In this document: one piece after another, positions 1 to 64,000 of the stretch | How positions within the stretch are numbered: position 1 is the first letter of the stretch | Layout of the letters: every line of letters begins with the position of its first letter | DNA from: an uncultured Rhodobiaceae bacterium | GTDB taxonomy: Bacteria > Pseudomonadota > Alphaproteobacteria > RS24 | DNA: 64,000 nucleotides | Direction: 5' to 3' | Assembly: GCA_937876775.1 (NCBI GenBank) | Contig: CALEFA010000061.1 | Location: forward strand, 1-64,000 | The notes under the pieces: model-generated | Database searches by the model: none | Told to the model about the DNA's origin: nothing | What the model saw: the letters and a program-made list of their open reading frames with translations, nothing else | Program-made: the position numbers and the translations under genes

Positions 1-106
1 TCGCTTCATCCATTGCAACAGTAACTGAAACAACATCACCGACATTCAGATAACCGTTCAGCGCATTCGTCGCGGAAATCCCAATAGAACTTACAATAAC
101 GGTCAT
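1..106 (-). CDS. Ig-like surface/adhesin protein, N-terminal fragment cut by the window edge
   Basis: Only the first 35 codons are inside the window. The ATG at 106 follows a GGAGAG ribosome site at 111-116. The fragment carries the pattern N-G-Y-L-N-V-G-D-V-V-S-V-T-V, which closely matches N-G-Y-L-N-V-S-D-V-V-T-V-T-V in the first Ig-like domain of the large adhesin encoded at 2839-8040; the DNA of the two stretches is also visibly similar. Unlike that adhesin, this protein begins directly with the Ig-like fold and has no acidic N-terminal region or hydrophobic segment. It is probably another surface protein or a relative of the adhesin. It faces away from the response regulator gene, so the two share a 195-bp promoter region. 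Function beyond an Ig-like fold cannot be told. Confidence 0.7.
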   Translation of the reverse strand, partial: MTVIVSSIGISATNALNGYLNVGDVVSVTVAMDEA

Positions 107-205
107 TTTGACTCTCCAATAATTGGCGCCAATCAGCGCCAGAAAAATATGGCTTTACACCTAAAACTTCGAGTAAATCCTAGTCACAAACGCAACAGAC
201 TAAAA

Positions 206-221
206 TACCATGTTCATAGTA
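206..221. promoter_or_regulatory. Near-perfect 7-2-7 palindrome, probable regulator-binding site
   Basis: The sequence TACCATGTTCATAGTA is an inverted repeat of two 7-mers around a 2-bp centre with one mismatch. It sits about 80 bp upstream of the response regulator start (302) and 100 bp upstream of the divergent adhesin fragment (106). The same element, perfect this time, occurs at 12878-12893 upstream of the secretion operon. The 7-2-7 layout with TAC...GTA ends is that of sites bound by NarL-type dimers, so the regulator encoded at 302-994 is the natural candidate; binding is inferred. Confidence 0.6.
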
Positions 222-301
222 TCTCGCCTTTTATCTTCACGGGCGCGTCAAAACCAAGTATGACTGACTAGTGTGTTGCTGTTGAGTACAGAGGAGAGGT
301 C

Positions 302-994
302 TTGCCCCAAAATGTAAAAGCCAGACGCCCATTGAAAATTGCAATTTTGGAAGATGAAGCCATCATCCAACAACGCCTATCCAGAATATTGCGTGCCTCT
401 TCCATCGTTGATACTGTTGAATGCTATAGCGACAACGCAAGCTTTCTTGGAAGCAACAAGCTAGAAAATCTGGATATTCTGCTGGCAGACATAGGCCTGC
501 CAGATGGTCCAGGCACACAAAGCATAAGTGCTCTATCCGAAAAAAACCCAGAATGTCTATCAATTGCCATTTCGTCTAGCTCAGACGCAACCACTGTTAT
601 CAAAGCTGTCACATCTGGTGCGGTCGGATATTTACACAAAGATGATGACGCGAGCGAAATCATGCACAGCATTCAGCTCGCCCTCGATGGGAAATCGCCA
701 ATTTCGCCATCTATCGCGCGACTTATTGTTTCAACCATACAAGCCCCCCAGTCCACCACAGGTCACACCCGTTCAAACATTCCTAGTCCAAGCGAAAAAG
801 ACGCATTAACCAACCGCGAGGTTGAAGTGCTAGAGGTCTTGTCCAAGGGTCTTTCTTATAGTGAAACGGCAGATCACTTGGGTATTTCTGAGAACACCTT
901 GCCAGTGCATGTGAAAAACATTTACCGCAAGCTGCACTCACATAACCGAACGGAAGCTCTTTCAGCCGCCCGCGACAAAGGTATTCTAAAGTGA
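302..994 (+). CDS. NarL/FixJ-type response regulator, LuxR-type HTH
   Basis: The 230-residue protein has an N-terminal receiver domain and a C-terminal LuxR-type helix-turn-helix. In the receiver the acidic pocket is E17-D18-E19, the phosphoacceptor is D63 and the conserved lysine is K113. The HTH spans roughly 169-227 and starts with L-T-N-R-E-V-E-V-L, the usual LuxR_C entry. The start is TTG at 302 behind GAGGAGAGG at 291-299; no in-frame ATG lies nearby. The stop overlaps the start of the kinase gene by 4 bp, so the two form a coupled two-component pair. The phosphorylated regulator presumably controls genes carrying the palindrome at 206-221 and 12878-12893, including its own operon and the type I secretion operon. 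The linker at 148-165 is long and low-complexity. Confidence 0.92.
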   Translation: MPQNVKARRPLKIAILEDEAIIQQRLSRILRASSIVDTVECYSDNASFLGSNKLENLDILLADIGLPDGPGTQSISALSEKNPECLSIAISSSSDATTVIKAVTSGAVGYLHKDDDASEIMHSIQLALDGKSPISPSIARLIVSTIQAPQSTTGHTRSNIPSPSEKDALTNREVEVLEVLSKGLSYSETADHLGISENTLPVHVKNIYRKLHSHNRTEALSAARDKGILK

Positions 995-2823
995 TTACAC
1001 AAGTCTTCAAATCAGACGCCAAAATCATAATTCCGCTGCTTGTTTTGCCCATGATACTTTTTCTATTGGCGCATGCATTTTTGCAGGTTGAGCAGTACCA
1101 ATTCAAAGTTGAGACGGCGATAGAATCCCAGAGCGGGCAACAGCTGTCCCTGCCAATTTTTAAATTTGTCGGTTTTGATGATAGCGCCCAAGAAAAACCG
1201 CTTAGCGTGACCCTTCTCCCTCCTGCAGAAGCGCGCAATCAGGTTCCCCCAAGCCATGTGTATTTTTCTTTCCACTATGGAAATTTAAAGCTATCGCATA
1301 ATGGAGAAGTTTTTTTTGACACAGAGGGTCGCAACATCAAAGACCTACCCGTCTTCGTTCAGCCATTGCTTATCAAACTTCCAACCACTTATGCCTCAGG
1401 CGATCCCATCAAAATGGAAATGTCTCGCAATGCCACCAATGCATTGCGAATATCTTATGCTTATTTCGGTGACGCCGATGATTTTTCGTCAGCCCTGAAG
1501 AACCACTTCATGTACTATGAAATGATGGGCTTTGCGAATGCTGGCGCCCTCATTTTCACCTTACTGGTTCTTTTAATTCTTGCCCTGACTAGGAGTTTCA
1601 AAAAAGAATTTCGTTCCCTCGTATTTGTCATTACTTGCATGATATTATTTGAAATCTTTTCAATAGAGAGTGTGAGCGCCACCTTTTCCTCATACTGGCA
1701 ACCCTTACTTTTATTGGGTCCGCTGATGGTTCTCGCCTCAGGAAAATATGTCGAATATTTGGGGGATGGTGATATTAATCTAATAGCTAAGCGCTTCTTT
1801 AGTCTGGTTGGTCTCGTGAGCATCACGGCATTGGCTCTAGGCGCTTTAGATGTTTTGAACCTGCGACTGGTTAATTTTATTTTTTCCGTTCCCTTGATGC
1901 TCGGCTTCTGCCTGTGGGCCACATATAAGTGTATTAAGCAAGCGAAGAACACACAGAGGAAAATGGAAATTTATGCCTTCGCAATGGCCATGTTCAGCTT
2001 CGCCGTCTCCTTCTGCCATGACTATCTCCAACGCGTAGGGTTGGTAAATGACAATGTGCTGCTGACGCAAATTAGTTTTCTAACATTCTTCGTCGTCATC
2101 GCAATCATTGCAGTTCTAGACAATGAGCGCACCCAACGAGTGATTGAGAAAAATAATCAGCTACTGAGCGAAGCTTTGTATGATCAGTCTACTCAGCTGA
2201 AATCGGAATTTCAGGCACGGACCATACTTGAGCGTGAGAAGGTTAAAGCGGAAGAAAAATTACGCTTCTACAGCAACCTTCACGATGGGGTTTTAGGTTA
2301 TCTGTCCAATATCCATGCAGTTTCTGAGCTTGAGAATTCAGAAAACAGTGAGACGGTACGTAGATTATCCAAAAACGCCATTAATGAAATTCGTGTCATG
2401 ATGGAGACCGATACAGACGAACCAGAAGCCTCACTTTTTAGAACCTGCTCGGCCCTTAGCCAGCAGATAATGGTACCCTTAAGGGCGATAGGAGTGGATG
2501 TGAAATGGAACACGTTGGCGTTGCTTAATTACACCACCGATGACCCTCACAATAACATGGAGATTTTTAGGATTCTCCAAGAAGCAATCCACAACGCCAC
2601 CAACCGCGCTAAGTGCAAAGAACTCTCCATTCAAGCTTTTCAAAATGAAGCAGGCAATTTCACTATCGAAATCGCCAATTCAGGTGGCCAAACCTATTCT
2701 GCCTCCGGTCGAATGGGACGTGGGATTGCCAATATGCGGCGTAGATCTAAGAGTATTGCAGCCGAATTTTCTATCGAACCACAAGACGGCGGGGCTATTG
2801 TCCAGCTTATATTGGCAAATTAG
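991..2823 (+). CDS. 7TMR-DISM-like sensor histidine kinase, NarX/DesK type
   Basis: This 610-residue sensor has an N-terminal hydrophobic helix (about 9-29), a periplasmic domain of about 140 residues, then a run of about seven hydrophobic segments between 175 and 375. That is the layout of 7TMR-DISM receptors. A coiled-coil linker follows at about 385-425, then the phosphoacceptor box L-H-D-G-V-L-G-Y-L with H431. The ATPase domain has its N-box at E531-N535 and a G-box G-R-G-I-A-N-M near 575. The HisKA_3-type box fits an NarL-type partner, which is the overlapping upstream gene. The start is GTG inside the upstream stop (GTGA). The periplasmic domain may bind a carbohydrate or other small ligand; the signal is unknown. 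The 3' end faces the adhesin gene with only 15 bp between them. Confidence 0.9.
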   Translation: MITQVFKSDAKIIIPLLVLPMILFLLAHAFLQVEQYQFKVETAIESQSGQQLSLPIFKFVGFDDSAQEKPLSVTLLPPAEARNQVPPSHVYFSFHYGNLKLSHNGEVFFDTEGRNIKDLPVFVQPLLIKLPTTYASGDPIKMEMSRNATNALRISYAYFGDADDFSSALKNHFMYYEMMGFANAGALIFTLLVLLILALTRSFKKEFRSLVFVITCMILFEIFSIESVSATFSSYWQPLLLLGPLMVLASGKYVEYLGDGDINLIAKRFFSLVGLVSITALALGALDVLNLRLVNFIFSVPLMLGFCLWATYKCIKQAKNTQRKMEIYAFAMAMFSFAVSFCHDYLQRVGLVNDNVLLTQISFLTFFVVIAIIAVLDNERTQRVIEKNNQLLSEALYDQSTQLKSEFQARTILEREKVKAEEKLRFYSNLHDGVLGYLSNIHAVSELENSENSETVRRLSKNAINEIRVMMETDTDEPEASLFRTCSALSQQIMVPLRAIGVDVKWNTLALLNYTTDDPHNNMEIFRILQEAIHNATNRAKCKELSIQAFQNEAGNFTIEIANSGGQTYSASGRMGRGIANMRRRSKSIAAEFSIEPQDGGAIVQLILAN

Positions 2824-2838
2824 AAATTTGGCACGACT

Positions 2839-5800
2839 CTAAAGCACAATTTTGGATAATACATTAACGTCTTCCGGGTCAAAAATTTGACTGGCTAAAG
2901 ACCATGTCGTGGTCGCGATTTCGGTGACACCGGCTGTCGCATTCAGATCAGCGAAAACCAAAAGAGATTCCGCGCCTTGATCGAAGAAACCAACCAAAGC
3001 ATTATCAAGCAAGGCGGCAGCGGTTGTATTCGCGGCCAGACCATCGGCCTCCACAGCCACATCAAGCGCCGCCAATGTGGCTGAGGCTGTATCAAGTTCA
3101 AGAATTTCAGCCAATTGAGCTAAAAGCGTATCGCTTATTTCCGCCTCGACAATATGAACACGCAATTGACTATCGGCTGCTGAAATATCCACCCCAGTCT
3201 GGCTAACATAACCCAGGCGATTCATTGCCGGACTAAAATCAATAATATCTTGGCCAGACGTAAAGTCAGTTATCGCCACGTCTTGCGACGGGGTGAAATA
3301 ATTGTAGGAAAGTATGTCAGCACCATCACCCGAGGAGATGGACACAGTGCCCATAATATCGAACCATTCTGATTCCGACGACCCAAGAACAGTGTCCGGC
3401 ATGAAAGAGCCGTATACCAGTTCTACCATCCAATCGTCAGTTTGCGGCGTACCCTCTAGAATAATCTGATCGAGCACAATCCAAGTTGGGAAAAGGCTAT
3501 CAGTCTCAGTGACATCTAAGGAAAGAAGAGTTTCATTCGCCTGAACCGCATTTTCAGCAACCCAAGTAAGGGCACCGATGCGCACAACACCTTCTCCATT
3601 TGCGCCACTTTGGACGTAAGACACCAGCGGATCATCTTCTCCTCGAGGGGACGCAACACCGGAACTCGAGAGATCAACTGAATAAATATTATCACTAAAT
3701 GAAGCGTGCCAATTGGCTGTCAAAGCCTCACCGCCATTCGCGTCGAAATGGAGATCGGCTTGGAACGCTTGGGTGACACTTGGGGACACATAATCAACCC
3801 GAAAGCCATCCAGTTGATCTGTAATAACGGCGTGCATATCGCCCGTTGTCGCCTGCAACATAGCAAGTGCATTCACGCGCGGTAGCACAGAGAACTGAAA
3901 GCTATGGTCTTTAAAATTGCCGTATAAATCAGTGGCGCGCAGGGTAAGGCTATAAGTATCATCTAGGTCATAAATCGGGCGGGCAATGAAATTATCAATC
4001 ACGGCCGCTTCTGAATCGGGGTCAAAGAAAACACTGCCTGTGTTCGCATTCACGCTGAACGGGCTCGTATTATCAACTAAGGAATAGGTGACACGTGACA
4101 GAGCGGTTACGCTGGCTTGGTACACAACAAACGGATCAGCGTCTGCGTAATAGCTATATAAATCAAGGGCTGCGAAGGTCTGCCCAAGGCCGAAAACGGG
4201 AGACTTTGTATCAATCACAATATTTTTGACAGTCGCGTTGCTTTCGTTGCCCGCCTCATCCGTCGCCGTCACCGTGAGCGTCTCTGCGCCTTCACCCATG
4301 AGCGAAAAATCATTTGCTGAAAAACTATAGGACCATTGGCCAGTGACCTGATCCGCCAGAACAACACGTGCCTCACCAGAGAAAATAATTTTCACCTCGG
4401 CCCCAGTTTCTACCGTGCCACTAACGTCAACGCCTGCGGTTTTTTCGTCGTCCGATATTTCGTCATCAACTGCTACAAAATTGACAATAGGGGCTAAGGG
4501 GGCTGCCGTATCTACTGTTTGAGCGTTTGCGCTGGCCGAACTGTTACCTTGCCCGGATGCGTCAACCGCAACGCTATCAGCCAGACTGACAAGAATAGGC
4601 GTTGTGCTATTGGCAGTCGGTGTCACAGTGAAGGTATAAAGAGCCGGACTTAGAATGGTAAAATCTGACCCAGTGCCACCACTGAATGTGATGTCATCTT
4701 GTGAAAACCCAGAGACCGCCTCGCTGAAATTAAAACTATAAACAACCGGTCCAGTAGCAACCCCCGAAAGGTCATTGCTTATTGTGACGCTTGGCGGGCT
4801 ATCGACCCTTAAGTCAATGGTATTGCTGACCAAGCCAACATTACCCGCCAAATCAGTATAGCTGCCAGACGGTAGAGTTATCTGCAATGAGTCTTGCTCG
4901 ACAACCGGAGCCGTATAATCAAACGTATACCGAACAGACTTATTCGCCAATAAGGTTGGTGCGCTCAAATTACTGACTTGCCCGGCTTCTAAGGAAATGT
5001 CTTCAAGGCTGAAACCGACCACTTCTTCATCAAACACGATAGTCATTTGCACACTGGTGCCCGGTGATAAGCCGTCGACCGACGTGCTCAATTGTGTCGT
5101 CGGTGCCGTTGTATCAATCAACAGCAAGCGAATGTCGTCCGACATCTCGCTACGGTTTTGGGCTTGGTCCACTAGGTAGGCAGATAGATTATAGCTATCG
5201 CCTCCGACAACCGATAAAATCAAATCGACATATCCACGCGTCATATCGTCAGATGTAATCGTTTTGCTTTCTAATAGTGTTTCCCCATCTAGAAGAAACA
5301 AGGTGTCTCCGGCAACAACTGCACGCCCAGTTTGATCTGATGTGTCCAAAGAAATACGAACATCTGGCCTTGTGTTGTTGGTTGGCGAATCAACAATCAG
5401 CCCGGTCGGCGCATTTGGCGCAATCGTGTCCAAATACTCACTTTGGAGTTTAGTTATATTCGTCAGCACAGAAGTATCTTCTGGCAATTCTCTAACAGCT
5501 GTATTGGCCAACGAGATGGTGTTTTGAACAGCTTCCGAAACAACCACATCTCCAATGGCGCTAGTAATCGTCTCAGTCGAGGAAAAATCAATAACCGATT
5601 GACTGCTTGCCGCCGCCACCATGCTAGAGGCGATATTAGACAAGATGGCGCCCCCCTTAGATGCCGCCGCATCTGCATTGTCATCAACAGCGGCCAAGGC
5701 AACAATCATCACAATCTGTACTGCCGCCTTTTGTGCGGCGATAGCGCCAGGATTAGTCCCTGAGTTAATCTCAGAAATCGGATCAAAGGCGGTCAAATCG

Positions 5801-8040
5801 GTACCAGCCTCAAGACCCAATGCAGAGGCAATAATTGCCGAGGCCGCCGTCGCATCTGAGGCATCGCCATTAGAAATAACCGATTGCACCAGAGTTGAAA
5901 TTGGGTTGACCGCAGTGGATCCTGCCGGTGCGCCGAGCGGGGTGGTGTTCACTACACCCGTATCGACATTGACCCCACCGACCGCAATGATTGCATAATT
6001 ATTTGGATTGGCGTCACTAGAGATAAAGAAGTTACCTACCCTATCGGTGACGGTTCCCGCCAGAATTTCAGATGCATCAGCAATACCATCGGCATCAGCA
6101 TCTAGGTAGATTTGCGCACCCCGAATATAACCATCAGAAAGAACACCCTTGGCAAATCCGGACATTGGGTTTCCGGCCAAATCTTGAACAACATCTCCTG
6201 CCCCTGCGTCTGGCTGAGTATAAACAACATTAACCAAAGACCCGGACGAGAACCCACTTGCAAGCGTTAGTTCAATAGTCTGCCCAGAAACAGACACGTC
6301 ATCCACATCATTCTCCACACCGCCAACTTTAACTGTGAAGTCAGACCCTAATGGAGAAAAAAGCGGATCTATTGCCTCGCTCATCGTGAAAACAATTTTT
6401 GCCGCGCCTTCAGTTCCATCAGATGACAGAGCGGCAACGACAGGAGGGGCCACATCATAAGTGAAGCTGGCGCTGAGAGTATCTGCCGCCTGGTTGGCTA
6501 AGTCCGATACATCTAATGTGTAAGCAATCGTGCCCGGGCTGAACGCCTGCAAGGCGGCAGCAGGTAAAGTAACACTGGCGGCATTATTGGTAACTGTGGC
6601 GGTATAAGTATCAGCACCAAAACTGAGGGTAATAACTTGGCCGTCTTCCACACCCGCAGTCAAAACAGTAAAGCTGGCGTCGCTATCATCCTCAGAGGCA
6701 TTTAAATAAGAGCCAAAACTCGGCGAGCTGCTGAGAATAGTGGGAGCTAATGTATCTAATGTTATATTTGCAGATGCGGGCGTTGCAGAATTGCCAGCCT
6801 CGTCAGACACTGTGCCGGTCACTGTAATGGTGCCATTATCTAGAGCGCTGATATCAGCTTCACTTCCAGCAAGCGTCCATGCATCACTCAAAACATTAGT
6901 TGTTTTGGTAATTGTTGCATTGCTTTCATCGGTAAATGTAATCGTAACCGTACGCCCATCTTCAACACCATCCGTGGTGCCGGAAACGACAACATCACCA
7001 TCTTCAGCAGCGCTAACACGGTCATCGCCCTCAATAGGCATCGTAATTGTAATGGTCGGCGCTGTATTATCTACTTTATAATCAGCGTTATCGGCCACCG
7101 CTGAATGTGTCAGTATGGCGGATCCCCCCCCATCGGCAGCGACGATTTGGGCGCCGTTCAATGCCAGCGCATTGACGCCAATGCTTATGCCATTAGTGTC
7201 TTCTAATCCCGCCTCTAACGTATAGCTGAATGACAGGCTGGCAGAACCAGTGCCCGATACATAACTGGCTTGCTTGGTCGAGTTACCTATTGTCAAAGTA
7301 ACACTGGGGGTTCCGCCCGACGTATTGACCTCGACAGAACTGTCAAAAATTACCGTAACGGTGACAACATCGCTGACGTTCAGATAGCCATTCTCTTCCC
7401 CCTCAGCGCTGGTAATCGCAACACTGTTCACAATAGGCTGAACCGGCTCAACCACAGTCGGGAACGCTGAGGAACCGCCTGAGCCGCCCACTGCAAATAA
7501 TAATAAACTTGGTGCCCAAATCCAATTGGGCAAAAACCATCCCTCTTCAAAGAAGCTTACTTCTTCATTTTCAGTCGTTTTAATTTTCTCCTCGTCAGGT
7601 TCTGGAGATGACACTTCAACCTGCACCGTAGGCGCCGGTACGGGCGGCGGCACAACTGGCAAAGGATCGGGGTCAAGTAGAGTTTTAATTTCCCCCCAAA
7701 GCTCATCCAGATCAGGGATTTCCTTTGTTTCTTTTACGGACTGTTCTTTGCCTACCTCACTCGGCGCGTCTTGACCAATATTGCCAACACCAATCTGCGC
7801 TTGTGCCATTTCCATGAACTGTTGGCCATCGGCTCGCTCAATAAAAACGACATCTTGGGAAAACAAGCCTTCTGCCTGAACATTCATAAGATCAGTGTTT
7901 TCCGGCGCCGCTTCCAACTCACTGAACGCGCGCAAAAATGCCAAAACAGACTGGTCATTTGCCAAAGCGCGTTCATCACTATCAGCACGGCCGATAGTCG
8001 AAACTGTCATACTTTTTCCAGTCCCATCAATCAAATTCAA
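2839..8040 (-). CDS. Giant Ig-like-repeat adhesin, type I secretion substrate
   Basis: This protein of 1733 residues probably stays at or leaves the cell surface through the transporter encoded just upstream. Residues 1-165 are acidic, followed by a hydrophobic stretch at about 170-185 and a glycine/serine hinge. Four Ig-like modules cover about 205-640. An Asp-rich calcium-type loop (I-Y-L-D-A-D-A-D-G-I-A-D) lies near 640-658, an alanine-rich helical block at about 700-860, further Ig-like modules at about 870-1275 and a cadherin-like module at about 1280-1380. One RTX-like turn (S-S-G-D-G-A-D) near 1550 and the motif D-F-T-S-G-Q-D-I-I-D-F near 1590 precede an acidic, hydrophobic C-terminal tail, as in RTX adhesins. 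I see no cysteine. The start is TTG at 8040 with GGGGAG just upstream, overlapping the HlyD stop; ATG at 8010 is an alternative. Ligand unknown. Confidence 0.9.
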   Translation of the reverse strand: MNLIDGTGKSMTVSTIGRADSDERALANDQSVLAFLRAFSELEAAPENTDLMNVQAEGLFSQDVVFIERADGQQFMEMAQAQIGVGNIGQDAPSEVGKEQSVKETKEIPDLDELWGEIKTLLDPDPLPVVPPPVPAPTVQVEVSSPEPDEEKIKTTENEEVSFFEEGWFLPNWIWAPSLLLFAVGGSGGSSAFPTVVEPVQPIVNSVAITSAEGEENGYLNVSDVVTVTVIFDSSVEVNTSGGTPSVTLTIGNSTKQASYVSGTGSASLSFSYTLEAGLEDTNGISIGVNALALNGAQIVAADGGGSAILTHSAVADNADYKVDNTAPTITITMPIEGDDRVSAAEDGDVVVSGTTDGVEDGRTVTITFTDESNATITKTTNVLSDAWTLAGSEADISALDNGTITVTGTVSDEAGNSATPASANITLDTLAPTILSSSPSFGSYLNASEDDSDASFTVLTAGVEDGQVITLSFGADTYTATVTNNAASVTLPAAALQAFSPGTIAYTLDVSDLANQAADTLSASFTYDVAPPVVAALSSDGTEGAAKIVFTMSEAIDPLFSPLGSDFTVKVGGVENDVDDVSVSGQTIELTLASGFSSGSLVNVVYTQPDAGAGDVVQDLAGNPMSGFAKGVLSDGYIRGAQIYLDADADGIADASEILAGTVTDRVGNFFISSDANPNNYAIIAVGGVNVDTGVVNTTPLGAPAGSTAVNPISTLVQSVISNGDASDATAASAIIASALGLEAGTDLTAFDPISEINSGTNPGAIAAQKAAVQIVMIVALAAVDDNADAAASKGGAILSNIASSMVAAASSQSVIDFSSTETITSAIGDVVVSEAVQNTISLANTAVRELPEDTSVLTNITKLQSEYLDTIAPNAPTGLIVDSPTNNTRPDVRISLDTSDQTGRAVVAGDTLFLLDGETLLESKTITSDDMTRGYVDLILSVVGGDSYNLSAYLVDQAQNRSEMSDDIRLLLIDTTAPTTQLSTSVDGLSPGTSVQMTIVFDEEVVGFSLEDISLEAGQVSNLSAPTLLANKSVRYTFDYTAPVVEQDSLQITLPSGSYTDLAGNVGLVSNTIDLRVDSPPSVTISNDLSGVATGPVVYSFNFSEAVSGFSQDDITFSGGTGSDFTILSPALYTFTVTPTANSTTPILVSLADSVAVDASGQGNSSASANAQTVDTAAPLAPIVNFVAVDDEISDDEKTAGVDVSGTVETGAEVKIIFSGEARVVLADQVTGQWSYSFSANDFSLMGEGAETLTVTATDEAGNESNATVKNIVIDTKSPVFGLGQTFAALDLYSYYADADPFVVYQASVTALSRVTYSLVDNTSPFSVNANTGSVFFDPDSEAAVIDNFIARPIYDLDDTYSLTLRATDLYGNFKDHSFQFSVLPRVNALAMLQATTGDMHAVITDQLDGFRVDYVSPSVTQAFQADLHFDANGGEALTANWHASFSDNIYSVDLSSSGVASPRGEDDPLVSYVQSGANGEGVVRIGALTWVAENAVQANETLLSLDVTETDSLFPTWIVLDQIILEGTPQTDDWMVELVYGSFMPDTVLGSSESEWFDIMGTVSISSGDGADILSYNYFTPSQDVAITDFTSGQDIIDFSPAMNRLGYVSQTGVDISAADSQLRVHIVEAEISDTLLAQLAEILELDTASATLAALDVAVEADGLAANTTAAALLDNALVGFFDQGAESLLVFADLNATAGVTEIATTTWSLASQIFDPEDVNVLSKIVL

Positions 8041-9239
8041 CGCTCCCCAAGAGATTCTGAGAAGGTTTTAACAAGCGGCTTTATAAGATAAGACATCACT
8101 GTGCTCTGCCCAGTAATGATTTCCACGGTGGCGGTCATCCCAGGAAGAATTTTCAAATTGTCGCCGAGTTTGCCATGAAACCGATTGGTGTCGGTTTTAA
8201 CGCGAATTCTATAGGAGGGTTTTTCTTCTCTTTGCGGCTCTTCCAAAAGCGTGTCGGCACTAATGTAGACCAACTCCCCTTGGAAATCGCCGTATATAGT
8301 ATAGTCATAGGCAGATATTTTAACCGTTACTGGAAGGCCCGGTCTCAAAAAAGCAATATCTATCGGCGACACTTTCGCCTCAACAATCAACACATCATTA
8401 ACCGGCACAATTTGCATAACCTCTTCGGATGCACGCACCACACCACCGCTAGTTCGCACCCGAATATTGGCAACAACCCCATCCGCCGGCGAAATTAGTT
8501 TGGTCATCGTTAGCCGTTTTTGACGTTGCACTGCAGCCTGCTCTGCTACCGCCAATTCCTCTTGATACTGGCTCATCTCAGCCTGGGCATCGCGGAAAAA
8601 CTGATTGCGGAGGTTTGTTTGCTGAGATTCCAGCTCAGCCACTCTACTTTTCAGTCGCAGAACTTCGGTCTCACTAACATGGCCCTCAGCAACCAAGGGC
8701 TCATTCAAAGCAAGTTCTTGGCGGGCTAAAGACTCCATTTCATTCAGAGCACCTAATTCTGCTTCCAGCGCCTGTTTGCGTTTGGCGAACAAACGTTGCT
8801 GATTCTCGACAAACTGAGGATACTGATAGAACTCTTCGCCATAGTCGAGCGCCGTGCCGAAAACTTCCGCCGCCAGCCTCTCCAATGTTATCGCCACAGC
8901 AAATCTTTTCGACCGCGCTTCAAGATAAGCCGCTTCCGCTTCAATACTATTCAATTCAGCCAGCACATCGCCTTGTCGAACAAAGCCGCCCTCTTCAACA
9001 TATAGTTTCGAAATAGAGCCATTCTCTTCAGATTGAACAATTTGGGTTTTAGAGCTGGCAATCACCTCGCCCTCAGCACGGGTCACTTGATCTATTTCAG
9101 CCCATGATGCCCAAATCCAGAATACCAACAGCATGAGTGTCGCCAATCTGATCATCAGCCGTTTGTTTTTAATATCCATGCGAACATCTTCAGTAGAGAA
9201 CCGGTCGCTATATTGCGAAATTAACCAAAGCCAATTCAT
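8037..9239 (-). CDS. HlyD-family periplasmic adaptor, type I secretion
   Basis: This 400-residue membrane fusion protein links the inner-membrane ABC transporter to the TolC-type channel. A short cytoplasmic stretch precedes a single transmembrane helix at about 30-47. The half lipoyl motif around 55-95 (V-I-A-S-S-K-T-Q-I-V-Q) is followed by a long coiled coil at about 100-245 and the second half lipoyl and beta-barrel part at about 250-385, ending with the P-G-M-T-A-T-V-E-I motif typical of the family. Length is normal. The ATG overlaps the transporter stop by 4 bp and its own stop overlaps the adhesin start, so the secretion machine and cargo are translated as one unit. Confidence 0.94.
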   Translation of the reverse strand: MNWLWLISQYSDRFSTEDVRMDIKNKRLMIRLATLMLLVFWIWASWAEIDQVTRAEGEVIASSKTQIVQSEENGSISKLYVEEGGFVRQGDVLAELNSIEAEAAYLEARSKRFAVAITLERLAAEVFGTALDYGEEFYQYPQFVENQQRLFAKRKQALEAELGALNEMESLARQELALNEPLVAEGHVSETEVLRLKSRVAELESQQTNLRNQFFRDAQAEMSQYQEELAVAEQAAVQRQKRLTMTKLISPADGVVANIRVRTSGGVVRASEEVMQIVPVNDVLIVEAKVSPIDIAFLRPGLPVTVKISAYDYTIYGDFQGELVYISADTLLEEPQREEKPSYRIRVKTDTNRFHGKLGDNLKILPGMTATVEIITGQSTVMSYLIKPLVKTFSESLGER

Positions 9240-11452
9240 GATAGATCACCATCCGACCCTTTGGGCGCAGTCTTCTCCCCTTGATTTTGTCTGAGCTTAA
9301 CTTGTTGCTCGACGCGCTCCTTAATCTCACCGAGAACCGCTTCTCTTGGGCCATCCATAACGATCCGGCCTTCATTCATAACGACAACGCGATTGACATT
9401 TGGAAGTAAACCGGGCTTGTGCGTCACCACAATAATGGTGTGATTGTCAGGCATGTTTTTGAACAATTGCTGCATAACGCGGACCTCAGTCTGCGTATCC
9501 ATTGAAGCGGTTGGCTCATCCATAATGAGAATTCTGGGTTTGCCCAAAAGCATTCGGGTAATGCCGACCAACTGTCTTTGGCCGCCAGAAAGGCCTTTCC
9601 CCCCTTCCGAAATAGGCAGATCCAAGCCTTTAGGATGAGATTTTATCGCTTGTGAAAGACCAGTGGCCTGACAGGCTTCCAAAATTTTGGAGTCACTTGC
9701 CAGCGGCAGCCCAAGCAATAAATTGTCGCGCAACGTGCCACTGAACAATCGAACATCTTGAGGCAAGTAACCAATTTTTTCGCGGATGATTTCTGGCGCA
9801 ACATGGAACATGTCTAGATCATCAATCAGCACTTGGCCCTCTTGTGGTTCGACAAAACCACCGAGTAATTTGAGAAGCGTACTTTTCCCGGATCCAACGG
9901 CACCAAGAATGGCCAATCGATCGCCTGGCCGAACCACCAGTTCATCGACACAAACCGCTTGCCCGTCTGGGTCATATCCGAAGCTTACATTCTTGAGCTG
10001 AAGATTCCCAACAATCTCATCTGGAACAAGCAATCTGATATCTGTCGCCCGCTCGCCCGGAAGCGCCATGATTGAATCCAGATTCGCCAGCGCCAATTTA
10101 GCCTGCTGCCACTGCACAATAAGTGACGGAATTTGCGATAAAGGTGAGAGCGCCCGCCCTCCAATAATTGAACAAGCGATAAGTGCGCCCATAGAGAGCT
10201 CGCCAATGGTTATCAAATACGCCCCAGAGGCGACGATTCCTGTATAGCTAATTTGCTGAAACGTTTGCGTCAAATTGCTCGAAAGCGACGATAATGACCT
10301 CAACTTAAGTTCACTAGTAGCGGTAATACTGGTCAGCGTGCGCCATTTCGCCAATGTTTTCCAATCCGCGTTCACTGCTTTCAAAGATTCAATGCCGTCG
10401 ATCGCTTCAATCAACAAACCGTTTTTCTTGTGCGACTCTTCCATATTCTGATTGCTGTAATGCTCAATAGGCTTTCTGAAGAGCAGCCCGACAATCAAGA
10501 GAATGGGCAGGACAATGAGAGGAACCAGGGCAACCTTGCCGCCAATCAGAGCAATCACCCCGATAAAGAAAATAGCAAAAGGCGCATCGGCAAACATAAA
10601 CAAAGTCGAGGAGGTTAGAAAATTCCTGACTGATTCAAAATTGCGAATTTGCGATGCAAAAGTGCCAATAGTTCCCGGTCGCGCGTCTAAGCGAATATCC
10701 AGCGCCTTGCCGAAAAATACAGCGCTCAGGTCTTGGTCGATTGCTTTGGAAACTCGATCCACCATATAAGCGCGAGCCTGCTTAATAATGAGTTCAAACA
10801 GAATAGCAACCAAGACACCAATGGTTAGCACAGTGAGTGTTGAATAGCCCTGCGTCGGCACCACCCGATCATATACTTGCATTGTGTACATGGCCGCACC
10901 AAGACCCACAAAACTCGCCAATAGGCCACCAAAGAGCGCCTCGATAAATACTGAGCGATAGGCCAACATAGACGCAACAAACCATTGAGTTGCAGAACGC
11001 TGATTAGAATCAGCAGCCGATAAACCATCGATTGGTGGCAAAGCAAAAACACCCTCGGATGTCCCTAGAATGTCTTCCCCAGTAATTTCGAATGTGTGTC
11101 TGTCGGCTCGCTCGACGAAATACCTACCTTTGCCCGCAACCCCTCTCAGCAAAATTAGTTCGTTGGTTTCCGCCTCCAGATATAACAGGGGGAAGTCAAC
11201 ATTATGGATGTCAAGAATATCAACAGTCTGTGCAATGGCATGAGTGAAGCGCGTTCTCCATAGCTGTTCAACGGCAGACTTTGGCTCCAGTTCGGATAAA
11301 GCAATGCCATCGACAGAAAACTCTGCCGCTTCCAAACGGAATGACGGCACTGCATGGCCGAGGAAACCTGCATAGCGGCTTAGAACAACGGCCCAGCCAT
11401 GTTTCATGGCCGCTGTTTGATCTTCATCATTGATCATCTTTTCTTCACTCAT
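9236..11452 (-). CDS. Type I secretion ABC transporter with C39-like domain (LapB/HlyB type)
   Basis: The 738-residue protein is a half-transporter that pumps the adhesin across both membranes together with the HlyD and TolC partners. Residues about 1-150 match a C39 peptidase-like fold, but I see no catalytic cysteine; such degenerate domains bind rather than cut the substrate, as in HlyB and LapB. Six membrane segments lie between about 160 and 460. The nucleotide-binding domain has Walker A G-A-V-G-S-G-K-S-T, signature L-S-G-G-Q-R-Q and Walker B I-L-I-M-D-E-P, with the switch histidine in V-V-T-H-K. ATG at 11452 overlaps the stop of the TolC-type gene by 4 bp. Everything fits an active transporter. 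Confidence 0.95.
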   Translation of the reverse strand: MSEEKMINDEDQTAAMKHGWAVVLSRYAGFLGHAVPSFRLEAAEFSVDGIALSELEPKSAVEQLWRTRFTHAIAQTVDILDIHNVDFPLLYLEAETNELILLRGVAGKGRYFVERADRHTFEITGEDILGTSEGVFALPPIDGLSAADSNQRSATQWFVASMLAYRSVFIEALFGGLLASFVGLGAAMYTMQVYDRVVPTQGYSTLTVLTIGVLVAILFELIIKQARAYMVDRVSKAIDQDLSAVFFGKALDIRLDARPGTIGTFASQIRNFESVRNFLTSSTLFMFADAPFAIFFIGVIALIGGKVALVPLIVLPILLIVGLLFRKPIEHYSNQNMEESHKKNGLLIEAIDGIESLKAVNADWKTLAKWRTLTSITATSELKLRSLSSLSSNLTQTFQQISYTGIVASGAYLITIGELSMGALIACSIIGGRALSPLSQIPSLIVQWQQAKLALANLDSIMALPGERATDIRLLVPDEIVGNLQLKNVSFGYDPDGQAVCVDELVVRPGDRLAILGAVGSGKSTLLKLLGGFVEPQEGQVLIDDLDMFHVAPEIIREKIGYLPQDVRLFSGTLRDNLLLGLPLASDSKILEACQATGLSQAIKSHPKGLDLPISEGGKGLSGGQRQLVGITRMLLGKPRILIMDEPTASMDTQTEVRVMQQLFKNMPDNHTIIVVTHKPGLLPNVNRVVVMNEGRIVMDGPREAVLGEIKERVEQQVKLRQNQGEKTAPKGSDGDLS

Positions 11453-12699
11453 AACGTACTGTCACTCACAAAATTTTTGCCACTCAAAACTCCGAGAAGA
11501 AAAGCTGCTTCACATTTAGAGTTCTGAGCCTCAATCAAGCCTATTGAAGACTGGTTATACTCACGCTGGGCATTCACAACATCGAGCCATGTTCTGCGTC
11601 CAACCTTATATTGCGCCAAATAAGATTGAATAAGCCGAAGGTTGGATGACACCAAATCAGTTAGTGACGGCAGGCGTGAATGCGTCGCCCTGTAGTCAAC
11701 CAATAAGGTCGCCATCTCTTCACGTAGATTGCGCTCAGCCTCTTTGATTTCGAAAGAACGTGTTTCGGCTTCTTGCCGCGCAAGATTCATTTTGGACAAG
11801 CTCGACAAGCCATCGCCCAGCGAATATCGCACGGCGAAATAGGTGGTCGTGTCATCCCGAGGAAAACTCGTATCCTCTTCTTTGACGTGCTCCACCCCGA
11901 CGACCAAACGCGGTAATAACTCTGCCCGAGCACGAGATATAAGAGCCATATTGGCCTCTCTTTTTGCCCTCAAACGCGCCAATTCAGGGGAAATTTGCGC
12001 CGCGTCGCGCTCTAAGATATCTACCGACAACCCCTCTGGAACAAGGCATTGGAGCTTGCGTACCTCGCCGACGGAGAGTCCGGTTAGTGCCGTAAGGTTT
12101 TCCCGCAAGCGCCCGGCTTCCCCGATCAGCTGCTGTTCTTCCGATTTGGCCTGCGAAATCCGCGCCTGCACTGTGACCCTGTCAGAACGCGGGCTCACCC
12201 CCCCTTTGACGCGTTTATTGATCGTATATTCGAGCTTGCTTAGCTCCGCTATATTGGCCCTAACCTGATCTAATTTTTCTGAAACTCGACGCAAAGAAAT
12301 ATAGTTAGTGCCTATTTGTCTGATGACCTGCTGCCTAGTCTCTAGAGCGCTGGCTTGGGAGGATATAAAATCTAAATTGGCGGCCTTAATTCCCGAAACA
12401 ATAGCGCCACCAGACCATATGGGTTGCTCAACTGTGACGGTAGTTTCACGGGTACCTTCGCGGCGATTCTTCATCCCATAGGTCAATGACGGATAACGCG
12501 CCCATTGAGCCACGCTTAGTTGGAATGAAGCTTCGTCGACCTTCGACTCAGATATTTGAAAAGACGGATTTGCGTCCACGCGCAAAAGCAGGTCATCCAA
12601 AGACATAGGCATTTCCGCCTGCGCTAGCTGTATCGTGAGAACCATACCCGAGAGGATGAAGATACCTATCCGTGAGAATGACCGGCCAATAAAAAACAA
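11449..12699 (-). CDS. TolC-family outer membrane protein, type I secretion
   Basis: First gene of the secretion operon, giving the outer membrane channel. The protein has a signal peptide ending near A-Q-A-E-M and then the long helical repeats of the outer membrane efflux family, including A-R-A-E-L-L-P-R-L and the C-terminal Y-K-V-G-R-R-T-W-L-D-V-V-N-A-Q-R-E-Y pattern. I place the start at TTG 12699 because a perfect AGGAGGAGG lies at 12706-12714 with a 6-nt spacer. A longer reading from GTG at 12726 would translate this ribosome site as three rare-codon arginines and has no site of its own. From 12699 the protein has about 416 residues, normal for the family. It is probably controlled by the palindrome at 12878-12893. 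Confidence 0.93.
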   Translation of the reverse strand: MFFIGRSFSRIGIFILSGMVLTIQLAQAEMPMSLDDLLLRVDANPSFQISESKVDEASFQLSVAQWARYPSLTYGMKNRREGTRETTVTVEQPIWSGGAIVSGIKAANLDFISSQASALETRQQVIRQIGTNYISLRRVSEKLDQVRANIAELSKLEYTINKRVKGGVSPRSDRVTVQARISQAKSEEQQLIGEAGRLRENLTALTGLSVGEVRKLQCLVPEGLSVDILERDAAQISPELARLRAKREANMALISRARAELLPRLVVGVEHVKEEDTSFPRDDTTTYFAVRYSLGDGLSSLSKMNLARQEAETRSFEIKEAERNLREEMATLLVDYRATHSRLPSLTDLVSSNLRLIQSYLAQYKVGRRTWLDVVNAQREYNQSSIGLIEAQNSKCEAAFLLGVLSGKNFVSDSTL

Positions 12700-13028
12700 T
12701 TTTAACCTCCTCCTCACTTTACACACATCGGAAACGCATCGCTCCGTTCATTCAAACTCGAGACGAACATTCCCAGTTACCAGAGTTTGCTTTAGCTAAA
12801 TGATTGATTTTCATATCGCTTTCTGAGGTCAGCCCACTTCTACTTTCAAATCTAGGCTGAATAAAACGCTAGGGAAATACCATGAACATGGTAAGTCGGT
12901 AATCCTGCGAATGTGACCTTAGAGGGAGGTGAAGGCGAAAGATTTAGGGTTCAGCCCATAGGCCGCCAAGAGTGAATTGGTCAAGGGTACCAAATCAGTT
13001 TTATTTTTATTATCGGTGGGCGTAAAAA
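12700..13028. other. Intergenic region upstream of the secretion operon
   Basis: About 330 bp separate the secretion operon (leftward) from the 3' end of the SDR gene. It holds the leader and promoter region of the operon, the AGGAGGAGG ribosome site and the perfect palindrome at 12878-12893. No open frame with a credible ribosome site is visible on either strand. The stretch from 12894 to 13028 shows nothing recognisable; no clear terminator for the SDR gene was seen. Confidence 0.6.
12878..12893. promoter_or_regulatory. Perfect 7-2-7 palindrome upstream of the secretion operon
   Basis: TACCATGAACATGGTA is a perfect inverted repeat of 7-mers around AA. Read on the minus strand, toward the secretion operon, it becomes TACCATGTTCATGGTA, nearly identical to the site at 206-221 in the same orientation relative to its gene. 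The match also continues a few bases downstream (TATCTC against TATTTC). It lies about 180 bp upstream of the TolC-type start. A NarL-type regulator is the likely binder. Confidence 0.65.
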
Positions 13029-13880
13029 TTAGTCTTTATTTAACCCCATTTGCTTGGCAATCATCCGGTCGGCTAGGCGTTTTGGTAAACGCGACAAGAG
13101 CGTGTTTTGCACCCATTGCGCATCCAGCGTGTAGCGCGTTTTCGCCGCCTTGCCCTGAAAAATCTCCAGCGCCCGATTGGCAATCACCTCTGGCGCATAT
13201 CCGGATTTTTCCATTTTCCCGGTCATTTTCAGCATCGTTTCTAATGGCTTTTGAAAAGCCGAATTACTGGCCCGCGCCAGCAAATCATCAGCGTCGAATT
13301 TTTCCCAAATCGGCGTTTTAATCGGCCCCGGGGCAATCACCACCACATCAATGCCAAACAACATAAGCTCGCGTCGCAGCGCCTCGGAAAACCCTTCAAG
13401 ACCAAATTTGCTCATATTATAGGCGCCCATCAATGGCATGCCGACAGCCCCTGACACCGAACTAATATTGATAATCTTGCCAGCCTCGCCGCCGCGCGAT
13501 GTATCGGCACCAAGCGCATTCAAAAACGCTTGCGTGCAATGAAACACACCCATGAGATTGACATCAAATTGGGTTTGGAACTCTTCCGGCGACAGATTTT
13601 GTATCGCGCCGACAACGGCGATGCCGGCATTATTGACCAGCCCCGCCAGTTTCTCACCCTGTAATAGGGTTTCAACGTGAGCCGCCGCCGCGTCTACCGC
13701 CTGACGATCGGTTACATCAAAAATTAGCGGAACGAAATTCTCGCCCAATTCAGCAATCAGACCGTCGCCGTCAGCCGCCTTGCGGACAGAGCCAAACACG
13801 CGAAAACCATTGGCCACCAGAGTGGCCGCTATTTGACGTCCAATGCCAGTCGAGACACCGGTTACAACAATTGACTTCAT
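13029..13880 (-). CDS. Short-chain dehydrogenase/reductase
   Basis: This 283-residue enzyme is a classical SDR with a Rossmann fold. The cofactor motif is T-G-V-S-T-G-I-G (7-14), N-N-A-G is at 83-86, and the catalytic set is S141 or S143, Y154 and K158. Arg residues after the second strand hint at NADP, but this is weak. It follows the P450 gene on the same strand after 99 bp and has its own AAAGGAG ribosome site, so it may oxidise an alcohol made by that P450. The substrate is unknown. Length and motifs indicate an intact enzyme. Confidence 0.9.
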   Translation of the reverse strand: MKSIVVTGVSTGIGRQIAATLVANGFRVFGSVRKAADGDGLIAELGENFVPLIFDVTDRQAVDAAAAHVETLLQGEKLAGLVNNAGIAVVGAIQNLSPEEFQTQFDVNLMGVFHCTQAFLNALGADTSRGGEAGKIINISSVSGAVGMPLMGAYNMSKFGLEGFSEALRRELMLFGIDVVVIAPGPIKTPIWEKFDADDLLARASNSAFQKPLETMLKMTGKMEKSGYAPEVIANRALEIFQGKAAKTRYTLDAQWVQNTLLSRLPKRLADRMIAKQMGLNKD

Positions 13881-13979
13881 AACAAGCTCCTTTTGAGAAT
13901 TTTAGGCTAGCACAGTATCGCAGCGTCCGACTTGATTTTCACGCGCCACAGATGAGCAGCCCTCAAACTAGCCGTAATT

Positions 13980-15254
13980 CTAGTCTTTTAGTGTAAATTC
14001 AATTGGCACTGAAAACGGGCCAGAGACAAAACTGGCGCCGACACGTTTAACCGGGCCGGTCAGGGCGACAGATTTCAAGCGCGGCAAAAGCTCTTCCCAG
14101 AAAATTCGCATTTCCAAACGCGCCAAATGCTGGCCAAGGCACACATGGGCGCCGTAGCCGAGAGCCATATGGCGGTTCGGCTTGCGAGTGATGTCAAATT
14201 CAAATGGGTTTTCATAAACATCTTCATCACGATTGGCGCTGGCGAAATTAATCATCATCCAATCGTCTTTCTTAATGTCGATACCACGAATTTGCGTGTC
14301 CCGCGTTGGCGACCGCATGAAATGTTTGACCGGCGACTCCCAACGAATACTCTCTTCTACAAAACCGGGAATTAACGATGGGTCATCCTGCAATTTTTTC
14401 AGAAGCGATGGATCTTCGCACAGCGCGATCATGCCGGCCGACGTTGAATTGGAAGTTGTGTCATGGCCCGCCGTGGCGGTGATGGTATAGTAACCAAAGG
14501 TTTCAATTTCCCCCAACGGCGCGCCGTTAACCTGCCCATTGGCGAACAGGCTGGCCAAATCGTCTTTCGGGTCTTTGCGGCGCGCTTCCGTGAGGGCTGA
14601 AAAATAAGCAAAACATTCCATGGAAATTTCGCTGAGCGCCTGCTGCTGTTGCTGCGGCGTCTCATAAATCTTGCCAGTGGCATTGGCCTCGGAATCGCTA
14701 CTGCCAAACACTTCCTGCGTCAAACGCAGCATCATGTCTTCAGCCTCATCCTCAACCCCCATCACGTTCATAATCACCCGCAAAGGATAACGCAGAGCAA
14801 TATCAGGCGCGAAGTCACATTTCCCATCGGCCTGTTGTAGGCGCTCAATCGTCTGCCCCATTAAATGACGAATGCGCGGCTCAAGATTGCGCAGCGAGCG
14901 CGGGCCAAACCAAGAGGCGGTTAAATCTCGATAGGCCTTGTGTTTCTCGCCATCCATTTGCACCAGAGTCAAAAAACGGTGCGGCGAGCCAACTTCTTCA
15001 ATCGTTAATTGATTGGTCACCTCGTCAACCAGCACTGTCGCTTTATCGCCAGCGTGGAATAATTCATTGTCACTTTCAATTGCCTGCACATCAGCGAATT
15101 TGGAGATAAACCAAAAAGGCTCATGGCCCTTAGGAGCGGCCAAAGCGACCGGCGCGGTGGTGCGCAATTCGGTGAAAAGCTCATGAAGTCGATCGAGATC
15201 TTTATAGGTTTCCGGTGCCACAAGGGCCGCCGCCAATTCTGGTTTCATATGCAT
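13980..15254 (-). CDS. Cytochrome P450
   Basis: The 424-residue soluble P450 uses O2 and two electrons to hydroxylate a small hydrophobic substrate. The oxygen-binding I-helix motif A-G-H-D-T-T-S is near 262, the E-x-x-R pair near 300-303, and the heme loop L-G-Y-G-A-H-V-C-L-G carries the thiolate cysteine near 370. The usual leading Phe of the heme loop is Leu, seen in other bacterial P450s. No membrane anchor is present. No ferredoxin or ferredoxin reductase gene is in the neighbourhood, so electrons must come from elsewhere. A strong GGGAGGGG precedes the ATG. The gene diverges from the acyl-CoA ligase at 15400 and leads into an SDR. Confidence 0.95.
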   Translation of the reverse strand: MHMKPELAAALVAPETYKDLDRLHELFTELRTTAPVALAAPKGHEPFWFISKFADVQAIESDNELFHAGDKATVLVDEVTNQLTIEEVGSPHRFLTLVQMDGEKHKAYRDLTASWFGPRSLRNLEPRIRHLMGQTIERLQQADGKCDFAPDIALRYPLRVIMNVMGVEDEAEDMMLRLTQEVFGSSDSEANATGKIYETPQQQQQALSEISMECFAYFSALTEARRKDPKDDLASLFANGQVNGAPLGEIETFGYYTITATAGHDTTSNSTSAGMIALCEDPSLLKKLQDDPSLIPGFVEESIRWESPVKHFMRSPTRDTQIRGIDIKKDDWMMINFASANRDEDVYENPFEFDITRKPNRHMALGYGAHVCLGQHLARLEMRIFWEELLPRLKSVALTGPVKRVGASFVSGPFSVPIEFTLKD

Positions 15255-15399
15255 CGGATATCCCCTCCCTAAAGCTCCCTAGAAATATTATCATAAGACA
15301 GAAAATTGACTAGCCTGTATGCTCATCAGCGGGTAGCCCTTGAACCGACACAATGTTTTCAATAGGCTCTAGACTGTAAAATTTGGTCTGGAGGAAATC

Positions 15400-16953
15400 A
15401 TGCAACTTACACAATTTCTGCACGCGGCCGCTGACGCGCGCCCTAATGCCACCGCCACTATTTTCGGCGAGCGACAACAAAGCTGGGCCGCGCACCGAGA
15501 TCGGGTCAGCCGCTTGGCCGCCGCCATTCGTGCCTTGGGCGGCAAGCCCAATGACCGCGTTGCTATTCTGGCACTAAACTCCGACCGTTATAGCGAATAT
15601 TACCATGCCTGCTGGTGGGCGGGTGTCGCTGTGGTGCCAATGAATGTGCGTTGGACGGCGATAGAAAACGCCTATTCACTAAATGATTCAGAAGCGCATA
15701 TTCTTTTCGTCGACAAGGCCTTCGCGCCAGTTGTTGCGGCGATTCAAAATGACTGTCCGCATTTGAAAACCATCATCTACCTCGATGATGATACGCCAGA
15801 AGGCATGCTGGCCTATGAGGATTTGATTGCCAATCACCAACCTTGCGCCGATGCCGAGCGGCAGGGTGAAGATTTGGCTGGTCTTTATTATACTGGGGGC
15901 ACAACCGGTTTTCCCAAAGGCGTGATGCTGCCGCATCGGGCGATTTGGTATAATAATCTGGTGATTGCAAAAATGCTGAGCGGCGAACCCGAGTCACGCT
16001 ATCTGCATGCTGCGCCCATGTTCCATCTGGCCGATGGCGCAGCGGGTGGCGGCATGTCAGCCATGGGAGCCTGCCATGTATATGTGCCCATGTTCGATGT
16101 TGACGCGGTGATGACAGCGATTGAAACCCATCAGGTTACCCACGGCCTTCTGGTGCCAACAATGATTGGCATGTTGCTGAACAGCCCGAATTTCGACCCG
16201 AAACGTCTCAGTTCATTGCAATATTTGCTCTATGGCGCCTCGCCCATGCCAGAAGGCTTGCTGACAACACTGATCGAACGCATGCCGGATTTGAAAATCG
16301 TTCAAGGCTATGGGCAAACCGAGCTGGCGCCGATTATTTCAACGCTTCAGCCGGAATTTCATGTGCTGGGCAGCGAGAAGTCGAAACTGCGGTCCGCCGG
16401 ACGCGCCGCGCCGGGCACGCAAATCAAAATTGTCGATGAGCAGGGCAATCGCGTCGCAACCGGCGAAGTAGGCGAAATCGTTGCCCGCAATATGGGGGTC
16501 ATGCAGGGCTATTGGAAACTCGAGGAGCAAACCGGCGCCACCTTGGTCGATGGCTGGGTGCACACGGGTGATGGCGCCTATATGGATGAAGATGGGTTTA
16601 TTTTCATCGCTGACCGCATCAAAGATATGATTGTTACCGGCGGCGAGAATGTATTTTCAGCCGAAGTCGAAAGCGCTATTTCAACCCATGAGGCGGTAGC
16701 CGAAGTGGCGGTGATCGGCATTCCCGACGATAAATGGGGCGAGGCAGTGCATGCCATCATTGTGCCGAAAGATGGCGCAACGCTGAGCGTTGATGAAGTT
16801 GTCGAACATTGCCGCCCACAGATTGCCAATTATAAATTGCCACGGTCAATTACTCTGCGCGATACGCCACTGCCAGTCTCCGGCGCCGGCAAAGTGCTTA
16901 AAAGAGATTTGCGTATTCCTTATTGGGGCGATAAAGAAAGACAAGTCAATTAG
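15400..16953 (+). CDS. Acyl-CoA synthetase (AMP-forming)
   Basis: The 517-residue enzyme belongs to the adenylate-forming family and should activate a carboxylic acid to its CoA thioester. The P-loop Y-T-G-G-T-T-G-F-P-K-G lies near 164-174, the adenine motif G-Y-G-Q-T-E near 303-308, the hinge region H-T-G-D-G near 388 and the catalytic lysine in G-A-G-K-V-L-K near 496. A GGAGG site precedes the ATG. The gene diverges from the P450, sharing a 145-bp promoter region, which suggests both act on one compound class: oxidation, then CoA activation. The acid (medium-chain, aryl or terpenoid) cannot be told. Confidence 0.93.
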   Translation: MQLTQFLHAAADARPNATATIFGERQQSWAAHRDRVSRLAAAIRALGGKPNDRVAILALNSDRYSEYYHACWWAGVAVVPMNVRWTAIENAYSLNDSEAHILFVDKAFAPVVAAIQNDCPHLKTIIYLDDDTPEGMLAYEDLIANHQPCADAERQGEDLAGLYYTGGTTGFPKGVMLPHRAIWYNNLVIAKMLSGEPESRYLHAAPMFHLADGAAGGGMSAMGACHVYVPMFDVDAVMTAIETHQVTHGLLVPTMIGMLLNSPNFDPKRLSSLQYLLYGASPMPEGLLTTLIERMPDLKIVQGYGQTELAPIISTLQPEFHVLGSEKSKLRSAGRAAPGTQIKIVDEQGNRVATGEVGEIVARNMGVMQGYWKLEEQTGATLVDGWVHTGDGAYMDEDGFIFIADRIKDMIVTGGENVFSAEVESAISTHEAVAEVAVIGIPDDKWGEAVHAIIVPKDGATLSVDEVVEHCRPQIANYKLPRSITLRDTPLPVSGAGKVLKRDLRIPYWGDKERQVN

Positions 16954-16997
16954 CCCAAAGCCCTAGCCATAAGCGCCGATCGCGCAAGGAAATTGGT

Positions 16998-18290
16998 ATG
17001 AGTAAAGAACAACCAATCATCATCATTGGTGGTGGCCTAACTGGCGTGACCACACTTTACGAATTGGTTAGCCGCAACATACCGGCGATTCTTATTGATA
17101 GCGAAAGCACGGTTGCGCAAGGCACCAGCTATGCCAATGGTGGCGTCTTACACCCAAGCCTGCCAGACCCATGGAACACGCCAAATATCGCGCCCGTGCT
17201 TCTGGCTTCTTTGTTTGATCGCAATGCACCGATTAAACTTCATCTGGCCCAAGTGCCCGCTTTGCTTGGCTGGGGCATGCAGTTTTTGCGCAATTCTGTG
17301 TTGTCGCGCCATCTTGCCATCACCCAAGCAAATTTTGATCTGGCCAATTACTCAACGCGGCAAACAGATGCTTTGCAGCAGTTTCTGGGTCTTAAATTCG
17401 AAGATGCCGCCCCCGGCACGCTGAAAATTTTCCGTAATCCGCAGGAGCGTGAGGCGGCTCTGCGTCTGGCTGATTTTCTTGCCCCGCAAGGCCTCACCCA
17501 TCAGCTTCTCGACCGCGACGCTTTGCTAACGCGTGAGCCATCCGTGGCCAATGCAACAACGCCGATAAGTGGCGCCCTGTTATTTCCCGATGACCGCATT
17601 GGCAATGCGCGGCTGTTTTGTGCGCAGCTGGCCGAGCACGCCATCGCCCGAGGTGGCGAGATCAGATATGCCACCACCGCCAAACAGCTTCTGGTTAAAA
17701 ACGGCCAGCTTGTTGGCGTCCGCCTGGCCGAGGAAGATCTGTTCGGCCAAGTGGTGATATGTGCGGGTGTCGGCGCGCCGAAATTGACCGCCCAGCTGGG
17801 AGTGAAATTGCCGATTCGTCCAGCCAAAGGTTATTCGATTACCCTCAAGGCCGATCAGCTAACCGCGGCACAACCGGTGCATCCTCTGGTTGACGCCAGC
17901 CTGCATATTGCCGTGACCCCGTTGGGCCAGCATTTGCGGGTGCTGGGCATGGCGGAATTTATTGGCATGGATCGCCAGCTTGATCCGCATCGGGTGACCA
18001 TGCTGCGGCAATTCTTTGAACAATTATTGCCTGATGTGGCCGAACAACTAGACTGGCAAACAGCCGAGAACTGGTGCGGTCTGCGACCGATGTCATCGGA
18101 TGGCCGGCCATTTATTGGCCCGACACCGATGCAGGGTTTATGGTTAAACTGCGGCCATGGCCATTTAGGCTGGACCAAAGCGGTGGGGTCGGCGCGCTTA
18201 CTGGCCGACCAGATTGCCGGCAGAAAACCGGAAATCAATCCAGCGCCCTTCGCCTATGACAAGCGCCAACGGCTCAGTATTTTCGCCTAA
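16998..18290 (+). CDS. DadA-like FAD-dependent D-amino-acid dehydrogenase/oxidase
   Basis: The 430-residue protein belongs to the DAO/DadA superfamily. The FAD motif I-I-I-G-G-G-L-T-G-V-T is at 7-17, followed by the S-Y-A-N-G-G-V-L-H segment typical of DadA and a C-terminal G-L-R-P-M-S-S-D-G-R-P motif around 358-368. It likely oxidises a D-amino acid or other secondary amine to the imine or keto acid. An AAGGA site precedes the ATG. It follows the acyl-CoA ligase by 44 bp, so they may be cotranscribed. Its stop overlaps the stop of the convergent MFS gene. The nearby RidA gene could clear reactive imines made by such an oxidase. Confidence 0.87.
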   Translation: MSKEQPIIIIGGGLTGVTTLYELVSRNIPAILIDSESTVAQGTSYANGGVLHPSLPDPWNTPNIAPVLLASLFDRNAPIKLHLAQVPALLGWGMQFLRNSVLSRHLAITQANFDLANYSTRQTDALQQFLGLKFEDAAPGTLKIFRNPQEREAALRLADFLAPQGLTHQLLDRDALLTREPSVANATTPISGALLFPDDRIGNARLFCAQLAEHAIARGGEIRYATTAKQLLVKNGQLVGVRLAEEDLFGQVVICAGVGAPKLTAQLGVKLPIRPAKGYSITLKADQLTAAQPVHPLVDASLHIAVTPLGQHLRVLGMAEFIGMDRQLDPHRVTMLRQFFEQLLPDVAEQLDWQTAENWCGLRPMSSDGRPFIGPTPMQGLWLNCGHGHLGWTKAVGSARLLADQIAGRKPEINPAPFAYDKRQRLSIFA

Positions 18291-19588
18291 CTTTGACTGA
18301 TAGCGTCAGCTTTGCTGATATCTTCGAAGATAAAATAGCTGCCGCGCCAGTAAACATAGCTAGCAATCATGGCCATGCCCGGCACAATCAACAGCGCATA
18401 GCGCAGACTTTCAACCCCGTAGCTTGCGTTGAGCCCATCGCTCAAAAGCCCGACACTGAGCGGGCCCAAACCCAGACCAATCATATTGGCAACAAATAGG
18501 GCAATCGCTGCCGACGTGGCACGCATGGTCACCGGTGTCACCGATTGCAAGAGAGCCAAACTCGGGCCTTGAAAGAAAATCCCCAAAACCGCCGGTATAA
18601 AATACGCCGCCATCGCCATCGTGCCGCTATTGGCCAGCGATAGGAAAACATAGCAAGGCACCAGAATCAAAGCGCCAATGGCTGACAACCAAGCGCCCCA
18701 GCGAAGGTCGCGAACCGACAAATGATTGGCCAAAAAGCCCCCCAATAAAACCGTGCCGATCGGCCCCAATAGACCAATCGCCAGACCCAAAGTCACGCCT
18801 ACCTGATCAGCGGCCATGCCATGCGAGCGGGTCAGCATAGAGGGCAACCAAGTAATGGTCGTCGTACTCAAGCCAACCATCAGCGTCAGGCCAGCCAGAA
18901 TCCAAACAAAACTTTTTTGCTGCAGCAAAAAGCCCAATGTGGTGCGCAAATCGGGAACCTCTTTGGTGTCGTCCTCGACCAGACCATCAACGGCGCCGCG
19001 CACTGGTTCAGGCATGGTCAAAAATAACACCAAGGCCAATATCACACCCGGTACCCCAATCACAAAAAACCCTGCCCGCCAGCCATAATGGGCGGCAACA
19101 AAGCCGCCGACAACGAAACCAATCAGAATGCCAATATTGCCTCCGACCGAAACAATCGCCAACGCCCCAGCGCGTTGTTGCTTATTATACAGATCCGACA
19201 AAATCGAAGTGGCGGCAGGCGTGGTGCCTGCTTCGCCAATGCCAACGCCAACGCGGGCAAGAAACAGCCCGAGAAAACTATTGGCCATGCCGCAGACAGC
19301 GGTCATCACGCTAAAAATCGCCAGACAAATAGCAATAATATGTTTACGCCCATAACGATCTGCCAGTCGGGCAATGGGCAGGCCGAGGCTGGCGTAAAAT
19401 ATGGCAAATGCCGCGCCAGTCAGCAGCCCCAAAAGCGCATCATTGAGCAATAATTCCTGCTTAATCTGCGGCAATAAAATACCGAGAATAAAACGATCGA
19501 GAACACTAAAGGTATAAACCAGCGTCAGCAGAAGCAGCGTATAGCCACGCCATTGAGTGACGCCTTGTTTTAAGGTGGAGTGTGACAT
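18287..19588 (-). CDS. MFS transporter (Spinster-like group)
   Basis: The 433-residue permease has about 12 hydrophobic segments. The loop 2-3 signature is R-L-A-D-R-Y-G-R-K and the first helix contains V-L-D-R, a feature of the Spinster-like branch. It starts 12 bp after the MlrC-like gene stop and is probably cotranscribed with it, suggesting uptake or export of the compound that gene handles. It is clearly similar to the MFS protein encoded at 37096-38373 (shared G-L-L-T-G-x-A-F-A and L-P/I-P-I-A-R). Substrate unknown. Confidence 0.9.
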   Translation of the reverse strand: MSHSTLKQGVTQWRGYTLLLLTLVYTFSVLDRFILGILLPQIKQELLLNDALLGLLTGAAFAIFYASLGLPIARLADRYGRKHIIAICLAIFSVMTAVCGMANSFLGLFLARVGVGIGEAGTTPAATSILSDLYNKQQRAGALAIVSVGGNIGILIGFVVGGFVAAHYGWRAGFFVIGVPGVILALVLFLTMPEPVRGAVDGLVEDDTKEVPDLRTTLGFLLQQKSFVWILAGLTLMVGLSTTTITWLPSMLTRSHGMAADQVGVTLGLAIGLLGPIGTVLLGGFLANHLSVRDLRWGAWLSAIGALILVPCYVFLSLANSGTMAMAAYFIPAVLGIFFQGPSLALLQSVTPVTMRATSAAIALFVANMIGLGLGPLSVGLLSDGLNASYGVESLRYALLIVPGMAMIASYVYWRGSYFIFEDISKADAISQS

Positions 19589-19600
19589 GAAACTATCGAC

Positions 19601-21076
19601 CTAAGATGACTGATTGGCGTGTGGATTTTCAGCCTTTGGCCAAAAATTTTCATCACGGTTTTGATAAGGCGCATTAATTAAATCCATGCTCATAGCGCCC
19701 GGCGTAGCAACGTGACGGATCTCCTTACCAACCGGCACAAAACTGTTATAAAAATGATTGGTCGACTTCACGATAATCGTCCGCATGGCATTAAGATCGA
19801 TGCCAATATCGAAAAACGGCTTGCGGCTGAACACTTGCGTGCGCAAGTCATTGACTAAAATATTGACGTTGTTTTCAATCTGCAACCACACCAGATTGCC
19901 CAGCGTAAACTGCGCCTCCGAGTCGCCCATGGCATGGGTCAACTGGTCGGTGATCTTCATCACTTTAGCGTAGATATTAGCTGGCAGGCCGGAGCTTTCG
20001 CCATGCTTGCCGCCAAGACATATATTCAATTGCGCGCCCTCGCCAGCACTCTGGCAGATTTTGACAACACCTGGATCCCAGAAAATGCCCAAAGTAACAT
20101 CGCTCATACCGCGCTTAATGACACTATGCAGCATGAAGGTCGCATCAGATGGCGCGCCGCCACCTGCATTATCTGCCGTATCAGCCAATACCAGAGGCAA
20201 ATTATTAGTGGTCTGCGCATAATCCAACGCGTCTTCAACCCCGCCAAACTCAGTCCGGAAATTTTCTCGCAAATCCCAAATTCGTTTGCCAAATTTCTCA
20301 GCTATCTGCTGAGCCAAATCGGCATCGCCATCGCAAATCGCCAACATGCGCGTGCCCATTTCAGGCATGTCGCCCATGGGAAAACCATGCACGAGAGATA
20401 AAGACAACACCGCCGGCTTTTCTTCTTCCGCTTTCATGTCCGCAACAAAACTGGCCATTGGCTCAAGTGGGGTCATATACAGACCCATCATTTTGCAATC
20501 CCACTGCCGCATCACTGGCTTAACCTCGCCACGCGCCGCGGCCATGGCCAATGTGTATAATTCTTCAGCCCGATCATCAATATCGTCATGCGGGTAATGT
20601 TTGAAGAAAATCAACAAATCGGATTGCTGCATCATCTCCTCGGTCAAATGGCTGTGCAAATCATATTCCGAGCCAAGAATGCACGCCGGCCCGACTATTT
20701 CACGGGTGCGCGCCAATAGATCGCCTTCGCAGTCATCATACCCCTCGGCCTGCATGGCGCCATGCATCACATAAAGCACCACATCAACCGGACCGGCGGC
20801 GCGTAAATCATCCAAAATCAAATCACGAAACTCTTCGTAGACATGGCGCACAGTGCGGCCAGCTGGTTGCGCGAAAGTGGCCAGCGAACTAATCAACTCA
20901 TGGCCATCTTCTTTCGCCCGCCGAGCCCATACATGCATGGGCGAATTAAACACCATGGGTGGTCGGGTAAGACCGCCATCGCGAAAGAAATACATATCGA
21001 TAAAATCTTGTTTACCTGTCGGCAAAGGCGAAAAGACATTTGTCTCCGTACCTAATGACGCCACAAAAATACGCAT
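19601..21076 (-). CDS. MlrC-type M81 metallopeptidase family protein
   Basis: The protein belongs to the MlrC (microcystin LR degradation protein) family, zinc-dependent hydrolases that open linearised peptides or amide compounds. I see E11 in G-T-E-T-N-V-F-S, the metal motif D-L-H near 138-140 and a third ligand candidate in K-H-Y-P-H-D-D near 158-164. The residue after D-L-H-S is His where most members have Asn. I choose ATG at 21076, 491 residues, because GGGGAGGGA lies just upstream and the sequence M-R-I-F-V-A is the usual family start. The reading from 21145 adds 23 unlikely residues. It forms a pair with the downstream MFS gene and diverges from ridA. A peptide or amide substrate is inferred; microcystin is not implied. 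Confidence 0.88.
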   Translation of the reverse strand: MRIFVASLGTETNVFSPLPTGKQDFIDMYFFRDGGLTRPPMVFNSPMHVWARRAKEDGHELISSLATFAQPAGRTVRHVYEEFRDLILDDLRAAGPVDVVLYVMHGAMQAEGYDDCEGDLLARTREIVGPACILGSEYDLHSHLTEEMMQQSDLLIFFKHYPHDDIDDRAEELYTLAMAAARGEVKPVMRQWDCKMMGLYMTPLEPMASFVADMKAEEEKPAVLSLSLVHGFPMGDMPEMGTRMLAICDGDADLAQQIAEKFGKRIWDLRENFRTEFGGVEDALDYAQTTNNLPLVLADTADNAGGGAPSDATFMLHSVIKRGMSDVTLGIFWDPGVVKICQSAGEGAQLNICLGGKHGESSGLPANIYAKVMKITDQLTHAMGDSEAQFTLGNLVWLQIENNVNILVNDLRTQVFSRKPFFDIGIDLNAMRTIIVKSTNHFYNSFVPVGKEIRHVATPGAMSMDLINAPYQNRDENFWPKAENPHANQSS

Positions 21077-21171
21077 AAATCCCTCCCCAAGATTTTCGAT
21101 TGGTGCTAAACGCAATGATAAATCTATTCTATATCTGTATGTCAATCGAAACCATTTTGGAGAGCCAATTT

Positions 21172-21555
21172 ATGACCGAAACTGCCAGCCCATTATCCGC
21201 CATCCCAATGTCGCCATTTGGCAAAGCCGGTGACTTTTTATTCCTATCGGGCCAATTGGCTTTTGACGCTGACGGCAATCTGCCCGACGGCATTGAAGCG
21301 CAAGCCACCCAATGTTTGGCCAATATCGACGCCTTGCTGAAAGCGCAAAACGCCAGCATGGCGCATATTGTCAAAACTACCGTGTGGATTACCGATAAGG
21401 CCAATTTCGCTGGCTATAACAATGCCTATCGCGAGTATTTCGGCGCCGGCCCGTATCCGGCGCGCAGCACAGTGGTGTCAGATCTGGTGCTGGAAGGCGC
21501 ATTGATCGAGATTGAAGCGATTGTCTATTGCGGCGGCGAGCTGACTAACGGCTGA
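21172..21555 (+). CDS. RidA-family enamine/imine deaminase
   Basis: The 127-residue protein belongs to the YjgF/RidA family, trimers that hydrolyse reactive enamines and imines to ketones. The signature G-P-Y-P-A-R-S-T has the substrate-binding arginine R98, and the C-terminal I-E-I-E-A-I segment has the acidic residue expected near the active site. The start is ATG at 21172 behind TTGGAGAG; an upstream reading from 21100 overlaps the promoter region and adds an unrelated tail. It diverges from the MlrC-like gene and overlaps the convergent FAD dehydrogenase gene by 11 bp at the 3' end. It likely protects against imines from amino-acid oxidation, such as by the DadA-like enzyme. Confidence 0.92.
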   Translation: MTETASPLSAIPMSPFGKAGDFLFLSGQLAFDADGNLPDGIEAQATQCLANIDALLKAQNASMAHIVKTTVWITDKANFAGYNNAYREYFGAGPYPARSTVVSDLVLEGALIEIEAIVYCGGELTNG

Positions 21556-22942
21556 AGATTTTATCCGGATTGAAAATATTGTCCGGATCAAAAGCCTGTT
21601 TAATCGCTCGCATGGCACCCACGGCCTCGCCGATTTCTTCGATGAGATAATCCATTTTGCCTTGGCCAATGCCATGTTCACCCGTGCATGTGCCGCCCAT
21701 GGCAAGGGCGCGCGACGACAGACGTTTAGAAAATTCTTGAATCGCCTTTAGCTTCTCTGGCTGATCTGGTGGTACCAGCGGCAGGCAATGGAAATTGCCA
21801 TCACCAACGTGACCAACAATCGGCGCCGTCAAACCAGCGGCTTCAATATCGGCCTGAGTGGCTTCCACACATTCGGCAAGACGCGACAGCGGCACACAAA
21901 CATCGGTGGTGAGACCTTGGCTGCCAGGAATAAGCGACAAGGCCGCCCAATAAGCGTCATGGCGCACTTGCCATAATTTATTGCGCTCATCGGTATCGCT
22001 CGACCAAATGAATTCTCCGGCCCCTTCGGCTTCTGCGATGGCGGTGAATGCGTTTGATTGTTCCTCAACCGATTGTCTGGAGCCGTGGAATTCGAGCAGC
22101 AGTAAAGGGGTTTCAGGAAAATCATAGCCCGAATAACCATTGCAAGCGCGCACTTGCATGGTGTCGAGCAATTCAATGCGCGCTACCGGGATGCCGCTTT
22201 GAATGGTCGTCGCCACCGCCCGACAAGCGTCGCCAATTGAATTGAAAGAACAAATGCCGCCGGCAATCACTTCTGGGATACCGTGCAGGCGAATGGTCAA
22301 TTCAGTGATAATGCCCAACGTGCCCTCTGAGCCAATCATCAGTCGCGTGAGATCATAGCCAGCGGCTGATTTCTTGGCCTGTCCACCTGTGCGAATAAGG
22401 CCAGCATTGGGCAGCACCACTTCAAGCCCCATAACCGCATCACGCATTGTGCCATAGCGCACCGCATTTGTGCCCGACGCACGCGTCGCTGCCATGCCGC
22501 CCAAAGTGGCATTGGCGCCCGGGTCAATGGGGAAGAACAATCCCGTATCGCGTAAATATTCGTTTAATTGCTGGCGTGTCACACCCGGCTGCACGCGCAC
22601 CACCATATCGGTTTGGTTTACCTCAACGATCGCGTCCATGCGCGACAAATCAATACACACGCCACCGCGTGGCGCGTTCACCTGCCCCTCTAAGGAAGTG
22701 CCAATACCAAACGGAATCACCGGACATTTATGAGCCGCCAAAATCTCCACCGCCGCCACAACATCGTCGCGCGACTGGGCGAACAACACCGCATCGGGCC
22801 ATTGTTCTTCAAGGCCTGTGACCGTATTGGCGTGCTGCTGGCGCAAGGCATCTGCCCGCGTTAGCTGGGTGCCAAAACGCCCCTGCAAGGCAATAATCGC
22901 CGCCTCACAATCACCCGATGTTTGGCTATTTGCCGCACTCAT
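21545..22942 (-). CDS. FAD-binding dehydrogenase, D-lactate/glycolate (GlcD/Dld) type
   Basis: The 465-residue protein has an N-terminal PCMH-type FAD domain (about 45-225) with P-F-G-I-G-T-S-L-E-G and the D-P-G-A-N-A-T-L-G-G-M segment, and a C-terminal FAD-oxidase domain with G-H-V-G-D-G-N-F-H and G-E-H-G-I-G near the end. It oxidises a 2-hydroxy acid such as D-lactate, glycolate or D-2-hydroxyglutarate and passes electrons to a quinone or cytochrome. No iron-sulfur partner (GlcF) is next to it, so the single-subunit Dld type is more likely. AGGGAGTGG precedes the ATG. The exact substrate cannot be told. Confidence 0.9.
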   Translation of the reverse strand: MSAANSQTSGDCEAAIIALQGRFGTQLTRADALRQQHANTVTGLEEQWPDAVLFAQSRDDVVAAVEILAAHKCPVIPFGIGTSLEGQVNAPRGGVCIDLSRMDAIVEVNQTDMVVRVQPGVTRQQLNEYLRDTGLFFPIDPGANATLGGMAATRASGTNAVRYGTMRDAVMGLEVVLPNAGLIRTGGQAKKSAAGYDLTRLMIGSEGTLGIITELTIRLHGIPEVIAGGICSFNSIGDACRAVATTIQSGIPVARIELLDTMQVRACNGYSGYDFPETPLLLLEFHGSRQSVEEQSNAFTAIAEAEGAGEFIWSSDTDERNKLWQVRHDAYWAALSLIPGSQGLTTDVCVPLSRLAECVEATQADIEAAGLTAPIVGHVGDGNFHCLPLVPPDQPEKLKAIQEFSKRLSSRALAMGGTCTGEHGIGQGKMDYLIEEIGEAVGAMRAIKQAFDPDNIFNPDKIFSR

Positions 22943-23081
22943 GTCTCACCACTCCCTACCGCAGCGCCTTAGGCGATTTAGCCTTTCAGGCGCTAGCCTA
23001 TAGGGTAAGAGAAAAACGCGCCATCAACAATCAGTTTAGCCGCACCGCGCAATGGGCGCCGGTTTTCTGACAATTAGTCGC

Positions 23082-23333
23082 TTAGGAGACGGGGGGATTT
23101 TCGCGCGTGTTCAGCCAGCCGCGCACGCTCATGATGAACCAAAACACACTGGCACCGGCGAACAACCATAGAGACAAAGCGACATGGACAACCAAAGCTG
23201 ACAATGTGCCAAACATCATCGCCATAAAACCCCAATGACGGGCTTTGGTGCTGACACTGGCAAGCAGAGGAGCAGCAAGAATAGTGCCAAAGACCAAAGA
23301 CGTAGCCTGAGCAAGTAAAACAGTGTCAACCAT
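23082..23333 (-). CDS. Small membrane protein of unknown function
   Basis: The 83-residue product has two or three hydrophobic segments (about 8-25, 33-50 and 53-70) and a short basic tail. The ATG at 23333 has a TGAGG site upstream. I do not recognise a family. It stands alone between the FAD dehydrogenase and ABC-F genes, all on the same strand, with about 150 bp on each side. Hydrophobic pattern and ribosome site make it likely to be real. Confidence 0.55.
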   Translation of the reverse strand: MVDTVLLAQATSLVFGTILAAPLLASVSTKARHWGFMAMMFGTLSALVVHVALSLWLFAGASVFWFIMSVRGWLNTRENPPVS

Positions 23334-23482
23334 AGCGGCCTCAATAAAGAAAAACAGTTAATTATTGTGTTATTAATTTTCGCTATACGCCCAAAATTCG
23401 CCATCTCAAAGCGAAAAAATTACGGCCGACAAACTATTTTACAAGCTATTGGTTTTGCTGAATTATTTCCGCTTGTTGGCGG

Positions 23483-25327
23483 TCAAATTTGGGCTTCAAT
23501 CCAGGCCGTTTCGACCTCATCGACTAGTTTCTCGACAGCCGCATAATCTGCCAAAACCTTTTGCAATAACGGCTCATTTTCAATTGTCTCAGGATCTGAT
23601 ATCGCGGCTTCCAAATCGGCTTTCTGCTGCAATAATTTTTCCAATTGTGCTTCCAGCTTGGCAGCCTTTTTTGTGTCGCCTTTGGCAGCCGCAGGCGGGC
23701 TGGTCTCGACTGGGCCGGCTTGCTTGGCTTTTTTGTTTTTGCGTGCATCGGCGCGCTCTTGGCGGCGTTGGTCCATAATCAAACCACGGTAGGCTTGCAG
23801 GTCGCCATCATATGCCGAGACGCCACCATCTTTGACCAGATATAATCGTTCTGCCACGGCTTCGACCAAATGTGGGTCATGGCTCACCAAAATCACGCAG
23901 CCCTCATAACCATTGAGGGCCTCGATCAACGCCTGCCGCGCGTCAATATCCAAATGGTTGGTTGGCTCATCGAGCAACATAATATGCGGCGCATCATGGC
24001 TCATCATACAAAATAGCAGGCGGGCTTTTTCCCCGCCCGATAGTTTCATGATTTTTGTGTCCGACTTGCCCTTGTCAAAACCGAATTGGCCGAGCAGAGC
24101 CCGACACTTGGTCTCGGCAATATCGCCAATGGCGGCGCGCATGGCTTCATAAGGTGTTGATTGCTCGTCCAGCTCATCGGATTGGTGCTGCGCAAAATAT
24201 CCGATACGCAATTTGCCGCTGCGATGCACATCACCGACCATGGCTGAGAGATTGTCAGAAATCAGTTTCACCAGCGTTGACTTACCATTGCCATTGGCGC
24301 CCAAAAGCGCCACCCGATCATCACTGCTGAGACCGAGATTAATATTGCGCAAAATCGGTTTGCCGGGCTCATAGCCAACATCGGCACCATCAATGGTAAT
24401 AATTGGCGAAGAGATTTTCTCTGGCTGCGGAAACTTAAAAGAGGTAGCGCGCTCGGCAATTAGCGCATCCACCATGTCCATACGCTCAATCGCCCGCAGA
24501 CGGCTTTGCGCTTGTTTGGCTTTGCTGGCCTTGGCGCCGAAACGGTCAACAAACGCCATCATGCGATTTTTATGGGCTTGTTGTTTTTCAAATAACGCTT
24601 GGTGGCCGAGGCGCTTTTGGGCATGAGCATTCTCAAATTGATCATAATTGCCGGTGTAAAGCGTCAGTTTCAGCTGATCCAAATGAGCAATATGTGTCAC
24701 CACTTTGTTCAATGTTTCGCGATCATGGCTGATGATGATGAAACTATGCTCATAGCTTTTGAGATAATTCTCCAGCCAGACAATCGCCTCAAAATCCAAA
24801 TGGTTGGTCGGCTCATCGAGCAAGAGCAAATTCGGTTTGCGAAACAGGGCCGCCGCCAGCGCTACGCGCATTTTCCAACCGCCAGAAAAATCGCTAATCG
24901 GCTGGCTTTGCTGTTCTGTACTAAAGCCCAAGCCGGAAAGAATAATCGCCGCCTGCGACGGCGCCTCATAGGCATTAATATCGGCCAGGCGCATGTAAAT
25001 ATCCGACATACGCTCGACATCAATCGGCGTTTCCAGTTCGGCCAATAGGCTGGCGCGCTCGGTATCGGCGGCCAGCACCACATCTATCAGCGGCGTGTCG
25101 TCATCAGGAATATCCTGCCGCACCATGCCCATTTGCGTGTTCGACATCATCGAAATCTCACCGCCATCAAGTTCCAGCTCTTTGGCAATCAGCTTGAACA
25201 AGGTTGATTTACCGGTTCCATTGGGGCCGACTAGGCCGACATGATGGCCCGATGGAATCGACAAAGACGCCTGTTCAAAAAGCGTGCGTCCGGCAATACG
25301 GTAGGTGATGTCTTTAATGTCGAGCAT
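23483..25327 (-). CDS. ABC-F family ATPase (YheS/Uup-like)
   Basis: This soluble twin-ATPase of about 614 residues probably acts on stalled ribosomes. Domain 1 has Walker A G-P-N-G-T-G-K-S-T and the variant signature F-S-G-G-W; domain 2 has G-A-N-G-N-G-K-S-T and L-S-G-G-E-K. Both have D-E-P-T-N-H-L-D Walker B boxes. Between them is the P-site linker near 235-290, rich in Lys, Ala and Gln. A basic segment and a coiled coil fill about 520-614. No transmembrane domain is present, which separates it from transporters. The start is ATG 25327, matching the usual M-L-D-I; a TTG at 25342 would add five residues. Neither start has a clear ribosome site. Confidence 0.92.
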   Translation of the reverse strand: MLDIKDITYRIAGRTLFEQASLSIPSGHHVGLVGPNGTGKSTLFKLIAKELELDGGEISMMSNTQMGMVRQDIPDDDTPLIDVVLAADTERASLLAELETPIDVERMSDIYMRLADINAYEAPSQAAIILSGLGFSTEQQSQPISDFSGGWKMRVALAAALFRKPNLLLLDEPTNHLDFEAIVWLENYLKSYEHSFIIISHDRETLNKVVTHIAHLDQLKLTLYTGNYDQFENAHAQKRLGHQALFEKQQAHKNRMMAFVDRFGAKASKAKQAQSRLRAIERMDMVDALIAERATSFKFPQPEKISSPIITIDGADVGYEPGKPILRNINLGLSSDDRVALLGANGNGKSTLVKLISDNLSAMVGDVHRSGKLRIGYFAQHQSDELDEQSTPYEAMRAAIGDIAETKCRALLGQFGFDKGKSDTKIMKLSGGEKARLLFCMMSHDAPHIMLLDEPTNHLDIDARQALIEALNGYEGCVILVSHDPHLVEAVAERLYLVKDGGVSAYDGDLQAYRGLIMDQRRQERADARKNKKAKQAGPVETSPPAAAKGDTKKAAKLEAQLEKLLQQKADLEAAISDPETIENEPLLQKVLADYAAVEKLVDEVETAWIEAQI

Positions 25328-25479
25328 AGGAGGATAAATCAATCTTTGGGTTGGCGCGAATATGTCGAAACATCGGCCATCTCACAAGCAGTTTATTGCT
25401 TTTTTCGCGAGCGCGCGCGCATTTGACAGTTTTCAGTAAAAAAGGCACAGTTTTAAGAGAATATTGAGAGGAAACAGCT

Positions 25480-26370
25480 ATGGGCTATCACTACAAGCCG
25501 AAATCCGTCGAGTCCATTGTCATCCGTGATTTTTCGTTCGCGTTCCCCGACACGCTGAATCCGAAATGGATCCCGGGCAAAACTGTGCGCAGTCATTTTT
25601 TCAATGGCATGTCTTTGACCATGCCCTATTTGGAGCCGTTTCTGGTCAAGACCGGCAAAGAAGCGGCGCGGCATATTGAATGCGAAGAATTGCGCGAAGA
25701 CATTCGTGGTTTTTGCGGGCAGGAAAGTCAGCATTATAAATGTCACCGGCGGCTCAATGAACTCATTAAAGCAAATGGCTATCCAGAGCTGGCGGCGGTT
25801 GAGGAACGGTTTGATAAAAGCTGGAAACAGCTCATGAACCGCGACCTTGAACAGCGGCTTGCCTATTCTGCCGGTTTTGAGAGCATGACCAATGGCTTCA
25901 CCCGTTGGATGCTGAAAAAACGTCTCACCCTGTTCAAGAATGCCGATCCGCATATCACCTCGTTTTGGCTGATGCATATGATCGAAGAGACCGAGCATAA
26001 AACGGTCGCCATTGACGCCTATCGCGCCTATTCGGGCCGCTATTGGCCACGCTTCAAAGGCGTTTTCCATGGCTCATTCCATGTGGTCGGGCTGGGTTTG
26101 GTGGCGATGATGGCGGCCTTGCGCAAAGACGGCAAGCTGAAACAGCCGCGCACATGGTTCGAGATTATCCGTGAATTATCCGGCATGGTTTATAATGTCG
26201 GGCCATTCATGCTGCGGGCGCTTTTGCCGGGACATGACCCGCGCGGGGAGACCGATCCGGCGTATATGAAAGAATGGTTGCGCGGCTATGCCCAACTGCC
26301 AGCCGAAGCGCCGATTCCGCTAATCGACACGCGCCATCCGGCGATGCCAGTACCATTTGAAAAAATTTAG
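25480..26370 (+). CDS. Predicted metal-dependent hydrolase, PF10118 family
   Basis: The 296-residue protein matches the Metal_hydrol (PF10118) family, helical ferritin-like proteins with candidate diiron ligands. Visible ligand-type motifs are G-Q-E-S-Q-H near 79-84 and I-E-E-T-E-H-K near 168-174. Family functions are poorly known. A GAGAGGAAA site precedes the ATG. Only 15 bp separate it from the downstream styrene-oxide-isomerase-like gene, so they are almost certainly one operon. A promoter should lie in the 137 bp between it and the divergent ABC-F gene. Confidence 0.82.
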   Translation: MGYHYKPKSVESIVIRDFSFAFPDTLNPKWIPGKTVRSHFFNGMSLTMPYLEPFLVKTGKEAARHIECEELREDIRGFCGQESQHYKCHRRLNELIKANGYPELAAVEERFDKSWKQLMNRDLEQRLAYSAGFESMTNGFTRWMLKKRLTLFKNADPHITSFWLMHMIEETEHKTVAIDAYRAYSGRYWPRFKGVFHGSFHVVGLGLVAMMAALRKDGKLKQPRTWFEIIRELSGMVYNVGPFMLRALLPGHDPRGETDPAYMKEWLRGYAQLPAEAPIPLIDTRHPAMPVPFEKI

Positions 26371-26385
26371 TCTTTCCGGGAGGGG

Positions 26386-26868
26386 ATGATGGAACGATAT
26401 CAAAAACTGATGATTGCCAATGGTTTCATGGTGATGTTTGTCGCCATGCTGGCCGGTTTTATGCTGATTTTCAATCTGGTCGGCGGGGTGGAAGTTTGGC
26501 CCGGAAAAATTATTGAATTTTCAGTCTATGGCACCACTGACGGCTGGGTGCGAGCCCATAGCGGCGGCATTACCAATGGCATGTTGGTGGTCATTGTCGC
26601 GCTGGCTTTGCCAAAATTGGCGCTGAGCCAGTCCATGAACCGATTTTTCGCTTGGGGGCTGATCTATGTGGCGTGGTCGTTCACGCTTTTCTATTGGATT
26701 GGCAATGCTGCCGGCAATCGGTCGCTGACCTTTGGTGATAGCCAGTTGGGCCAGAGTGACTGGTTAAGCATTATCGGCTTTTTGCCGGGCGTGCCGAGCA
26801 TTTTCCTGGCACCGATTATCCTTTATGTCGGCGCCCGCGCGCTGATACGGCAGGTCGATAAAGACTAA
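26386..26868 (+). CDS. Styrene-oxide-isomerase-like membrane protein
   Basis: The 160-residue protein has four hydrophobic segments (about 10-33, 63-80, 88-106, 125-150), as in the heme-binding styrene oxide isomerase StyC. Shared features with StyC as I remember it are N-L-V-G-G near 30-34, P-G-x-I-I-E-F near 39-45, G-W-x-R-A-H-S-G near 53-60 with H58, N64 in T-N-G-M, Y103 and N-R-x-L-T-F near 111-116. H58, N64 and Y103 fall at the StyC positions known for heme ligation and catalysis, while the StyC Asn99 position is Phe here. StyC turns epoxides to aldehydes by Meinwald rearrangement. No styrene monooxygenase or aldehyde dehydrogenase gene is near, so the substrate is open. GGGAGGGG precedes the ATG. 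Assigned by remembered similarity, not by search. Confidence 0.75.
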   Translation: MMERYQKLMIANGFMVMFVAMLAGFMLIFNLVGGVEVWPGKIIEFSVYGTTDGWVRAHSGGITNGMLVVIVALALPKLALSQSMNRFFAWGLIYVAWSFTLFYWIGNAAGNRSLTFGDSQLGQSDWLSIIGFLPGVPSIFLAPIILYVGARALIRQVDKD

Positions 26869-26891
26869 TCATATCACAGGCTGGATCTGGG

Positions 26892-27596
26892 TTAACAACC
26901 GCGCTCAATGTCGCGCCCATTGAGGCGTTGGCGCTTGGCTTTCCAATCGGGCAGGAATTTATCCATCAGCCGATAGAAGCGCGCATTGTGATAGCGCTCA
27001 AACAAATGCACCAATTCGTGCACCACAACATATTCCAACATGTCATGCGGCTTGTGCACCAATTCGGTGTTGAGGCGGATGGTGTGACGCCGGATATTGC
27101 AACTGCCCCAACGGCTTTTCATGCGCTGCACATAAAGACCCTTTGGCGCCACCCCCATGTGCTCGGCCCATTGCGCCATCATCGGCATCGCGGCTTGGCG
27201 CAGATTTTGCCGATACCAGCCCTCCATCAACGCCTCAATATGAGCCGCTGTCGCCCCATCGCGTATATGCGCGTATATCTGGTCGCGCGCCAAGCTCATG
27301 TGCTGGCGGCCGGTTGTTGGCACTAGATTGAGGCGGTAATCCTCGCCCCATAATTGATGCCGCTCGCCATCCATATAAGTTTTGGGGGGCATAACGGGAC
27401 GCGCCTTGAGGCGGGTTTGGTGTTTTTCAATCCATGATTTTTTGTCGCCGATAAAATTCTCAATGGTTTGCAGGCGCATGCCTAAGGGAGCTGAAATCTG
27501 CACCCGCCCATCGGCTGGCGAAAGGCGCATGTTGAGGTTTTTAATCGGCTTGAAGGTGATGTCGACCTCAATACCGTGAAGAGTTTTTTGCTGCAC
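26892..27596 (-). CDS. YgjP-like M48-type metallopeptidase family (DUF45)
   Basis: The 234-residue protein has the zinc-protease signature V-V-H-E-L-V-H-L near 190-197 with a third ligand in E-R-Y-H-N-A-R-F-Y, and the conserved R-M-K-S-R-W-G-S-C-N segment before it. This is the YgjP/DUF45 group. Some members have been linked to nucleotide or protein hydrolysis, so the reaction is uncertain. The start is GTG at 27596 with only a weak upstream site. It converges with the isomerase-like gene and diverges from the epimerase gene. Confidence 0.88.
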   Translation of the reverse strand: MQQKTLHGIEVDITFKPIKNLNMRLSPADGRVQISAPLGMRLQTIENFIGDKKSWIEKHQTRLKARPVMPPKTYMDGERHQLWGEDYRLNLVPTTGRQHMSLARDQIYAHIRDGATAAHIEALMEGWYRQNLRQAAMPMMAQWAEHMGVAPKGLYVQRMKSRWGSCNIRRHTIRLNTELVHKPHDMLEYVVVHELVHLFERYHNARFYRLMDKFLPDWKAKRQRLNGRDIERGC

Positions 27597-27724
27597 CGCC
27601 GCACCACTTTCCTGCCAGCTGTCTTTGTGGCCTTATCATAGGCTCATTTGGCGATAAAATACTTGCCAAATATCGAGCAGTGACGTGTAAAGAAACCATA
27701 ATAGCTGATGCAGAGGAGAGAAAC

Positions 27725-28132
27725 ATGATTGGACGTTTGAACCATGTCGGTGTCGCCACCCCATCTATTGATGACAGTGTGAAACTATATCGCGATGTTC
27801 TGGGTGCGACGGAAATTGGCGAGAAATTCGCGCTGCCCGAACAAGGCGTTTGGGTTTGTTTTGTAAATGTTGAAAATTCGCAGATCGAACTGATCGAACC
27901 ATATGACGAAACCAGCCCGATTGCCGGATTTTTGAAGAATAATCCGGCCGGTGGCCAGCATCATGTCTGCTATGAGGTCGAAGATATTCATGTGGCGCGC
28001 GATGAAATGCTGGCGAGAGGCGTTCGCGTGCTTGGTGAGCCCCGCATTGGCGCCCATGGCACGCTGATTATCTTCCTGCACCCGAAAGATATGGGTGGGG
28101 TTTTGATTGAATTGATGGAAACACATAAATAG
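27725..28132 (+). CDS. mce: Methylmalonyl-CoA epimerase (VOC superfamily)
   Basis: The 135-residue protein is a glyoxalase-fold enzyme. It has the metal ligand H7 in L-N-H-V-G-V-A, a second His in G-G-Q-H-H-V near 79 and the C-terminal Glu in L-I-E-L-M-E, the epimerase pattern. It interconverts R- and S-methylmalonyl-CoA in propionyl-CoA breakdown. The start is ATG 27725 behind GAGGAGAG; a GTG at 27680 would add 15 residues. No methylmalonyl-CoA mutase is in the window. It leads a run of plus-strand genes toward the FAD oxidoreductase. Confidence 0.9.
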   Translation: MIGRLNHVGVATPSIDDSVKLYRDVLGATEIGEKFALPEQGVWVCFVNVENSQIELIEPYDETSPIAGFLKNNPAGGQHHVCYEVEDIHVARDEMLARGVRVLGEPRIGAHGTLIIFLHPKDMGGVLIELMETHK

Positions 28133-28195
28133 TGACGCATGGACTTGGGCCGAAACTGACCTATCTCTCTGTCATACAACAGGGGGTAAAAACCG

Positions 28196-29602
28196 ATGAG
28201 CAAGGGTCTAAAAACTGACTATTTAATTATTGGCAGCGGCGTTGTCGGCATGGCTTTTGCCGATAGTTTGCTGACCGAAACAGACGCCGATATTATTATC
28301 GTCGACCGCTATGCAATGCCCGGCGGTCATTGGAATGTGGCCTATCCGTTTGTCACCCTGCACCAACCGTCATCGTTTTTTGGCGTCAGCTCAACTGAAT
28401 TGAGCCGTGGCACCATCGACCAGATCGGCCTCAATAAAGGGCTCGGCGATTTGGCCAGCGGGGCAGAAGTATCGGCCTATTTTGATGAGGTGATGCGGCA
28501 ACGGTTTTTGGCCAGCGGACGGGTGCGGTATTTTCCCATGTGCGATTACACGGGCAATGGGCAATTCAATCATAAATTGAGCGGTGAAGAATTTACTGTC
28601 GATTATACGCATTTAGTCGACGCCACATTTATGACGATTTCTGTGCCCTCAACCCATACACCGAATTTTGATATTGCCGAGGGCGTGCGCTTCATGCCGA
28701 TCAATGATTTGCCGAAAGTCACCGCCAGCCCAGCCGGTTATGCGGTGATTGGCGGCGGTAAAACCGCCATTGATGCGTGCCTGTGGCTGTTGCAGCAGGG
28801 GGTCGATGCCGACACCATTCAATGGATTATCTCGCGCGATGCGTGGCTGCTCGACCGGGCCAATGCGCAGCCCAGCGAAGCCTTTGTTGAGACGATTATC
28901 AGCACCCAAGCCGGCCAGTTCGAAGCGATTGCTCGGGCCGAGTCGATTGACGATATGTTCGACCGACTTGAAGCCTGCGGTTATTTATTGCGCCTCGACC
29001 CGAATGTGCGCCCAACTATGTTTCATGCCGCGACCATCAGCCAAGCCGAATTGGCACAATTGCGGCGGATTAAGAATATTGTCCGCATGGGCCATGTGAG
29101 CGCCATTGAGACAGACCGGATTGTTTTGACGCAGGGCGAAATAGCCACCAGCCCGCAGCATTTACATATTGACTGTTCGGCCAGTCTGGCGCGGTCTTTC
29201 GAGCATAAAGAGATCGTGCCGATTTTTCAGGGCAATGTGATTACGCCACAACCGATTCGGGCCTATCAACCGGCGTTTAGCGCCTCAATGATTGCCTATG
29301 TCGAAGCCAATTATGACAGCGACGAAGAAAAGAACCGGCTTTGCGCCCATGTGCCGCTGCCCAATCAGGACGTCGATTTTATTCCGATGACCTTGGCGAT
29401 GATGATGAACCAGTTTAACTGGTCGCAAGACGCCAATTTGCGTGCCTGGATTCGGGACAATCGATTGGATGGTTTTTCCAAATCAATTGCCAGTATTGAT
29501 AAAAATGATGCTGAAAAAATGGACATAATGAAGCGCATACGAGACAATGCTTTTCCTGCGGTGGAAAAATTGCAAAAATTCGCCGCATCACTGGATAAAT
29601 AA
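28196..29602 (+). CDS. FAD/NAD(P)-dependent oxidoreductase, monooxygenase-like
   Basis: The 468-residue protein has an N-terminal FAD motif (I-I-G-S-G-V-V-G-M near 11-19), the P-G-G-H-W segment near 41-46 seen in flavin monooxygenase-like proteins, and a second Rossmann motif A-V-I-G-G-G-K-T-A near 183-191 for NAD(P)H. The substrate is unknown. AGGGGG precedes the ATG. The DUF2855 gene starts 11 bp after its stop, so the two are probably cotranscribed and act on one compound. Confidence 0.8.
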   Translation: MSKGLKTDYLIIGSGVVGMAFADSLLTETDADIIIVDRYAMPGGHWNVAYPFVTLHQPSSFFGVSSTELSRGTIDQIGLNKGLGDLASGAEVSAYFDEVMRQRFLASGRVRYFPMCDYTGNGQFNHKLSGEEFTVDYTHLVDATFMTISVPSTHTPNFDIAEGVRFMPINDLPKVTASPAGYAVIGGGKTAIDACLWLLQQGVDADTIQWIISRDAWLLDRANAQPSEAFVETIISTQAGQFEAIARAESIDDMFDRLEACGYLLRLDPNVRPTMFHAATISQAELAQLRRIKNIVRMGHVSAIETDRIVLTQGEIATSPQHLHIDCSASLARSFEHKEIVPIFQGNVITPQPIRAYQPAFSASMIAYVEANYDSDEEKNRLCAHVPLPNQDVDFIPMTLAMMMNQFNWSQDANLRAWIRDNRLDGFSKSIASIDKNDAEKMDIMKRIRDNAFPAVEKLQKFAASLDK

Positions 29603-29613
29603 GGGAGCCTCAC

Positions 29614-30723
29614 GTGAGCGAATTTCAGACTTGTAAAACCGACCTAACAAAAAGCCGACTGGTGGCCACCGATCAGGCCGCCGCTTTGGCCAATCTGAAA
29701 GATGGCGATATTCTTGTGCGCATTGATCGCTTTGCCTTTACCGCCAATAATGTGACCTATGGCGCTTCTGGCGATAGCATTGGCTATTGGCATTTTTTTC
29801 CAGCGCAAGACAATGACAGTGGCGAATGGGGCTGCCTACCGGTCTGGGGATTTGCCGAAATTACCGCCTCAAAAGTCGCTGGTCTCGATATTGGCGAACG
29901 GCTCTATGGTTATTTCCCACCGGCTGATTTTTTAACCCTGACGCCGACAAAATTATCGCCGCAAAGATTTATGGATGGGGCGCCGCATCGGGCTGAGCTG
30001 CCGCCAGTTTACAATAATTATTTGCGAATGTCGGGCGAACAAAATTATGACCCGAACATGGACGATCTGCGGGCCTTGCTGAACCCACTTTATGTGACGT
30101 CTTTCTGCCTGTGCGACGCCTTGCAAGACGCCGGTTACCACCGGGCCGAGCAAGTGATTATTGTCAGCGCTTCGAGCAAGACCGCCATTGGCCTGGCCCA
30201 AGGTCTGGCCGATGATGCCGACGCGCCGTCAACCATTGGCCTAACGTCAGCCAGCAATCGTGCCTTTGTCGAAAGCCTTGGCTGCTATGATCAGGTCATC
30301 AGCTATGACGAGCTAGAGCAAGTCGATGCCAGCAAACCAAGTGTCATGGTCGATATGTCGGGCAATCGCGTGGTGCTGGGCACGGTGCACGGGGCTTTGG
30401 GCGATCATATGCTCACTTGCATTAATGTCGGCATGACCCATTGGGAAGACCGCGACACGCCAAAAGATCCGCTGGCGGCGCAAATCATCCGCGAACGCAG
30501 CGGCTTTTTCTTCGCCCCATCGCATATTCAAAAGCGCATCGGCGACTGGGGGCAAGATGGCTATAATGCGCGCACAGACGCCTTTATGACCCGCCGCGCC
30601 GAACAGAGCAAAAGCTGGATGCAGGTAACGCATATTGCTGGCTTCGACGCTTTCACACAGGTTTATAATGATGTCGTCGTCGGGAAAATGAACCCGAATG
30701 AGGGCTTGGTCATTATCCTTTAA
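29614..30723 (+). CDS. DUF2855 family protein
   Basis: The 369-residue protein matches the DUF2855 family, distantly related to medium-chain dehydrogenases: a GroES-like N-terminal half (G-F-A-E-I near 78) and a nucleotide-fold half with V-S-A-S-S-K-T-A near 187-194. I see no zinc-ligand cysteine set. The start is GTG 29614 behind AAGGGAG. It lies 11 bp after the FAD oxidoreductase and 14 bp before purT, in a tight plus-strand run. Biochemical role unknown; a reductase partner of the flavoprotein is a reasonable guess. Confidence 0.85.
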   Translation: MSEFQTCKTDLTKSRLVATDQAAALANLKDGDILVRIDRFAFTANNVTYGASGDSIGYWHFFPAQDNDSGEWGCLPVWGFAEITASKVAGLDIGERLYGYFPPADFLTLTPTKLSPQRFMDGAPHRAELPPVYNNYLRMSGEQNYDPNMDDLRALLNPLYVTSFCLCDALQDAGYHRAEQVIIVSASSKTAIGLAQGLADDADAPSTIGLTSASNRAFVESLGCYDQVISYDELEQVDASKPSVMVDMSGNRVVLGTVHGALGDHMLTCINVGMTHWEDRDTPKDPLAAQIIRERSGFFFAPSHIQKRIGDWGQDGYNARTDAFMTRRAEQSKSWMQVTHIAGFDAFTQVYNDVVVGKMNPNEGLVIIL

Positions 30724-30737
30724 TCGCGGACCGCGCT

Positions 30738-31877
30738 ATGGCAAAAATTCTCCTTCTTGGCAGCGGTGAGCTTGGTAAAGAACTGGTCATTGCCTTGCAG
30801 CGTTTGGGGCAGGAAATCATCGCCTGCGACAGCTATGAAGCGGCTCCCGCCATGCAGGTGGCGGATGGTTTTGAGGTGTTTAACATGCTCGACGCCAGCG
30901 CTTTGGATGCGGTAATTGAACGCCATCAACCAGATTATATTGTGCCGGAAATCGAAGCCATTGCGACCTCGCTTTTGGTCGAAAAACAGCAACAAGGCTA
31001 TACGATTGTGCCCTCGGCCAAGGCCGTTGACCTGACCATGAACCGCGACAAAATCCGCGATCATGCGGCGCAGCTCGGTTTGCGCACAGCGCGTTTTGCC
31101 TATGCCGAGTCAGAGCAAGACTTGCTGAACCGAGCCTCTGAGATTGGCGGCAAGGTGGTGGTTAAACCAGTGATGAGCTCATCTGGTAAAGGCCAAAGCA
31201 CGGCCAGCAATGACGCCGAATTGCGCGCTGCTTGGGCCTATGCACTCGATGGCATGCGCGGCGACCGGCAACGGGTCATTGTCGAAGAATTCATTGATTT
31301 CGATTATGAAATCACCCTTTTGACCATTCGCCAACACAGCGGCGACACGCTGTTTTGCCCGCCGATTGGCCATGTGCAGGCGCGCGGCGACTATCAATAT
31401 AGTTGGCAAAGCACCCAGTCGTCGCAAGCCGTCATTGACGCGGCGCAAGATATGGCGCGCCAGATTACCGATGCTTTGGGCGGGGCGGGTTTATTTGGTG
31501 TCGAGTTTTTCATCACCAAATCGGGCGAGGTGGTGTTTAGCGAGTTGAGCCCACGGCCCCATGACACGGGTCTGGTGACACTGTATACGCAAGACCTGAG
31601 CGAATTTGACCTGCATGCGCGTGCCTTTTTGGGGCTGCCGATTCCGGCCATTCGCCTGTTGCGACCGGGTGCCAGCCAAGTGATTTTGGCGGCCGAGGAT
31701 GCCCGCGGCGCTTATCATTTTTCCGGCGTCGAGGACGCGCTGGCGGTTGCTGATTGTGATGTTCGTTTATTCGGAAAACCGGTGGCGCGACCCTACCGGC
31801 GTCTCGGTGTGGTGCTCGGCCCAGATGTTGAAACAGCGCAAAAGTCAGCCGCCTGTATCCGCGTTCACACGCAATAG
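30738..31877 (+). CDS. purT: Formate-dependent GAR transformylase (PurT)
   Basis: The 379-residue ATP-grasp enzyme makes formyl-GAR from GAR, formate and ATP in purine synthesis, replacing folate-dependent PurN. Family landmarks are G-S-G-E-L-G-K-E near 8-15, P-E-I-E-A-I near 71, M-N-R-D-K-I-R near 105, the ATP loop K-P-V-M-S-S-S-G-K-G near 146-155 and E-L-S-P-R-P-H-D-T-G near 267-276. It is slightly shorter than the E. coli enzyme but complete. It is 14 bp from the DUF2855 gene, an unusual neighbour for purine synthesis. Confidence 0.93.
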   Translation: MAKILLLGSGELGKELVIALQRLGQEIIACDSYEAAPAMQVADGFEVFNMLDASALDAVIERHQPDYIVPEIEAIATSLLVEKQQQGYTIVPSAKAVDLTMNRDKIRDHAAQLGLRTARFAYAESEQDLLNRASEIGGKVVVKPVMSSSGKGQSTASNDAELRAAWAYALDGMRGDRQRVIVEEFIDFDYEITLLTIRQHSGDTLFCPPIGHVQARGDYQYSWQSTQSSQAVIDAAQDMARQITDALGGAGLFGVEFFITKSGEVVFSELSPRPHDTGLVTLYTQDLSEFDLHARAFLGLPIPAIRLLRPGASQVILAAEDARGAYHFSGVEDALAVADCDVRLFGKPVARPYRRLGVVLGPDVETAQKSAACIRVHTQ

Positions 31878-31880
31878 GTG

Positions 31881-31908
31881 CTAGGCAAGGGCGCCTTGGC
31901 TTGCTAGG
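31881..31908 (+). terminator. Weak hairpin after purT, possible attenuator
   Basis: CTAG-G-CAAG (31881-31889) can pair with CTTGCTAG (31900-31907), leaving one bulged G and a 10-nt loop; a shorter alternative pairs CAAGG with CCTTG. Only a short T run (GTTTTGG) follows. It may slow transcription between purT and the SDR gene but is not a strong terminator. Confidence 0.3.
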
Positions 31909-31933
31909 TTTTGGTGAAGCTAAAGGAGACACC

Positions 31934-32908
31934 ATGCCAATTTCAGCCAATCAAAAACCTATTGAAACCGGATTTGGGCCTCGGCCTGAACCATCTGAAA
32001 TTCTGCAAGGAATAGATTTGTCAGGAAAAAATGCTGTTGTCACAGGCGGCTATTCGGGCATTGGCCTAGAAACTGTACGGGCCTTGGTTCAGGCTGGCGC
32101 GCATGTGCATGTGCCAGCCCGTGACCGCCAACGAGCCATTCAGGCGCTTGCAGGCATTTTGCCGGCGGAGCAAATTGGCTCGATGGATTTGAGCGACATT
32201 GCCTCGGTCAAACGATTTGCCGAAACCTTTCGTGCAGCGCATGACAATATTGATATTCTGATTGCCAATGCGGGGGTTATGGCGTGCCCCGAAAAGCGCA
32301 CGGCGCAAGGCTGGGAGTGGCAAATTGGCGTCAATCATTTTGGCCATTTCGCCCTGATCACCGGCCTGCTCGACGCCCTGACCGCCGGCCATGGCGCCCG
32401 CGTGGTGACGCTGTCCTCGATTGGTCACCGCATTTCCGGTATTGATTTTGATGACATGCATTACAACCAACGGCCTTATGAAAAATGGCAGGCTTACGGG
32501 CAGTCAAAAACCGCTAAATCATTGCTGGCAGTGGAATTGCACAATCGCTATGGCGATCGCGGCCTTGAGGCTTTCAGCGTGCATCCGGGCGGTATTTTCA
32601 CACCGCTGCAACGGCATTTGCCTAATGAGGAAATGGTAGCCCTGGGGTGGACCGATGAAGACGGTAAGCCAAGCGAACGCGCCGCCGCCGGTTTTAAAAC
32701 TCCCGCTCTGGGGGCTGGCACCAGCCTGTGGGCGGCCACCAGTCCGAAACTTGCCGGTCTTGGCGGGGTGTATTGTGAAGATTGCAATATCGCCGAAGCC
32801 GTGGCGGCTGACTCACCAAGCTTTGACGGCGTGCGACCATGGGCGGTTGATCCGGAACTGGCGTCGCGGCTGTGGGATGTAACGCAAAAAACCCTCGGCG
32901 CGATTTAA
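31934..32908 (+). CDS. Short-chain dehydrogenase, retinol dehydrogenase/WWOX-like
   Basis: The 324-residue protein is an extended-length SDR. It has T-G-G-Y-S-G-I-G near 36-43, N-A-G-V-M near 111 and a catalytic Y-G-Q-S-K near 187-191. The start is ATG 31934 with AAAGGAG just upstream; a TTG at 31901 would add 11 residues inside a hairpin. Proteins of this branch act on hydrophobic alcohols or ketones, but the substrate here is unknown. It is the last gene of the plus-strand run and ends 6 bp from the convergent GST gene. Confidence 0.87.
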   Translation: MPISANQKPIETGFGPRPEPSEILQGIDLSGKNAVVTGGYSGIGLETVRALVQAGAHVHVPARDRQRAIQALAGILPAEQIGSMDLSDIASVKRFAETFRAAHDNIDILIANAGVMACPEKRTAQGWEWQIGVNHFGHFALITGLLDALTAGHGARVVTLSSIGHRISGIDFDDMHYNQRPYEKWQAYGQSKTAKSLLAVELHNRYGDRGLEAFSVHPGGIFTPLQRHLPNEEMVALGWTDEDGKPSERAAAGFKTPALGAGTSLWAATSPKLAGLGGVYCEDCNIAEAVAADSPSFDGVRPWAVDPELASRLWDVTQKTLGAI

Positions 32909-32914
32909 CGCTTA

Positions 32915-33568
32915 TCACCCGCTGTTTAGATCAGACGGGTCTGGCCATTGGGTGGCTTGCACGGCAGGGCGCACGGCAATGACTTGTTTCCATGCGCTCA
33001 AAGCCGGTAGACGCGATAAAATATCAGCCCCCTCCGGCGTCATGGCGGCGCTTTCGATGACGCAATACATGAAAATATCGGCCAGCGACACCTCAGTGCC
33101 AGCGAGAAACGGCGCTTCCAGCAGACGCTGGTCGACCACCTGCATGTGATAGGCAATATTGGGCAAGGCCTCAGCGATTAAGTTTTCATCCGCCTGCCGC
33201 CCCATCAGCGGTGCCACAAGGCGCGGCAGAACCAGCCTCTCTTCGATGATTGGAAAAACATAATTGCTCATAATGCCAACCCATTGCAGACAACGGGCAC
33301 CGGCTTCAGGGGCCATGGGTTGCAGCCGGCGTTGATTATACTGGCTGTCGATATAGCTGGTGATGGCCAGCGTTTCATAAAAATGCAGACCGTCAATATA
33401 GGCCGCCGGCGTGCGCAAAAACGGGTGATGGGCGGCGCTTTCTTTGGTGCCCGTGCCAGTGGCATGCAACTGCCAGCTGATGCCGGCCTCGTGCGCGACC
33501 GTTGTGCAGCACCGGACAAAGGTTGAAATCTGCGGGCCATATAAAGCCAGTTTTACCGTATCCGCCAT
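32915..33568 (-). CDS. Glutathione S-transferase family protein
   Basis: The 217-residue protein has a thioredoxin-like N-terminal half (about 1-80) with the cis-Pro region F-L-R-T-P-A-A-Y-I and the E-T-L-A-I glutathione-binding stretch, then a helical C-terminal half with the N-capping S-L-A-D-I-F motif near 160. It should conjugate or remove electrophiles with glutathione. It is the last gene of a four-gene minus-strand operon (MFS, saccharopine-dehydrogenase-like, esterase, GST), 14 bp after the esterase stop. Confidence 0.88.
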   Translation of the reverse strand: MADTVKLALYGPQISTFVRCCTTVAHEAGISWQLHATGTGTKESAAHHPFLRTPAAYIDGLHFYETLAITSYIDSQYNQRRLQPMAPEAGARCLQWVGIMSNYVFPIIEERLVLPRLVAPLMGRQADENLIAEALPNIAYHMQVVDQRLLEAPFLAGTEVSLADIFMYCVIESAAMTPEGADILSRLPALSAWKQVIAVRPAVQATQWPDPSDLNSG

Positions 33569-33582
33569 GGTGCGATTGCCAG

Positions 33583-34548
33583 TTACGCCAGCACGCGGGC
33601 GACGAAACTGGCGATCTCTTGATTGCAGATTTGCGAAATACGCGCATTGGGCATGAAGCCGTTAAAGCCGTGCACGGCGCCCGGAAAGACGTGTAATTCG
33701 CAGGCATTGCCAGCTTTTAACAGGCGATGGGCGTAATCAATGTCTTCGTCGAGAAACAAATCAAGCTCGCCGACAGGCAGATAAGTTGGTGGCAAACCAG
33801 ACAAATCTTCGGCCCGTGCAGCAGCCGCATAGGCTGGCACATCGTCGCCGCCTGGGGTCTTGCCGAGATAAGACGTCCAACCAAATAGATTGCCTTCGCG
33901 CGACCAGACAGCCGTGTTCTCAAGCGTCGCCGAGGGCGGCGCGACATTGCGATCATTAATCATTGGATAGAGCAGCACTTGCCCAACCAGTTTCGCCGTC
34001 CCCTCATCGCGCACCCGCAAGGCCAAACCGGCGGCCAAACCACCACCGGCACTGGCCCCGCCAATGGCAATGCGTTGGCTGTCGATTTGGAAATTTGCGG
34101 CCTTGTCGATTAAGTGCACCAGCCCCTCATAGCAATCATTGTGCGGGCCGGGGAACGCCGTTTCCGGCGACAGGCGATAATCAACCGAAACGGCAACACA
34201 CCCCAGCTGGCTCGCAAAACGCGCCATTAAGGGGTCGTCTTGTTGGGCCGAGCCGAGGATATAACCACCGCCATGCATCCAATAGAACAGTGGCATGGGC
34301 GTGGTCGCCGGTTGTTTCGGCCGCATCATGCGCATGTCCACCTGATGACCGTCAGAGCCGGTAAAACGCACCACCTCCAGCACCACATCATCCGGCAGAG
34401 TAAAATCGGCCATCATCATGCCATTACGGGCACTGGCGGCGGCTCGTGTGCCGGCCAAATCATCGGCCAAATTCGCGCCCAATGGCATCGCTGCTTGCAG
34501 CATTTTCAAGCCATCGTGCAACTCTGGGTCAATCCGACTGAAGTCCAT
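33583..34548 (-). CDS. Alpha/beta hydrolase, hormone-sensitive-lipase (HSL) family
   Basis: The 321-residue esterase has the oxyanion motif H-G-G-G-Y near 91-95, the nucleophile elbow G-G-A-S-A-G-G near 161-167 (Ser about 164) and the catalytic His in A-V-H-G-F near 292. This is the HSL/family IV pattern; substrates are usually short acyl esters. The start is ATG 34548, one base after the upstream stop, with GAGGG as the ribosome site; the reading from 34599 lies inside the upstream gene. Probably translationally coupled to that gene. Confidence 0.9.
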   Translation of the reverse strand: MDFSRIDPELHDGLKMLQAAMPLGANLADDLAGTRAAASARNGMMMADFTLPDDVVLEVVRFTGSDGHQVDMRMMRPKQPATTPMPLFYWMHGGGYILGSAQQDDPLMARFASQLGCVAVSVDYRLSPETAFPGPHNDCYEGLVHLIDKAANFQIDSQRIAIGGASAGGGLAAGLALRVRDEGTAKLVGQVLLYPMINDRNVAPPSATLENTAVWSREGNLFGWTSYLGKTPGGDDVPAYAAAARAEDLSGLPPTYLPVGELDLFLDEDIDYAHRLLKAGNACELHVFPGAVHGFNGFMPNARISQICNQEIASFVARVLA

Positions 34549-34549
34549 T

Positions 34550-35725
34550 TTAACCCTCGATTTTGAAATACAAACCAGCGTTTGACACCAAACGAGCAAT
34601 CAATTTTTGGCCCATAGCCGGGGCTGGGGTCAGCACGCCGCCAGCCACCCCATCGCTATCTTGCAACAGGCACATGGCGCTTTCGGCAATCATTTTGGAG
34701 GTTGAGCCATAGCCCGGATCAAGGTCGCCACCGACGCAAGCGCTCATTGTGTCGCCTGAGGCAGTGGTGCCGTGGAACAGAATATCGTAATTGCCCGCTT
34801 CGCGCGATTCCTTGGACGGGCCTTCACCCGGCTGAGGCACATCGGGGCCTTCCAATGGATTGGTGCTGGCGACAAATTCAGCAACTGCTTTGCCTTCATC
34901 ACCGGCGCCGGTCAGCATCATTTCGTCATAGCAAAAGTCTTCGCCATACGCGTGGCCCATGAGGGCATTGGAGCGGTGAACATTTTTGGTGTTAATGGCG
35001 GCCATGATAAATGGGGCAACCCACTGTCCGAGCACGTCATCTTCTACTGGCTTGCTGTCGTCGGGCTGGGCCGGGCCTTGGAAGCCGTTAGCCAATGAAA
35101 ACGGATTGGCCAAAACATGGAGTAATTCAGGATTTTTGCCCAAGGCTTCCATGGTAGCGCCGAGAGAAGCCGCCGTGCCGCCAGAAAACTCGCCATTCAT
35201 GGCCCGCACGCGCCCACGGACGCGGGGACAGGTTTCGCCAAACTTTGCTTTGGCGGCGTCTTGCAAAAACAAAACACCCAAATCAAACGGGATGGAGTCG
35301 AAGCCGCATGAGTGCACAATCCGTGCGCCCGAGGCTTTGGCCGCTGCATCATGGGCGCCAATCATTTCGTGCATCCAGCCCGGTTCGCCGGATAAATCGA
35401 CATAATCTGTCCCCAATTCGGCACAAGCAGCGACAATATCAGAGCCATAGAGCTGGTAAGGGCCAACGGTGGTGCAAATCACGCTGGCGCGCGACACCAT
35501 TTGGCGCACGCTTGCCGGATCCGCCGCATCAGCGACCACCAGAGGGGTTTGCGGGTCGGCACCAATCAGATCACGCACTTCCGCTAATTTTTCCGCACTC
35601 CGGCCAGCCATGGCCCAGTTCACACTGCGACCATATTGGTTCTGCATATATTCAGCCACCAAACGGCCAGTAAATCCGCTGGCGCCATAGACGATAATGT
35701 CGAATTCTCTATTTTTACTCATCAT
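34550..35725 (-). CDS. Saccharopine dehydrogenase-like NADP-binding protein
   Basis: The 391-residue protein has an N-terminal Rossmann fold with Y-G-A-S-G-F-T-G near 13-20 and the G-P-Y-Q-L-Y-G and Y-V-D-L-S-G-E segments of the saccharopine dehydrogenase-like group, which includes mycobacterial trans-acting enoyl reductases. It more likely reduces a double bond or carbonyl in a lipid-like compound than makes lysine. AGGAG precedes the ATGATG start. It belongs to the MFS-esterase-GST operon. Confidence 0.85.
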   Translation of the reverse strand: MMSKNREFDIIVYGASGFTGRLVAEYMQNQYGRSVNWAMAGRSAEKLAEVRDLIGADPQTPLVVADAADPASVRQMVSRASVICTTVGPYQLYGSDIVAACAELGTDYVDLSGEPGWMHEMIGAHDAAAKASGARIVHSCGFDSIPFDLGVLFLQDAAKAKFGETCPRVRGRVRAMNGEFSGGTAASLGATMEALGKNPELLHVLANPFSLANGFQGPAQPDDSKPVEDDVLGQWVAPFIMAAINTKNVHRSNALMGHAYGEDFCYDEMMLTGAGDEGKAVAEFVASTNPLEGPDVPQPGEGPSKESREAGNYDILFHGTTASGDTMSACVGGDLDPGYGSTSKMIAESAMCLLQDSDGVAGGVLTPAPAMGQKLIARLVSNAGLYFKIEG

Positions 35726-35777
35726 ATTCTCCTGTTACATTAGCCAGAGTTTACCCCTGTGAAAGCTGGGCGCAAGC

Positions 35778-36932
35778 TTAACGATGATGGTCGCGCCATA
35801 AAACTGGCCAGAAAGCGGTAAAGCTAATCGCCGCCAGCACCAAATATAAATAGCTCAAGCGGTAAAAGCCGCCATCTTCAACAATGAAGCCGGCCAGAAA
35901 CGGCCCAAAGGCGGCGCCCAAAAGCCCCGTGCCAGCCGACAGACCAATTAAACGGCCCTCGCCATCCAGCCTGGCGGTGACGCCGGTGCGGAACGGGTCA
36001 TTAAACTGCTGGGATAATTGCAAAACGCAGAATAAGACAACAAAGACCAACGGCGCACTGACCTGCGGCATGGCAATGGCGGCGCCGACATTAATCAGTG
36101 AAGCGATGATGATGGGCCAGAAACTGCCAATTTTTTGGCCGATAAAGGCGGCGGTTGAGGCCCCGACGAGACCGATAAGAATGCTGCCCGCAAACACTTG
36201 TCCGATGGTCGTCAACTCAAGGCCGATGGACACGCCCATGCGCTCGGTGAAAGACCACAGGGCGGTGGCGGCGATGGAAATGGACATGGAATAGACGACC
36301 ACCCGCCAAGCGGTTTTGCGCATCGGAGCCGAAAGCGGTGTCGGCGCCGGCCCACTAGCCGGTAACAGTAAAAACAGCGGTGTCAGCAACAACGTCATCA
36401 CGGCCAAGAACCCATAAGCACCGGTCAGCCCATATTGCAAAATCAAACCTGGCATGACCAGATAAAGACCCATGGTGCAGCTTGAATCGAAAAGAATAAT
36501 CAGCGCTGTCAGCCGTTCAGGGTTGCGGGCTAGCGGAATGGTGGCAGCCAATATGGCCACCAACACGCCGGATGACATGCCAGCGATAAAGCGCTCAACA
36601 TAGAACCAGCCCTCAGCCGACGGCGAAGCCGACAGAAACTGCATCAGAGCCAACATTAGGCTGGCGCCAATGGCCCAATAATGCCGCTGAATACGATTGA
36701 TCCGCGGCGACAGGATGATGGCCGTGCCAGCCATGGCGAAAACTTCCAGACTACCGACCATACCCGCTTGCGAGGCAGTGAAACCGCGATGGTCGATCAG
36801 CCCGCCGACAATCAGCGGGAGAACCGATAAAGCCTGATAGGAAACCAATCCGGCAAAGGCCGTAGGCACGAGGAGCCGACGAATGGTTAGAAGCGCAAAA
36901 CCGGCCTCTTGCGCCGCAGAATTGGCAGTCAT
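35778..36932 (-). CDS. MFS transporter
   Basis: The 384-residue protein has about 12 hydrophobic segments. The usual loop 2-3 signature is weak (S-P-R-I-N-R-I-Q-R), so the subgroup is unclear. The start is ATG 36932 behind AGGGAA; a TTG at 36950 would add six residues. It opens the minus-strand operon with the reductase-like, esterase and GST genes, suggesting import or export of the compound these enzymes process. It diverges from the MFS gene at 37096 with a 163-bp promoter region between them. Confidence 0.85.
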   Translation of the reverse strand: MTANSAAQEAGFALLTIRRLLVPTAFAGLVSYQALSVLPLIVGGLIDHRGFTASQAGMVGSLEVFAMAGTAIILSPRINRIQRHYWAIGASLMLALMQFLSASPSAEGWFYVERFIAGMSSGVLVAILAATIPLARNPERLTALIILFDSSCTMGLYLVMPGLILQYGLTGAYGFLAVMTLLLTPLFLLLPASGPAPTPLSAPMRKTAWRVVVYSMSISIAATALWSFTERMGVSIGLELTTIGQVFAGSILIGLVGASTAAFIGQKIGSFWPIIIASLINVGAAIAMPQVSAPLVFVVLFCVLQLSQQFNDPFRTGVTARLDGEGRLIGLSAGTGLLGAAFGPFLAGFIVEDGGFYRLSYLYLVLAAISFTAFWPVLWRDHHR

Positions 36933-37095
36933 GGCATATTCCCTAATCAAAATGGCGCGCCAAAGGCGACCGTGAAATTAAGATAGAAGAAACCGCCTTA
37001 AAGGCAAAAGTTTTACTTGGTTCGCAGTGGTTTTTTGTTAGGCTTTGTGAAGTTGAGTGCCCGTTTTGAGGGCTATACCTTGGGAGGGGTTTTCA

Positions 37096-38373
37096 ATGGA
37101 TTTAACGCAAGAACAACAAAAAACCTATAACGCGCGCCATTATGCGCTCGCGATTTTGGTTCTGGTTTACACATTTAGCTTCATTGACCGCCAAATTTTG
37201 TCGATTCTCATCGAACCGATTAAAAACGACCTCAATCTGTCTGACACGCAAATGGGTCTGCTAACCGGCTTTGCCTTCGCCGCTTTTTACGCCACTTTGG
37301 GCATTCCCATTGCCCGTTTCGCTGACCGCAGCAACCGCCGCAATTTGATTGTCGCTTCGCTGGGGGTTTGGAGCCTGTTTACCGCCCTATCTGGCTTGGC
37401 GCTGAATTTCTGGCATTTGCTGTTGGCCCGCATTGGGGTCGGCATTGGCGAGGCGGGCTGTAGCCCTTCGGCCCACTCAATGATTGCCGATTATTATCCG
37501 GCAGAACAACGCGCCACGGCCTTGGGCATTTATTCTCTGGGCATTCCTTTGGGCATTATGTTTGGCCTATTTGTTGGCGGCGCCATGGAAGAAGCTTTCG
37601 GCTGGCGTTCGGCGCTGTTCGTGGTCGGCGTGCCGGGCATTATTTTAGCGGTGATTGTCCGCTTCACCCTGCACGAACCGGCTCGCGGCTTTGCTGAAAA
37701 ACGCACCGATACCGGCACCCAGCCCGGCGTTGTTGAGACTTTGAACTATCTATGGAAGAAAAAATCTTTCCGCCATTTGTCTTTCGCTGCTGGCCTGACC
37801 GCCTTTGTCGGCTATGGTTTTGTCACTTGGGCGCCGGCTTTTCTGTCGCGCTCATTTGGTATGGGCAGCGCAGACATAGGCTTGTGGTTCGGCCTAATCC
37901 TCGGCATTCCCGGCGCTATTGGTATTTTTCTAGGTGGCTATATGGCCGACAAATTCGGCGCCCGCGACCCGAAATGGTATGTCTGGATTAGCGCCATAGC
38001 CTTGCTGATTTGCATTCCAGCGAATTATTTTGTCTTCACCTCGGAAAGCTCATTTATCGCGCTGGTGGCGATGGTTGTTCCCGTCACTTTGGGTAATTTC
38101 TACCAAGCGACGACTTTCTCGCAAACTCAAGGGATTTCCGAATTGCGCATGCGGGCGACCGCCGCCGGTATTTTACTGTTTATCATTAATATCATTGGCC
38201 TAGGTTTTGGCCCACAAATGGTCGGCATTGTCTCTGACTTGCTGAACCCTGAGTTTGGTAAAGAGTCGCTGCGCTATGCGTTGCTGATTTGCTCTTTATT
38301 CTATATTTGGGCGGCTTTGCATTTTTACTTTGCCGGGCGGCATTTGAAAAATGACCTGGTGACTGAGGGTTAA
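37096..38373 (+). CDS. MFS transporter (Spinster-like group)
   Basis: The 425-residue permease has about 12 hydrophobic segments, F-I-D-R-Q in helix 1, G-L-L-T-G-F-A-F-A near 50 and the loop signature A-R-F-A-D-R-S-N-R-R. The start is ATG 37096 with GGGAGGGG upstream; a TTG at 37057 would add 13 residues. It is a paralogue of the MFS protein encoded at 18287-19588. It stands alone; the next gene follows after 52 bp containing a long inverted repeat. Substrate unknown. Confidence 0.9.
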   Translation: MDLTQEQQKTYNARHYALAILVLVYTFSFIDRQILSILIEPIKNDLNLSDTQMGLLTGFAFAAFYATLGIPIARFADRSNRRNLIVASLGVWSLFTALSGLALNFWHLLLARIGVGIGEAGCSPSAHSMIADYYPAEQRATALGIYSLGIPLGIMFGLFVGGAMEEAFGWRSALFVVGVPGIILAVIVRFTLHEPARGFAEKRTDTGTQPGVVETLNYLWKKKSFRHLSFAAGLTAFVGYGFVTWAPAFLSRSFGMGSADIGLWFGLILGIPGAIGIFLGGYMADKFGARDPKWYVWISAIALLICIPANYFVFTSESSFIALVAMVVPVTLGNFYQATTFSQTQGISELRMRATAAGILLFIINIIGLGFGPQMVGIVSDLLNPEFGKESLRYALLICSLFYIWAALHFYFAGRHLKNDLVTEG

Positions 38374-38398
38374 AAATAATAACACCACGGGTGATCTA

Positions 38399-38434
38399 AG
38401 TGTTCATGGGCTGCGTATATAGACCATGAACACT
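38399..38434 (+). promoter_or_regulatory. 11-bp perfect inverted repeat over the yciB start
   Basis: AGTGTTCATGG (38399-38409) and CCATGAACACT (38424-38434) are perfect inverted copies 14 bp apart. The right arm contains the ATG of the downstream gene. As DNA it could be an operator; as RNA it would hide the start codon in an 11-bp stem. There is no T run, so it is not a terminator. Confidence 0.5.
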
Positions 38435-39022
38435 CAGAGCTCCTCCCCAAACCGTCCGAAGATGCGTTTCGGCTCTATGTTCGGCGAAATAGCGCCTTTG
38501 GCCGCGTTTTTTACAGTCAATCAATTCTATGGACTGTATATGGCGGCCTTTTCGGCGGTCTTGGTGTCAACCCTCCTTATTATTTACATCTGGGCCGTCG
38601 AAAGGCGCCTCGCGCGCTTTGTGATATTTGCCACCATCGTCTCATCAGTGCTGACAGTGGCGGCGTTTATGGCTGAGGAGAAGATCTATATTAAAATCCA
38701 GCCGAGTTTGTTCAATTTCTGTTTTTCCGCCGTCTTACTGGGCGGGCTGCTAACCGGCCGCACAATGATGCGCGAGTTTTTCAAAAGCCAGTTTGACCTG
38801 CCCGATTGGGTATGGTTCCAACTAAGCCTGCGCTGGGGTCTTTTCTTTGCACTTGCCACTATCGCCAATGAATTGGCATGGCGCGGCCTCAGCGATGATG
38901 ATTGGGTGAGTTTCCGCGTGCTCGTGATGGCGCCAGCGACCGGCGTGTTCATGCTCGCGCAATTGCCAATTACCATGCGCGGTCTCCGCGAGGAAGCCGC
39001 CGCCATGCTACAAGCCGATTAA
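38426..39022 (+). CDS. YciB/IspZ-like inner membrane protein
   Basis: The 198-residue protein has about five hydrophobic segments and the family pattern of septation protein A/YciB: P-L-A-A-F-F near the start, W-x-x-L-S-L-R-W-G near 130 and N-E-L-A-W-R near 147-152. YciB is an inner membrane protein linked to envelope synthesis and cell length. The ATG at 38426 lies in the inverted repeat and lacks a clear ribosome site; ATG 38462 is an alternative that would give a more usual N-terminus. Confidence 0.85.
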   Translation: MNTQSSSPNRPKMRFGSMFGEIAPLAAFFTVNQFYGLYMAAFSAVLVSTLLIIYIWAVERRLARFVIFATIVSSVLTVAAFMAEEKIYIKIQPSLFNFCFSAVLLGGLLTGRTMMREFFKSQFDLPDWVWFQLSLRWGLFFALATIANELAWRGLSDDDWVSFRVLVMAPATGVFMLAQLPITMRGLREEAAAMLQAD

Positions 39023-39091
39023 GTCGGTATTGTATTTCTCTTAGCGTCGATTTCTATTATGGTGCAGAGCATTTGATAAAAGGGGTTGGCG

Positions 39092-39754
39092 ATGAGCGAC
39101 GGGCAAAAAATTTTTCAAGCAGTGATTTGGGATTTCGGCGGGGTGATAACCTCCAGCCCATTTGAAGCCTTTAACCGCTATGAAACGGCCAATGGGTTAC
39201 CAGAAAACTTCATTCGCTCGATCAATTCAACCAATCCAGATGATAACGCATGGGCACTTTTCGAGCGCAGCGAAATAGACGCCGCCGCATTCGACACCGC
39301 GTTTTTGCAAGAAGCCGAAGCCCGAGGTCATAGCGTGCGCGGCGCCGATGTCCTCGCCCTTTTGGCCGGCGATGTGCGCCCTGAAATGGTCGCCGTGCTC
39401 GACCGTTTGAAAGCCGATGGCTACCGCATTGCCTGTATCACCAATAACGTCAAAACCGGCTCTGGCGCCGGCATGGCACGCAATATCGAAAAAGCAGAGG
39501 AAATTCAGCAGGTGCTCGCGCGCTTTGAACATGTCATTGAAAGCTCAGTGGTCGGCGTACGCAAGCCCGATCCAGCGATTTATCTGATGGCCTGCGACAA
39601 GCTTGGCGTCGAACCGCAGGATTGTGTTTTCCTAGATGATTTGGGGATTAATCTCAAACCAGCGCGGGCGCTTGGCATGGCGACCATTAAAGTGGCAGCA
39701 GCGGCACCAGCGATTGACGAACTGGAAGCCCTATTGGGGCATCGGCTCAGCTAA
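39092..39754 (+). CDS. HAD-family hydrolase (HAD-IA)
   Basis: The 220-residue protein has motif I with the nucleophile in I-W-D-F-G-G-V (D14), motif II T-N-N near 116, motif III with lysine in G-V-R-K-P-D-P and motif IV L-D-D. The second Asp of motif I is Gly, the acid-catalyst position, as in the epoxide-hydrolase N-terminal-like branch, so ordinary phosphatase activity is doubtful. The start is ATG 39092 behind AAGGGG. A strong terminator follows at 39785-39817. Confidence 0.87.
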   Translation: MSDGQKIFQAVIWDFGGVITSSPFEAFNRYETANGLPENFIRSINSTNPDDNAWALFERSEIDAAAFDTAFLQEAEARGHSVRGADVLALLAGDVRPEMVAVLDRLKADGYRIACITNNVKTGSGAGMARNIEKAEEIQQVLARFEHVIESSVVGVRKPDPAIYLMACDKLGVEPQDCVFLDDLGINLKPARALGMATIKVAAAAPAIDELEALLGHRLS

Positions 39755-39784
39755 CCCCTATCACACCCTTATCGCAGGGCATAA

Positions 39785-39817
39785 AAAACCCCGACATGGA
39801 GACCATGCCGGGGTTTT
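39785..39817. terminator. Strong bidirectional hairpin terminator
   Basis: AAAACCCCGACATGG (39785-39799), loop AGA, then CCATGCCGGGGTTTT (39803-39817) form a 15-bp stem with one mismatch. A-rich and T-rich flanks on both sides let it end transcription of the HAD gene (plus) and the RND exporter gene (minus), which converge here. Confidence 0.9.
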
Positions 39818-39836
39818 ATTTTGAGCTTACGCTATA

Positions 39837-42437
39837 TTAGTGCGCAAGAGCCCCTGAAGGCGCTTTCGGTGGCGCTTTGCGTGGGACAATCATTTCCAGA
39901 ACAACCGCCAGAGCCGGTAGCGCTGTTACCGCCATAATCATATTCACCATGAACATGAAGGTCAGCAACAGACCCATATCGGCCTGGAACTTGAGGGCTG
40001 AGAAGGCCCAAGTCGACACACCAACGGCCAGTGTTAGCGCGGTAAACACCACAGCCATACCGGTTTCATTCAGTGTCAGCTTAAAGCTTTCAGTCACATC
40101 AAGGCCTTCCGACAAATGGAACTGGATGCGGTTGTAAATGTAGAACGCATAGTCCACACCCAAGCCCACAGCCAACACCATCACTGGCAGGGTGGCAATC
40201 GTCAGACCGATTTCCAAGACTTCCATGAACCAATAGCCCATGAAGGTGGCCAATGTCAGCGGCACACAGCACGCCACAGTCGCGCGCCAGTCACGATAGG
40301 TCAGAATAACCAAGGCAATGATGGTGATATATACGTAAATCATCATCGGCAATTCAGAGACTTCAATCTCTTCATTGACGGCTGCCTGCACACCCATGTT
40401 ACCTGAGGCCAAACGAATGGCCACTGGCACCACTTTGGAGCTTTCAATTTTGATGCCTTGCGCTTTTACCTGAGCCAAAAGATCTTCTGGGTTGTCAGTG
40501 TCGATTTCATAGGTAATCGACAAAGCCGAGTTCACACCATCATCGATAATGTCTGAACGCACGCCCAAATCAATGTCACCAATGTCACGCATTGGCGGGT
40601 CTGTGACAATGTTCAAATTGGCAATCGGCGATGGGTGATTGGCGCGGAACTCTTTAACCGCATCGGTCACACCACTAATCGTCGTTGCTTTGGCATCGTC
40701 CAAGAAGACCAATTGCGTCAGCAATGTGCACTCTTCATTGAGCAGACCTGTTGAGGTGCCAATAGGAGACTGCGACTGCACCAGCGCGTATTTGTTACGC
40801 GGCAGCGCTTGCCATTTCAGATTACCCTCATTAAAGCCGGAGCTTGATTGGCGGGTCAGATATGGCAGTGACAACACCAGTGACACGCCCTCAACATTGC
40901 GCAGATACCAAGTAAACTCATTGAGATACTTCATATATGAGAAGTTGATACAGGCTTCACGTGGGGTTTCCACAATCACTGTCAGCAAGTTCAGACCAAG
41001 AGCAAATTTCTCGGCAATCGCACGGCTGTCTTGGTTGTAGCGGGCGTCAACGCGGAGCTCAGGAGACCCAGCGTGCAAGGCGCCAACATGGCGATCTTGG
41101 CTTTGAATGAAAGCCGTGACGAACAAGATGGCTGAAACCACCAAAATAGCAATGGCTGGTTTCGGATTGGCGATACGCCCCAATTTCTGCATCAGTTTCA
41201 CCCGTGTGGCACGCGCTTTACTGGCGCGCTCTACAAAGCCTTCTTCAATGCGGAAGTAACTTGCCAGTACTGGCAACATCACCAAATTGGTCAAGATTTT
41301 CAGCGCCACACCAATCGATGCGGTAATCGCCAATTCTTGAATCATTTGGATTGGGATCAAAATCAATGTGCCAAAGCCAACAAGGTCGGTCACCAAAGCC
41401 ATTGAGCCAGGAATCAACAGACCACGGAAGGACGCACGCGCCGCCTCCTCACTTGATTTACCGGCGGAGATTTCCGCGGTAATCAAATTGATCTGCTGCA
41501 CACCATGGCTCACACCAATGGCGAACACCAAGAACGGCACCAAGACGGCCAATGGGTCGAGACCATAACCGAGCAGGTTCAAGATACCGAACTGCCAGAC
41601 CAAAGAGGTCAAAGAGCAGAAAACCGGCAGGAAGGTCAGCACCGCTGAGCGGGCATAGATATAAACCGACATAATGGTCAAGATCAGGGCGACAATAAAG
41701 AATTGCACCACAGTTCCGGCACCATCGGCGATATCGCCCACCAATTTGGCAAAACCAATAATTTGAATCTCGTATTTATCGTTTTCGAATTTGTCACGAA
41801 TTTCGCTTTCCAGCTTATCGGCCAAATCGAAATAGTCGAGGCGCGCGCCGGTTTTCACGTCAATATCAAGCAATTCAGCCCGCACCATGGCGGCTGAGAA
41901 GTCATTGGCGACCAGACGGCCAACGAAACCACCGCGTATGACGTTGTTCTCGATAATCTCAAGAGCTGGCATACAAGTTGTTGCAAGGCTGGCTGTTTTC
42001 AAACGCGATACGCATTTATTGTCGAGATTATCAACCGTGATCGTACCCGGAATCACGTCATCGGCGACAAAGCCGTCTTCGGTGATTTCGAAATAACGCG
42101 AGTTCGGTGTCCACAATGATGTCAGCGTGTGACGCGCAACACCTGGAAGATAGAACAGCGCATCTGTCAGATCTTTATAGGTACGGAAATAATCTTTATT
42201 CCAAATCTGACCGTCACGTTCTTTCAGAACAACGATAATCCGGTTCGACCCGAATAAGCGGTCACGATATTCCTGAAAGGTCTGAATATATTCATGACCG
42301 GCTGGCAGCTGCTTTTCAAAGCCCGCGTCCATTTTCAGCTGAGTTGCGTAATATCCGCCATAAATGGTGAATGCCGCAAACACAGCCAAAATATAGATGC
42401 GGAAACGGAATACGAAATTTTCTAAAGCTGGAACCAT
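39837..42437 (-). CDS. RND/MMPL-family exporter
   Basis: The protein of about 866 residues has the duplicated RND layout: an N-terminal helix (about 8-28), a periplasmic domain, a block of five to six helices (about 235-400), a helix near 430, a second periplasmic domain (about 450-660) and a second helix block (about 690-850). It resembles the MMPL/predicted exporters that move lipids or hydrophobic compounds and lacks the length of drug-efflux AcrB. The start is ATG 42437 behind GGGAGGGC; the reading from 42626 adds 63 residues without membrane character. No adaptor or outer membrane partner is adjacent. Substrate unknown. Confidence 0.88.
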   Translation of the reverse strand: MVPALENFVFRFRIYILAVFAAFTIYGGYYATQLKMDAGFEKQLPAGHEYIQTFQEYRDRLFGSNRIIVVLKERDGQIWNKDYFRTYKDLTDALFYLPGVARHTLTSLWTPNSRYFEITEDGFVADDVIPGTITVDNLDNKCVSRLKTASLATTCMPALEIIENNVIRGGFVGRLVANDFSAAMVRAELLDIDVKTGARLDYFDLADKLESEIRDKFENDKYEIQIIGFAKLVGDIADGAGTVVQFFIVALILTIMSVYIYARSAVLTFLPVFCSLTSLVWQFGILNLLGYGLDPLAVLVPFLVFAIGVSHGVQQINLITAEISAGKSSEEAARASFRGLLIPGSMALVTDLVGFGTLILIPIQMIQELAITASIGVALKILTNLVMLPVLASYFRIEEGFVERASKARATRVKLMQKLGRIANPKPAIAILVVSAILFVTAFIQSQDRHVGALHAGSPELRVDARYNQDSRAIAEKFALGLNLLTVIVETPREACINFSYMKYLNEFTWYLRNVEGVSLVLSLPYLTRQSSSGFNEGNLKWQALPRNKYALVQSQSPIGTSTGLLNEECTLLTQLVFLDDAKATTISGVTDAVKEFRANHPSPIANLNIVTDPPMRDIGDIDLGVRSDIIDDGVNSALSITYEIDTDNPEDLLAQVKAQGIKIESSKVVPVAIRLASGNMGVQAAVNEEIEVSELPMMIYVYITIIALVILTYRDWRATVACCVPLTLATFMGYWFMEVLEIGLTIATLPVMVLAVGLGVDYAFYIYNRIQFHLSEGLDVTESFKLTLNETGMAVVFTALTLAVGVSTWAFSALKFQADMGLLLTFMFMVNMIMAVTALPALAVVLEMIVPRKAPPKAPSGALAH

Positions 42438-42649
42438 TAAGCCCTCCCGAAGCTCAAATTCGGCCCACGACGGGCCTTCACTCAAGCCTGCAGTCTCAAC
42501 AATTGACGAGGTTTTTTCAAGCGAAATCTTCTGATTTTGAGCTGCGGGACCAAATGCCGCGTGAATTTTGTAAAAATTGCCAAAAATTGAGCATTTGCGA
42601 GGGTTTATCGCCCCTATGCGGGGCACTAAAAGCCTGCTAAAACGCCTTT

Positions 42650-43165
42650 ATGAGCCTGCAAGATGACATCACCGCAACAGACGCATGGCTGCAAGATGGC
42701 CGACAGTCCGAGGCAGCCCTAGCCATTCAGCGTGGCGTCACCCGCTTATTGGCCAGCCAAAACACCGCTTGCCTGCCGGAAGTTGTGCTGCCGAATTATC
42801 AACGAGCCGATCTGATGGCGCTGACCGCCAAAGGCGAGATATGTATTATTGAAATCAAGAGCGGGTTGGCCGATTATCAAAGCGATAAAAAATGGCAGCA
42901 CTATCTCGACTATTGCGACAGGTTCTATTTCGCGGTTGATCCAGATTTTCCGACCGACGCCCTGCCCGAGCAGGTTGGCTTTATACTGGCTGATAGCTAT
43001 GGGGCAGAAATTATGCGCGAGGGCGCCGGCGATTGTCAGGCCGGTAAATTAGCGCCAGCCCGACGCGCTTTGTTAACCCGACGGCTGGCCCGTATCGGCA
43101 GTTTTCGATGGGCGCGTTTATCTGACCCGCGACCCAGCAATGGGGTGCAGAAAAGCCGAGATTAA
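42650..43165 (+). CDS. mmcB: MmcB-family DNA repair protein
   Basis: The 171-residue protein matches the alphaproteobacterial MmcB family (formerly DUF1052), linked in Caulobacter to DNA damage tolerance. It has a PD-(D/E)xK-like core: R-A-D-L-M-A near 52-57 and I-I-E-I-K-S-G near 66-72, the expected metal and lysine positions of a nuclease fold. No GTTC-N7-GTTC LexA-type box was seen upstream. The ATG has no clear ribosome site. It diverges from the exporter gene and ends 4 bp inside the convergent regA gene. Confidence 0.85.
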   Translation: MSLQDDITATDAWLQDGRQSEAALAIQRGVTRLLASQNTACLPEVVLPNYQRADLMALTAKGEICIIEIKSGLADYQSDKKWQHYLDYCDRFYFAVDPDFPTDALPEQVGFILADSYGAEIMREGAGDCQAGKLAPARRALLTRRLARIGSFRWARLSDPRPSNGVQKSRD

Positions 43166-43713
43166 CGCGGCGCCCGTTTGGCCAAAATGCGCTGCAAGGT
43201 GCGGCGATGCATGTTCAGCCGACGCGCGGTTTCCGAAACATTGCGATCACATAATTCAAACACACGCTGGATGTGCTCCCAACGCACGCGGTCGGCCGAC
43301 ATTGGGTTCTCAGGCGGTGAGGCCTTATTTTCGGCGTCGGCACTGAGCGCGGCGTGAATTTCATCGGCATCAGCCGGTTTGGCGAGATAATCAACAGCGC
43401 CGCGTTTGACCGCCTCAACCGCCGTCGCAATATTACCATAACCAGTTAGCATGATGATGCGCGCATCGGCGTTCTCGGCTTGCAGGCTTTGCACCACATC
43501 AAGACCATTGCCATCTTCCAGACGCATATCGACAACCGCGAAAGCTGGTTTGATTTGCTTGCCCAGTTGAATGCCCTGTTTCACCGACTCGGCGCAATGC
43601 ACCTCATAGCCGCGTGTTTCCATGGCGCGGGCCAAACGGCTAAGCCATGGCTGATCATCATCAACAATCAGAAGGTCTGGTTTTACTGGCTCTGTGTCCA
43701 TTTTATCTGCCAT
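43162..43713 (-). CDS. regA: RegA/ActR/PrrA-type redox response regulator
   Basis: The 183-residue regulator has a receiver with D18-D19-D20, phosphoacceptor D62 and lysine near 112, and a C-terminal Fis-type HTH (about 140-180) with N-V-S-E-T-A-R-R-L-N-M-H-R-R-T-L-Q-R, nearly invariant in the RegA/ActR/PrrA family. With its kinase it controls respiration, carbon and nitrogen genes in response to redox state. The start is ATG 43713 behind GAGAGAG; a GTG at 43737 would add eight residues. It lies 52 bp after regB on the same strand, an order unlike the regB/senC-regA layout of Rhodobacter. Confidence 0.94.
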   Translation of the reverse strand: MADKMDTEPVKPDLLIVDDDQPWLSRLARAMETRGYEVHCAESVKQGIQLGKQIKPAFAVVDMRLEDGNGLDVVQSLQAENADARIIMLTGYGNIATAVEAVKRGAVDYLAKPADADEIHAALSADAENKASPPENPMSADRVRWEHIQRVFELCDRNVSETARRLNMHRRTLQRILAKRAPR

Positions 43714-43765
43714 TTTGAGCTCTCTCTCTACGTTCACTGAGTATATATGTCAGCTATGTAGAATT

Positions 43766-45163
43766 TCAATGCGTCCGTTCCAAACGCTCGCGCGGCCAGC
43801 TTATGGTCACGCAAGCACCTGTGGCGCTTACTTTGTTGGCGGCATTGGTATCGCCACGATTATCTAGACTGGCAGCCCGTTCGGCCGCTTCGTGCGGACG
43901 CAAATTACGGGCTCTGATTTGCCCACCGGATCGTTGCAAAAGCGTGCGGGCAATGAAAAAGCCAAGTCCCAAGCCAAATTCACCGCTGTTTTCCTTACGC
44001 CCGCTATGCCGCCGCGAGCTGGTATATGGCTCGCCCAAATGCGCCAGAATATCGGGCGCAAAACCCGGCCCATCGTCGCTGACCTCAATCACCACTTGTT
44101 GGGCGGAATAGGTGGCACGCAACCAAACATGACCGCTGGCAAATTCGCTGGCGTTTTCAATAATATTGCCAAGACCGTAAATCAGCTCAGGGCGGCGCTG
44201 CAAACGCGGCTCAGGCGTGGCCAATGTGCCATTGGCGCGGCATTCAATGTGAATTTTCTTATCTTGTAGCCCGACTTCCAACACTGCTTCATCAAGAAAA
44301 CCGCGCATGGAAAGGGTTGAGATGACTGGATCATGGTCTTCTTCGCTCGACAGGGAGGCGAGAATTTCGCGGCACCGCAACGCTTGCTCGCGCATCAAAT
44401 GCACGTCTTCACGCAGCGCCTCGGGCAGGTCTTTACTATTTTTCAACTCACCGCTGACCAAAACAATCGTGCCCAAAGGCGTGCCCAGCTGATGCGCGGC
44501 GGCGGCAGCCAGACCATCAAGTGCCGACAGGCGCTGCTCGCGGGCCAAAACACTGCGCGTCGCGGTGAGGGCCGCTGACATGCGCCGCCCCTCGCGACTC
44601 ACACGCCATACATAAGACGGAATAAATGCCAGCGCCAAAAGCAGGGCGGCAAACAGACCGATACGATACAGCTCAGGAATTTGTGGCGGCGCGCCTTGCC
44701 ATGGCAAGGGTTGATAAAAGAACAATAAGCCGGTGACCAGCAAGCTGGCGAAGGCCACCAATATCGCCGTGGTGCGCGCGTCCAAAAGGCTGGCTGAAAT
44801 TGTCACCGGCGCCAAGAATAACAGCGCAAAAGGATTAATCAGGCCGCCCGTCAAATATAGCAGGGCCGATAATTGCGCCAAATCATAGGCCAAATAGCCC
44901 GCCGTCTGCGTGCGGGTCAGCAAATGCGAAAAGGGGAAGCGCAAGGCCAGCCATATATTCAGCGCCACCGATAGCGAAATCACCAACAGCAGCTCGACCA
45001 AGGGCAGCGGAAAGCCAAAGCCGAAAAACACCACAAGAACGGCACCCAGCTGGCCGATAACCGCCAACCAGCGCAAGAATATTTGCACCCTGAGGCGCAG
45101 CGACAAAGCTGGCACGGGCACTGTTAGACTATCCATAGAGGGCATATCCTGATTAATGGCCAT
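43766..45163 (-). CDS. regB: RegB/ActS/PrrB-type redox sensor histidine kinase
   Basis: The 465-residue kinase has about six membrane helices (30-185). The quinone-binding motif G-G-L-I-N-P-F is near 104-110, the H-box H-Q-L-G-T-P-L has H224, and a redox-cysteine candidate C264 sits in L-R-C-R-E-I-L. The ATPase domain has N-I-I-E-N-A near 325-330, D-D-G-P-G-F and G-L-G-L-G-F. In the family, quinone binding and the cysteine tune kinase activity to redox state. The ATG overlaps the ankyrin gene stop by one base (TAATG). A linker near 390 and another near 440 are slightly longer than usual. Confidence 0.94.
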   Translation of the reverse strand: MAINQDMPSMDSLTVPVPALSLRLRVQIFLRWLAVIGQLGAVLVVFFGFGFPLPLVELLLVISLSVALNIWLALRFPFSHLLTRTQTAGYLAYDLAQLSALLYLTGGLINPFALLFLAPVTISASLLDARTTAILVAFASLLVTGLLFFYQPLPWQGAPPQIPELYRIGLFAALLLALAFIPSYVWRVSREGRRMSAALTATRSVLAREQRLSALDGLAAAAAHQLGTPLGTIVLVSGELKNSKDLPEALREDVHLMREQALRCREILASLSSEEDHDPVISTLSMRGFLDEAVLEVGLQDKKIHIECRANGTLATPEPRLQRRPELIYGLGNIIENASEFASGHVWLRATYSAQQVVIEVSDDGPGFAPDILAHLGEPYTSSRRHSGRKENSGEFGLGLGFFIARTLLQRSGGQIRARNLRPHEAAERAASLDNRGDTNAANKVSATGACVTISWPRERLERTH

Positions 45164-45786
45164 TAGCGCGCCGCCGCTTCATTGAGCAACGCCAGAATTT
45201 GTTGACCACGCCCTTGGCGCGCCCAGTCAAAGGCGTCGCGTCCGGTGCTATCGGAAATCATTGGGTTAGCCTTGGCCGCCAGCAAGGCCTTTACCATGAT
45301 CTTATTATTGAGCCTCACCGCGGTGATCAGCGGTGTTTCATAATTATAGCCATCGCGATTGGGATCAGCCCCAGCCGCCAGCAGAGCGTCAACGATTATG
45401 TCGCGCTGGCGCAATACCGCATAGGTCAGCGCCGTGTGGCGGTCGCGGGCGCGCTTATCAATTTTAGCACCGTTCTCGATCAAAAAATTCACCGCCGCCG
45501 GTTGGTTCCACTCAGCCGCAATATGCAAAGCCGATTTCCCCTCATAGCCAAGCTGGTCAATTGTGCTACCGACGAGCACATATTGTTCCATTGTTTCAAC
45601 ATCGCCCGCGCGCGCCGCCTCAATGAAGGGCAAGTCATTAACAGCAGGCAGCTCTTGCGCCCGGCTCGGCTGGCTGAACAAAAGCGTGATCAGCATCAAG
45701 GCCGAAAGTGCGGCATGGCTGGCGCCAACCGCGACCATGCGTCCTGCTTGTCGAAAGTGCGAGATAAGGTGATAATACATATCCAT
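45163..45786 (-). CDS. Secreted ankyrin-repeat protein
   Basis: The 207-residue protein has a signal peptide (hydrophobic about 20-36, cleavage after S-R-A-Q) and four or five ankyrin repeats with the A-L-H-I-A-A-E and T-A-L-T-Y-A-V patterns between about 50 and 200. It should sit in the periplasm and bind a protein partner. The start is ATG 45786; a TTG at 45816 would add ten residues and overlap the divergent promoter. Its stop overlaps the regB start by one base, so it is translated with the redox sensor. Such a link suggests a role in sensing or respiration, but this is inference. Confidence 0.87.
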   Translation of the reverse strand: MDMYYHLISHFRQAGRMVAVGASHAALSALMLITLLFSQPSRAQELPAVNDLPFIEAARAGDVETMEQYVLVGSTIDQLGYEGKSALHIAAEWNQPAAVNFLIENGAKIDKRARDRHTALTYAVLRQRDIIVDALLAAGADPNRDGYNYETPLITAVRLNNKIMVKALLAAKANPMISDSTGRDAFDWARQGRGQQILALLNEAAAR

Positions 45787-45862
45787 GATATAGCCGCCAA
45801 AATGGCTTTGGGGCAAGAGCCTAGAATAACCATCGTCTGACCATGATTTGCAGGGAATTCAA

Positions 45863-46504
45863 ATGAGCGAGAAAAAACTCACCGCGCGTCGTCTAAGCCT
45901 GATTATTACCAGCCTTGGCCTGCTGGTGGTGCTCGGTTTGCTGGTTTTTGAAATGCAGCGCAGCGCACCATCGCAAGAAATTCAATTGAGCCAGAACCGC
46001 GTCGATGTCGGCGGCGACTTCACCCTCATTGACGCGAGCGGCGCCACCCGTACACAAGCCGATTTTGCCGGACGCTATATGCTGATTTATTTTGGCTTTA
46101 CTTATTGCCCCGATGTGTGCCCGATGGCTTTAGATATTATGGGCGCCGCGGTTGAGCAGTTGACCGCCAGCGCGCCGAAAAAAGCAGCACAGCTTCAGCC
46201 ATTGTTCATCTCCATTGATCCGCAGCGCGACACGCCGGAAGCTTTAGCAGAATATTTGAAATATTTTGACACTCGTATTATTGGTCTGACCGGCTCGCAA
46301 GCGCAGATTGACCAGACCATTAAAGCCTATCGCGTCTATGCCGCCAAAGTCGCCGCCGACGCGGGCAAGCCAGCCGATAGCTATATGATGGACCATAGCT
46401 CATTTTTCTATTTGATGGACGGGAGCAATCAATTTGTCGCGCATTTTGATCACGCCACGCCGGCCGAGAAAATTGCCGCCGCTTTGGACAAGCTCATCCG
46501 CTAG
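45863..46504 (+). CDS. SCO1/SenC copper chaperone
   Basis: The 213-residue protein has an N-terminal membrane anchor (about 11-30) and a thioredoxin-like periplasmic domain with the copper motif Y-C-P-D-V-C (C82, C86) and the distal His in M-D-H-S-S-F near 173. It delivers copper to the CuA centre of cytochrome c oxidase. The start is ATG 45863 with AGGGA upstream; a TTG at 45848 would add five residues. It diverges from the ankyrin-regB-regA unit, as senC diverges from regB in Rhodobacter. Its stop overlaps that of the convergent PBP gene. Confidence 0.93.
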   Translation: MSEKKLTARRLSLIITSLGLLVVLGLLVFEMQRSAPSQEIQLSQNRVDVGGDFTLIDASGATRTQADFAGRYMLIYFGFTYCPDVCPMALDIMGAAVEQLTASAPKKAAQLQPLFISIDPQRDTPEALAEYLKYFDTRIIGLTGSQAQIDQTIKAYRVYAAKVAADAGKPADSYMMDHSSFFYLMDGSNQFVAHFDHATPAEKIAAALDKLIR

Positions 46505-48297
46505 TTTCGGAATAACCAATCGAACAGGCCGCCAAGCCCGCGACTGAACGGCTTGCCGGCTGGCAATGCCACATCGTCTAACAGAGCTTTTTGGGTAACC
46601 ATAAATTCATGCCAAATTTGCGCCGGCAACCCACCGCCAGTGACCCGATTCATGGATGCGCCATTGTCATTGCCAACCCAAACGCCAGCCACCAGACTAC
46701 CGCTATAGCCAATGAACCAAGCGTCGCGCCAGTTTTGTGAGGTGCCGGTTTTTCCGGCCAATTCCAACCCTTTAATGCGCGCCGCTCGTCCGGTGCCCTG
46801 ATCGACCGCAGTGCGCAGCATTTTATTGAGCGTACCAATATGGCGCGGCTCAGACACTGGCAAGGGTACTGAAGCCATACGTTCGTATAAAACCGCACCG
46901 CTGCCGGTGGTCACCGAGTTGATGACATAGGGAATGGTCTGGCGGCCACCATTGGCGAAATGCGCATAAGCCGTGGTCAGCTCAAGCAGGTTAACTTCAA
47001 ATGTGCCCAGCGCAATCGACGGATGCGGGCGCATACGGCTGGATATGCCCAAACGCCGGGCCACATCAATGGATTTCTGACGCCCTGTCTGCTCGCTGAT
47101 TTGAACCGCAACCGTGTTGATAGAGCGGGCCAAAGATTGCGCGGCGGTCATGGGGCCGTGATATTTTTCATCATAATTTTTCGGCGACCATTCCCCGACC
47201 GACGTTGGCTGATCGATGAATTGATCGTCCGGCGACAGGCCGGCCTCTAAAGCGGCGAGGTAGACAATTGGCTTAAAAGCCGAGCCAGGCTGGCGGTTGG
47301 CAAGCACGGCGCGGTTGAACGGGCTTTTTTCATACGACCGGCCACCGACCATGGCCCGAATGGCCCCCTCAGGCGTCATCACCACCATAGCCGCTTGCTC
47401 AGCATTGCGCGCCTCGCCTTGGGCGCGCAGAACTTTGTTGATGGCTTTTTCTGCCGCCAATTGAATAATCGGGTCAATCGTCGTCAACACATCAAGGTCT
47501 GAACGCGGATGGCCAACGAAATCTGGCAATTGGCCAAGCGTCCAATCAACAGCATAATGCGCCGCATCGCTGCTGCGGTTGACAATCTTCACCTGCTCGG
47601 CAGCGACTTCTTGCGCCGTCACCGTGTCATAAAATCCGGTTTCACGCATGGCGTTAATCACCAGTAGGGCGCGCTGGCGCGCTGCGTCGGGGTTACGCGT
47701 TGGGGCATAGCGCGACGGGGCTTTTAACAAACCAGCCAGCATCGCCGCCTCGCCGCGCGTCAGGCTTTGCACCGGCCGATTGAAATAAGTCTCCGCCGCC
47801 GCCTTCACCCCATAGGCACCAGCGCCGAAATAAACCCGATTAAAATAGAGCGCCAGAATATCCTGTTTGGTTAGGCGGGCCTCAAGCCAAAACGCCAATA
47901 GTAATTCCTGCACTTTACGTTTGATGGTTCGGTCAGGCGTCAAAAACACATTTTTGGCCAATTGTTGGGTCAGGGTTGAACCGCCCTGAGTGACACGACC
48001 CGAGTTGAGATTGTGCCACATGGCGCGCATCAAGCCGCGCGGGTCGAGGCCGAAATGATTGAAAAACCTGCGGTCTTCAATGGATACAACGGCGTAGACC
48101 AAATGGTCGGGCAAGTCTTCGAAGCGCAAAGCCTGCCCCCCGCGCCGGCCACGCCGCGCCACCAAACGGTCATCAACGCTATAAATACTGACCTCAGGCG
48201 AGCGCGAGACTTTCCACAGATCATCGGTGTCTGGCAAATCAAGGGCATAGTAAAAAACCACACCGGCCAAAGCGATGCCAGCCCACAGACCGAGCAC
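46501..48297 (-). CDS. Penicillin-binding protein 1A-type, transglycosylase/transpeptidase
   Basis: The protein builds and cross-links peptidoglycan. It has a transmembrane anchor, a GT51 domain with E-D-R-R-F-F-N-H near 73-80, G-G-S-T-L-T-Q-Q-L near 102 and R-K-x-Q-E, and a transpeptidase domain with S-A-F-K-P near 335-340, S-I-N near 390 and K-T-G-T-S near 515. From GTG 48297 the anchor helix would be short and lack its basic cytoplasmic side. The frame stays open to 48384 with a typical basic leader but no ATG, GTG, TTG or CTG. An ATT at 48357 preceded by AAGGGG and a 6-nt spacer may be the true start, giving about 618 residues. It follows gyrB by about 40 bp on that reading. Confidence 0.9.
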   Translation of the reverse strand: MLGLWAGIALAGVVFYYALDLPDTDDLWKVSRSPEVSIYSVDDRLVARRGRRGGQALRFEDLPDHLVYAVVSIEDRRFFNHFGLDPRGLMRAMWHNLNSGRVTQGGSTLTQQLAKNVFLTPDRTIKRKVQELLLAFWLEARLTKQDILALYFNRVYFGAGAYGVKAAAETYFNRPVQSLTRGEAAMLAGLLKAPSRYAPTRNPDAARQRALLVINAMRETGFYDTVTAQEVAAEQVKIVNRSSDAAHYAVDWTLGQLPDFVGHPRSDLDVLTTIDPIIQLAAEKAINKVLRAQGEARNAEQAAMVVMTPEGAIRAMVGGRSYEKSPFNRAVLANRQPGSAFKPIVYLAALEAGLSPDDQFIDQPTSVGEWSPKNYDEKYHGPMTAAQSLARSINTVAVQISEQTGRQKSIDVARRLGISSRMRPHPSIALGTFEVNLLELTTAYAHFANGGRQTIPYVINSVTTGSGAVLYERMASVPLPVSEPRHIGTLNKMLRTAVDQGTGRAARIKGLELAGKTGTSQNWRDAWFIGYSGSLVAGVWVGNDNGASMNRVTGGGLPAQIWHEFMVTQKALLDDVALPAGKPFSRGLGGLFDWLFRN

Positions 48298-48397
48298 AAC
48301 AGCCCAATAGGCTATGCGATAAAATCCGCGTCTCGAGCTGGTTGGCTTTTGGCTAATGACACGCCCCTTGCGGACCGTCGGTTAAGACCGCCGGTAC

Positions 48398-50869
<2,472 letters not shown>

Positions 50870-52066
50870 TTAAATGCGGGAGGCCTCGGATGTGGTTGCC
50901 GTCAAACCGGCAAAATCAACATGGCTGACGTTGGCGCCAAAGGCAGCGAAACTTTCCATGTCGGTGCCGGTGATCCAACTTTGCCCGCCAAGGTCGGATA
51001 AAATATCAGCCAAAGCGGCGCGCCGATGGGCGTCTAAATGGGCGGCCACTTCATCGAGAAGTAAAATCGGTACATCGCCCAACCGCGACGCCACACTGCG
51101 GGCCTGTGCCAAAATCAAACCAACCAAGAGCGCCTTTTGCTCGCCGGTTGAACAGGCCGAGGCGGGCATGGATTTAGCCAGATGGCTGACGTGCAGATCG
51201 CTGCGGTGGGGGCCTTCTAATGTCCGACCAGCGGCCGCATCGAGGCCCCGACTTTGGCGCAACTGGTGGCGGAACTGGTCTTCAACTTCAAGCGCCGACT
51301 GATCGCGCAAGGCCGCTTCAAAAGCCCCCTCTAAGGCGACTTCGGCGCGCGGAAACGCATTATCTGGCATTTGCGTTAACCCCTGCGCCAAAACATCAAG
51401 CGCCGACAAACGGGCCGCCGCAATGGCCACACCCTGCAAGGCCATAGTGTCTTCCAAACCGTCGAGCCAGCTATTCTGGCTGAACGATGTGCCATTGGTT
51501 TGCAGCAGTTTATTGCGCTCGCGCATGGCTTTTTCATAATGCGACAAATGCCGCGACAAACCAGCGTCGAGCGTTTGGGCAAACCGGTCGAGGAATTTAC
51601 GCCGTCCGCTGGCGGCGTCGCTGAACAGGCGATCCATAGCCGGCGTGAGCCATAATTGTGGCAGCATGTCGCCAATCACATCAAAGCCGCGTGCGGTCTC
51701 GCCATCAAGCCGCAAACGGCGACCGCTGGCATCCCCCTGATAATCAACACTGACCCGCATCGGACCGGTGGGGCCATCGACATCGGCCAGCACATGCCAG
51801 CCAGCTTGACCATTTTGCGTCATATCGTCGAGCTGGCCACTGCGCAAACCACGGCCTGGCGCGAGCATGGAAATGGCTTCCAAAACATTGGTTTTGCCAA
51901 TGCCATTTTCGCCGGTCAAAATGACTGTGCCCGATTGGCAGTGAATATCGAGTGTGTGGTGCGAACGAAATTGCGTCAGACGCAAGCGAGTTAAATGCGG
52001 CGCCTTGATTGCGCTGCTTGGCTTTAGGCCCGCACGCGCTTGCTCCATCGGCACCGCTTCACTCAT
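50870..52066 (-). CDS. recF: DNA replication and repair protein RecF
   Basis: The 398-residue SMC-like ATPase loads RecA at gaps. Walker A is G-E-N-G-I-G-K-T-N near 52-60; the N-terminal F-R-S-H-H segment, the signature region S-T-G-E-Q-K-A-L-L near 305 and Walker B I-L-L-L-D-E-V-A-A-H-L-D near 335 match RecF. The first 20 residues are a non-conserved extension. The ATG overlaps the dnaN stop by one base (TAATG), so translation is coupled. Confidence 0.94.
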   Translation of the reverse strand: MSEAVPMEQARAGLKPSSAIKAPHLTRLRLTQFRSHHTLDIHCQSGTVILTGENGIGKTNVLEAISMLAPGRGLRSGQLDDMTQNGQAGWHVLADVDGPTGPMRVSVDYQGDASGRRLRLDGETARGFDVIGDMLPQLWLTPAMDRLFSDAASGRRKFLDRFAQTLDAGLSRHLSHYEKAMRERNKLLQTNGTSFSQNSWLDGLEDTMALQGVAIAAARLSALDVLAQGLTQMPDNAFPRAEVALEGAFEAALRDQSALEVEDQFRHQLRQSRGLDAAAGRTLEGPHRSDLHVSHLAKSMPASACSTGEQKALLVGLILAQARSVASRLGDVPILLLDEVAAHLDAHRRAALADILSDLGGQSWITGTDMESFAAFGANVSHVDFAGLTATTSEASRI

Positions 52067-53184
52067 TACACACGCATCGGCATCAGCACATAAAGCGCAT
52101 TGGTGTCTTCGCCATCGCGCACAATGGTTGGCGAGCCACTATCTGCCAGTTCAAAGGTTGCCGACTCGCCGTCCAATTGACCGGTGATGTCCATCAAATA
52201 GCGGGCGTTGAAACCAATATCCATCGCCTCTGACTGATAGCTCACGCTCAACTCATCAGAAGCGCTGCCGCTATCCGGGTTTGACACCGACAGGCTCAAA
52301 CGACCGCCTTCGAGAGACAGTTTAACGGCGCGCGATTTTTCGCTGGAAATTGCCGAGACGCGATCAACGCTTTGCGCGAAACTTTTGGCGTCGACAGCCA
52401 GAACTTTGTCATTATTCAGCGGAATGACGCGGGTGTAATCGGGGAATTTGCCGTCGATTAATTTCGATGTCAGCACAATGTTTGAAAACGCAAAATTGAT
52501 TTTGGTCTCGGAAACCTGCAGGGACACCTCGCCAGCTTCTTCTTCCAAAAGTTTCTGCACTTCATTGACCGTTTTGCGCGGCACAATAATTGCCGGCATA
52601 TCAGCAGCGCCAACTGGCTGAGCCATTTGCACGCGTGCCAGACGGTGACCGTCTGTGGCAACGGCGCGCAACAGCGCTTGGCCGTCGTCTTCCAGCGCGT
52701 GCAAATAAATACCGTTCAAATAATAGCGGGTTTCCTCTTGCGAAATCGCAAAGCGGGTTTTCTCAATCAGCCGACGCAAATCGCCACCCAGCAGGGCAAA
52801 GGCGACAGGCATTTCATCTTGCGCCATGGCCGGAAAATCTTCGCGCGGCAACGTTTGCAGGGCGAAAGACGATTTGCCGGAAATCAAAAGCAAGCGGCCA
52901 CCAGTCTCATCAGTCGATAACTCGACCTGCGCGCCATCTGGCAATTTGCGGACGATATCGTAAAGCATGTGGGCTGGCGCCGTAATCGCACCGGCTTGCG
53001 CAACATCAGCTTCGACGCGCTCGCGCATTTCAATTTCTAAATCGGTTGCCGTCAGGCCGAGAGACCCATTGTCTGCCTCAAGCAGCACATTGGACAAAAT
53101 CGGGATTGTATTGCGACGCTCCACGACACTTTGGACATGATTGAGAGCTTTCAGCAAAGCACTGCGTTCAATTGTTGTTTTCAT
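52066..53184 (-). CDS. dnaN: DNA polymerase III beta subunit (sliding clamp)
   Basis: The 372-residue clamp subunit has three repeated domains of about 120 residues, starting with the K-A-L-N-H-V-Q-S-V-V-E-R pattern and ending with the clamp tail Y-V-L-M-P-M-R-V, where the final hydrophobic residues form the partner pocket edge. Length is normal. It lies about 195 bp after dnaA and its stop overlaps recF. A short inverted repeat GGTTC-TAGT-GAACC lies just upstream at 53210-53223 in its leader. Confidence 0.97.
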   Translation of the reverse strand: MKTTIERSALLKALNHVQSVVERRNTIPILSNVLLEADNGSLGLTATDLEIEMRERVEADVAQAGAITAPAHMLYDIVRKLPDGAQVELSTDETGGRLLLISGKSSFALQTLPREDFPAMAQDEMPVAFALLGGDLRRLIEKTRFAISQEETRYYLNGIYLHALEDDGQALLRAVATDGHRLARVQMAQPVGAADMPAIIVPRKTVNEVQKLLEEEAGEVSLQVSETKINFAFSNIVLTSKLIDGKFPDYTRVIPLNNDKVLAVDAKSFAQSVDRVSAISSEKSRAVKLSLEGGRLSLSVSNPDSGSASDELSVSYQSEAMDIGFNARYLMDITGQLDGESATFELADSGSPTIVRDGEDTNALYVLMPMRV

Positions 53185-53379
53185 GCGACCCTCACTCGGC
53201 TGGACAAGCGGTTCTAGTGAACCACTCTAGGATAATAAATTTCGTTTATTTGGCGCACCGCCAATGGCCGCAAGGGGCCGCGAATCACCGCGTCAAAATT
53301 CAACGAATCTCTGAGTAAACTATAGCAGAATTGCCTCGTAACGGGACTTTTTTTTGCTGAAACCTACGCCTTGCTTGGC

Positions 53380-54921
53380 CTAGTTTTCAAGCATCCGACG
53401 CAACAAATCAACATCTTCATCAAGCGCCGCATCTTCTTCACGCAATTGCTCGATTTTGCGCACCGCATGGATCACAGTTGTGTGGTCACGGCCACCAAAT
53501 TTCCGGCCAATTTCAGGCAAAGAACGTGTCGTCAATTGCTTTGATAAATACATCGCAATTTGCCGTGGGCGCGCTACTGAGCGGGCCCGACGGGCTGACA
53601 GCATATCGCCCATTCGGACGTTGAAATATTCCGCCACACGACGTTGAATCTCGTCAATGGTGACGCGGCGCTCGGATGCCCGCAACAAATCGCGTAGCAC
53701 GTCTTGCGCCATTTCCAAGGAAATCGGCCGACCGACGAAAGATGCATAAGCAACAACCCGATTAAGCGCGCCTTCAAGTTCACGAATATTGCTGACAATA
53801 CGCTGAGCCAAAAACTCCAAAACCGGTTGCGGAATGGAAGCGTTCTCTGCGCGGGCTGACAGCGTGTCGGCTTTCGACTGCAAAATGCCCAAGCGCAATT
53901 CATAATCGGTTGGATGAATATCGGCCACCAGACCCCAGCCAAGGCGCGAGCGAATGCGCTCTTCAATGCCCTCAAGGTCGCTCGGCGACCGGTCGGCTGA
54001 CACAATCACCTGACGATTATGGTCAATTAATGCATTGAAAGTATGGAAGAATTCCTCTTGCGTGGAGTCCTTGCCAGCGATGAATTGAATGTCGTCGATC
54101 ATCAGCACGTCAACTTCACGGAATTGTTGTTTGAAGGCCATTGTGTCTTTGAAACGCAGCGCCCGAATGAACTGATACATGAATTTTTCAGCTGATAAAT
54201 AAAGCACCGTGCGTGACGGGTCTTGGCGGCGAATTTCCCAGGCAATCGCGTGCATCAAATGGGTTTTACCAAGGCCAACGCCACCATATAGAAACAGCGG
54301 GTTAAAGGCCACTGAGTCAGAGCGGGTCAAGCGTTGTGCCGCCGCATGGGCCAGTTCATTAGACTTGCCAACGACAAAATTATCAAAGGTGAAGCGCGGA
54401 TCAAGCGGTGCGCCGACCTCATCGCGTAAAGGCTGTGCCTCGGCAACTGGCGCGACTGGTGTCCGCGCCGCTGTGACCGCTAAGCTTGGTGGCATCATGC
54501 GGCTTGGCATGGCCTTTTGTTCGCGCGGCGCTGGTTTTTCTTGCGATGGCGCCCATTCGGTTTTCATCTCAATATCAATCCGCTTCACGCTCTCGTCTTC
54601 CGCCTGCCAATGCTGGCGAATGCGCGCCAAATAATGCGCTTCAATCCAACTGCGGACGAAACCGGTTGGCACACGCAAGGTCACGCGGCCGCGTTGGGCG
54701 CCTGAGACCTCAAGTAATTTGAACCAGCTATTGAATGTCGCTTCGCCGAGCTCAGCACGCAAACGCGAGCGAACGCGGTTCCATTGTTCGTGTAGTTCTG
54801 ATGATGCGGCGTTGCTTTCAAGAGTTTGAGTTGAGGCGGTCAGCTGCGCTGAAGAGGAATCTGCCCCTTTTTTGTCTTCCCCCGGAAGAACCTTACCATC
54901 GCGCTCGCTCATGCCTGTCAT
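53380..54921 (-). CDS. dnaA: Chromosomal replication initiator DnaA
   Basis: The 513-residue initiator has N-terminal domain I (about 38-105, with W-x-x-V-R-S-R-L and T-F-N-S-W-F), a variable proline-rich domain II (about 110-165), the AAA+ domain with Walker [10 protein letters not shown] near 212-220 and Walker B L-M-I-D-D-I-Q-F, and the DNA-binding domain ending in the signature G-G-R-D-H-T-T-V near 476-483. Start ATG 54921, or ATG 54912 (M-S-E-R-D), each with AGGG-type sites. It heads the dnaA-dnaN-recF-gyrB block on the minus strand. Confidence 0.97.
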
Positions 54922-55067
54922 CCCTACTCTACTTTACGCGGCGCACCGGTGCGCACATGCGCATGGCGGCCTCAGCCATTTATTTTTTTAAGATCCCGCT
55001 GTTCAAACCCCAACCGAGAACCGGTCTTGGATAAACTTGCTCACTTATTTTCTCCGAGCACCCCCAA

Positions 55068-55092
55068 TTCCAAAACAAATGTGGTTTTGGAA
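55068..55092. repeat. Perfect 9-bp inverted repeat in the dnaA leader
   Basis: TTCCAAAAC (55068-55076) and GTTTTGGAA (55084-55092) are perfect inverted copies with a 7-nt loop. There is no T run, so termination is unlikely. An operator or RNA hairpin controlling dnaA is possible. Confidence 0.5.
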
Positions 55093-55335
55093 CAAGCCCA
55101 GTAAGCGATCTGATCTCCTCCGAAGTCTAGTCGATTGTTTTACAATGCATTTTTTTTGAAAGCAATTTTTGCCGCAAAAAACGTGCTGATAAACCGACTC
55201 CTTGACTAAAATTGACGATACAAACTAGCTGCCGATGGCGCAACGGGAAGGAAACAAGAACAGCAAAAAAAATTCACAAAGTTGTCATATTTTTTGTGGC
55301 GCCCATTTTGATCTTCGATATTCGGGCAAATAAAA

Positions 55336-55359
55336 AGGGCGCCCGCGAACGGACGCCCT
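55336..55359 (-). terminator. Rho-independent terminator of rpsT
   Basis: On the minus strand AGGGCGTCCG, loop TTCG, CGGGCGCCCT forms a 10-bp stem with one mismatch, followed by TTTTTA. It lies 23 bp after the rpsT stop and separates rpsT from dnaA. Confidence 0.88.
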
Positions 55360-55382
55360 ATTTTTTACTTTGTGACAGAGGA

Positions 55383-55646
55383 TTAACCGACCGTCGAAAC
55401 GCGCTTTGCGAGACGCGACACTTTGCGCGATGCAGCGCGCTTGTGGACCAAACCTTTTTGACCCGCTTTGGCAATCAATGGCTGTGCCAAACGCAGGGCT
55501 TCTTGGGCTGCGTCTTTATCGCCACTGGCAATTGCTTCTTCAACCGAACGAATAGAAGAGCGCATACGTGAGCGCTTATCGCGATTGAGCGCCGTGCGAC
55601 GGGCAATTTTACGAACCATTTTTTTGGCGGAACTTGTGTTAGCCAT
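55383..55646 (-). CDS. rpsT: 30S ribosomal protein S20
   Basis: The 87-residue, highly basic protein binds 16S rRNA early in 30S assembly. It begins M-A-N-T-S-S-A-K-K and contains [10 protein letters not shown] and V-H-K-R-A-A-S-R-K, typical for S20. AGGAAAG precedes the ATG. A small palindrome GTTTC-TTTA-GAAAC (55659-55672) lies in its leader next to the ribosome site. Placement between an enoyl-CoA hydratase gene and dnaA is common in alphaproteobacteria. Confidence 0.97.
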
Positions 55647-55749
55647 AATATCTTTCCTGTTTCTTTAGAAACTCATCTGTTTGGCCCGCGATTTATGCAA
55701 AGCCTATAATCTGGGCGTTATAAGGTGCCGGATGGCACAGGTCAACCGC

Positions 55750-56526
55750 CTATTTATTGGTAAATTTCGGCGCCCGTTTTTCAATAAAGGCCTGCATGCC
55801 TTCGGTCTGGTCGTCAAAGGCAAACAGCGAGTGGAAAACCTTGCGCTCAAAATGCACGCCCTCGCGCAATGTCGTCTCATAAGCGACATTCACACAGTCT
55901 TTGGCAATCAAAACAGAGGGGCGTGATTTCTCGGCAATCTTCTCAGCCACGCTTATCGCCTCGGTCAATAAATCATCAGCTGGCACAATGCGGCTGACCA
56001 GCCCCGTGCGCTCGGCTTCTTCGGCATCCATCATGCGACCGGTGAGGCACATTTCCATGGCTTTGGATTTACCAACAAAACGGGTCAAGCGTTGCGTGCC
56101 GCCAGCGCCAGGAATAACCCCAAGGTTGATTTCCGGCTGGCCGAATTTGGCCGTATCAGCGGCAATAATGAAATCGCACATCATCGCCAACTCGCAGCCA
56201 CCGCCCAGCGCATAGCCAGCCACCGCAGCAATAATCGGTTTGCGGGCTCGCGCGGCGGCTTCCCAATTGGCTGAAATAAAATCCGCGTTCAGCGCATCGG
56301 CATAGGTCTTGCCGGACATTTCTTTAATATCAGCACCAGCGGCGAACGCTTTGGCAGAGCCGGTCAACACCATGCAGCCGACCTCATCATCGGCTTCAAA
56401 ACCTTGAATGGCGTGCGTGACCTCATCCATCAGCGCGCCACAAAGGGCGTTTAAGGCTTGCGGGCGGTGCAGGGTAATAAGGCCAACCGCGCCGCGTTTC
56501 TCAGAAAGAATATTTTCATATTTCAT
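55750..56526 (-). CDS. Enoyl-CoA hydratase
   Basis: The 258-residue crotonase-family enzyme adds water to trans-2-enoyl-CoA in beta-oxidation. The oxyanion-hole segment [11 protein letters not shown] is near 60-70, the first catalytic Glu is in G-G-G-C-E-L near 109-114 and the second in F-G-Q-P-E-I-N-L-G near 130-138. Both acids are present, so short-chain hydratase activity is likely. It lies upstream of rpsT on the same strand and downstream of the small secreted protein gene. Confidence 0.93.
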
Positions 56527-56576
56527 CAGTGTGTCCCCAATTTAAAACCAGTTAAACAAAACAAAGCAGAGCCGCG

Positions 56577-56981
56577 CTAGGGCGTCGGGGTGAGGTTAAA
56601 AACCACCGTCTCTGCGGTAAACGATATTTGCAACATTTCGCTTTCGCGCTGGAAAGTCAAGTGATCGTCAGCCTTTGAGGTGACCTCTTGCCAACCCAAA
56701 TTTGGTAAATTCGAGCGATAGAATTGTTTCACCGCCGCTGGCTTGGAAAACCAGCTGTTATAGGTGGCGCTCATTTGGATGATGCGCCCCTGCGGCTTAT
56801 CGAAAACCAACACTTCATCGACGTTTTCATTCAATTGCGCGGCCAAGGGAATATCTGGCGCGGCCGACAAATAATTGTCTTCAGCCATAGCTGGTGGTGG
56901 TGCCAAAAGCGCAGTCGCAAAAGCCAACATCAGGGCAAAAGCAAAGCGGGAGAGGACAGTCATTTGGTTCATTTCAATCAT
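56577..56981 (-). CDS. Small secreted protein of unknown function
   Basis: The protein of about 134 residues has a signal peptide (hydrophobic core in F-A-L-M-L-A-F-A-T-A-L-L-A, cleavage after P-A-M-A). The mature part is about 100 residues, with F-Y-R-S-N-L-P-N-L-G-W and a final beta-rich stretch. I do not recognise the family. The start is uncertain between ATG 56981, 56972 and 56963; the long reading from 57041 overlaps mutM. It follows mutM by about 11 bp and is probably cotranscribed with it. Confidence 0.72.
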   Translation of the reverse strand: MIEMNQMTVLSRFAFALMLAFATALLAPPPAMAEDNYLSAAPDIPLAAQLNENVDEVLVFDKPQGRIIQMSATYNSWFSKPAAVKQFYRSNLPNLGWQEVTSKADDHLTFQRESEMLQISFTAETVVFNLTPTP

Positions 56982-56991
56982 CTTTGGTAGA

Positions 56992-57873
56992 TCATCTTTG
57001 ACAAGCGGAACAGAAAAAGCTCGATCGCCCCGACTGCACAATGCGCTTCACGCTAGCATGGCAGCCAGCCGCCGAACAAGCTTCATTCTCCCGATCATAG
57101 ACCCGAAACTGGTGCTGGAAATACCCCAGCTCGCCATCGCTGGCCGCAAAATCGCGCAAGGTAGAGCCGCCAGCGTCAATCGCCGCCTGCAAAACCTGAC
57201 GCACCGCCGGTACCAGACGCTCAAACCGCGCCATGCCGATGTTGCAGGCCAAGCGCTTGGGGCTGATGCCCGACATGAATAAAGCCTCGCAAACGTATAT
57301 ATTGCCAAGTCCCGACACCACGCGCTGATCAAGCAGAACATTTTTAATCGGGCTTTTGCGCTGGTGACAGGCCGCCACCATATGCGCCGCATGAAAGTCA
57401 TTGCTCAAGGGCTCGGGCCCGAGATGCGCCAAAAACGGCGACTTGTCAGGCCCACCGTCGACCAAATCCATAAACCCAAAACGCCGCGGGTCGGCATAGG
57501 TCAGCACACTGCCATTGTCGAGGGTAAGGCGCACATGCACGTGTTTCTCCGCCGTCTGCTGAGATACATCATGGGCATATTGGCCCGGCTCCAGTGCCAT
57601 CCCGTCGTTTTGATACAGCCGATAGCGACCGGTCATGCCCAAATGGCTGAGCCAATAAAAATCGGTGTTATTGGGTTTTTGCAAACTGGCCAATAGATAT
57701 TTCGCGCGGCGGTTGAAACCCGTAATGCGCGCACCTTGCAACCGATCGGCAAAGTCCGGCGGAAACGGGAACCTTAAGTCTTTGCGGTTTAACTGGACTC
57801 GGGTGATTTCGCGCCCCTGGAGATGAGGGGCTAATCCGCGACGCACTGTTTCAACTTCTGGTAACTCTGGCAT
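56992..57873 (-). CDS. mutM: Formamidopyrimidine-DNA glycosylase
   Basis: The 293-residue repair enzyme removes 8-oxoguanine and nicks the strand. The catalytic P2-E3 of M-P-E-L-P-E-V-E-T is intact, the conserved lysine lies in L-N-R-K-D-L near 53, the H2TH region has G-L-G-N-I-Y-V near 185, and a C-terminal zinc finger holds four cysteines (C-S-A-A-G-C and C-S-A-C). It diverges from ubiE with about 157 bp between, as in many alphaproteobacteria. Confidence 0.96.
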   Translation of the reverse strand: MPELPEVETVRRGLAPHLQGREITRVQLNRKDLRFPFPPDFADRLQGARITGFNRRAKYLLASLQKPNNTDFYWLSHLGMTGRYRLYQNDGMALEPGQYAHDVSQQTAEKHVHVRLTLDNGSVLTYADPRRFGFMDLVDGGPDKSPFLAHLGPEPLSNDFHAAHMVAACHQRKSPIKNVLLDQRVVSGLGNIYVCEALFMSGISPKRLACNIGMARFERLVPAVRQVLQAAIDAGGSTLRDFAASDGELGYFQHQFRVYDRENEACSAAGCHASVKRIVQSGRSSFFCSACQR

Positions 57874-58030
57874 GGCGCATCATACCGCAATGGCGGCAAA
57901 ATGACAGCCTCGACATAGAGCCCCAACGGGCCAGCCCGACAGGCAGATTCACCATCAGCAAAGACTTAAGCCAAGACTGGCAATAGTGGGCGCTTTCGGC
58001 TATCGTCGCCTCGTAATTTGGGAAGAGGCT

Positions 58031-58801
58031 ATGGAACCGTCACAGAACACCACCAGCTTTGGCTTTCAAACCGTCAATGAAGAAGACAAGCAAGGGCTTG
58101 TGCGCGGCGTGTTCGACGCTGTCGCCGATAAGTATGACATCATGAATGACCTGATGTCGGCTGGTTTGCATCGCCTGTGGAAACAGCGGCTGGTCGATAG
58201 CCTGCATATCCGCCCGCATGCGGATGGGGTTTTGCGGCTGATTGATATGGCTGGCGGCACCGGTGATATTGCCTTTCGGGCCTGTCAGCGGGCCGATAAG
58301 CTCAGCTCACAAATCAGCGTGCAAGTGGTTGATGCCAATGAGCAAATGGTTGGCGTCGGCGCCAAACGCGGACGCGACAATGGTTTTGGCCAGGTTGATT
58401 TTATCACCGGTACGGCCGAGGCTCTGCCAGTGGCTGACCAGAGCGCCGACTATGTGACCATCGCCTTTGGCATTCGCAATGTAACCCATCGCGACCGTGC
58501 CTTGGCGGAGGCCTATCGGGTTTTGAAACCGGGCGGGCGTTTTGTCTGTCTGGAATTTTCACACATGCCGCTGAAGTTGGCGCAGAAATTCTATGACGCC
58601 TATTCCTTCAACGTCATTCCGCCAATGGGCAAAGCGATTACCGGCGATGCGTCGGCCTATCAATATCTCATCGAGTCCATTCGACAGTTTCCCAAAGCTG
58701 AAGCATTTATGGAAGAAGTGGCGGCGGCAGGTTTCGCGCGTTGCCAATTCCAGCGCCTGAATGGTGGCATTGCGGCGCTGCATTCGGGCTGGCGGATTTA
58801 G
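58031..58801 (+). CDS. ubiE: Ubiquinone/menaquinone C-methyltransferase UbiE
   Basis: The 256-residue SAM methyltransferase methylates the quinone ring. It has the family signature Y-D-I-M-N-D-L-M-S-A-G-L-H-R-L-W near 35-50, the SAM loop D-M-A-G-G-T-G-D near 77-84 and R-N-V-T-H-R-D near 153. The start is ATG 58031 behind GAAGAGG; an upstream reading from 57986 adds 15 residues. It is followed 3 bp later by ubiB, a paired arrangement for quinone synthesis. Confidence 0.96.
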   Translation: MEPSQNTTSFGFQTVNEEDKQGLVRGVFDAVADKYDIMNDLMSAGLHRLWKQRLVDSLHIRPHADGVLRLIDMAGGTGDIAFRACQRADKLSSQISVQVVDANEQMVGVGAKRGRDNGFGQVDFITGTAEALPVADQSADYVTIAFGIRNVTHRDRALAEAYRVLKPGGRFVCLEFSHMPLKLAQKFYDAYSFNVIPPMGKAITGDASAYQYLIESIRQFPKAEAFMEEVAAAGFARCQFQRLNGGIAALHSGWRI

Positions 58802-58804
58802 GCA

Positions 58805-60346
58805 ATGTTTGTGTTCCGACTGATTAAATTATTGCGCATGATGCGGCTTTTGCTGGCGCAAGAGGCGCTTTTGCCGGACGGTTTCCACCGCCAAGCGCCG
58901 CTATCTGTGAGAATTTTCCGCCGTCTGTTCACCTTTGGCGCGCGCCGCTTCAAAGACCAAGAGGGTAAGCATGAATTGGCTGATTTTATTCGTCGCCTAG
59001 GGCCTAGCTATATCAAATTAGGGCAGTTTTTGGCGACGCGACCGGATGTGATTGGCGACGCCATGGCTGCCGACCTTGGACATTTGCAAGACCGATTGCC
59101 GCCTTTTGCCGCTGAGCTGGTGGACAAGATTTTAGTCGATGAGTTGGGTGATTATAGCCAGCATATGAGCAAGCCGGGGCCGGCGCTGGCGGCCGCCTCC
59201 ATCGCCCAAGTGCACCAAGCACATCGGCCAGATAAGGCCGATGAAAAACTGGCGGTTAAAATATTGCGGCCAAATATTGAAATCACTTTGGCCCGCGAGC
59301 TGGCAGTGTTTTTGGCGCTGGCCAAATGCGTCGAATGGCTGATGCCAAGCGTGCGCCGCCTGCGGCCAGTGGCAGCACTGGAATTGCTGTCGCGCTCGAT
59401 TCAGGGTGAAACCGATTTGCGCATGGAAGCCGCCGCGCTGTCTGAAATGGCAGCCAATACGCAAAATGATAAACACTTCACCGTGCCCGCCGTGGTCTGG
59501 GAAGCCAGCACCCGCCGCGTACTTACCATGCAATGGATTGATGGCACCAGCGCCGCCGACATTGCCGGCCTGCGCGCCGCCGGACATGATTTACCGGCTT
59601 TGGGCACGCGGCTTATTCAGAGCTTTTTAACGCTGGCCCTGCGTGACGGGTTTTTCCATGCCGATATGCATCAGGGCAATCTTCTGATTAAAGCCGATGG
59701 CACAATCGTCGGTATTGATCTGGGCATTACTGGTCGGCTTGATAGCGCGTCGCGGCGTTTTCTGGCAGAAATTTTACACGGTTTCATCACCCGCGATTAT
59801 TACAAAGTGGCGGCCGTGCATCTTGAAGCCGGTTATGTGCCAGCGCATCACAATGTTGACGAGTTCGCCCAAGCCCTGCGCTCAATTGGCGAACCCATTC
59901 GCGATCAAGACGCCGATAATATTTCCATGGCCCGCCTGCTGACGCAATTATTCGAGGTCACGGAACAGTTTCAAATGGAAACCCAAACGCAGTTAATCCT
60001 GCTGCAAAAAACCATGGTCACGGTCGAGGGGGTGGCGCGCGGCCTTGACCCGAAATTGAATATTTGGAACGCGGCTGAGCCGATTGTCAGCGATTGGTTG
60101 AAAAACCAACTCGGGCCGCAAGCGATTTTGCGCGATATAAATGACAATGCCGGACGGACGCTGCGCGCCTTGCGCCGCTTGCCCGATACATTGGCACAAG
60201 CCGAACGTGGCGCCGCCGCCTTGCAAGCCATGGCGGAGCAAGGTGCCAGCCGAGGCCAGCGAGCAAAAACCGGCCGCCTCACCAAAATCGTCAGCTGGTC
60301 AGCCTTGGCACTGGCCGCCGCCGCGACGGTCTTAAGTCTAGTATAA
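58805..60346 (+). CDS. ubiB: Ubiquinone biosynthesis kinase-like protein UbiB
   Basis: The 513-residue ABC1/ADCK-family protein supports ubiquinone synthesis. It has the K-x-G-Q motif in I-K-L-G-Q-F near 75-80, the A-A-S-I-A-Q-V-H loop near 131-138, the catalytic region H-A-D-M-H-Q-G-N near 285-292 and I-D-L-G near 305. A single C-terminal membrane helix (about 495-512) anchors it. It is intact and lies 3 bp after ubiE. Confidence 0.95.
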   Translation: MFVFRLIKLLRMMRLLLAQEALLPDGFHRQAPLSVRIFRRLFTFGARRFKDQEGKHELADFIRRLGPSYIKLGQFLATRPDVIGDAMAADLGHLQDRLPPFAAELVDKILVDELGDYSQHMSKPGPALAAASIAQVHQAHRPDKADEKLAVKILRPNIEITLARELAVFLALAKCVEWLMPSVRRLRPVAALELLSRSIQGETDLRMEAAALSEMAANTQNDKHFTVPAVVWEASTRRVLTMQWIDGTSAADIAGLRAAGHDLPALGTRLIQSFLTLALRDGFFHADMHQGNLLIKADGTIVGIDLGITGRLDSASRRFLAEILHGFITRDYYKVAAVHLEAGYVPAHHNVDEFAQALRSIGEPIRDQDADNISMARLLTQLFEVTEQFQMETQTQLILLQKTMVTVEGVARGLDPKLNIWNAAEPIVSDWLKNQLGPQAILRDINDNAGRTLRALRRLPDTLAQAERGAAALQAMAEQGASRGQRAKTGRLTKIVSWSALALAAAATVLSLV

Positions 60347-60423
60347 AACTGTAAATTATTTTTTTTACATAGCTTTGTGGTAAATAGGGCAAAAGCCGGT
60401 TATAGTGCTGGAAACCAGGTGAG

Positions 60424-61683
60424 ATGATGGATCAAAAACGCGTTCTTCTTATAATTGGGGGCGGCATTGCGGCCTATAAAGCGCCCGAGTTGGTGCGCCA
60501 ACTGAAGGCGCAGGGCTTGGCAACGCGCTGTTTGTTGACGGCCGCAGCCGAGCAATTTGTGTCGCCGCTGTCGCTGGCCAGCGTATCGGGCGACAAGGTT
60601 TACGAAAATCTGTTTGACCTGACCGATGAAGCGGAAATGGGGCATATCCAATTATCGCGCGATGCCGATATTATTCTGGTGGCGCCCGCGACTGCCGATT
60701 TGATTGCCAAAATGGCGCAAGGCTTGGCCAATGATTTGGCCAGCACGGCGCTTTTGGCGACCGATAAGCCGGTGATGATTGCCCCAGCGATGAATGTGCG
60801 CATGTGGGAACACGCCGCCACGCAAAGAAATCTGGCGCAATTGACCGACGACGGCATTGGCATCATCGGCCCCGATGAAGGCGATATGGCGTGCGGCGAA
60901 TTTGGTTTGGGGCGGATGAGCGAACCGGCCGAGATTGCCCAAGCGGTTCATGCCATGGTGGCGCAAACCCCAGCCCGTGACACGCCATTAACGACGGCTA
61001 AACCTCTGGCCGGTCGCAAAATATTGGTCACCGCCGGGCCGACATATGAGCCGATTGATCCGGTGCGTTACATCGCCAATCGCTCATCCGGCAAACAGGG
61101 CTATGCGCTGGCCGAGGCGTTGGCGCATTTAGGCGCGGATGTGCATTTGGTCAGTGGGCCAACGGCGCTCAATGACCCGAAAAATGTCACCATTAAGCGG
61201 GTTGAAACGGCGCGGCAAATGCTCGACGCCTGCACAGCTTGCCTGCCGGTCGACGCAGCAATTATGGCCGCCGCCGTTGCCGATTGGCGTCCAGCCGAAG
61301 CACAAGAAGCAAAAATTAAGAAAACCAAATCGGGCTTGGATGACCTGAAACTGGTCGAAAACCCCGATATTTTAGCGACATTGTCGGCCGAAGACAGACA
61401 ACGCCCGCAATTGGTCGTCGGCTTTGCGGCGGAGACCAATGATATTGCGACTTATGCGCGTGAAAAACTGGCGCGCAAAAAATGTGACTGGATTGTCGCC
61501 AATGACGTTAGTCAAAACAGCGGCATTGCCGGTGGGGTGATGGGCGGCGACGATAATCAGGTTCACATTTTGACGGCCACCCAAACCCTGCAATGGGAGG
61601 CGATGTCAAAAATCGCCGTGGCGGCAAAACTGGCCGCCCATATTGCTGATTATTTCGCAGCCACTAAGGAGCACAAGGGATGA
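60424..61683 (+). CDS. coaBC: Bifunctional phosphopantothenoylcysteine decarboxylase/synthetase
   Basis: The 419-residue fusion makes 4-phosphopantetheine for CoA. The CoaC flavoprotein half has G-G-G-I-A-A-Y-K near 9-16 and P-A-M-N-V-R-M-W near 120. The CoaB half has [10 protein letters not shown] and N-R-S-S-G-K-Q-G near 217-224. ATG 60424 is followed at once by ATG 60427; AGGTGAG lies upstream. Its stop overlaps dut by 4 bp. Confidence 0.96.
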
Positions 61684-62156
61684 CTGGCCCATTGATTGAA
61701 ATCAAAAGATTGCCGCATGGTGAAGGTCTGCAATTGCCGGCTTATGAAACCGCCGAAGCGGCCGGTATGGATTTGCGCGCCGCGCTGGCGGCCGACGAAA
61801 CCGTAACCCTCAAGCCGGGCCAACGGGTGTTGGTGCCAACCGGACTGAGCATGGCCATGCCAGCCGGTTATGAGGCGCAAATTCGCCCGCGTTCGGGACT
61901 GGCGGCGAAAAATGGTATTACCGTCTTGAACACGCCGGGGACCATTGACAGTGATTATCGTGGCGAGCTGAAAATCATTCTTATCAATCTCGGTGACGAG
62001 GATTTCGACATCACCCGCGACATGCGGATTGCGCAAATGATTATCGCCCCCGTGGTGCAGGCGCAACTGCAAGAAACCGACACCTTATCCGACACGGTGC
62101 GCGGGGCCGGTGGCTTTGGCTCAACCGGCACGGATGCCAAAGGGGCCGCAAAATGA
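61680..62156 (+). CDS. dut: dUTP diphosphatase
   Basis: The 158-residue trimeric enzyme hydrolyses dUTP to dUMP. The five motifs are visible: A-G-M-D-L-R near 25, P-R-S-G-L-A near 70, G-T-I-D-S-D-Y-R-G near 92, R-I-A-Q-M near 117 and [10 protein letters not shown] near 142-151. The ATG overlaps the coaBC stop and its own stop overlaps the Rrf2 gene. Confidence 0.96.
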
Positions 62157-62602
62157 TGAATCTGTCGCGCAAAGCCTTATTGGCGCTCGAAGCGGTACTT
62201 GATGTTGCCATTCATGCGCGCCCCGATCCGGTGCAAGCGCGGGAAATAACCGCCCGCCAAGGGGTGCCGCAACGTTATTTGGAGCAAGTCATGCAAGCCT
62301 TGGTGCGGACCAATATTCTACGCGGCGTGCGCGGCCCGCGTGGCGGCTATCGTCTGGCGCGTGAACGCCGCCGCATCAGCGTGCGCGATATTATTGCTGT
62401 CATTAATGATTTGGAAGAACAAGAAAATGAGCCGATATCGCATTCCGATCTTGGCAAGAGCGTTATTCAGCCGTTGTGCGCGCGATTGCACACCGCCATT
62501 GAAAAGGAAATCGGCGATTTGACCATTGCGGATTTATGCGATGATGCGCAACGCAGAGGTCAAGATATGTCGCCGGTACAGAACTCAGACTTTACAATAT
62601 AG
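62153..62602 (+). CDS. Rrf2-family transcriptional regulator
   Basis: The 149-residue protein has the Rrf2 winged helix (about 1-80) with R-Y-L-E-Q-V-M near 42-48 and R-G-P-R-G-G-Y-R-L near 62-70. It lacks the three closely spaced cysteines that hold the iron-sulfur cluster in IscR; I see only two cysteines near 109 and 127. That is closer to CymR, which senses cysteine status by binding CysK. cysK is the next gene, 10 bp downstream. The ATG overlaps the dut stop by 4 bp. Confidence 0.9.
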
Positions 62603-62612
62603 GAAGCAAACG

Positions 62613-63584
62613 ATGAAAACTGAAAATCCCGAAGGAACGAAAGCTGGTCGCGGCCGGATTTATAACTCAATCACCGAAACCATTGGCAATACGCCGATTG
62701 TGCGCCTCGATCGTATGATGCGTGAACATGGGGCTCAAGCCACTATTCTCGCCAAGCTGGAATTTTTCAATCCCATTGCCAGCGTCAAAGACCGCATTGG
62801 TGTGGCGATGATTGAAGCGCTGGAAGCGCAGGGCAAATTGTCAGCCGATAGTGTGATTGTTGAACCGACATCAGGCAATACAGGCATTGCGCTGGCGTTT
62901 GCTTGCGCCGCTAAGGGCTATCGTTTGATTTTGTGCATGCCGGAAAGCATGTCGATTGAACGCCGCAAAATGCTTCTGCTGTTGGGCGCCGAACTGGAAT
63001 TGACCCCTGCTGACAAGGGCATGAAAGGGGCGATTGGGCGCGCCGAAGAAATGCTGGCGCAAAACCCCAATTGGGTAATGCCACAGCAGTTTAACAATCC
63101 GGCCAATCCTGAAATCCACCGCCGCACCACAGCGGAAGAAATTTGGAACGACACAGATGGCGAAGTCGATGTGATTGTTTCCGGCGTTGGCACAGGTGGC
63201 ACGTTCACCGGCATTGGCAGCGTTTTGAAAGCCCGTAAGCCGGGCCTGAAGATGATTGCGGTTGAGCCGGAAGACAGCCCTATTTTGTCTGGTGGCGCTC
63301 CCGGCCCGCATAAAATTCAGGGCATTGGCGCGGGCTTTGTGCCGGGCAATATGGAAAAAGATTTGATCGATGAAATCATCACCATTGGCAATGAAACGGC
63401 ATTTGAAACCGCCCGCCTCTTGGCTCGCACGGAAGGCATTCCCGGCGGCATTAGTTCTGGCGCCGCTGTTGCCGCCGCTTTAGAGCTGGCCAGTCGGGCT
63501 GATATGCAAGGCAAGAATATTGTGATTATTCTGCCGAGCTTCGCCGAACGCTATTTGTCGACGGCACTGTTCGAAGGCCTATAG
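62613..63584 (+). CDS. cysK: Cysteine synthase A
   Basis: The 323-residue PLP enzyme makes cysteine from O-acetylserine and sulfide. The PLP lysine lies in P-I-A-S-V-K-D-R near 46-53, the Asn loop in T-S-G-N-T-G near 79-84, and the phosphate loop is G-T-G-G-T near 184-188. The start is ATG 62613 behind AGGAAG; the reading from 62526 overlaps the Rrf2 gene. An N-terminal extension of about 12 residues precedes the conserved [12 protein letters not shown]. Confidence 0.95.
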
Positions 63585-63591
63585 TCGCCAA

Positions 63592-64000
63592 ATGGGTCTC
63601 GATGATCGGCAAATCGAACGCTATCAACGCCATCTTTTATTGAAAGAAATTGGCGGCCCCGGGCAGCAAAAACTGTCAGATGCCAAAGTCTTATTGATTG
63701 GTGTCGGTGGGCTTGGCCATCCGGTGGCGCAATATTTAGTGGCTGCCGGCATTGGCACTTTGGGGCTGGTTGATGATGATGTGGTCAGCCTGTCCAATTT
63801 GCAGCGCCAGACACTTTTCAGCGAAACCGATATTGGCCATAGCAAAGTGGCGGTCGCGACAAAGGCGCTGAACCGGCTCAATCCACATGTCAATATTGTG
63901 GCGCATGAGCGGCGGGTGGATGCCGATAATATTGCCGGACTCATCGCCGATTACAATGTAGTGGTCGACGGCAGTGACAATTTCGCCACCCGCTTTATCA
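63592..64000 (+). CDS. MoeB/ThiF-family adenylyltransferase, cut by the window edge
   Basis: The first 136 codons are inside the window. The protein starts M-G-L-D-D-R-Q-I-E-R-Y-Q-R-H and has the ATP motif G-V-G-G-L-G near 38-43, the D-D-D-V-V-S-L-S-N-L-Q-R-Q segment near 61-73 and the V-D-G-S-D-N-F loop near 125-131. This matches E1-like enzymes that adenylate the C-terminus of MoaD or ThiS. Its ATG is 7 bp after cysK, so a sulfur-transfer role fits. MoeB and ThiF cannot be told apart from this part. Confidence 0.9.
   Translation, partial: MGLDDRQIERYQRHLLLKEIGGPGQQKLSDAKVLLIGVGGLGHPVAQYLVAAGIGTLGLVDDDVVSLSNLQRQTLFSETDIGHSKVAVATKALNRLNPHVNIVAHERRVDADNIAGLIADYNVVVDGSDNFATRFI

Follow-up and report, generated by a model that had tools for sequence, protein, structure and literature searches.

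Styrene oxide isomerase (SOI, or StyC) is one of the few isomerases to employ haem as a Lewis acid and has been studied for its part in styrene breakdown; what does a gene resembling its own do outside any styrene pathway? The question is posed by positions 26386-26868 (forward strand) of the 64-kb stretch of DNA from a marine bacterium analysed here, hereafter the window, which encode a four-helix membrane protein of 160 aa, or of 159 aa if translation begins at the ATG at 26389. The unit of interest is not this gene alone, as the sequence-only reading had taken it to be, but the pair that it forms with an upstream PF10118 gene (25480-26370), which that reading had missed together with the AurF-like ligands of its product. 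This partner is the strongest clue to function and turns an odd single gene into a two-enzyme module. We suggest that the pair probably makes and then rearranges an oxygenated compound. Our best explanation, to which we assign a probability of about 0.5, is a conserved two-gene module in which oxygenation by a diiron PF10118 enzyme, probably an epoxidation, would be followed by haem-catalysed rearrangement.

The product of 26386-26868 is a genuine SOI/StyC homologue and not a chance likeness. The profile match to StyC on which the sequence-only reading had staked its case was found at E=2.5e-37 (NCBIfam NF045734), with a score of 128.2 bits that lies under the 150 bits required by the equivalog cut-off of that model. 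A search of PDB sequences returned the SOI structures 8pnu (E=4.7e-27) and 30tw (E=2e-23), while the Pfam profile search gave no match. An AlphaFold2 model built from a 46-sequence alignment (pLDDT 96.4) superposes on 8pnu with TM 0.90/0.93 and an rmsd of 1.1 Å, and 8pnu was the single Foldseek match in the PDB under E 1e-3 (E=9.8e-12). The gene is under purifying selection, with dN 0.03 and dS 0.52 against a 93%-identical homologue.

Compared with StyC of Pseudomonas sp. VLB120 (PDB 8PNU), to which it is 37-38% identical, the window protein has the same four helices and, by alignment, keeps H58, N64, Y103 and R112, the first three as had been seen from the letters alone; N64 and Y103 are the residues that position the substrate in SOI. 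H58, the haem ligand in SOI (CAT, 26557-26559), and N64 (26575-26577), which bound the segment 26557-26577, are invariant in all 46 aligned SOI-like sequences. The differences fall at 26668-26697, the stretch that also holds Y103 (TAT, 26692-26694): Phe stands at position 99 (TTC, 26680-26682) in place of the Asn expected of a StyC, as had been noted earlier, and in addition Asp95 is replaced by Val and Leu104 by Trp, both of which had been overlooked. In the VLB120 enzyme, activity is abolished by N99A and by Y103A and impaired by N64A and by D95A (PMC11374702). Five single mutants of Rhodococcus SOI were compared in a whole-cell assay, among them one at D94, which we read as the equivalent of D95, and H57A alone lost activity (PMC12502698). 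Phe99 is present in all 43 members of the clade to which the window protein belongs and appears to have arisen once; its effect is therefore inseparable from shared ancestry. Since loss of Asn99 inactivates SOI, this all-Phe99 clade may carry out altered chemistry. The proposal of a heme-dependent epoxide isomerase, or related enzyme, with a new substrate thus stands in part: the protein is SOI-like, probably haem-dependent and likely to have another natural substrate, and it is the isomerisation of an epoxide that is in doubt.

The surroundings of the gene likewise differ from those of StyC. As the sequence-only reading had stated, there is no real match to a styrene monooxygenase (StyA, StyB) or phenylacetaldehyde dehydrogenase within the 64-kb window; furthermore, genome-wide searches (1.72 Mb, rated 100% complete) found neither StyA nor PaaA, a marker of the phenylacetate pathway, the StyA search having been run without a positive control. 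The genome carries a single SOI-like gene and a single PF10118 gene, and the two are neighbours. Plasmid-borne StyC genes, examined as controls, adjoin styA and a flavin reductase gene, whereas no such styAB or phenylacetate context was found here. What the window shares with the styABC module of plasmids pSTY and pP88_d is the juxtaposition of an oxygenase gene and a haem epoxide isomerase gene; it differs in that a diiron enzyme takes the place of the flavin-dependent one as presumed oxygenase, and in having no dedicated dehydrogenase.

The first gene of the pair (25480-26370, forward strand) lies 16 bp upstream of the SOI-like gene on the same strand and encodes a 296-aa protein that matches PF10118, a family labelled "predicted metal-dependent hydrolase", with E=7.3e-56 and 190 bits against a gathering cut-off of 33.2. 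Sequence conservation suggests that it is probably a ferritin-like diiron oxygenase instead, because an AurF-type ligand set is invariant in all 77 PF10118 proteins compared (47 paired with an SOI-like gene and 30 unpaired). The putative ligand codons extend over 25633-25998 on the forward strand and comprise E52 (25633-25635), E82 (25723-25725), H85 (25732-25734), E134 (25879-25881), H166 (25975-25977), E170 (25987-25989) and H173 (25996-25998). All seven are in register with an AurF-family protein in a profile-profile alignment (hhalign E only 0.12), and form the 3His/4carboxylate set, here 3His/4Glu, in AurF spacing. The pattern E, ExxH, E, HxxxExxH is that of the AurF/CylC ferritin-like diiron enzymes, and PF10118 has the QExxH motif carried by CylC-type halogenases (PMC12101540), although sequence similarity to these enzymes is very low and PF10118 is a separate Pfam family. 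As the invariant residues make up a diiron-oxygenase ligand set, a hydrolase is disfavoured. This set is strong evidence; fold and homology are suggestive. The AlphaFold2 model is a helical bundle (pLDDT 93.5) for which the Foldseek list consists mostly of R2, R2lox, AurF, CmlI, MMO and T4MO structures, every one with E above 0.1 (best E 0.11, TM about 0.45). Pfam AurF matches six of 38 PF10118 relatives (best E 7.2e-4), the window protein not being among them, as well as several PF10118 genes from the genome survey. A search of PDB sequences gave no relative, its single match, alpha-actinin, having the look of chance. PF10118 genes occur in about 15% of sampled Pseudomonadota genomes, and H201 is near-fixed in the SOI-paired proteins (45 of 47) and not in other PF10118 proteins.

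The ligand set also raises the prospect that the pair acts on nitrogen, with PF10118 as an AurF/CmlI-like N-oxygenase and the haem protein rearranging or dehydrating a hydroxylamine, nitroso compound or oxime in the manner of hydroxylaminobenzene mutase. The 3His/4carboxylate site has been described as largely unique to N-oxygenases (PMC12101540), and an N-oxygenase ligand pattern alone does not predict epoxidation, which we count against that step of our model. However, PF10118 has Gln for Asp135 of AurF and Glu for Asp226, and other neighbours of SOI-like genes are of C-oxygenating types. A link to nitrogen does appear on one branch of the wider family, that of a very distant SOI-like protein (L018:1390-1818; L152:4920-5372) with a StyC-model match of E 3.9e-5. 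Its nearest relative on a plasmid, 37% identical, is encoded beside a nitroreductase gene on pCNB of Comamonas. This may be a hydroxylaminobenzene mutase, which would link that family to SOI, but the window protein is only very distantly related to the L018 branch and we consider action on nitrogen improbable here.

That the two genes belong together is apparent from their distribution. Among 77 loci gathered with SOI-like queries, 52 have a PF10118 gene immediately ahead of the SOI-like one and in the same orientation; they come from metagenome-assembled genomes (MAGs) of the PS1 clade and other Alphaproteobacteria and from many gammaproteobacterial MAGs, mostly aquatic. Flanking genes are shuffled among these loci, and the pair mostly stands alone. 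A mirror-tree comparison of the paired SOI-like and PF10118 proteins gave r=0.91, which none of 2000 permutations reached, related genomes not being independent. PF10118 proteins from the pairs group in a single clade (98*) that excludes 30 PF10118 genes of a phylum sample, and none of these 30 unpaired genes has an SOI neighbour within roughly 1.5 kb on each side. As the 77 loci came from an SOI query, the same draw of 349 genomes was searched independently with each family. The window aside, SOI-like genes were found only in G059, G328 and, weakly, G176, and in each of the first two one SOI-like copy adjoins a PF10118 gene, in opposite orders, against chance expectations of about 0.003 and 0.0004; the reversed order is that of G328 (locus L157). 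We regard it as practically certain that the pairing is real. In the open papers searched, one names PF10118 and none was found to connect it with SOI (subscription papers lying outside the scope of the search).

These observations weigh on the simplest view of the gene, that of an ordinary, scattered SOI that isomerises styrene oxide, or epoxides like it, supplied from elsewhere, with PF10118 as an incidental neighbour. The SOI of Zavarzinia compransoris does isomerise styrene oxide (PMC12502698), and SOI-likes from Zavarzinia fall outside the StyAB clade. Seven Phe99 members, moreover, are without an intact PF10118 gene alongside (one of them lies at the edge of its contig and another has a remnant), a point that also counts against the module. 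A pair that spans two classes, stays together while its flanks are shuffled and, in one genome, its order is reversed, and co-diverges strongly is hard to reconcile with an incidental neighbour, and a protein that scores under the StyC cut-off and lacks Asn99, in a genome where StyA and PaaA were not found, is an odd candidate for styrene oxide. We therefore hold this view to be quite unlikely.

Pairing extends to SOI-like proteins with divergent active sites. The two found beside PF10118 in the genome draw (L157 in G328, L160 in G059) keep H58, N64 and R112 and have Ala or Ser for Tyr103. At L064 (6538-8471) a PF10118 gene is followed by two tandem SOI-like genes, of which the first keeps H58 and N64 without Y103 and N99 and the second is canonical; because the haem of SOI sits between subunits, a hetero-oligomer of the two is conceivable. 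The Y103-less paired proteins argue against a uniform StyC-like site, and imply that pairing needs no such site and that the chemistry of the pair may vary. They also lend some substance to the idea that the SOI-like protein is no isomerase but a membrane haem partner that feeds electrons to the diiron oxygenase or anchors it, since H58 and N64 persist beside PF10118 where Y103 and N99 are lost, and one helix of the window PF10118 protein, at 1.62 over 19 residues, reaches the hydropathy threshold for contact with the membrane. Against this, the window clade strictly keeps N64, Y103 and R112, a constraint not expected of a mere electron carrier, the usual type of reductase gene lies beside some pairs, and the haem of SOI acts as a ferric Lewis acid (PMC11374702). 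A redox or docking role accordingly has, in our estimate, only a small chance of being correct.

SOI-like genes also keep company with a third type of oxygenase. A PF00487 desaturase/hydroxylase-type gene lies directly upstream in five loci (L078, L079, L081, L090 and L092), and most loci of this kind include a BenC/MmoC-type reductase. These loci, in Zavarzinia, Dyella and Rhodoferax records, resemble the window in placing an SOI-like gene beside an iron oxygenase of another type, often with that reductase; they differ in that their SOI-likes keep N99 and form a separate clade, and in having an integral-membrane PF00487 protein rather than PF10118. Two of them (L081 and L092) belong to the genus of the Z. 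compransoris strain mentioned above. The presence of three oxygenase types (StyAB, PF00487 and PF10118) beside one isomerase family argues that SOI-like proteins act on the product of an oxygenase.

The homology, the fold match, the conserved ligand and active-site positions, the stability of the gene pair and the co-divergence are observed, and the module that we favour builds on them as follows. PF10118, as a ferritin-fold diiron oxygenase with AurF-type ligands, would activate O2 and oxygenate a hydrophobic substrate, most likely by epoxidation of an alkene, so that an epoxide would be the shared intermediate. The SOI-like protein would be a membrane trimer binding ferric haem b through H58, as has been shown for SOI, and its haem iron, acting as a Lewis acid aided by N64 and Y103, would convert the PF10118 product by rearrangement into an aldehyde or ketone for general dehydrogenases to take up. 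F99, V95 and W104 would alter the shape of the pocket to suit a substrate that is not styrene oxide. Foldseek and the profile-profile alignment lend weak support to the diiron fold, which tells against the model. A broader version is offered more tentatively, at somewhat less than even odds: a diiron-haem system of two enzymes, widespread in Proteobacteria that are mostly aquatic, whose SOI-fold member has been adapted (F99 in one clade, Y103 lost in another) to rearrange the PF10118 product in a reaction that does not involve styrene oxide. Should the proposal hold, haem proteins of the SOI type would serve generally as the second enzyme after three or more unrelated types of oxygenase, and PF10118 would become a diiron oxygenase family with a first enzymatic function. 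The F99 and Y103-less clades provide a natural test of the roles of those residues in SOI.

The flanking genes hold no common hint of the substrate; sulfatase, amidohydrolase, PhyH, 2-oxoacid:ferredoxin oxidoreductase and SDR genes each occur in some lineages only. At five loci (L042, L049, L051, L052 and L054) the order PF10118-SOI-SDR is preceded by subunits of a 2-oxoacid:ferredoxin oxidoreductase and, at four of the five, also by an FrhB/ferredoxin-type protein; these genes are possibly the electron supply of such loci. A BenC/MmoC-type reductase precedes the pair at L046 and L053.

At the level of local signals, scans for promoters and terminators around the pair gave chance-level hits only, and no Rfam families were found nearby. 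A Shine-Dalgarno-like GGGAGGGG, identified by inspection, occupies 26377-26384 (forward strand) in the short gap between the genes and, together with the MERYQ/MDRYQ N-termini of relatives, favours the ATG at 26389 over 26386 as the probable start, in which case "H58" may truly be residue 57.

Two further observations concern neighbouring genes and database records. A flavoprotein gene (28196-29602) and a DUF2855 gene together occupy 28196-30723 of the window, 1.3 kb downstream of the pair; the flavoprotein has no StyA similarity and was ruled out as a StyA, and it is 36% identical to a flavoprotein at another locus (L002), which lies beside an SOI-like gene and a PF00487-type gene. Three records titled as Klebsiella pneumoniae MAGs (L046, L053 and L087) carry a pair that falls within the aquatic gammaproteobacterial F99 clade, and are probably mislabelled bins.
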